Positions 1-21,652 of a DNA stretch of 21,652 nt are shown here, one piece after another. Every line of letters begins with the position of its first letter. The first letter of the stretch is position 1. Made by a program: the position numbers and the translations under genes. Under the pieces are notes generated by a model. The model ran no database searches. It was not told where the DNA came from and worked only from the letters and a program-made list of their open reading frames with translations. Origin of the DNA: a virus. The DNA lies in IMG/VR virus record IMGVR_UViG_3300042987_002475, positions 1 to 21,652 of that record; one strand, 5' to 3'.

Positions 1-75
1 ATGAAGGGCGGCAAGAAGGCATCGAGCGGGAGCAAGTCGGGCAGCGGCAAGGCGATGGGCCAGAAGAGCTGCTGA
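1..75 (+). CDS. Small basic Lys/Gly/Ser-rich protein or C-terminal end of an upstream gene
   Basis: An open frame of 24 codons runs from the first base to a TGA at 73-75. It encodes a lysine-, glycine- and serine-rich peptide ending in Cys. The ATG is the first three bases of the window, so this may be a complete tiny gene or the tail of a longer upstream gene. It lies 3 nt before the next late gene, in the same direction, so it belongs to the late virion operon. No family is recognised. Confidence 0.4.
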   Translation: MKGGKKASSGSKSGSGKAMGQKSC

Positions 76-78
76 CCC

Positions 79-960
79 ATGTACCCGTCTGACTCTCGCT
101 CTGGCTGCGACCGCGAGCTCGGCGAGCCCGAGCGCGGCTGTCACATCTTCTCGGCGCTGGCCGCAATTGGCGGCGTGCTCGGCACGGCTGCGGCTGGCAT
201 TGGCACGGCTGGCGCTGCCATCGGCGCGCCGATCGCCGCCGGGCTCGGCGGTGGCGCGATTGCAAGCGGCATCGGCACCGGCGTCGGGCTGGGCGTACTC
301 GGCGGGGCGACGTCCAGCGTGGCGCAGCACATCAAGGCTTTTGCCGAGGGCGAGAACCCGTGGGAGCACCCGGGTAAGGCCCTTGCCGGCATCGGCAAGA
401 ACATCGGCCTGGGAGCCGCCGGAGGCGCCCTGACGGGCGGTGTGGCCGGGGCCCTTGGCGGCACGGGCGGTGCCGCTGGCGGGGCTTCTGGGGGCGTTGG
501 GCAAGCCGCCGGGCAAGCAACGGGAAGTGCATTCGGCGGTGCCATGCGGCAGGCGGCGGGGCAAGCCATCCGAGGTGCGCTCGGTGGTGCCGTCAGCAGC
601 ACGTTGGACGCAGCGGCATCGGGCCGGAATCCGGGCACGGCTGCGCTCTACGGTGCGGCGACGGGTGGGGCAGGTGGGGTGGCGGGGGGACTGGCCGGCC
701 AGATCCCCCAGCCATACACGGAATCGGTCGCGGCTGGAATGACGGGTATCAATGGACAATCGGTGCTCCCACCGGGTCCGTTGCCGCCAGATCTGACCTT
801 TGGACAGCGGCTGGCCAACCAGGCCGTCGGCGCGATCGGGCCGATCTCGGCGCGGGCGGCGAGCATGGGCGCGGGCGGCGGCATGCAGCAGGCCATGGCG
901 CCGAGACCGCCGGAGCCGATGAACCCCTACTCGCAGCAGACGCCGTACTGGGCCCGGTGA
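79..960 (+). CDS. Ala/Gly-rich hydrophobic virion protein, probable ejection (internal virion) protein
   Basis: The 293-residue product is dominated by Gly, Ala and small hydrophobic stretches from about residue 22 to 215. These resemble membrane-inserting glycine-zipper segments. The C-terminus is Pro/Met/Gln-rich. No enzyme motif is visible. The gene lies directly upstream of, and overlaps, a transglycosylase-bearing virion protein and then an 826-residue hydrophobic protein. That order recalls podovirus ejection proteins such as T7 gp14-gp15-gp16, where a small hydrophobic protein precedes the transglycosylase; membrane insertion during DNA entry is therefore inferred. The first 20 or so residues (MYPSDSRSG...) differ in character from the rest and the ribosome site before ATG 79 is weak, so the true start could lie further in. 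Structural assignment is by composition and context only. Confidence 0.7.
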   Translation: MYPSDSRSGCDRELGEPERGCHIFSALAAIGGVLGTAAAGIGTAGAAIGAPIAAGLGGGAIASGIGTGVGLGVLGGATSSVAQHIKAFAEGENPWEHPGKALAGIGKNIGLGAAGGALTGGVAGALGGTGGAAGGASGGVGQAAGQATGSAFGGAMRQAAGQAIRGALGGAVSSTLDAAASGRNPGTAALYGAATGGAGGVAGGLAGQIPQPYTESVAAGMTGINGQSVLPPGPLPPDLTFGQRLANQAVGAIGPISARAASMGAGGGMQQAMAPRPPEPMNPYSQQTPYWAR

Positions 961-2936
961 TGGACATCGAGGAACTGATCCAGCGGGCGGCGGACGAGAA
1001 CGGGCTAGACCCGGCACAGGTCCGCGCGCTGATCGGCATCGAGTCCAATGGCAACCCAAACGCGGTCTCACGGGCGGGGGCGATGGGCATGATGCAGTTG
1101 ATGCCCGGCACGGCGCGCGACTTGGGCGTCACGGACCCGTTCGACCCCGAGCAGAACGTCATGGCCGGCGCGCGATACTTCCGCGACCAGCTCGACGAGT
1201 TCGGCGACCCGGTGCTGGCGGCAGCGGCGTACAATGCCGGGCCCGGCGCGGTGCGAAAGTACGGCGGCGTGCCGCCTTACCGCGAGACGCGAGACTACGT
1301 GGACAAGTTCCGCCGCCGGATGAGCAACGTCGGCATGGCACCGGAGGCAGGCATGGGCATGTACGGATCCGACACGCCGCTGGGCGACCCGACGGCAGAC
1401 GCGATGGCCATGCTGCCGCAGGTGAGCCGGTCGGCGGTGGACCAGAACGTCATCCGCTCGACCATGGGCGTAGCCGACAAGCTCATCAACGGGCAGGTGA
1501 CCGGCTCGCTGACCAGCCCGCAGGACCGGATGGAGAACAGCACCGGGTCCTTGGCTGCCGAGATGATCCCGACCTGGCAGACGGCGCAGAAACTGCTGAA
1601 CCCGGTAAACCTGCTGCAGCTGCCGATGCGTGCGTTGAAGATGGTGGACTACACGCTGCGCCAGGCGGCCGGGTCGCCTACGCTGACGGACGCAGCGGAG
1701 CAGGCGCTTGCCTACGTGAACGCGGGCGACGTGATCTCGCGGGACCCAGCGGCGACGGCGCGGGATGCCAGGCAGCAGGAACTGACGACGGCCAAGGGCC
1801 TGCGCGGGCAGATCCTGACGCCAACGCAGAAGCTGGTCCACATCTTCACGACGGACCCCTTTGAGGGCGAGCGCCGGGCGATCAACACTAGCAGGGGGAT
1901 GTCGGCCGGCATCAGCGCGCAGATGGAGCTCGACAAGGCGTTCAAGGGCCGGGCCGAGCGCGACGAGGCGATTCGCAAGGCGCCTTACGAAGTCGAGAAG
2001 GCCCGCGCGGATTCCGTCATCGCCGGGATCAACGCCCAGAACGCCCCACGGCTGGGCGAACTTAGCATCCAAGAGAAGGAGCAGGGAATCCGGCTTCGTC
2101 CTTGGGAGGCCCAACTTCGAGCGCGCCAGTTGGCCAATGCCGAGGCCATGCTGCCTGGCGGCGCAGGATACCTACGCGAACGGTCAGACAAGGAAAGCGA
2201 TTGGCAGCGCCAGCTTAGGGCAAGCCGTGAGAACGCATTGAATCAGCAGCAGTTCACGCTTGATCGAGATGCGGCGCGGCGCAGAGCGATTGAAAACGCT
2301 GCCGAGAAGAATCGGGCAAACTCCGCGGCACAAGCGGAGGCCAAGGCCAAGCGCGACGAGCAGGCAGCTATTATCAAGGCCGAGAAAGACCGCCTAGACG
2401 CAATCGAAGCGGTCAAGCTCAAGGCCATGGAAGCCTTGTCGTCGGGCACTGACAAGAACTTGGCCAAGGCAAGGGCCAAGGCGATCCTCGACATCTTCAA
2501 TCAGCGCCACGGCACAAACCTGAGCATCAGCGACGAGGGGCGCCTGCTCAAGCCCGAAGACTACAACTTCCCCATGAATTACGGCGCGCAGGCGGTCGAG
2601 AACGTCTGGGAGGACATCACCAGCCCGCTTGGCGCAATTCTCGGCACTCCGGTTGGAACCGGCAACGCTTTCTACCAGCCAAACTACGTCATCACCGACC
2701 AGCCGGTCACGTCGAGCCGCGCGACTGGTACGTCCGGCCCGCCAATGAGTGCTGCCGCTGGGATGATGGGAACCGGGCCCAGTAGTCCGCCTGCCCAGAC
2801 GATTGACGGAATTCGTGGAGAAGTGGCCGCGCAAGTGAGGGCCAAGTTCAAGCGCGCGATGGGCAGGCCACCAACTCAAATGGAACTTGAAGAGGGCATC
2901 CAGTTTGAACTGAACCGGAGGAACGGTGCCCGGTAA
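957..2936 (+). CDS. Virion protein with N-terminal lytic transglycosylase (SLT) domain
   Basis: Residues 1-120 match the soluble lytic transglycosylase fold. The catalytic glutamate sits in IGIESNGNP (about residue 28 from ATG 960), followed by GAMGMMQLMPGTA and AAYNAGPGAV, the usual substrate-groove motifs. This domain cleaves peptidoglycan glycan strands. The remaining ~530 residues contain a long charged Ala/Glu/Lys/Arg-rich stretch (about 310-500) that is probably coiled coil. Such fusions are typical of ejected virion proteins that open the murein locally during DNA entry rather than lysing the cell. The start is GTG 957 (GTGA overlap with the previous stop) or ATG 960. The DNA of the C-terminal third is visibly less GC-rich than the N-terminal part, suggesting a mosaic gene. 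The SLT call is firm; the ejection role is inferred from context. Confidence 0.88.
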   Translation: MMDIEELIQRAADENGLDPAQVRALIGIESNGNPNAVSRAGAMGMMQLMPGTARDLGVTDPFDPEQNVMAGARYFRDQLDEFGDPVLAAAAYNAGPGAVRKYGGVPPYRETRDYVDKFRRRMSNVGMAPEAGMGMYGSDTPLGDPTADAMAMLPQVSRSAVDQNVIRSTMGVADKLINGQVTGSLTSPQDRMENSTGSLAAEMIPTWQTAQKLLNPVNLLQLPMRALKMVDYTLRQAAGSPTLTDAAEQALAYVNAGDVISRDPAATARDARQQELTTAKGLRGQILTPTQKLVHIFTTDPFEGERRAINTSRGMSAGISAQMELDKAFKGRAERDEAIRKAPYEVEKARADSVIAGINAQNAPRLGELSIQEKEQGIRLRPWEAQLRARQLANAEAMLPGGAGYLRERSDKESDWQRQLRASRENALNQQQFTLDRDAARRRAIENAAEKNRANSAAQAEAKAKRDEQAAIIKAEKDRLDAIEAVKLKAMEALSSGTDKNLAKARAKAILDIFNQRHGTNLSISDEGRLLKPEDYNFPMNYGAQAVENVWEDITSPLGAILGTPVGTGNAFYQPNYVITDQPVTSSRATGTSGPPMSAAAGMMGTGPSSPPAQTIDGIRGEVAAQVRAKFKRAMGRPPTQMELEEGIQFELNRRNGAR

Positions 2937-5406
2937 TCTGGACTGGGACTCGATTCTGTCTTTGGAAGACACGGACACGAACGGGGATCACCCGAGGTCC
3001 GTTGATTGGAATTCGATCCTGTCGCAGCCGGATGAACCAGCGCCGGCACCAGAGCCTACTGGTTCGTCGTCCTGGTCCATGAAGGACGTCGCCCCGCTGG
3101 CTGCCGGCACGGTGGCTGCCCTGGCGGCAGCGCCGGTTGTCGGCACGACGGTGGGCGGCATGGCAGCAACCGGGGCGCTGGCCGGCATGGCCGGCAAGGC
3201 TGCCCGCAACTGGTACAACGACAAACCTTTCACCGAGGGGCTTTTCGACCCGGCTGACATGGCCTTCGATGCTGCCACGGGCTTGATCCCGATGGGCGTC
3301 TCGAGCGGCGTGGCCAACCTGATCGGCAAGGGCATCGTCAAGCCTGCGCTCGTCGGCGCGGCGACTGGCGCCGGACTGAGTGGCGGCATCGGTGCCGTCA
3401 GAAGGTACGCGCACGGGCAGGAACCCCTGTCGGGCATTGGCACCGACTTAACCATCGGTGCCGGGTTTGGCGGGCTGCAGGGCGGCATTGAGGGTTACGT
3501 GCGCAGCGAGGCCCCAAGCAGCGGGCCGGCACCTCGAGCGAGCTCGGGGCCGGTGCCCAGCGAGCCGGTGTCGACAGGCTGGGGCGAGCTGCCGATGAAG
3601 GGCGACACGGCCCTGTCCTACGACCAGGTGATCGTCGGCCCGCAGAAAGTGGCCGTCGCGCCTCCGGGCACGAATGCCTTTGCAAAGATCAGCAACGCCG
3701 TCGGCAGCCTGCGGGACCAGACGATTGGCAGGCTGTTCGGAGGCGACCTCGCCCCTGGCGTGTCGACTGCCGTGCGTAGCCCGCACGATATCCTGCTCGA
3801 CCGGGGAGGCGAGGCCGGCCGCGCTGCCGTCGAAGCCGCGCGCACACGGGCCACCGGGCACGACATGGCCTTGGCCGCCACGGACAACATGCTCGGGTCC
3901 GTGACGTCCGGGCTGGCCGAACCACAGCAGCGGAACGTCTACGCCCTCCTGCGTGCGATCCGCGACGGAAGTCCAGACGCCGACGCGATCTATGCCCGGA
4001 TGTCTCCGTCTGAGCGACTCGCGGCGCTCAAGTACAACGAGGAATACCTGCAGCCGTCCTTGCAGTTGCAGCAGAAGGCCGGGGTGCATGTCCGCAACGG
4101 GTCGGAAATTGCCGAGGCCGGTGGCAACTGGGTGACTCGGCCGACATTCACGAAGCCCGACCCGGCGCTGCATGCTTTCCCCGATTACGTGACGACCGGG
4201 CGCAATCCACTGCAGGGTGCTCAGGATATCGTCTCGGTCGAGTCCACTACCGGGCGGCCGCCAGCCGGCCGCGGCGTGCAGCGGATCGAGGACGTGATCC
4301 AGTATGGCCGCCTGCACAACCGCAAGATCGCCCAGGACATTGCCAACGCAGAGGCTTGGGGCGGCGAGCGCGTGCCCATGACGATCGGCGACCAAGAAGT
4401 GTTCGTCGGCAAGCGAGCTGCCGAACTGATCGACCAGCTGCCAGACGACGACACCCGAGAAGTATTTAAGCAGGTCCTCGTGGACCACTATGCTCCGACC
4501 CCGCAGGGCACGACCGATTCCGGCCTGCGCGGTGCATTGCGGATGGCCAAGCAGCGGTCCACCGAGGCCAACATGGGCATGCAGGGCATGCGCCAGCTCG
4601 AGGGACGGACCAACGGCTATGTCCTGCTCGGTGGGGCCAAAACCCGCGAGGGGTTGGCCATGATGAAGGACCCCCGGGCACAGGAGATCTTCGCGCAGGG
4701 CTCGACGACGCCTGGCCTCTCGGGCGAGCTTGAGCGCGCCGGCGTCGACCCGGGCAACCTGTCGATGCAGATGACCCAAGCGGTGGAGTCGACCAACGCC
4801 AGCAAGTACTCGGCGGGTGTCATCCCGCACATGCGTGACCTGAGCCAGCGGATTGCCGGTAAGCTTGAGGCCGGCGAGCCCCTGACGGCGCGGGACGTGT
4901 TTGAGGCGAACGAGATCGGTTTCACGCCCGAGGAACTGGCATCGGCTCGCGGGTCGTTCACCACCGACCAGCTCGTGCGCGGGGCAACGAACTTCGCGCA
5001 GATCACCCAAGGCGTGGCGTCGCGCGGGTCCATGCCCGGGCTGATCCAAGGGGCCGGCCCGGTGCCGAGCCTGCCGCTGCCGGTCGTAAACAAAGGCGGG
5101 GCTGCGCTGCTGTCGAAGTTCCAGCAGGCCGACATGGCCCGCAAGCATATCTGGGAGCTCTTGGCTTCCGACGACGCTTCCCTGCGGCAACTGGGGCGTG
5201 AGCGCGCCCTCCGCCTTGGAGTGCAGGATGCATGGAAGAAGGCAGTCAGGGGCGGCGAGCGCCTGATGTCTGGCCAAGCCCTGTTCGGCGACGACAAGAA
5301 AGACAACTTCAGTTCTAAGGTCGTTCCCTACCTTGCGCCAAGCACGGCACCGTTCATGCCGTTCGTGTCCAGAGTTATCGGCTCGGCCGTATCGGCTGGA
5401 AGATGA
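2926..5406 (+). CDS. Large virion protein, probable ejection/internal virion protein
   Basis: This 826-residue product starts at GTG 2926, behind a good GGAGGA site at 2917-2922, and overlaps the previous gene by 11 nt. The N-terminus carries a short motif twice, LDWDSILS (about residues 5-12) and VDWNSILS (26-33), then a Pro/Glu linker. Residues ~50-180 are Ala/Gly-rich with several possible membrane segments. The rest (200-826) is a mixed helical protein with no motif I recognise. Size, position after the transglycosylase protein and the hydrophobic N-third fit a DNA-ejection or internal virion protein. A large polyvalent virion protein is the alternative. No catalytic signature is seen. 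Confidence 0.75.
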   Translation: MPGNLDWDSILSLEDTDTNGDHPRSVDWNSILSQPDEPAPAPEPTGSSSWSMKDVAPLAAGTVAALAAAPVVGTTVGGMAATGALAGMAGKAARNWYNDKPFTEGLFDPADMAFDAATGLIPMGVSSGVANLIGKGIVKPALVGAATGAGLSGGIGAVRRYAHGQEPLSGIGTDLTIGAGFGGLQGGIEGYVRSEAPSSGPAPRASSGPVPSEPVSTGWGELPMKGDTALSYDQVIVGPQKVAVAPPGTNAFAKISNAVGSLRDQTIGRLFGGDLAPGVSTAVRSPHDILLDRGGEAGRAAVEAARTRATGHDMALAATDNMLGSVTSGLAEPQQRNVYALLRAIRDGSPDADAIYARMSPSERLAALKYNEEYLQPSLQLQQKAGVHVRNGSEIAEAGGNWVTRPTFTKPDPALHAFPDYVTTGRNPLQGAQDIVSVESTTGRPPAGRGVQRIEDVIQYGRLHNRKIAQDIANAEAWGGERVPMTIGDQEVFVGKRAAELIDQLPDDDTREVFKQVLVDHYAPTPQGTTDSGLRGALRMAKQRSTEANMGMQGMRQLEGRTNGYVLLGGAKTREGLAMMKDPRAQEIFAQGSTTPGLSGELERAGVDPGNLSMQMTQAVESTNASKYSAGVIPHMRDLSQRIAGKLEAGEPLTARDVFEANEIGFTPEELASARGSFTTDQLVRGATNFAQITQGVASRGSMPGLIQGAGPVPSLPLPVVNKGGAALLSKFQQADMARKHIWELLASDDASLRQLGRERALRLGVQDAWKKAVRGGERLMSGQALFGDDKKDNFSSKVVPYLAPSTAPFMPFVSRVIGSAVSAGR

Positions 5407-5819
5407 TCAACAGCCGCCGCCTGGACGACCTGCTGCCGGTGGTGCAGCGCAAGGCCGAGCGGATGATCGCTGCCGCCCGGGCCGAGGACATCGACCTGCT
5501 GGTGACCAGCACCTACCGCGACTGCGCGAGCCAGAACGCGCTGTATGCCATCGGGCGCACCAAGCCGGGCAAGGTGGTCACTAACGCCAAGTGCGGGCAG
5601 TCGTGGCACCAGTACCGCGTGGCGTTCGATGTCGTGCCCATCGAAGGCGGCAAGGCGATTTGGAACAACACAGCCCTGTGGAAGCGCGTGGGTGCGCTGG
5701 GCAAGCAGTTCGGGCTCGAGTGGGCCGGGGACTGGAAGACCTTCAAGGAGTACCCGCACTTCCAGTACACCGGCGGGCTCACGCGCAAGCAGCTCGCGGC
5801 AGGAGAAATGCCGAAGTGA
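5403..5819 (+). CDS. Endolysin, M15 (VanY/T5-lysin-like) zinc peptidase
   Basis: The 138-residue protein has the zinc-ligand pattern of M15 D-Ala-D-Ala carboxypeptidases and L-alanyl-D-glutamate endopeptidases: SWHQYRVAFD supplies His69 and Asp76, and EYPHFQ supplies His119. An early STYRD motif (36-40) and EWAGDW (106-111) complete the active-site region. Length matches single-domain phage lysins of this family. There is no signal peptide, so it would need a holin to reach the murein; two small membrane proteins follow immediately. The start ATG 5403 overlaps the previous stop as ATGA. The enzyme would cut peptide stems of peptidoglycan at lysis. Exact bond specificity cannot be read from sequence. 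Confidence 0.9.
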   Translation: MINSRRLDDLLPVVQRKAERMIAAARAEDIDLLVTSTYRDCASQNALYAIGRTKPGKVVTNAKCGQSWHQYRVAFDVVPIEGGKAIWNNTALWKRVGALGKQFGLEWAGDWKTFKEYPHFQYTGGLTRKQLAAGEMPK

Positions 5820-6091
5820 CCGAGGACTACCTGTGGCAGGCGGCTTTCTTGGCCGCTCAGGCCATCATCGGGTGCGGCGTCGGCGTTGCCGTGCGCACGC
5901 TGAAGACGGTGCAGGGCGAGACGGAGAAGATTGCCGAGCAGATGCGGGTGATGAACGGCCGGCTCGGGCGTACCGAGCAGCGGCTGGAAGACCACGAGCA
6001 GCATTGTGACGACCGGCACGACCGGCACAGGACCGATTATATGTCCCTGCGGGACCGCATGGACCGAGTGTTTGGGGGGGCGAGCAAGTGA
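5816..6091 (+). CDS. Small N-anchored membrane protein with coiled coil, spanin- or holin-like
   Basis: The 91-residue product starts at GTG 5816 (GTGA overlap). It has one hydrophobic segment at about residues 6-26, followed by a charged heptad-like stretch (LKTVQGETEKIAEQMRVMNG and on) and then a His/Asp-rich tract, HDRHDRH-like, near residues 64-71. An N-terminal anchor plus coiled coil is the layout of an inner-membrane spanin (Rz type). No lipoprotein partner gene is nested in it that I can see. Some small holins have a similar shape. It sits between the endolysin and a two-segment membrane protein, so a lysis role is likely. The His/Asp tract arises from a tandem 9-bp repeat around 6009-6026. 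Confidence 0.6.
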   Translation: MTEDYLWQAAFLAAQAIIGCGVGVAVRTLKTVQGETEKIAEQMRVMNGRLGRTEQRLEDHEQHCDDRHDRHRTDYMSLRDRMDRVFGGASK

Positions 6092-6258
6092 ACGTCAACG
6101 ACATCGACTACAAGTGGCTGCTGCTGTTCGTGGCGCAGCTTGGTGCCGGCCTTGCCATCGTCTTTGTTGGCGGCAGTGAGCTGCGCGAGCTTGGAATCGG
6201 GCTGATCGGCGGCGCCTTCGGTGCCGGCGTGACGGCCGGCCGCACACTCATCAAGTAA
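6088..6258 (+). CDS. Small two-segment membrane protein, candidate holin
   Basis: The gene begins at GTG 6088, overlapping the previous stop by 4 nt, and encodes 56 residues. Two hydrophobic stretches are visible, about residues 10-28 (LLLFVAQLGAGLAIVFVGG) and 35-52 (Gly/Ala-rich), separated by a short charged turn. Size and layout fit a class II-type phage holin that would release the endolysin encoded two genes upstream. Which of this and the preceding membrane protein is the holin is not decided by sequence alone. Confidence 0.6.
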   Translation: MNVNDIDYKWLLLFVAQLGAGLAIVFVGGSELRELGIGLIGGAFGAGVTAGRTLIK

Positions 6259-6264
6259 GCCGTC

Positions 6265-7008
6265 GTGTACCAGCTGCCGAAGTCCGGCACGCTGGTGATC
6301 TTCTCCGACGTGCACGTCGGCGCGGAGCACCACGACGAGCGCCGGTTCGACGAGGCGCTGGCCTTCTGCAAGGAGGCCGACGCCGCCGTGTTCTTGAACG
6401 GCGACCTGATCGAGAACGCGATCGTCTCGGGCAAGGCCCCCGGCGAGATGATCCTCGAGCAGACGTTGACGCCGACCGAGCAGGTGCGGGAGTTCTGCTC
6501 CAAGCTGAAACCGCTGGCCAAGCGGGGCCGGATCGTCGGCGTCACCCGCGGGAACCACGAGTCCCGTTCCCGCCGGGAGGCCATGCTGGACCTGTGCGAG
6601 CTGATTGCCCTGCACCTGCAGGTGCCCTACTTGCGGATCGGCGGCTACGTGCGGCTGAAGCACGGCGCGCAGGTGTACACGGGCGGGATCCAACACGGGA
6701 AGTCGGGCGCGCAGAACATCTGGCTCGAGCTCGACAAGCTGCTGCGGATCTATCCCGAGTCCGACTTCGTCGCCTCCGGGCACAACCATGCACTGGCTGC
6801 CAGGGAGGTGTTCCACCTGTCCACCGGGCCCGACGGCGAGGAGCAGGTGAAGCGGCGGTGGCAGGTCAGGACCGGGACGTACCTGGGCTACGCCGACTAC
6901 GCCCGGGAGGCCGCCCTGGCGCCCGGGGCGGTAGGCTCGCCGGTGTTCCAGTTCGACCCCAAGGCGCACCACATGACAGTGGACGTGAGGACGCTGGCAT
7001 GGCTTTGA
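6265..7008 (+). CDS. Calcineurin-like metallophosphoesterase
   Basis: The 247-residue product has the full set of dinuclear-metal ligands of this superfamily: FSDVHVG (Asp15, His17), LNGDLIEN (Asp47), TRGNHESR (Asn97, His98), GGIQHGKSG (His144) and SGHNHA (His173, His175). It is therefore probably an active phosphodiesterase or phosphatase. The substrate is unknown. It starts at GTG 6265, 6 nt after the candidate holin stop, with only a weak ribosome site. It overlaps the next gene by 10 nt. A phosphoesterase at the end of a late/lysis operon could act on nucleic acid or on a host second messenger; both are speculation. Confidence 0.88.
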   Translation: MYQLPKSGTLVIFSDVHVGAEHHDERRFDEALAFCKEADAAVFLNGDLIENAIVSGKAPGEMILEQTLTPTEQVREFCSKLKPLAKRGRIVGVTRGNHESRSRREAMLDLCELIALHLQVPYLRIGGYVRLKHGAQVYTGGIQHGKSGAQNIWLELDKLLRIYPESDFVASGHNHALAAREVFHLSTGPDGEEQVKRRWQVRTGTYLGYADYAREAALAPGAVGSPVFQFDPKAHHMTVDVRTLAWL

Positions 7009-7271
7009 ACCGGCGCAGTTTCTTGCGGCAGGACATGGTTGCCGCTCGCAAGCACCAGCCGTCGCAGGCTGCGATCCTGAAGACCGGCCGTCGCAGGCGG
7101 GTGAATTCCCGGCCTAATCCGGGGGTCACGGGCACCATGTCGTTCTCGGCCACTTTCGAGATCGACCAGATGATCGACCGCTGGTCGGCCGCCTTCAACA
7201 TCTCGCGGTCGGCCGTCCTGCGGCAGGCTATCCTGCTGGCCAACGACAAGTGGGAGTCCGAGGGGGACTGA
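6999..7271 (+). CDS. Ribbon-helix-helix-like small DNA-binding protein
   Basis: The 90-residue product has a basic N-terminal half (TGRRRRVN near residues 29-36) and a C-terminal ~43 residues resembling a ribbon-helix-helix fold. There, SFSATFEIDQMIDRW forms the strand and first helix, and ISRSAVLRQAILLAN the second helix. An in-frame ATG at 7137 would give just the 44-residue compact domain, so two products are possible. ATG 6999 overlaps the phosphoesterase stop and was chosen because of that coupling. It would act as a transcription factor, perhaps on late genes or a host operon. Fold assignment is by pattern only. Confidence 0.6.
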   Translation: MALNRRSFLRQDMVAARKHQPSQAAILKTGRRRRVNSRPNPGVTGTMSFSATFEIDQMIDRWSAAFNISRSAVLRQAILLANDKWESEGD

Positions 7272-7275
7272 CCCG

Positions 7276-7572
7276 GTGGCCACCGTCGTCGTCCGAGGGA
7301 AGGGGTGGACGGTAGAGACGGTGGAAGACGTCCGCGAGGAGACCCGGCGGCATGGGTACGACATGCCCAAGGACGAGCTCGACGGCATCTGCCTGCACCG
7401 GGAGCGGCTGATCCTGCTCGAGGACGGCCTCGAGCGGGCACACCGGCTGGAGATCCTGCTGCACGAACTGCTGCACGCCTACGACATGCACATGACAGAG
7501 CGGCGCGTTCGGGTGCTGGCTAGGACCCTTGCACGGGCGGCCTGGCGGTTAGGCTACCGAGGTCGAACGTGA
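7276..7572 (+). CDS. Small HExxH zinc metalloprotease-like protein
   Basis: The 98-residue product contains LLHELLHAYDMHM (about residues 60-72), a clean HExxH zinc-binding motif. Phage-encoded small metallopeptidase-like proteins of ImmA/SprT-like size often show this feature. A preceding helix (HRERLILLEDGLERAHRLEI) fits the family layout. It starts at GTG 7276, 4 nt after the previous stop. The C-terminal ~17 codons overlap a convergent gene on the other strand. A third zinc ligand is not certain. It is the last gene of the rightward late operon; no intrinsic terminator follows. Confidence 0.7.
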   Translation: MATVVVRGKGWTVETVEDVREETRRHGYDMPKDELDGICLHRERLILLEDGLERAHRLEILLHELLHAYDMHMTERRVRVLARTLARAAWRLGYRGRT

Positions 7573-7744
7573 GGTTGGGTGCCATGCGCAACTGGTCCGA
7601 CCGGAAGTGCAGGATGCGCCGGTCTAGCTCGAGCACGACGCACCAGATGTCGTTCTCGAAAGTGCCGCCGTCGCGCACGTAAACGGCGAAGCCGGAGCCG
7701 AGCGGCGTGTCCACCGGGACCGGGCTGCGAAACTCGTGGATCAC
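7520..7744 (-). CDS. Hypothetical 74-residue protein, last gene of the leftward operon
   Basis: Reading leftward from GTG 7744, this gene overlaps the preceding stop as GTGA, which fixes the start; the longer upstream frame has poor composition. The product is mixed alpha/beta in character with YVRDGGTFENDIWCVVLEL in the middle. No family is recognised. It runs 53 nt into the end of the convergent HExxH gene. Coupling to the 201-residue gene upstream suggests the two proteins act together. Confidence 0.6.
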   Translation of the reverse strand: MIHEFRSPVPVDTPLGSGFAVYVRDGGTFENDIWCVVLELDRRILHFRSDQLRMAPNLTFDLGSLTARPPVQGS

Positions 7745-8346
7745 GCCTCCCCGTCCTTCACGTAGAACATCTTGCTGCCGTCGGTGACCGCCCGGTCGCG
7801 CTCGGTGGTCCATGTCCTGGTCTGCACCAAATAGTCCGGCCGCTCGGCGAACGGCTTCACCCACGACGGTTCGTGCCAGCGCAGCCGGTTGTTCGGCATG
7901 GCTGCCATCTGCCCGTCGGCCAGCCAGAACAGGTGGTGGCACTTATGCTGGTCTGGCATTTCGGAATAGTCCGACTGGCACCAGTCCAGCGTGAACAGGT
8001 ATTCACCCCTGCGCTCGACGCCGTCTCCGCAAAAGACATCTGCCACCAGCGACTGCAGGTAGGAGTACTGGTGGACGGCCACGGTGTAGGACAGGCTGTC
8101 CCACAAGCAGACCACCGGCGGCTCAAGGTAGTCGCACGGCTCTTTGCACAGGGCCACCAACGGCAGGCGGGCGAACTGCGCGCCGTCCTTCAGCATGACC
8201 TGGAAGGCAGGCAGGCGCCCTTCCAGCGCCGTCACGCCAAACACGCAAGCCTCGACGTAGTCGCCGTGCCCGTCCTTCAGGTCGCGCAAGAACTCCTTGC
8301 GGACGAGGCAGTAGGTGTAGGGCGTGTCGGCGACGAGGAAGGGCAT
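7741..8346 (-). CDS. Hypothetical 201-residue protein
   Basis: The product starts MPFLVADTPYTYCLVRKEFL and is rich in aromatic residues and His/Cys in its second half (CQSDYSEMPDQHKCHHLFWL), which could bind a metal. No signal peptide or membrane segment is visible. It starts 3 nt after the preceding gene stop and is coupled to the following gene by a GTGA overlap. I do not recognise the family. The N-terminal 'FLVADTPYTYC' style suggests a soluble protein with early beta strands. The 317-codon plus-strand frame over the same DNA is an antisense shadow. Confidence 0.65.
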   Translation of the reverse strand: MPFLVADTPYTYCLVRKEFLRDLKDGHGDYVEACVFGVTALEGRLPAFQVMLKDGAQFARLPLVALCKEPCDYLEPPVVCLWDSLSYTVAVHQYSYLQSLVADVFCGDGVERRGEYLFTLDWCQSDYSEMPDQHKCHHLFWLADGQMAAMPNNRLRWHEPSWVKPFAERPDYLVQTRTWTTERDRAVTDGSKMFYVKDGEA

Positions 8347-8349
8347 GGG

Positions 8350-8649
8350 CTACGGCCGAGCTCCGGCCACCGGCGGCTGCGTGCGGAGCCCGATGCGCCC
8401 GAACACGCTGCAGATGCTGTCCACCAGCAGGCCCACCAGCGGGGCAAGGCTGGCCCACGGCACGTCGCGGACTTCCTTGACGCCATCCAGCGCGCCGGTC
8501 CTGCGGGCGCCCTCGTAGACGGTGCCCACTAGGTCGATCACCGCCTGCCGCTTCTGCTCGTTGCTGGCGACGGCCGTGTCCATGACCTTCACGAAACGAC
8601 TGACGAACGGCGTCAGGTCTGCCAATAGCAGGAATACGTTGCTTCCCAT
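8350..8649 (-). CDS. Hypothetical 99-residue protein
   Basis: The product has an N-terminal hydrophobic patch (MGSNVFLLLADLTPFVSRFV), a charged middle, and a C-terminal hydrophobic helix (PWASLAPLVGLLVDSICSVFG). A GGAGGA ribosome site sits 7 nt upstream of ATG 8649 on the minus strand. The two amphipathic or hydrophobic ends could associate with membrane. Small phage proteins of this type are common and mostly uncharacterised. No function is assigned. Confidence 0.6.
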   Translation of the reverse strand: MGSNVFLLLADLTPFVSRFVKVMDTAVASNEQKRQAVIDLVGTVYEGARRTGALDGVKEVRDVPWASLAPLVGLLVDSICSVFGRIGLRTQPPVAGARP

Positions 8650-8652
8650 TGT

Positions 8653-9363
8653 TTAGTCCTCCATGAATAAATCGTCGTTGGATATCTCGAACCATTCACC
8701 GCCGACATGGCGGTCTGCGAAGTAGCGGTGCCACTCGGCTTCTTCGTCTCCGTCGATGACGCACAGCAATTCCAGCCGATGTGGGTTGGCAGTTTGAAGT
8801 GAGCGCATTCGGCTTTCCACGTCGGTGGATCGACCGATCTTGACTTTGTCGCCGGCCCGGACGAAGTACGTCTGCACCTTGGGGCCGGATGCGGCCTGCA
8901 TGTCGGCATCGCTAGGGCGGCGCGCGCGCTTCCCCAGTAGTCTAATTGCGTAGTCTAGGCCGCTCCACCGACAAGCAAACGTCTCGTTAACCGAGAACCA
9001 TGAATCATTACCGCCCTGACCGTGATGCTCGCCAAGGCAAGAACACCCGCAATCGACGCCAGTCGCTTCTTGGCATGCCGGGGCGCACTTCTCGGCTTCA
9101 CGGTAGGACTGGATGACGTAACACTGGCCGTGGGTAGACACGGCTTTTCGCGTCAGTCGTGTCAACCAAGCCCGTGGCGTTTCCCATCGCCGTTGGTCCT
9201 GGTTCCAATTTGGTCGGTGGTTAGACAGTCGAAGCCAATCTTTGTTGCCCTGATTGTAGGGCAACCTGACCCACAGATCGCCGCGAGGCGGAACGATGAT
9301 CGCAGGAATGACGTTGTTGTACCAAGCATCCCTGATCTCTCGCGAAGCAACAGCAAGGTTCAT
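8653..9363 (-). CDS. GIY-YIG (T5orf172/MUG113-like) nuclease-domain protein with Cys-rich N-domain
   Basis: The C-terminal ~70 residues of this 236-residue product match the MUG113/T5orf172 branch of GIY-YIG proteins. TYFVRAG is at 165-171, KIGRS at 175-179, Arg185, SLQTANPHRLELL at 188-200, and a late EWHRYF and GGEWFEI. The N-terminal half has a dense Cys/His cluster, C93, C97, C105, C107, C109, H113 and H114, likely a metal-binding module. Such proteins are probably DNA-cutting or DNA-binding mobile or defence elements. The gene is less GC-rich than its neighbours, which suggests recent transfer. It starts at ATG 9363 with an ATGA overlap. Enzymatic activity is not proven by sequence. Confidence 0.75.
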   Translation of the reverse strand: MNLAVASREIRDAWYNNVIPAIIVPPRGDLWVRLPYNQGNKDWLRLSNHRPNWNQDQRRWETPRAWLTRLTRKAVSTHGQCYVIQSYREAEKCAPACQEATGVDCGCSCLGEHHGQGGNDSWFSVNETFACRWSGLDYAIRLLGKRARRPSDADMQAASGPKVQTYFVRAGDKVKIGRSTDVESRMRSLQTANPHRLELLCVIDGDEEAEWHRYFADRHVGGEWFEISNDDLFMED

Positions 9364-9545
9364 TTAGCCTCGTGTGCGTCGGTAGCATTTCTGCGGTAAG
9401 CCCAATATAAATCAAAGGCTTGTTCCAGATCGACGCTGGCAATTTTCAGATCCGGCGTTTCGGCCCCATTGGAATCATCAAAAGCCAACCACCAATTAAT
9501 TGTGGCTAGTTGGAGGATGTCCTCTGGGTGAGTAATTTTACTCAT
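9360..9545 (-). CDS. Hypothetical 61-residue acidic protein
   Basis: A short soluble acidic product containing DILQLATINWWLAFDDSN. It is coupled at both ends (ATGA overlaps at 9360-9363 and 9542-9545). The ribosome site GAGGGAGA is close to ATG 9545. It shares the lower GC of the adjacent GIY-YIG gene, so the two may have been acquired together. No family is recognised. Confidence 0.55.
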   Translation of the reverse strand: MSKITHPEDILQLATINWWLAFDDSNGAETPDLKIASVDLEQAFDLYWAYRRNATDAHEAK

Positions 9546-9844
9546 TCCATCTCCCTCGCCACCAGCAGCAGGACGAGGTAGCCGACCAGGTCGAGGACCG
9601 TGTCTTCCTGGTCGTCCTTGCCCCGCTGCAAGCGGCTCAGTTTATCGTCGATCCTAACCTTGATCGCCTCGATACGGCTGGCCTTGCTGAACACCCGCAG
9701 CGGGTTGGTGGCGCTGTCACCGTACTGCCGGTTCTTCTCGACCAGCATGTCGCGGATCTGGTTGCACTTGGTCGTGATGCGCTCGGCGGTGCTGGTGCGC
9801 TTGGGGTAGTAGGGTTTGTCTTTCCCGTTGAACTCAGGCCACAT
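9542..9844 (-). CDS. DUF1599 / nucleotide-modification-associated (Nmad1)-like protein
   Basis: The 100-residue product has the pattern KNRQYGDS (37-44), RIDDKLSRL (64-72) and EDTVLDLVGYLVLL (80-93). This is the layout I associate with the DUF1599 family, described as nucleotide-modification-associated and built as an all-helical fold related in style to MazG-type pyrophosphatases. Acidic residues in the last two motifs would be metal ligands. A good AGGAGG lies 6 nt before ATG 9844. Possible roles are nucleotide pool control or base modification. No modification enzyme is visible elsewhere in the window, so the role stays open. Confidence 0.65.
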   Translation of the reverse strand: MWPEFNGKDKPYYPKRTSTAERITTKCNQIRDMLVEKNRQYGDSATNPLRVFSKASRIEAIKVRIDDKLSRLQRGKDDQEDTVLDLVGYLVLLLVAREME

Positions 9845-9853
9845 GGGCGCCTC

Positions 9854-10150
9854 CTATGGCTGCGTGTAGGTGATCTGGTTGCTTGCGAGCCGCCGCCCGT
9901 AGCGGTCGGTGCCGACGACCTGGAACTGGTAGGACCGGCCAGACGCGAGCTGCACCTTGACTCCGTCGGCGCACCACGCGCCCACGCGCGTCGCGCACAG
10001 TGTCGCCTTGTTCAGCCGGGCGACCTTCTGGCCGTCGAGCCACAAGTCCACCGACTGCAACCCGGGGCTCCAGTCGCTGAACACGACCCGCAGCAGTCGC
10101 TCCTGGTCGCAGCCTGCCAGCAGGACGGCTGCGAGTAATGCCCATTTCAT
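9854..10150 (-). CDS. Small secreted lipoprotein with Ig/FN3-like beta domain
   Basis: Choosing ATG 10150, which overlaps the upstream stop as ATGA, gives a 98-residue product starting MKWALLAAVLLAGCDQ. This is a textbook lipoprotein signal with lipobox LAGC, so the mature protein would begin at Cys14 and be lipid-anchored. The remainder (SVDLWLDGQKVARLNKATLC ... YQFQVVGTDRYGRR) looks like a compact beta sandwich with two further Cys that could pair. Phage lipoproteins of this size can block the receptor of competing phages or serve in lysis; this one is not proline-rich as Rz1 proteins are, and it lies outside the lysis cluster. A superinfection-exclusion role is a reasonable but unproven guess. 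Confidence 0.7.
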   Translation of the reverse strand: MKWALLAAVLLAGCDQERLLRVVFSDWSPGLQSVDLWLDGQKVARLNKATLCATRVGAWCADGVKVQLASGRSYQFQVVGTDRYGRRLASNQITYTQP

Positions 10151-10575
10151 GTGTCGCTTGGGTCGGCTGGTGGCACCACCACCGGTTTCGCTTTGTTGAG
10201 CATGCGCCGCACCTTTTCCGGTCCACCAGTCATCAAGGCTTGGTTCGCGGTAGTGCACTTTCGGTGACTGTTAAATGAGTACGCAGACGCTGGCCCGTGC
10301 TTATATGCTTCGCGCATTTCTTCGGCGCTTTCGTAAAACGTCCAAGGTTTTGGGTGCGCCGCAGCCATATCGACAACGGGCACCAAGAATGTGGAGTGCA
10401 CATCACCGACCATCCAATCGTATGTTTCCACTAAGTAAATGTAGAGACCACGTTGAACTTGAGCCAAAATGCGTCCTTGCCAATCCACGGCAATAAAGCC
10501 GTTCGCGTTTACTTTGTAACTATGGAAATACTTACCTGTTAGGACATCCTTGCTGGCGTCTTCAATGATCGACAT
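10147..10575 (-). CDS. Hypothetical 142-residue protein
   Basis: ATG 10575 is preceded by a GAGGA site and begins MSIIEDASKDVLTGKYFHSY; the longer frame upstream of it is Arg/Ala-rich noise. Motifs such as GFIAVDWQGRILAQV and WTFYESAEEMREAY suggest a small beta barrel followed by a helix, but I do not recognise the family. Base composition is lower in GC than the genes on either side. The stop overlaps the lipoprotein start (ATGA). Confidence 0.6.
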   Translation of the reverse strand: MSIIEDASKDVLTGKYFHSYKVNANGFIAVDWQGRILAQVQRGLYIYLVETYDWMVGDVHSTFLVPVVDMAAAHPKPWTFYESAEEMREAYKHGPASAYSFNSHRKCTTANQALMTGGPEKVRRMLNKAKPVVVPPADPSDT

Positions 10576-10577
10576 GT

Positions 10578-10781
10578 CTATGTCCTCACGATCTTGTTGA
10601 GCGGCTTGCAGCCACGGATGACAAACGCCCCGCCCGGCGTCCTGCACATCTTGCCGCAGCGGGTGCCGGAGATGACCAGCGGCAGGCAACGGCGCTCGGT
10701 TGGCGCGGCGTGCGCCACCCACTCGAGGCACGCCCAGATGGTCATCGCAGTCAGGATTCCGATGCAGACTCGGGCAAGCAC
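10578..10781 (-). CDS. Small exported Cys-containing protein
   Basis: From GTG 10781 the product has 67 residues and begins MLARVCIGILTAMTIWACLE, which reads as a signal peptide or signal anchor with a possible cleavage after AHA. The mature part has four Cys in about 40 residues (RRC, TRCGKMC, RGC), consistent with disulfides outside the cytoplasm. A G-rich ribosome site (gagggggg) sits just upstream of GTG 10781; ATG 10745 is an alternative but would cut the signal. It overlaps the end of the nuclease gene by 31 nt. Function is unknown; with the lipoprotein it makes an exported pair in the leftward operon. Confidence 0.5.
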   Translation of the reverse strand: MLARVCIGILTAMTIWACLEWVAHAAPTERRCLPLVISGTRCGKMCRTPGGAFVIRGCKPLNKIVRT

Positions 10782-11104
10782 AGTTCCCCCCTCTCGACCA
10801 ACCACGCCTTCACCAGGCGCAAGTAGGTCTGCCACTCCACGACAACCATCGGCTCGCGCCTGTCCCGCTTGAGGAACAACAGGGCGTTGTCGCCAAGCCA
10901 TTTCTCCAGCGTGGCAAAACCCTCGCCGTTGGCGCGGGCCTTTACCTCGGCGACTAGGTACTCACCGACGCGGATGTCGCCCTTCCAGCCCGCCTGGGCG
11001 CCCGACAGCGGCACCCGCTTGGCAGGAATGCCCACCTCGAGGTGCTTGGCCACGAGCTCGCGCTCGACGCGACTGCCCTTCTGCCTGCGGCCGGCGGCCT
11101 TCAT
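10751..11104 (-). CDS. PD-(D/E)XK nuclease, Hjc-like Holliday junction resolvase
   Basis: The 117-residue product starts at ATG 11104 (ATGA overlap). It has the small-resolvase arrangement: an N-terminal GSRVERELV with Glu14, then WKGDI with Asp43, then VAEVKAR with Glu53 and Lys55 (the ExK of PD-(D/E)XK enzymes), followed by a helix and the strand PMVVVEW. Size and order match archaeal Hjc-type and phage resolvase-like nucleases that cut four-way DNA junctions. In this operon it sits with an SSB-like protein and a Cas4/RecB-like exonuclease, giving a recombination or replication-repair set. A different structure-specific nuclease role is possible. Confidence 0.75.
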   Translation of the reverse strand: MKAAGRRQKGSRVERELVAKHLEVGIPAKRVPLSGAQAGWKGDIRVGEYLVAEVKARANGEGFATLEKWLGDNALLFLKRDRREPMVVVEWQTYLRLVKAWLVERGELCLPESASES

Positions 11105-11427
11105 GGCGCACACCGCGCTCGGATCAGCGCCGCCGCTTCCGCCCCGGTCGCAGCCTGCTCGGCCAGCAGGGCGCATGCCTCGCGCTCGTCCCTCATCGCC
11201 TTTAATGGCGACCGCGGGCGGCAGGCATGGCAGTAGCGGACCTTGCCGCGAAGCAACTCAAGGCTGCGCACCGTGCGGGTCTTGCCGCAATCACAGTCGC
11301 AACTCCAAATGATTTTTCTATTGGCGCTCCGCATGGGGGCTCTAGCCGTCAAAGTGCCAAACCGCTGCCCCGTGATGTCACGAATGACCGACGTCCTGTC
11401 GCCGATGCGCATCTTGGTCAGCGTCAC
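11101..11427 (-). CDS. Zinc-ribbon DNA-binding protein (AP2/HNH-associated type N-domain)
   Basis: GTG 11427 overlaps the previous stop as GTGA and gives 108 residues. The N-terminal half reads DITGQRFGTLTARAP ... WSCDCDCGKTRTVRSLELL ... YCHAC. This is the small zinc-ribbon module often found at the N-terminus of phage HNH or AP2-type proteins, here without any endonuclease domain. The C-terminal half is an Ala/Glu/Arg helix. It probably binds DNA. It may be a domesticated remnant of a homing-type gene or a free-standing regulator. Confidence 0.65.
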   Translation of the reverse strand: MTLTKMRIGDRTSVIRDITGQRFGTLTARAPMRSANRKIIWSCDCDCGKTRTVRSLELLRGKVRYCHACRPRSPLKAMRDEREACALLAEQAATGAEAAALIRARCAP

Positions 11428-11645
11428 GCATCCTCCAACTGAAACACCTCGTCCACCGGACGCCCGAGCGCCTTGGCGATGCGCAGCATGACCCAGCCGG
11501 TCGGCTCGATCTCGCGGTTCTTGACGCGATTGAGGTGCCCCTGTTGAAATCCGTGTCGCCGCGCAAACTCGCACTCGCTGATCCCAAGCTCGAGCAGGAT
11601 CTGGTAGATCCGGTTGCGGATCCGCTTGCCGTGGTAAGCCCTCAT
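11424..11645 (-). CDS. Cro/C1-type helix-turn-helix protein
   Basis: The 73-residue product has a single HTH of the lambda-repressor class: CEFARRHGFQQGHLNRVKNR is the turn-recognition region, followed by PTGWVMLRIAKALGRPVDEVF. It starts at ATG 11645 with an ATGA overlap. No dimerisation or cleavage domain follows, so it resembles Cro or a small antitoxin-like regulator more than a CI repressor. It is embedded deep in the leftward operon, not beside the divergent control region, so it would be made only when that operon is on. The target is unknown. Confidence 0.8.
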   Translation of the reverse strand: MRAYHGKRIRNRIYQILLELGISECEFARRHGFQQGHLNRVKNREIEPTGWVMLRIAKALGRPVDEVFQLEDA

Positions 11646-12448
11646 GCCGCAGCCCCCTCGCCGGTGAGCCGCCACACGGGCCGGCCCTTGGGGTCCATCA
11701 CCATCTCGAGCGAGCCCCAGCACTCCTCGCGGTACTGGCAGTAGCCGCACGGGAACCGCGGGATGATCGGGCCATACGGGATGCGCCCGGTGCCGTTGCA
11801 CGCCTTGTGCGCAAGACCCTTGGCCGGTGTCTTCCCGCTGCCGCCGCAGTCCTCGCAGTCGATCGCGAGCTTGTAGGGCCGCTCCGGCGGCGTGTCGGCG
11901 CACGCCTGGGCGACGTTCGCTTTGATGCGTTCCCACCGGGCGTCGTCGCGCTCGACCAGCACCTCGGCCAGATGGCTGGTCTCCTTGCGGTACGCCACCA
12001 GCAACCCGCGCTGCGTGTTGAACGCGCGCATGTAGACCTCGACCTGGCAAAGGTACTGGTCGTCGATGTCACCGCGCTCGGCTCGCGCGAACGCGAAGTC
12101 CGACATGGACTTGATCTCGCCCACAATAGTCTCGCCATCGACGTCGAACAGAAAGTCCGGCACGACGCGACCGCCCAGCTCCTCGACGTAGACGGCGTCC
12201 TGCTGGCGAGCGGCGCGAATGTGCGCGACCTTGGCCTGCTCAAGGAACGCCATGATCGCGTCCTCGACCCGGTTGCCCAGGTCGAACACCGCCAACGCCC
12301 GGCCTTGCAGGGGCTCGCCCTTGTAGCCGTGGACCGTGTACCACAACTTGCGAACGCACGTGCCGACGTTGTGCGCGCCGATCCTGTTCGACTGCTCGCG
12401 CTCGGCCGCAGCCTTGTCGAGCGCGTCCATGATTGCGTCAACCAGCAT
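11642..12448 (-). CDS. Cas4/RecB-like PD-(D/E)XK exonuclease with Fe-S and zinc-knuckle motifs
   Basis: From ATG 12448 (GAGGAG ribosome site) the product is 268 residues. Nuclease motifs are LGNRVEDA (Glu62), VVPDFLFDVDG (Asp98), VGEIKS (Glu111, Lys113) and QVEVYMRAF (QxxxY-like). Cys31 in GTCVRKLWY and the late cluster CGYCQYREECW (C234, C237, C243) give the four-Cys pattern of Cas4/AddB iron-sulfur nucleases. Between them sits an extra module, CEDCGGSGK ... HKACNGTGR (C198, C201, H214, C217), resembling half of a DnaJ zinc finger. It would resect DNA ends for recombination with the SSB-like and Hjc-like neighbours. No annealase gene was found nearby. Confidence 0.82.
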   Translation of the reverse strand: MLVDAIMDALDKAAAEREQSNRIGAHNVGTCVRKLWYTVHGYKGEPLQGRALAVFDLGNRVEDAIMAFLEQAKVAHIRAARQQDAVYVEELGGRVVPDFLFDVDGETIVGEIKSMSDFAFARAERGDIDDQYLCQVEVYMRAFNTQRGLLVAYRKETSHLAEVLVERDDARWERIKANVAQACADTPPERPYKLAIDCEDCGGSGKTPAKGLAHKACNGTGRIPYGPIIPRFPCGYCQYREECWGSLEMVMDPKGRPVWRLTGEGAAA

Positions 12449-12466
12449 TGGTTCTCCTCGAGGGAG

Positions 12467-12540
12467 GGGACGCCGGCCCAACGGAGGAGGTGTCGGGGCC
12501 GGCGTCCCTCATCCAGCGGCGGATTGGCGGGCGCCGCTGG
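12467..12540 (-). promoter_or_regulatory. Two strong tandem hairpins between the SSB-like and exonuclease genes
   Basis: Two perfect inverted repeats lie side by side in the 102-nt gap: 12467-12479 with 12496-12508 (13 bp, GGGACGCCGGCCC) and 12513-12521 with 12532-12540 (9 bp, CCAGCGGCG). In the leftward transcript both would form stable hairpins just before the exonuclease ribosome site, which stays outside the stems. No U-tract follows either, so they are not ordinary intrinsic terminators. They may tune expression, mark an RNA-processing site, or be bound by a protein. Confidence 0.6.
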
Positions 12541-12550
12541 AGTTCGTAGT

Positions 12551-13054
12551 TCAGAAGGGGACGCGGTCTTCGGCCTGCGGGACAGGCGACAAACTGACGT
12601 CGTCGATGACGCGGTCGACCTTGCGCACGAAGTCGTCGGGCACGGTCATCTTCTGCATGCCCTTCGCCAGCGGCACGACGGCCTTCACGTTGGCGAAGGT
12701 GCGGCCGTCGTCCAGCACGGCATGCACGATCTGCACTTGGCAGTTGACGCCCACCAGTTGCTCAATGTCGAAGCCCTTCAGTTCCGGCTTGGTGAATTTC
12801 TTGCCGCGCCACGCCTCGAGGTCTTGGCGCAAACTGGCCTTCTCGTTCAGGCTGGCCGTGTACTTCTTGCTGACCATGAACAGGCGCCCGTCCTCGTTCA
12901 GCTCGTTGATGAGCCAGCGCAGTTCCACGCGCGGCTTGGCTCCGAACTTCGTTTCCACCACGCCCAAGTCGATCGCGTCGCAGCACACCGCCTGGTGCAA
13001 CCCCTCGGGCGCCGGCACGAACGTCTTGCTGTTGTCTGCCACCATGATAGCCAT
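12551..13054 (-). CDS. Probable single-stranded DNA-binding protein (phage type)
   Basis: The 167-residue product from ATG 13054 (GAGGAA ribosome site) starts MAIMVADNSK. Its beta-rich core (PRVELRWLIN, GRLFMVSKKYTASL, LVGVNCQVQIVH) fits the phage proteins that bind single-stranded DNA and lie beside exonucleases. The extreme C-terminus, PQAEDRVPF, echoes the acidic tail with terminal Pro-Phe of bacterial SSB, through which SSB recruits partners. Length and context agree. I cannot confirm an OB fold from sequence alone; a recombination mediator is the main alternative. Confidence 0.55.
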   Translation of the reverse strand: MAIMVADNSKTFVPAPEGLHQAVCCDAIDLGVVETKFGAKPRVELRWLINELNEDGRLFMVSKKYTASLNEKASLRQDLEAWRGKKFTKPELKGFDIEQLVGVNCQVQIVHAVLDDGRTFANVKAVVPLAKGMQKMTVPDDFVRKVDRVIDDVSLSPVPQAEDRVPF

Positions 13055-13080
13055 CAATTCCTCGTGCTTTCTGTCGCGGG

Positions 13081-13257
13081 TCACTTGAGAAGTGCGGTCA
13101 GCACCAAGAGCGCGAGCGAGAACCCGGCAAACGCTGCGCCCATTACGTCGAACACGTCGTACTTCGGGGTCGGGGCAGGCCGGTGCACAGGCACCCACCA
13201 GCCGTCGACCTGAATGAACTGCACCACCGACTGCCGGCGGGGCCGACGCAGCGTCAC
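13081..13257 (-). CDS. Small C-terminally anchored membrane protein
   Basis: GTG 13257 overlaps the previous stop as GTGA and gives 58 residues. The N-terminus is basic (TLRRPRRQS), the middle has DGWWVPVHRPAPTPKYD, and the last ~19 residues form one hydrophobic helix (AAFAGFSLALLVLTALL). It is probably a tail-anchored inner-membrane protein expressed early from the leftward promoter. Function is not recognised. Confidence 0.55.
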   Translation of the reverse strand: MTLRRPRRQSVVQFIQVDGWWVPVHRPAPTPKYDVFDVMGAAFAGFSLALLVLTALLK

Positions 13258-13484
13258 GACGCCACCCGCTCGGAGTACTCGTCGAAGCTCTCCTGCTCCT
13301 CGTCGACGATGCCGGAGGGCAGGTCGTCCATGCCGAGCGTGCCCAGCATCTCGGCCAGCATCTGGTCGGTCGTGGTCAGCAGCTTCTTGGCATCGGTCGA
13401 GATGTACTTCCGCTCGCCCAGGCGCGCCGTCATGTCCGTCAGCGCCAAGGCCCACCGCACGATCCGCTTCGTTGCCTCGTTCAT
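13254..13484 (-). CDS. Hypothetical 76-residue protein, first gene of the leftward operon
   Basis: ATG 13484 follows a GGGAGG site. The product is helical with an acidic C-terminal tail (DDLPSGIVDEEQESFDEYSE). As the promoter-proximal gene of the leftward operon it would be among the first phage proteins made after derepression. Acidic small early proteins often bind or inhibit host enzymes, but nothing here specifies a target. It is coupled to the small membrane protein by a GTGA overlap. Confidence 0.6.
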   Translation of the reverse strand: MNEATKRIVRWALALTDMTARLGERKYISTDAKKLLTTTDQMLAEMLGTLGMDDLPSGIVDEEQESFDEYSERVAS

Positions 13485-13526
13485 CCTCTTGCCTCCCTGC
13501 CGCCCGCTATAGGGTCGGCGGGAATC

Positions 13527-13556
13527 CCTTTACGACGTAAGGCTAAACGGTGTCAA
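13527..13556 (-). promoter_or_regulatory. Candidate leftward promoter
   Basis: On the minus strand a perfect -35 box TTGACA (13556-13551) is followed after 18 nt by TAAAGG (13532-13527), a weak -10. It lies about 40 nt before the first leftward gene start at 13484. The -35 box is the end of the 19-bp element at 13551-13569. The same arrangement, with TAGAGC as the -10, occurs at the rightward promoter, which supports both. The poor -10 match suggests either an activator or a weak promoter. Confidence 0.45.
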
Positions 13557-13569
13557 GGGAAACGGGCAT
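13551..13569 (+). repeat. Mirror-image 19-bp control element, left copy
   Basis: TGTCAAGGGAAACGGGCAT on the plus strand matches the minus-strand copy at 13848-13830 at 17 of 19 positions. It ends in the -35 box of the leftward promoter. It is probably an operator or an extended promoter element bound by the regulator encoded between the two copies. Confidence 0.7.
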
Positions 13570-13599
13570 AAAAAAACGCCCCCGGGAACCCGAGGGCGT
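13570..13599 (-). terminator. Intrinsic terminator of the ribbon-helix-helix regulator gene
   Basis: The stem is 13576-13586 with 13589-13599 (11 bp, one mismatch, ACGCCC-CGGG type, 2-nt loop). On the minus strand it is followed directly by a run of seven T (complement of the A-run at 13570-13576). It sits about 25 nt beyond the stop of the regulator at 13623 and would prevent that transcript from entering the leftward operon. Confidence 0.8.
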
Positions 13600-13622
13600 C
13601 GAAAAGGACAGCGGCTGTCAGG

Positions 13623-13817
13623 TCAAGCCGCGGCTGCGCGCTTGCTCTTGGGCGCCGGCAGTTTGGACGCCAGGAAGAACTTGACGGCTAGGCGAACGAC
13701 CTCGGAGATCTCGCGGTCTTCGCGCTCGGCCATTTCGCGTACTTTGGCGTCGGCCTCGGGAGGCAAGCGCACGTAGATGGGCTGGCCCAGGTTGGCTTTG
13801 GGTCTTGGCATGTTCAT
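13623..13817 (-). CDS. Arc/CopG-type ribbon-helix-helix regulator, candidate immunity repressor
   Basis: The 64-residue product has the ribbon-helix-helix layout: QPIYVRLPPEADAKVREMAE (strand and first helix) then EISEVVRLAVKFFLA (second helix), with a basic tail KSKRAAAA. Such proteins dimerise and bind short repeated operators. The start is ATG 13817, behind GGAGGG; ATG 13811 is also possible. The gene is flanked by two inverted 19-bp elements and ended by its own terminator, and it separates the leftward operon from the integrase operon. Position suggests it represses both outward promoters. There is no CI-type repressor nearby, so this may be the lysogeny switch; Arc of phage P22 is a precedent for such a protein in an immunity region. 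Confidence 0.78.
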   Translation of the reverse strand: MNMPRPKANLGQPIYVRLPPEADAKVREMAEREDREISEVVRLAVKFFLASKLPAPKSKRAAAA

Positions 13818-13829
13818 GGCCCTCCGCTG

Positions 13830-13848
13830 ATACCCGTTTCTCTTGACA
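13830..13848 (-). repeat. Mirror-image 19-bp control element, right copy
   Basis: The minus strand carries TGTCAAGAGAAACGGGTAT, 17 of 19 identical to the left copy at 13551-13569 and in the opposite orientation. Read rightward it ends in the TTGACA of the integrase-side promoter. Confidence 0.7.
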
Positions 13849-13855
13849 GCGTCAA
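13843..13855. promoter_or_regulatory. 13-bp dyad TTGAC-AGC-GTCAA, candidate operator
   Basis: TTGACAGCGTCAA is a perfect 5-bp inverted repeat with a 3-nt centre. It contains the -35 boxes of two divergent promoters at once (TTGACA rightward, TTGACG leftward). A dimer bound here would switch both. The left 19-bp element lacks this second arm. Confidence 0.5.
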
Positions 13856-13872
13856 TGACTTGCGGCTAGAGC
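13843..13872 (+). promoter_or_regulatory. Candidate rightward (integrase operon) promoter
   Basis: TTGACA at 13843-13848 is followed after 18 nt by TAGAGC at 13867-13872, the same spacing and similar -10 as the leftward promoter. The predicted start of transcription falls close to ATG 13879, so the integrase message could be leaderless if this -10 is right. Confidence 0.4.
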
Positions 13873-13878
13873 GTGTGC

Positions 13879-14865
13879 ATGGGCACTCGCCGCGTTGCGT
13901 CGGGCAGGGAAGAGTCGGTACTTGACCGGCCACGTTTCACCCCCGACCGCATGCAGCAGATGACCCTGTTCGAGGAGGCGCGCCCTGCGACCTTCGGCGC
14001 CTACGCGCTCGCGTGGCACTCGAGGTATTGCTCGCCGCCTTGGGTGACGGCCTACACGTCGAAGGTGCGCCTGGGCGTGCTGCGCGCGCAGGTGCTGCCG
14101 GCGCTCGGGCACCTGCGGATCGAGGACGTGACCGTCGCCGAGCTCGAGCGCGTCCAGCGCGACATGATGCAGCGCATGAAGCCTGCGTCTGTCAGCCACA
14201 CCTTCCGCTCGGCCATCGGGCCCGTGCTGAAGCAGGCCGTCGTGGACGGGCTCATCCCGGCGCACCCCATGCGGGCGCTGCGCTGGCCGCGGGTCGATCC
14301 GCCCAAGCCTGACCCGTACACCGACGCCGAGGTGGACCTGCTGCTCGAATGGTTCCGGCGGCACGCGCCGCAGTTCGAGGTGGCCGTGGCCTTGGTCATG
14401 CTGGCCGGCTTGCGCCCAAGCGAGGCTTGCGGGCTCAAGTGGGGCGACATCGACAAGAACAGCGTCCTGATCGAGCGGGCAGTCGTGGACGGGCAGGTGA
14501 CCACCACGAAGACCAAGCGCAGCGTGCGCAAGATCAGCGTCAGCAAGCGCCTTGGCGCCATCCTGCGCCGCCGGCGTGGGCAGGCAGACGAGTGGGTCTG
14601 CCTGCACCGTGGCCGGCTGGTCAGGACGCAGGCGCTCGGCTGCTACTGGATGCGCCGAGCCTGCCAGGACGTCGGCGTGCGGCACCGGGGGCTCTACGCG
14701 GGCCGCCGGCACGCCATTTCGGCTGCGATCTCCGACGGCGCCGAGATCGGGCACGTCGCGGCCTACTGCGGCACCTCGATCACGAGGATCGAGCGGCACT
14801 ACTACCGCTACTTGGGGGCCCTCAGCGACCCCCGGGAGGCTGCGAAGAGGAAGCATTCGGCATAG
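13879..14865 (+). CDS. int: Tyrosine-type site-specific integrase
   Basis: The 328-residue product (ATG 13879; GTG 13873 in frame upstream) has an N-terminal SAM-like core-binding domain (about 37-130) and a C-terminal catalytic domain. Visible catalytic elements are LAGLRPSEACGLKW (Arg179), TKTKRSVRK (Lys211/213), AGRRHAIS (Arg277), YCGTS (about 296-300) and the nucleophile region ERHYYRY (Tyr308 or 309). The usual HxxR His is Ala here, and the second His/Trp position is Thr, both tolerated variations in phage integrases. There is no clear ribosome site before ATG 13879; ATG 13951 would lose part of the N-terminus. It would insert the phage genome at a host att site. No excisionase is recognised, though several small genes could serve. 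Confidence 0.92.
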   Translation: MGTRRVASGREESVLDRPRFTPDRMQQMTLFEEARPATFGAYALAWHSRYCSPPWVTAYTSKVRLGVLRAQVLPALGHLRIEDVTVAELERVQRDMMQRMKPASVSHTFRSAIGPVLKQAVVDGLIPAHPMRALRWPRVDPPKPDPYTDAEVDLLLEWFRRHAPQFEVAVALVMLAGLRPSEACGLKWGDIDKNSVLIERAVVDGQVTTTKTKRSVRKISVSKRLGAILRRRRGQADEWVCLHRGRLVRTQALGCYWMRRACQDVGVRHRGLYAGRRHAISAAISDGAEIGHVAAYCGTSITRIERHYYRYLGALSDPREAAKRKHSA

Positions 14866-14874
14866 GGGCTAGCA

Positions 14875-14918
14875 GGATTCCATCCGGTCTGGATGCACTA
14901 GAGCGCCGGGTGGAATCC
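14875..14918. repeat. 13-bp inverted repeat after the integrase gene
   Basis: GGATTCCATCCGG (14875-14887) pairs with CCGGGTGGAATCC (14906-14918), 12 of 13 matching, around an 18-nt centre. It begins 10 nt after the integrase stop in the 93-nt gap before the next gene. It could be a hairpin that slows transcription (no U-tract follows) or integrase-binding arms around an attP core. A second small dyad, CCGCG...CGCGG at 14928-14945, precedes the next gene. Confidence 0.5.
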
Positions 14919-14958
14919 CCAGCAGATCCGCGGGTTTTAGCGCGGGGATGGGGGATCG

Positions 14959-15747
14959 ATGGGGAGCAAGTCGAGGTGGTGGATCCCGCTGCGGTTCGTG
15001 CAGCTGCACGCGGACCCGGGGTTTAGGCGGCTAGACGACGGCGGCCGCTGGAAGGTCGTCGAGGCGCTGTCGGACGCTTGGTTCCTCGGCAGCGTGGAGG
15101 TCCGGCCCGAGAACGTCAGCGACGCCGTGTGGGACGTCGTCCTGCGTTTGTGGCCCGAGTACGCCGCCGACCTGCAGAAGGGCGCCGAGTTGGCCAAGCG
15201 GCGCCAGAAGGCTGCTCAAAGCCGATGGCATGCAAGTGCATTGCAAGTGCATAGCAAAACGGATGCAAACGCGATGCAAACCGGATGCAAACCGGATGCC
15301 AATAATCAACAATCAACAACCAACAACACCGGAAGCAGACGTGGTACCACCAGAGAGACGTCCGTAGTCCCGGTTGCGGTAGAGCACCAGCGAACGTCTT
15401 CCGCGCCGCATTCGCGTCGCGAGCGAGAATCGACCTGGCTGACCCCGTTCGGCGAGGCATGGGAGCGGGCGACGGACGGGCAGTTCGCGTACTCGCGCTC
15501 GGCGAAGCCGCTCAAGCGCCTCGTCGAGCGACACGGGGCCGAGGCGGTGTTCGGCGCCTGGTGCGCGTACCTGCGCGAGACCGAGACCACGTACCTCTCG
15601 GTCGAGCGGTTTGCGGGCACCTACGGCCACTGGGCGGGCACGGTGCCCGAGGCGGTCGCTCGAGGTCACGACGCCAACCGGGCGGCCGTCGAGCGGGTGA
15701 AGCTCAAGATCGCGGCACGCCAGGCAGCGGCCGGGGGTGCAGCGTGA
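14959..15747 (+). CDS. Replication initiator-like protein containing origin iterons
   Basis: The 262-residue product begins MGSKSRWWIPLRFVQLHADP after a G-rich ribosome site. The N-domain (1-95) resembles the winged-helix region of phage replisome organisers. A low-complexity linker (about 92-150, rich in Gln, Asn, Thr and Ser) is encoded by tandem 11-bp DNA repeats and an A-rich stretch. A helical C-domain (about 155-262) follows. This is the layout of lambda O, in which the origin lies inside the initiator gene. It overlaps the helicase-loader-like gene by GTGA, as O and P are adjacent in lambda. Assignment rests on layout and DNA repeats more than on sequence motifs. Confidence 0.7.
   Translation: MGSKSRWWIPLRFVQLHADPGFRRLDDGGRWKVVEALSDAWFLGSVEVRPENVSDAVWDVVLRLWPEYAADLQKGAELAKRRQKAAQSRWHASALQVHSKTDANAMQTGCKPDANNQQSTTNNTGSRRGTTRETSVVPVAVEHQRTSSAPHSRRERESTWLTPFGEAWERATDGQFAYSRSAKPLKRLVERHGAEAVFGAWCAYLRETETTYLSVERFAGTYGHWAGTVPEAVARGHDANRAAVERVKLKIAARQAAAGGAA
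15229..15330. other. Candidate replication origin: 11-bp iterons plus A-rich tract
   Basis: Units start every 11 bp at 15229, 15240, 15251, 15262, 15273, 15284 and (partial) 15295. They read CATGCAAGTGC, ATTGCAAGTGC, ATAGCAAAACG, GATGCAAACGC, GATGCAAACCG, GATGCAAACCG, GATGCC. The core is ATGCAA. Immediately after comes a CAA-rich stretch (15301-15330) poor in GC against a very GC-rich background, suitable for strand opening. An 11-bp period is about one helical turn, so bound initiators would line up on one face. Because 11 is not a multiple of 3, the repeats are maintained at the DNA level rather than for the protein. Confidence 0.75.
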
Positions 15748-16241
15748 GCCCGGATTTGGCCATGGTGCTGGTGCAGCGGCTGGTGGCTGCGTTCCCCTCG
15801 CCGCGGTGGGGTGATGACACCGTCGAGTTCTACGCGGCGGAGCTCGAGCCGTACGACTTCGAGGTGGCGGACACTGCCATTTCGCAGATCGCCCGGACGC
15901 ACATCGCCCGGCCGTCGGTGGCGGTCATGCGCCAGGAGGTGGCCAAGCGCACGCCGGAGCGCCCGGCGCTCGAGGGGCCGGCGGCGGACGACTGGCTGCC
16001 GTCCTCGAGCGCGGGCCTGTCGAAGCGGATGCACCCGGGGCAAGGCGAGACGCCGACGCACGTGGTGCGCACGTCCAGCGAGGAGCGCCGGCGGTACGAG
16101 GCGATCTACCGCACGGGCAAGCAGGCGTTTGCCGAGTACCTGGCGACGACGACGCCGGAGCAGCGTCGGCAGGTGGCCATGGAAGCCAATCGGCGGTGGT
16201 CAGAGCGCAAGCAGCGGCAGCGGGGCAGCGACCGCCCGTGA
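15744..16241 (+). CDS. Helicase-loader-like replication protein
   Basis: GTG 15744 overlaps the initiator stop as GTGA and gives 165 residues. The N-terminal region (VLVQRLVAAFPSPRWGDDTV, then AAELEPYDFEVADTAISQI and RPSVAVMRQEV) matches the style of small phage proteins that follow an initiator and load the host replicative helicase. The C-terminal half is basic and disordered (RRYEAIYRT, ERKQRQRGSDRP). No ATPase motif is present, so it resembles lambda P-type loaders rather than DnaC. Role inferred from order and N-terminal pattern. Confidence 0.55.
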   Translation: MSPDLAMVLVQRLVAAFPSPRWGDDTVEFYAAELEPYDFEVADTAISQIARTHIARPSVAVMRQEVAKRTPERPALEGPAADDWLPSSSAGLSKRMHPGQGETPTHVVRTSSEERRRYEAIYRTGKQAFAEYLATTTPEQRRQVAMEANRRWSERKQRQRGSDRP

Positions 16242-16527
16242 ACACCCCTTTAAAAAAATCGGAAAAATACCTAGGAGCGCATCGCAGGGGTGGGTGGCTA
16301 GGGTGGTAGCCATCGCAGGGTACGACGTCCCTGAGAGCCATTTTGAGCGTTGCCAGTTGCACCGGCGGAAAGTGAGCCAAGAGCACTGGCGCAGGCGGCT
16401 CGCCCGGATGCCGCTCGAGGACCGCATGCAGTGGGCGTTCATGGCCTACGAGCTGGCCAAGACGATGCCAGCAGCGCAGGCCGAACGGTTGGCGTGGCGG
16501 TCGATAGAGCCGGAGCCGAAAGGTTAG
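16238..16527 (+). CDS. Small replication-region protein needing a -1 frameshift at an A7 run
   Basis: GTG 16238 overlaps the previous stop as GTGA, the usual start style here, but its frame ends after 23 codons (TAG 16307-16309). The run CCCCTTTAAAAAAATC (A7 at 16252-16258) contains slippery heptamers in phase (T TTA AAA, A AAA AAA). A -1 slip there enters a frame that runs to TAG 16527. The joined product would be about 96 residues, MNTPLKK joined to IGKIPRSASQGWVARV and on to AYELAKTMPAAQAERLAW. Without slippage the only starts are GTG 16294 or 16303 (about 77 residues), with poor ribosome sites. A missing A in the sequence would explain the same picture. No family is recognised. Confidence 0.5.
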
Positions 16528-16796
16528 CGGCGTGTCGGCGGGTACAGGTTGCGGTTCATGTCGGCCTCGAACCGGCGCCATTGCGCTTGCTTCCGTTGAG
16601 TCTCAAGCCGGTCGAGCATCATCTGCTGCTGTTGCTGCTGGTACTCGAGGTCCCGCTGGCGACGCTGCATTTCCTGTCGGCTGTAGTCGCCGTTGCTCAG
16701 ACTGTCGGCCAAACCGGCCCCGAAGTCGTTCCAGTCGTTTGCCAGGGCAACAGACGGACCGGCCAGCAAAAGTGTCGCAAGAATCAGGGTGCGCAT
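16524..16796 (-). CDS. Isolated secreted Gln-rich coiled-coil protein (moron-like)
   Basis: From ATG 16796, with a strong AAGGAGGA site, the 90-residue product starts MRTLILATLLLAGPSVALA, a clear Sec signal peptide with cleavage expected after ALA. The mature part has a run of six Gln (about residue 55) within a helical, Arg/Gln/Met-rich region likely to be coiled coil. It is the only leftward gene between two rightward blocks and overlaps the upstream gene's stop by 4 nt, tail to tail. Such lone genes between phage operons are often expressed from a prophage and alter the host envelope. No family is recognised. No convincing promoter was found in the AT-rich gap 16797-16911. Confidence 0.65.
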   Translation of the reverse strand: MRTLILATLLLAGPSVALANDWNDFGAGLADSLSNGDYSRQEMQRRQRDLEYQQQQQQMMLDRLETQRKQAQWRRFEADMNRNLYPPTRR

Positions 16797-16911
16797 AGTG
16801 TCCTCCTTTTCGAACCCCATTGAGGCACGATGCGCAAGGCAAAATCAAGCGGTGACTGCGCCAAAAAACGTAATAACGCCAATGGTTTTTTTAGAAAATC
16901 GAGGTGGCGAG

Positions 16912-17499
16912 ATGCCAAAAAAGATCAAGCAAGCCGAAGCGCCAGCGTCGGATGCGTCGGATAATTCATCCCGCGAGGTGTCGGCGAGGAAGCCCTGGTC
17001 GGTGGACGCAAGGACCGCCGGGCTCAATGCCTACTTGGCAACCGGCTCAGTGTTCAAGGCCGCCGAGCTCACTAAAATCCCCAAGAGCACGATCCACGAA
17101 TGGCTCAGAGATCCCGCCAATGAGCAGATCCTCGACGAAGCCCGCAGGATCCACGCAAGAGCAGCCGCAATCGATGCCGCCGCCGTGTGGAAACTCGCAA
17201 TCGACCATGTCGCAGACGCCTTCGTCAACGGAGACTGGAGACTCAGTCCAAAAGGCGACCCAATCAGAATGCCAATCAGCGCCAAGGACGCCGGATACCT
17301 GGCTTCCATCATGGCAGACAAATCACAACGGTGGGCCGAACAGGCTTACGGAGCTCAAGCACCTCAAGACTTAAGCCCAGAGAAAGCAGAAGCTCTGGCC
17401 CGTGAAATCCTTCGCATCGACAAGGAAATGGAAAGAAGAACAGCAGTTGTAGAAGTGGAGGTGCAATCACCCCCAAGAGAAGAAAGCACCACCGAGTGA
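16912..17499 (+). CDS. terS: Terminase small subunit-like protein
   Basis: ATG 16912 follows GAGGTGG at a good distance. The 195-residue product has an N-terminal helix-turn-helix (AYLATGSVFKAAELTKIPKS then TIHEWLRDP), a helical middle (EQILDEARRIHARAAAIDAA) and an acidic/basic C-terminal tail. That is the usual small-terminase build: DNA recognition then oligomerisation. It lies upstream of the large terminase and portal genes, although two or more unknown genes intervene, which is atypical. Codon use is less GC-rich than its neighbours (Lys AAA/AAG, Arg AGA near the end), hinting at separate origin. A transcription regulator is the alternative. Confidence 0.6.
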   Translation: MPKKIKQAEAPASDASDNSSREVSARKPWSVDARTAGLNAYLATGSVFKAAELTKIPKSTIHEWLRDPANEQILDEARRIHARAAAIDAAAVWKLAIDHVADAFVNGDWRLSPKGDPIRMPISAKDAGYLASIMADKSQRWAEQAYGAQAPQDLSPEKAEALAREILRIDKEMERRTAVVEVEVQSPPREESTTE

Positions 17500-17708
17500 G
17501 TATGGGCAGCCATTGCGACCGCGGTCTGGGACCCTACGGCCCCTATTGGGCCCGCCATAACCAACGTAGAGCCGATGGCGACGTCCAGGCAGGAGCCGCC
17601 TTGGAGCCGCCCGTTGGCACAGGCCGTGCCCCTTCACCCGGTGCCACCCATTCCCACCCCACCCCAGCTGGCGGACTACAACAGAATCCGAAGGCGAGCC
17701 GGCTCTAG
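17496..17708 (+). CDS. Doubtful 70-residue ORF after terS-like gene
   Basis: GTG 17496 overlaps the terS-like stop as GTGA, the coupling pattern used throughout this genome; ATG 17502 is in frame. The product (MSMGSHCDRGLGPYGPYWAR...) is Gly/Pro/Arg-rich with no recognisable fold. The next entry lies on the same DNA in another frame; at most one is likely to be the main product. Confidence 0.3.
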   Translation: MSMGSHCDRGLGPYGPYWARHNQRRADGDVQAGAALEPPVGTGRAPSPGATHSHPTPAGGLQQNPKASRL

Positions 17709-17841
17709 GGGGGGTTCTTGGCTGCCTTGGCAGCAGCACTGGGGCGCCGAGGGGGAGTATGAGGGGGATGTGTGCAAATCACTGCAAGGCGTTTTTTGGA
17801 AAAGTGAGCAATGGCGGGCGAAAATAGTCGTTTCGATTTGA
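17575..17841 (+). CDS. Doubtful 88-residue Pro/Trp-rich ORF
   Basis: ATG 17575 opens a frame with a proline-rich N-terminus (PLHPVPPIPTPPQLADYNRI) and a Trp-rich second half. Third codon positions in its first half are GC-rich, like real genes here, but the ribosome site is weak. It competes with the ORF at 17496-17708. The roughly 400-nt stretch between the terS-like gene and 17902 is otherwise without a confident gene and could hold the packaging (pac or cos) site. Confidence 0.3.
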   Translation: MATSRQEPPWSRPLAQAVPLHPVPPIPTPPQLADYNRIRRRAGSRGGSWLPWQQHWGAEGEYEGDVCKSLQGVFWKSEQWRAKIVVSI

Positions 17842-17872
17842 CATAATCTTTTGCGTCCGACCGAGTGGTCGG
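17838..17872 (+). promoter_or_regulatory. AT-rich regulatory segment with TTGACA and a perfect dyad
   Basis: CGTTTC-GAT-TTGACA (17829-17843) resembles the inner part of the 19-bp control elements (CGTTTC-NN-TTGACA). It is followed by a perfect dyad CCGACC-GAGT-GGTCGG (17857-17872) where a -10 would fall. No good -10 box is seen. It lies 30 nt before the gene at 17902, at the head of the terminase-portal block, so it may be a regulated late promoter or a packaging-related site. Confidence 0.35.
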
Positions 17873-17901
17873 GTAGTGGGCGGGGCTTTTGTGGGGTGGT
17901 G

Positions 17902-18384
17902 ATGCCGAAGCGGGAGGCGCCCTGGTGGCAGGCTGTGGACGGGGTGGGGGATGCGCACCTGCACTGGCTGTCGTTGCTGGACGAGATGGGGTCGCCGGAG
18001 CGGATGTTGTGGGTGGCGGTGTTGGTTCGGGCGATCAACGACGTTGCGTTGTGGCATGCGGGCCGGCGGACGCCGTCGATGCATGGGGACCCGGCGTACC
18101 AGTCGAGTGCGGTGACCTGGGGCATCTACAAGGGCGCGTTGGACTGGTTTCGGGGGAAGGTGCCGAAGGACGAGGATGCGATGTGCTTTCTGGATGTCTG
18201 CGAAGAGTTGGACATCCAGCCCGAGGTGGTCTGGGACTTCGTCGACCGGCTTAGGGCCAAGAAGCAGGTGCTCGACATGGGCCGGCTGTCGCCTTACCGG
18301 CGGTCGCACAATCGGCAGCGGGTGAAGCCTGGGCGCCGGCCTTATGTGCCGAGGGCAGCGAAAAAACGCCTTGCGGTGATCTAG
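17902..18384 (+). CDS. Hypothetical 160-residue protein upstream of terminase
   Basis: From ATG 17902 the product begins MPKREAPWWQAVDGVGDAHL. A central segment, GALDWFRGKVPKDEDAMCFL followed by DVCEELDIQPEVVWDFVDRL, resembles a recurring phage module in which a Trp-containing helix, an acidic DD/DED turn and a 'CExLxxxP' helix occur together near DNA-binding regulators. The C-terminus is strongly basic (RRSHNRQRVKPGRRPYVPRA), suggesting nucleic-acid binding. Position just before the terminase genes suggests a late regulator or packaging accessory. That is inference; no firm family. Confidence 0.6.
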   Translation: MPKREAPWWQAVDGVGDAHLHWLSLLDEMGSPERMLWVAVLVRAINDVALWHAGRRTPSMHGDPAYQSSAVTWGIYKGALDWFRGKVPKDEDAMCFLDVCEELDIQPEVVWDFVDRLRAKKQVLDMGRLSPYRRSHNRQRVKPGRRPYVPRAAKKRLAVI

Positions 18385-18390
18385 CCTAGC

Positions 18391-18687
18391 GTGATCTTGC
18401 CGCCCGTCATGCCGGATGACGGGATTGCGCTGAAGGACAAGCTCGAGCTGCTCGAGCGGGAAGTGGTGGGGCTGAAGGGGTTGCTTGAGGTGCCCAACGG
18501 GCTGCCGATCGGGCAGCAGGTGCATGCCCTGGGCGAGGCGGTTGGGATCCTGCTGGCAATCCTGCAGTCGGTACACCCGCAGCTGCGGATGACCGCGAAC
18601 CCGGATTTCATGCGGCGTGTTCTGGGGATCACGATGGTGGAGAAGTCGCCCATCGTGCAGCCGACGCCGAGGCTGCTTCGGCAGTGA
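18391..18687 (+). CDS. Hypothetical coiled-coil protein preceding terminase
   Basis: GTG 18391 (98 residues) or ATG 18409 (92 residues) begins this product; neither has a good ribosome site. The N-terminal part has a short coiled coil (LKDKLELLEREVVGLKGLLE), then a hydrophobic helix (ALGEAVGILLAILQSVHPQL). The stop overlaps the large-terminase ATPase start as GTGA, so the two are coupled. A small helical protein right before terL could be an oligomerising packaging factor; this cannot be shown here. Confidence 0.55.
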   Translation: MILPPVMPDDGIALKDKLELLEREVVGLKGLLEVPNGLPIGQQVHALGEAVGILLAILQSVHPQLRMTANPDFMRRVLGITMVEKSPIVQPTPRLLRQ

Positions 18688-19577
18688 GCGGAGAGACTGA
18701 CCTTGCGAAGCTGACGGCCGAGCAGCTTGCTTCGCTGAAGGCAAAGGCCAGTCACCAGCTGGCCGAGACGCACCGGCGGGGCCGGTTTGCGCTCTTCAAG
18801 CCGCTCGAGCATCAGCGCGCCTGGTTTCGGTCGACCAAGCAGATCGTCTGCATCGTCGGCGGGAATCAGATGGGCAAGACGACTTGCGGGTCCATCAAGC
18901 TTCTGAGCAGCGCGTTGGGGACCTGCCCGCCGGCCCTGGGGGGCGTCATCCCGGCGTCGTGGGACCGGCTCGACTGCCGCGGGCAGCGGTACCTGATCGT
19001 CGCCGAGTCGTTCCAGACGGTCATCGCGAAGACGATCCTGCCGAAGCTGCAGGAGTACATGACCAACGAAATGCAGTCGAAGTCACCGAAGAAGAACCCG
19101 GGGACCAAACTGGCCGAGTTGTTCTACTTGCGCTCGGGCGCCGAGATCCACGTGCAGTCCTACGAGCAGGACCCGGCCAGTTTCGAGGGTCCGACGTGGG
19201 ACGGCGTGTGGTTCGACGAGCCCCCGCCGCAGGCCGTGTTCAATGCCGTTCGCCGCGGGACGATCGCCAAAAAGGGCTGGATCTGGATCACCGCGACTCC
19301 GCTGCGCGAGGCGTGGATGCGCGACGTCATCGTGAAGCCGGCCGAGGACGAGGAAGACCAGATGCACGAGTTCGCCGACGTGTTCGGCGGCAAAATGCAC
19401 GACAATTGCCAGGACTGCTTCGGCGGGTACCTGCCGCATGCGTACATCGTTGGCTACTTGGCATCGCTTCCCCCCGAGGAGCGGGCCGTTCGCGAGCGAG
19501 GCGAGTTTTTCAACGTGTCGGATTTGGCCTTTGGGACCGTATCCGAGCAGCTGCATGTCATCGGGGACCTCTGGTGA
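18684..19577 (+). CDS. terL: Terminase large subunit, ATPase half (stand-alone)
   Basis: The 297-residue product carries the packaging-motor ATPase: Walker A GGNQMGKT (59-66), Walker B GVWFDEPP (174-181, Asp178, Glu179) and coupling motif TATP (202-205). It ends shortly after GEFFNVSDLAFGTVSEQLHV, the segment that in single-chain large terminases leads into the nuclease domain. No nuclease domain follows in this frame. It is coupled upstream (GTGA at 18684) and downstream (GTGA at 19574) to other cistrons. It powers DNA translocation into proheads, so here it should need the separate nuclease product to cut DNA. Confidence 0.88.
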   Translation: MSGETDLAKLTAEQLASLKAKASHQLAETHRRGRFALFKPLEHQRAWFRSTKQIVCIVGGNQMGKTTCGSIKLLSSALGTCPPALGGVIPASWDRLDCRGQRYLIVAESFQTVIAKTILPKLQEYMTNEMQSKSPKKNPGTKLAELFYLRSGAEIHVQSYEQDPASFEGPTWDGVWFDEPPPQAVFNAVRRGTIAKKGWIWITATPLREAWMRDVIVKPAEDEEDQMHEFADVFGGKMHDNCQDCFGGYLPHAYIVGYLASLPPEERAVRERGEFFNVSDLAFGTVSEQLHVIGDLW

Positions 19578-19732
19578 AGATCGTGTCCCTGCGTCCGGCG
19601 CCGCCGGTGAAACACGAGTGCCCGAGGTGCAAGCGGGTCATCCGCTGGGCGTTGCTCTATTGCTCGACGTGCGCGGGCCGGTCGAACCCGCAGTACCGTC
19701 CTGAGCTTGACAAGGCACGGATCAAACGATGA
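19574..19732 (+). CDS. Zinc-ribbon miniprotein between the terminase halves
   Basis: GTG 19574 overlaps the ATPase stop and its own TGA (19730-19732) overlaps the nuclease ATG as ATGA. The 52-residue product has CPRC (16-19) and CSTC (30-33), a clean four-Cys zinc ribbon, with Pro-rich N-terminal and basic C-terminal flanks (DKARIKR). Composition and tight coupling argue for a real gene. It could bridge ATPase and nuclease, bind DNA at the motor, or act as a packaging regulator. HNH-type zinc proteins near terminases are known to stimulate cutting, but this one has no HNH motif. Confidence 0.72.
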   Translation: MKIVSLRPAPPVKHECPRCKRVIRWALLYCSTCAGRSNPQYRPELDKARIKR

Positions 19733-20490
19733 GCGAGCGCCTGTCGAACCCCCAAAGCTGGCCCATCGTCGAGGTTTGCGACCCGAGCGGTCGCCGCGGC
19801 CTGCACATCATCTGGGCCGCCGTCGACCCCGAGGACTACTGGTACATCGTCTGGGCTGCCAAGGTCCCGCCGGGTGCGTTCAGCGAGATGGCCAAGGGCG
19901 TGAAGAGCGAGCGCAAGATGCTCCCGCACGAGCCCGACCTGGCCATCATGGACGCTCGAGGTGGGGCGTACCAGGTCGACATGGAGACCCGGGAGACGTT
20001 TTTCGATCGGTTCCGTCAGTTTGGCCTGCTTTACACGCCAAGCATTCAGCAGTCCGAAACCATGGATGCCGACATTGCCGTCCTGCGGGACTGGCTGATG
20101 CCTCGCTACAACCCGGTCGCTGACCGGTCGATCCCGAAGCTGCGTTTCACTCGTAGCGTCGCACAGATGAAAGAGGGGCCACTATGGGCGCTGCAGACAT
20201 TCGTGTGGGACCCGCACAAGCAAACACGGACTTGGCACTACAAGCAAAAGAGCAAGGACTTCGTGGATTGCCTGCGCTACCTGGCGATCTACCCGGGCCT
20301 GTCCTATCGGCGGTTCCAGAACCAGACGGACCCGGCAGTGTACCGGGGGAACAGCCTGGCGGACAGCTACCGCCGGCCAAAGCTCGCCGGGGACGCCCGC
20401 GCGGTACCTCGAGGTCTGACGCGCAACGGGGCGCCCATGGGGTACCGTTCAGCCTGGAACAGGAGGCGCAACGGCTCGGGCTTGTTGTAG
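19729..20490 (+). CDS. terL: Terminase large subunit, nuclease half (stand-alone)
   Basis: The 253-residue product resembles the RNase H-like nuclease domain of large terminases: VEVCDPSGRRG supplies Asp18, LAIMDARGG Asp75, and KSKDFVDCLRYLAIY Asp177/Asp180, the three acidic positions that bind two metal ions. Upstream text (PQSWPIVEVCDP) matches the usual start of that domain. There is no ATPase motif. It would make the cuts that start and end packaging. It begins at ATG 19729 in a different frame from the ATPase (frames 0, 2, 1 across the three cistrons), so no single frameshift restores one chain. The last ~50 residues are basic and overlap the beginning of another reading frame. Confidence 0.8.
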   Translation: MSERLSNPQSWPIVEVCDPSGRRGLHIIWAAVDPEDYWYIVWAAKVPPGAFSEMAKGVKSERKMLPHEPDLAIMDARGGAYQVDMETRETFFDRFRQFGLLYTPSIQQSETMDADIAVLRDWLMPRYNPVADRSIPKLRFTRSVAQMKEGPLWALQTFVWDPHKQTRTWHYKQKSKDFVDCLRYLAIYPGLSYRRFQNQTDPAVYRGNSLADSYRRPKLAGDARAVPRGLTRNGAPMGYRSAWNRRRNGSGLL

Positions 20491-20969
20491 TCGACCAGCA
20501 GGAGCTGCGGGTCTGGCTTGGGCGGCTTTGGATCGACATCGGCAACGACGCCTACTCCCGCGGCTACGCTGACGCGCAGGAAGCCTACGACGACGAGCGC
20601 CAGCGCATCCAGCGAGTCGTGTCGGCACCTGGCGTGCTGGCGGCCATGCGCGGGTACCTTGAGGTGCCCGACCAGGAGGAGTTCGTGTCCTGGTTGCTGT
20701 CTGCGGTGCAGGCAAGTGACGTGACACCTGTGACATCACTTCCGCCGCCGGAAGTGCTGGTCACGCCCGAGCTCGTGGACATGCTGGCAGAGCGTGTTGC
20801 GGTGAAATTGCAGGGGACCTATGGTCCGCCCGCTTTGACGATGCCGATGCCCCCGACGCCGACGTTTTCGACGCCTGCACCGGTGGCCCCGGCCGCGACA
20901 TTGGACTTGAACAGGCTGACGCCTCTGCAGCGGGCGTTGGTGAACGCGATGCTGCCGAACGGGAGATAG
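20442..20969 (+). CDS. Unknown protein between terminase and portal, start unresolved
   Basis: Coding character in this frame begins near 20442 (PFSLEQEAQRLGLVVVDQQE and on), while TerL-nuclease still uses another frame to 20490. No ATG, GTG or TTG lies in frame between 20268 and 20619. Options are ATG 20184 or TTG 20268 (long overlaps), GTG 20619 (loses about 60 good residues), or a -1 slip at GGGG (20439-20442) that would fuse it to the nuclease. A missing base in the sequence would give the same fusion. The product is acidic and helical (SRGYADAQEAYDDERQR), with a Pro/Thr-rich linker (PMPPTPTFSTPAPVAPA) and a C-terminal helix. No family recognised. Confidence 0.6.
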   Translation, partial: VPFSLEQEAQRLGLVVVDQQELRVWLGRLWIDIGNDAYSRGYADAQEAYDDERQRIQRVVSAPGVLAAMRGYLEVPDQEEFVSWLLSAVQASDVTPVTSLPPPEVLVTPELVDMLAERVAVKLQGTYGPPALTMPMPPTPTFSTPAPVAPAATLDLNRLTPLQRALVNAMLPNGR

Positions 20970-21652
20970 TTGGAATTTCCGCCGGGCTCTGCCCCGCAAG
21001 GACAGTCGGACCCCACTCAGGCGCTGCAGGCGTCCCCGACGTCGCCTTTTCCCGTTCCCAACTGGCTCTCGATGGGCCGCCCGGGCGACCTGCCCGGACT
21101 GGTGGACCCCGAAGCGGTCACCAAGCTTACCGACAAGGGCATCGTCGACTGGGTTCAGCAGTGCGTTTCCACCTGCAAGGACGCCCGCCGCGGCCTCGAG
21201 GAAGAGTGGCGGAACTACACCGACCTGTACTTGAACCGCCGGCCGCTCGACGCGGGTAGCAAGGCCGACTGGCAGGCCGACATCTTCGTCCCGGTCATCT
21301 TCAACAAGATCGAGCTGGCGAAGTCTCTGGTGAAGGGCGCCCTGCTGGATGCCCCCGGGTCGTGGTTCATGCTCGAGGAGTACCCGACCTACGAGTATGT
21401 GAGCGCGCAAGTCAGGTTCATCGAGAAGGTGCTCCGCTACGAGCTCGAGCGCGGGCAGTTCGTTGACGAGTACATGAAGGCCCTCGAGGAGGGTCTGCTG
21501 CTCGGGTCCGGGTGCTTGAAGATTTATTGGGACGACTGGATCGAGCGCGGCCCGCAGATCACGGACATCCCGACGGGCATGGTCGACCCCATGACCGGGA
21601 TGCCGCAGACGTTCCCGGTGGTGCAGTCGGCGCCGCGGCCGAGGAACGGGCT
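20970..21652 (+). CDS. Portal protein, N-terminal part, cut by the window end
   Basis: An open frame of 227 complete codons runs to the end of the window. It starts at TTG 20970 directly after the previous stop, with GGGAGA upstream; ATG 21072 is an in-frame alternative. Segments such as ADIFVPVIFNKIELAKSLVK and DEYMKALEEGLLLGSGCLKI are typical of podovirus/P22-like portal proteins, where helices of the clip and wing precede the stem. Twelve copies would form the DNA entry ring to which the terminase docks. Location right after terL supports this. The N-terminal ~30 residues are Pro/Ser/Gln-rich and may not be translated if ATG 21072 is used. Confidence 0.75.
   Translation, partial: MEFPPGSAPQGQSDPTQALQASPTSPFPVPNWLSMGRPGDLPGLVDPEAVTKLTDKGIVDWVQQCVSTCKDARRGLEEEWRNYTDLYLNRRPLDAGSKADWQADIFVPVIFNKIELAKSLVKGALLDAPGSWFMLEEYPTYEYVSAQVRFIEKVLRYELERGQFVDEYMKALEEGLLLGSGCLKIYWDDWIERGPQITDIPTGMVDPMTGMPQTFPVVQSAPRPRNG

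Follow-up and report, generated by a model that had tools for sequence, protein, structure and literature searches.

Can a single small ribbon-helix-helix (RHH) protein, encoded between two mirrored DNA elements, control both early arms of a phage? The question arises from a 21,652-base virus record (hereafter the window), in which two operons diverge and the only gene between them is a leftward gene for a 64-residue RHH protein. An earlier note on this DNA had read the segment as a compact lysogeny switch, with one regulator controlling both arms symmetrically and without a CI-type repressor. The leftward genes, from 13484 downward, include a Cas4-like nuclease, a RusA-like resolvase, small genes and a single-strand-binding-like protein of unknown family; a protein with a T5orf172/MUG113 (GIY-YIG-type) domain (8653-9363, minus strand) is also found in this operon. 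The rightward genes, from 13879, encode an integrase, a 262-aa protein, the terminase and onward. The genes and elements considered here are as follows.

13254-13484, minus strand: 76-aa gene of unknown function that opens the leftward operon
13551-13569, plus strand: left element, putative operator OL; together with 13547-13550 it matches the right element, inverted, over 23 bp
13575-13600, minus strand: intrinsic terminator of the RHH gene, with equivalents in L048, L047 and L086 (loci listed below)
13623-13817, minus strand: RHH (Arc/CopG-type) regulator gene, 64 aa from the first ATG
13830-13848, minus strand: right element, putative operator OR, extended to 13852
13879-14865, plus strand: tyrosine integrase, first gene of the rightward operon
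14959-15747, plus strand: 262-aa gene, second in the rightward operon, possibly replication

The 19-bp element TGTCAAG-R-GAAACGGG-Y-AT had been reported at 13551-13569 (+) and 13848-13830 (-), and both the positions and the agreement between the copies (17 of 19 bases) were right. That the mirrored copies bracket an RHH gene with its own terminator was likewise borne out in the window, where the terminator is present at 13600-13575 and its T-run abuts the left element. The inverted match widens to 23 nt with 87% identity (13547-13569 / 13830-13852), and outside TTGACA the two elements agree at 11 of 13 bases. A search of the window with up to 3 mismatches returned 2 matches compared with 0.03 expected, and none of 100 shuffles contained 2; at up to 5 mismatches there were still only 2 matches. 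The two intergenic regions that flank the RHH gene matched each other better than did 3000 of 3000 dinucleotide-shuffled pairs. The elements occurred nowhere else in the records examined. An exact-pattern scan of viral_contigs with CCCGTTTCYCTTGACA gave 44 single matches, all in unrelated contigs, which by our estimate is about chance level for a collection that large.

As the earlier note had described, each element reads outward straight into TTGACA, followed after 18 nt by TAGAGC on the right or TAAAGG on the left. Two features had escaped that note: a third promoter-like sequence, belonging to the RHH gene, and the near-missing leader of the integrase. The predicted promoters are arranged as follows.

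13527-13556, minus strand: predicted leftward promoter, TTGACA 13556-13551, 18 nt, TAAAGG 13532-13527
13843-13872, plus strand: predicted rightward promoter, TTGACA 13843-13848, 18 nt, TAGAGC 13867-13872
13827-13855, minus strand: predicted RHH-gene promoter, TTGACG 13855-13850, 17 nt, TATCAG 13832-13827
13843-13855, no strand: palindrome TTGAC-AGC-GTCAA (TTGACAGCGTCAA), the overlap of the rightward and RHH -35 boxes

The spacer and -10 of the RHH promoter fall mostly within the right element, and 9 nt lie between TATCAG and the first RHH ATG. The second ATG (62 aa) is favoured by a Shine-Dalgarno-like GGAGGG, whose position before that codon suggests that longer RHH transcripts may exist too. 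On the other side, TAGAGC is followed by 6 nt to the integrase ATG (13879), a leaderless geometry.

The RHH assignment was examined by profile and structure comparison. The window protein scored 25.4 bits against Pfam RHH_1, above the cut-off of 20.5, and matched a PHROG labelled Arc-like repressor at 2.7e-6; the L086 protein also exceeded the RHH_1 cut-off, and RHH types B (that of L048) and D gave weak matches only, to RHH_1/RHH_5/Arc. The AlphaFold monomer model contains two helices (20-33, 37-52) with no strand assigned, and the best Foldseek matches of the AlphaFold models were Arc, CopG and CdbA, all weak (E at least 0.04). A profile built from the five RHH proteins matched CopG-family and Arc chains in the PDB, the best at 0.0017, and the five align over the strand and two helices at low identity. 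The strand reads IYVRLP in the window and RFVQFP in both L047 and L048, which have a common operator core; it reads VFVRLT in L086 and IYVKFP in L059, both loci with TTGACAGGATCA. If the strand works as it does in Arc and CopG, its alternating residues would make the base contacts. The RHH operon contains no toxin gene, the RHH gene standing alone between the promoter region and its own terminator. With the window protein as query, nothing was found in viral_contigs and only matches with E>0.1 in phage genomes.

Five loci with a common layout were found, the window and the four below, and no others.

L047, IMG/VR 3300016643_000198: integrase 95% identical to that of the window
L048, in a MAG of an Actinomycetota bacterium: integrase 92% identical to that of the window
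L086, in record G614 (IMG/VR 3300032282_003758): integrase 38% identical to that of the window
L059, IMG/VR 3300007734_000415: 262-aa homologue after the RHH gene, with no integrase between

The RHH gene has the same orientation in all five loci, and the 262-aa gene is conserved in all five. G614 (~40.1-40.2 kb) carries 123-bp terminal repeats and is therefore probably complete; in this whole record TTGACAGGATCA occurs exactly twice at up to 1 mismatch, mirrored around the RHH gene. In L059 the right promoter carries TTGACAGGATCA, the left has only a directly oriented 11-bp near-copy, and the shuffle test revealed no significant inverted element pair there. The regulator layout of L059 (3327-3602) lacks an adjacent integrase, and the 262-aa gene follows the rightward promoter with a normal leader. 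In L047 three copies are present; its inverted match alone was not significant (207 of 3000 shuffles were as good). Its rightward promoter is tandemly duplicated together with the operator (3032-3090 and 3095-3153, 63-bp period), which gives two right-side operators. Matching mirrored sites are thus clear in the window, L048 and L086, present as three copies in L047 and weak in L059. Among extra host genomes (297 relatives of the MAG, 395 of its class and 396 of its phylum), only the MAG itself matched; in the terminase relatives L057, L058, L061 and L062 the sequence does not cover the switch. Neither the 1.7-kb window region, as DNA, nor the 262-aa protein had a match among isolated phages.

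The promoter arrangement was then compared across the loci. A strict sigma-70 scan accepted no promoter in any of the five, so our promoter calls rest on conserved geometry; both outward -10 hexamers of the window are weak, with 3 of 6 bases of the E. coli consensus. The pattern TTGNNN-17-TA lies on the minus strand 6-9 nt before the first RHH ATG in 5/5 loci and arose in 0.04-0.12% of shuffles per locus, figures that are descriptive, the pattern having been spotted in the window before counting and the five loci being related. In all five, this promoter-like sequence stands back-to-back with the rightward one, and the layout of the palindromic -35 overlap is kept in 4/4 relatives, with different letters. 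In each of the four integrase-bearing loci, exactly 6 nt separate the end of a TTG...17/18...TA pattern from the integrase ATG (seen in 0.1-0.4% of shuffles per locus), and this ATG lacks a clear Shine-Dalgarno sequence. A -10-like TANNGC stands exactly 6 nt 5' of the integrase ATG in each (window 13867-13881, L048 2590, L047 3135, L086 1501). A transcript from such a promoter would start at or next to the ATG, and the integrase mRNA therefore appears to be leaderless. Leaderless mRNAs are unusually prevalent in mycobacteria (PMC7148126), and the geometry fits both the terminase matches to actinophages and the presence of L048 in an actinobacterial MAG.

The comparison of the window with L048 revealed what distinguishes the switch from its surroundings. 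The two are 93-95% identical over the leftward genes, 92% over most of the integrase and 95% over the 262-aa gene, and identity falls sharply over ~480 bp (13472-13950). Inside this island the left promoter and element agree at 30%, the RHH gene at 52% and the right region at 44%. L048 carries a different mirrored pair there, CTTGAACTGCTCAAGGGAT / CTTGTATTGTTCAAGGGAT, each member present once. Its RHH protein shares 77% of residues with the L047 protein and about a third with the window protein, whereas its 76-aa neighbour is 93% identical to that of the window and 39% to that of L047. The operator core CTTG-N7-CAAG is common to L048 and L047, in three copies in the latter. The regulator and elements of L048 are thus L047-like and its flanks window-like, which indicates that the regulator and both sites exchange or diverge as a unit. 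Read from these sequences, element type tracks RHH type, not the backbone, and this lends support to the earlier proposal that one small regulator serves both outward promoters. No relative was found that keeps the gene and has simply lost the elements; the exact 19-mer is lost, and in its place all relatives except L059 carry a different matching pair or triplet at the same places. What the DNA shows directly is that the elements are paired and unique, that the layout is conserved, and that regulator and elements change together.

From these observations we infer binding, repression, autoregulation and prophage silence or immunity, and propose a one-protein immunity (early-control) region at 13472-13950. 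In it, the RHH protein would bind both mirrored elements, either as a single dimer or as a pair of dimers. At the left element it would block the promoter of the leftward recombination and DNA-metabolism operon; at the right element it would block the rightward operon, that is, integrase, further early genes, and then terminase and structural genes. There it would also limit its own synthesis, its own promoter overlapping the site back-to-back, and the integrase transcript would begin at or next to its ATG. The prophage would thereby be kept silent and immune. Binding of the RHH protein to both elements is very probable on the sequence evidence. The full one-protein immunity reading, lysogenic role included, is likely, and maintenance of lysogeny by the RHH protein is itself probable. 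The earlier idea of symmetric control stood in part: both sites lie at outward promoters, but the symmetry would not be strict, given that the regulator's own predicted promoter overlaps the right site as well. The label lysogeny, drawn from the adjacent integrase and the lambda-like layout, is not secure, since L059 has the switch without an integrase beside it, and early/late lytic control may be the role of the switch instead.

The earlier statement that the switch works without a CI-type repressor is also not secure for the window, because the window contains the following gene.

11427-11645, minus strand: small XRE/Cro-CI-type HTH protein, 73 aa, possible second regulator (HTH_3 22.0 bits, cut-off 23)

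This gene lies far down the leftward operon and is 88% identical in L048; no copy was found in either G001 or G614. HTH_3 matches were absent from G614 and from all other records searched, and ten early-region proteins of G614 showed no other HTH family either.

The main alternative to the immunity reading gives the RHH protein an Arc- or Cro-like part in the lytic cycle, in which it damps both early arms and itself after infection while lysogeny is maintained by something else, for example the XRE protein. L059 would suit it, keeping the RHH switch without an integrase and opening its right arm with a rep-like (262-aa) gene; the XRE-type gene does lie within the window's leftward operon, and Arc of P22 is itself an RHH protein. 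Yet the complete relative G614 lacks an HTH_3 protein and, in ten of its early-region genes, any other HTH family, the XRE gene would be read from an arm that the switch controls and is thus poorly placed as a lysogenic repressor, and exchange of regulator with operator is typical of immunity regions. We regard this alternative as unlikely.

The elements themselves might have another function. Inverted repeats of ~20 bp that bracket a gene adjoining a tyrosine recombinase could be recombination or accessory sites of the integrase (for inversion of the RHH segment, or as arm-type or excisionase sites), with the RHH protein as excisionase. However, the integrases of the window, L047 and L048 are 92-95% identical while their repeats are wholly different, which speaks against the integrase-site and inversion reading. 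The constant orientation of the RHH gene (5/5 loci), the related motif that L059 keeps beside its RHH gene with no adjacent integrase, and the overlap of the elements with -35 boxes in the integrase-bearing loci speak against it as well, and we rejected it as extremely improbable. The elements could instead be no more than parts of a promoter (a -35 box with an UP-like element) or the binding site of a host factor, since TTGACA is the -35 consensus and every copy sits at a promoter-like sequence. Against this, the match of 11/13 bases in the window extends beyond TTGACA, and a host-factor site should not vary with the RHH gene. The sequence differs between close relatives with near-identical flanks and tracks RHH type. 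The pure-promoter reading was rejected as very unlikely. The preferred reading remains that of RHH operators in an immunity region.

As in the lambda layout pL-cI-pRM/pR, the putative repressor gene of this proposed immunity region separates two predicted early promoters that face outward, and the sequence shows a matching putative operator at each. The promoter-like sequence ahead of the RHH gene, if it works as one, would add the lambda feature of a repressor gene read leftward back-to-back with the rightward promoter. Related phages here differ in repressor and operators together, as do lambda and 434 (PMC6550527); homologous phages whose regulators recognise different operators, lambda and 434 among them, are heteroimmune (PMC6550527). 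Unlike lambda, the regulator is an RHH protein rather than an HTH CI with a cleavage domain, there is one site per side rather than three, and no cro-like gene adjoins, the first right-arm gene being the apparently leaderless integrase. A test for CI, Cro and tripartite operators was negative for each, so the switch, although it would work like a lambda immunity region, is not a member of that family.

P22 immI has overlapping divergent promoters under a repressor. There, two RHH genes (mnt and arc) control an antirepressor at a secondary locus, whereas here one RHH gene has sites at both main early arms; no ant-like gene was recognised beside the RHH gene in the five loci, its neighbours being the 76-aa gene and the integrase or 262-aa gene. 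The two systems are alike in having RHH repressors in a temperate phage, and since P22 uses Mnt and Arc to maintain its lysogenic state (PMC10516654), RHH proteins can serve lysogeny. The mycobacteriophage L5 type is likewise found in phages of Actinobacteria, with repressor and sites that diverge together between relatives (PMC6550527); it differs in repressor family and in having 20-30 operators/stoperators per genome, compared with two in the complete G614 and two in the window record. In the open-access literature we found no single-RHH lambda-like immunity region. More tentatively, these loci may belong to a phage family, probably infecting uncultured Actinobacteria, whose entire immunity region consists of one RHH protein of ~65 residues and a single mirrored operator on each arm. 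CI, Cro and any cleavable repressor would be absent, and evolution would proceed by exchange of a ~480-bp cassette of regulator and operators.

If the immunity reading is true, lambda-like immunity regions would hardly come smaller than this one, with its single small RHH protein and its pair of short sites. RHH proteins read DNA through a few strand residues, so that the co-variation of regulator and operator can be tested residue by residue. The four regulator/operator types on related backbones, one pair of them on 92-95% identical flanks, form a natural series for specificity change, and the divergence of immunity systems into distinct specificities has been described as poorly understood (PMC6550527).

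Judged against the 40-kb relative G614, about half of the phage genome is missing from the window record. Close to the end of the virion gene block, the window encodes a VanY/M15-type peptidase (5403-5819) and a large transglycosylase (SLT)-domain protein (957-2936), probably lysis and internal virion enzymes.

Follow-up and report, generated by a model that had tools for sequence, protein, structure and literature searches.

A 21,652-nt virus record (IMGVR_UViG_3300042987_002475, positions 1 to 21,652; hereafter the window) encodes the ATPase and the nuclease of its large terminase subunit (TerL) as separate genes, with a gene for a small zinc-ribbon-type protein between them. In all likelihood this is a working, naturally split large terminase, and the split most probably arose once, through entry of the zinc-ribbon gene into the linker of a single-chain terL. 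A two-gene split of TerL is already known from a few cultured Arthrobacter phages, and the three-gene form is new within the open-licence literature, where we found no description of a split terminase with a zinc-ribbon gene in the TerL linker.

A natural split of this kind is informative because an artificial cut at the linker of phage T4 gp17 abolishes translocation, although both the ATPase and the nuclease activities are kept (PMC3012670, PMC9958956). T4 gp17 and the TerL of the window share a two-domain architecture and are cut at the same joint, but the artificial split loses translocation whereas the natural one is presumably functional. The T4 work indicates that the covalent hinge is essential for translocation, and a split lineage under purifying selection calls the generality of that conclusion into question. 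The points of interest are the exact break at the linker, the occurrence of the zinc ribbon in both settings, as a separate gene where terL is intact and within terL where it is split, and the contrast with T4; as far as can be read from sequence, an essential motor gene would have been divided without visible loss of function.

Anatomy of the locus

The original prediction described three overlapping open reading frames (ORFs) in three different frames, and this is what the window contains (Table 1). The ATPase gene overlaps the middle gene by GTGA and the middle gene overlaps the nuclease gene by ATGA. The same trio, in the same order, recurs in three further contigs: L009 (IMGVR 3300027770_002517), L008 (3300005805_008520) and L168 (RFZO01000154.1, a contig binned as an Actinomycetota MAG). 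All four split members are metagenome or MAG contig fragments, with no isolate among them, and in all four each gene of the trio lies in the -1 frame relative to the preceding one.

Table 1. Features of the terminase region, with positions in the window.
Feature	Position	Strand	Start, stop codon	Length (aa)	Evidence and remarks
Gene upstream of the ATPase gene	18391..18687	+		98	GTGA overlap with the ATPase gene; small-terminase candidate by position only
TerL ATPase half, ending at the interdomain linker	18684..19577	+	GTG, TGA	297	Terminase_6N, PHROG 2, alignments
C4 zinc-ribbon-type protein (middle gene)	19574..19732	+	GTG, TGA	52	C-x2-C-x10-C-x2-C; conserved in L008, L009 and L168; free-standing homologues in L021 and L099
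TerL RNase H-like nuclease half	19729..20490	+	ATG, TAG	253	Identity to single-chain TerLs, invariant Asp residues, fold matches
Portal/head-tail connector gene, 5' part (runs off the record)	20970..21652	+			PHROG 332, E=6e-11

The predicted 4-nt overlaps are present in the window but are not universal. An overlap of the nuclease start with the zinc-ribbon stop is common to all four contigs (as ATGA or GTGA), and one of the zinc-ribbon start with the ATPase stop to three of them; the exception is L009, in which the ATPase gene ends with TAG and the GTG start of the middle gene lies 5 nt further on. L009 and L008 have better Shine-Dalgarno-like matches than the window and L168, where these are weak. 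The trio is likely translated by coupled re-initiation, judging from this arrangement. The translational coupling and the functional motor in several pieces that the original prediction proposed are plausible.

A single chain could still be produced by two programmed -1 frameshifts, by trans-splicing or by intein-like ligation, and the consistent -1 relationship of the genes across four contigs is in keeping with such a scheme. We nonetheless consider it very unlikely. Stops and frame changes at both junctions leave the ATPase and nuclease unjoined in all four contigs, proper start codons are present at both junctions, and both the stop codon and the spacing vary among the relatives. Neither junction has a slippery heptamer in any of the four, and programmed frameshifting was rejected on this ground. 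Group I and group II intron covariance models (Rfam) gave no match in the insert, and a 52-aa middle ORF is too short for an intein. Introns or inteins interrupt terL in phages SIOphi (PMC11878797) and Mic1 (PMC7156551), where splicing restores one chain, whereas no such element was found in the trio of the window.

The flanking genes are also shared with relatives. The product of the upstream 98-aa gene is 97% identical to the L168 copy and 76% identical to the L009 copy, and the portal gene, with homologues in the loci L021, L099, L003 and L007, is common to all relatives.

The two enzyme halves and the position of the break

Walker A, Walker B and TATP motifs had been predicted to lie in one ORF, and they do so in the ATPase gene (GGNQMGKTT, VWFDEPP and ITATP), with the motif residues invariant in homologue alignments. 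Its product matches Pfam Terminase_6N (60.8 bits, cutoff 22) and PHROG 2, ‘terminase large subunit’ (E=5.5e-18). A sequence search of the PDB gave one marginal terminase match for the ATPase and nothing for the nuclease. The ATPase part of the L021 TerL (2318-3979) has two CxxC pairs (CEEC...CREC), of which the window retains only the second (CQDC); the pairs in L021 are possibly an internal zinc site that has since been lost in the window.

The RNase H-like acid triad ascribed to the nuclease ORF was confirmed by conserved residues, identity to TerL and fold matches. D18, D75, D177 and D180 are invariant across ten aligned homologues, and across some 200 residues the protein shares 41-44% identity with the C-terminal half of single-chain TerLs. 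Its structural model is good in the core only (mean pLDDT 59.5, core about 70-90); among solved structures the P22 terminase nuclease domain matches best (E=0.011), and among predicted ones viral terminases do (E=1.8e-6). A Pfam search with the nuclease returned no match, but because Terminase_6C was likewise unmatched in all 10 homologues tested, single-chain TerLs included, the shortcoming lies with the profile and not with the family.

The closest comparisons are with the single-chain relatives L003, L007, L021, L099 and L100 (38-44% identity). The PHROG 2 TerLs of L021, L099, L003 and L007 have this level of identity to both halves and are alike in their motifs and downstream portal gene, but are chains of about 520-554 aa with an uninterrupted linker. 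Aligned at the junction, the ATPase ends in ‘..HVIGDLW’ and the nuclease begins with ‘..NPxSWPIVEVCDPS’, where the single-chain proteins read ‘..HVVPDFDxPxxWPxVEVVDPS’. The break predicted at the interdomain linker is thus inside it by this alignment, with neither domain missing any residue.

We surveyed 166 loci in which a TerL ATPase was matched (some being the same contig fetched twice), and nearly all of those outside the split group carry TerL as one chain. The premise that this is the normal state has known exceptions in the Arthrobacter cluster AT phages discussed below. Besides the split group, L074 alone has a broken TerL in this survey: the distant gene at 591-1967 seems to be split, but it has no middle gene, only a frame change close to the ATPase end, and we discarded it as a likely error or decay. 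L095 was also dropped as a split candidate, since its match merely began in the frame of the upstream gene and its TerL is a single chain. A tree built from ATPase plus nuclease groups the four split members in a single clade (100/100), surrounded by single-chain relatives.

Split relatives and selection

The relatives preserve all three proteins to different degrees. Identity to the window is 84% for the ATPase, 87% for the nuclease and 56% for the zinc ribbon in L009; 82% (partial), 83% and 71% in L008; and 82%, 85% and 100% in L168. Two of the three comparisons show lower conservation of the zinc ribbon (56-71%) than of the enzymes. The middle ORF is nevertheless kept in all close relatives found, none of which has the two halves fused by a single indel. 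Plasmids and 298 genomes of the order of the MAG yielded no additional split member.

All three genes have dN/dS below 1, with pairwise values of 0.11-0.23 (ATPase) and 0.16-0.27 (nuclease). Between the window and L168 the zinc-ribbon gene has 12 nucleotide differences, all 12 synonymous and none nonsynonymous, and the same changes read in the other two frames are 10:1 and 8:2 nonsynonymous to synonymous; if 40 of the 156 sites are counted as synonymous, a simple estimate puts the chance of 12 of 12 being synonymous at about 1e-7. Because the ratio is weaker in two pairs with L008 (0.44-0.50), constraint on the zinc ribbon is clear but not uniform.

These data bear on whether the broken gene is simply decaying, is an assembly error or is a prophage remnant. 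That every split member is a metagenomic or MAG contig speaks for such an explanation, but four independent contigs have identical organisation and intact motifs, fall into one clade and have dN/dS of about 0.2, making it highly improbable. Decay and assembly error were rejected on the strength of the four contigs, the motifs and dN/dS, in agreement with the original prediction that the locus is not decaying.

Origin and possible role of the zinc-ribbon gene

The four cysteines of the middle protein form two knuckles and are invariant across the four split members and a homologue in L021. Matches to known families in Pfam, PHROG and NCBIfam were all sub-threshold, a search of 50,697 phage records gave no match, and a fold search with the AF2 model, which is poor (pLDDT 65), also gave none.

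Homologues of the zinc ribbon are present in L021 and L099 as a separate gene upstream of an intact single-chain terL (products of 554 and 549 aa, 57% identical to each other). The L021 gene, at 1174-1329, encodes a protein with 55% identity over 27 residues (E=2e-6 / 4e-8). The L099 protein has C-x3-C and C-x2-C knuckles. A profile built without this protein detects it (E=1.7e-8 and 2e-10), and over 48 residues it shares 50% identity with its L021 counterpart; the next gene after the zinc ribbon is homologous between the two loci (E=8e-26). In L099 an HNH endonuclease gene (660-1244) lies directly 3' of the zinc ribbon, before this homologous gene, and is a possible vehicle for moving the zinc ribbon. 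L098 was set aside as a carrier, as the cysteine pattern there matches only one knuckle of an unrelated protein.

The free-standing copies rule out a zinc ribbon carved from the TerL linker, and the suggestion that it replaces the linker did not stand as a statement of origin. Its status as a separate gene in L021 and L099 marks it as older and independent, and most likely a later arrival in terL; its presence in relatives with intact TerL means that its older function was not tied to the split. Relocation into terL seems the likeliest and simplest reading of these comparisons; the reverse route, in which the zinc ribbon left terL and the halves joined up again, is less likely, given that every outgroup is single-chain.

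We envisage that an ancestral small zinc-ribbon gene of the packaging region entered the linker of a single-chain terL on one occasion, with the result that the ATPase gene would now terminate at the linker and the nuclease gene would begin at a newly gained start overlapping the zinc-ribbon stop. The ATPase (the engine) and the nuclease (the cutter, with the translocation groove) would then be made as two polypeptides from one coupled mRNA and would most likely re-assemble on the portal without a covalent linker, with the zinc ribbon in a supporting role, perhaps binding DNA or one of the halves. The direct basis comprises the anatomy of the sequence, conservation, selection, the single split clade and the free-standing zinc ribbon of single-chain relatives, from which we infer the order of events, coupled re-initiation, non-covalent assembly and the supporting role of the zinc ribbon.

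That a split TerL can be viable is evident from cultured, plaque-forming Arthrobacter cluster AT phages. Two terL-related genes were reported in a 2017 Arthrobacter phage genome paper (PMC5513430), and phages KellEzio, Kitkat, BeatusComedenti and DanielleIgnace have genes annotated ‘terminase large subunit, ATPase domain’ and ‘..., nuclease domain’, the nuclease scoring above the Terminase_6C cutoff. As in the window, the ATPase gene precedes a separate nuclease gene on one strand upstream of the portal gene; the cluster AT halves, however, are separated by three to six genes, including a RusA-like resolvase, with no three-gene overlap. Cluster AT phages are absent from the matches to the halves of the window (for one half, among the best 20 of 28), the Arthrobacter phages among the matches listed (best 20 of 28) being Jasmine-like, and no zinc-ribbon homologue was detected in cluster AT phages. 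We take the split in the window to be independent of that in cluster AT, and of another architecture. Small ORFs are present between the cluster AT halves: KellEzio (L169, KU647626.1) has two Cys-containing ones, gp6 and gp7, at 2931-3343, and the gap in DanielleIgnace (L170) at 2073-2374 holds a 42-aa Cys-rich ORF and a membrane-like ORF, none with homology seen to the zinc ribbon of the window.

By analogy with T4, the split lineage must have either a sufficient non-covalent interface or a helper in order to translocate, and the zinc ribbon is a candidate helper from its position and conservation. It may be an obligatory third subunit that bridges or regulates the halves in the role of the hinge, a tentative possibility. 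It sits between the halves in all four members, its cysteines are conserved with strong constraint in one pair, the gene order and overlap would favour balanced synthesis, and the hinge is needed for translocation in T4; against this, the zinc ribbon coexists with intact TerL in L021 and L099, where its older function was not that of a bridge; cluster AT phages have a split TerL but no detected homologue of the zinc ribbon; and the zinc ribbon is the least conserved of the three proteins relative to L009 and L008. A working three-subunit terminase, in which the zinc ribbon substitutes mechanically or regulatorily for the hinge and holds the separate engine and cutter chains together, is doubtful.

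The zinc ribbon could instead be a passenger: a small, unrelated gene that ended up in the linker, with the halves associating through their own interface. This is plausible, if short of an even chance: free-standing homologues lie near single-chain terL, the HNH endonuclease gene beside the L099 copy suggests local gene mobility, and the interface between the two domains of T4 gp17 exceeds 1000 square Angstrom (PMC3012670, PMC9958956). Yet the gene has stayed at the split in four of four members over about 15-18% divergence of the enzyme proteins, and it evolves under constraint. The remaining weight falls on intermediates between a required bridge and a passenger, such as a useful DNA-binding packaging cofactor that is not a bridge. 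A functional split TerL is the main statement that bridge, passenger and intermediates all share, and the lineage offers natural parts for experiments on which halves come together, whether the motor requires as many nuclease as ATPase subunits, and whether the small zinc protein couples them.

Comparison with L168 suggests an exchange of the enzyme genes. The flanking DNA on both sides of the terminase genes is 95-97% identical, whereas the ATPase is 71-88% and the nuclease 82-84% identical at the DNA level, giving a block of about 18% divergence (window 18684-20490, L168 730-2539) whose boundaries coincide sharply with the ATPase start and the nuclease end. Inside this block the zinc-ribbon DNA is 92.7% identical, and because its dS (0.38) is also below that of the ATPase (0.72) and nuclease (0.61), its closeness to L168 is not due to protein constraint alone. 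This pattern suggests that the enzyme genes were swapped together as a module, and that the zinc ribbon partly has another history. Further upstream in the window lie an integrase gene (13873-14865; PHROG 1, E=1e-39), a gene for a large protein with a transglycosylase/lytic tail domain at its N-terminus (957-2936) and an endolysin gene (5403-5819), which together suggest a temperate phage.
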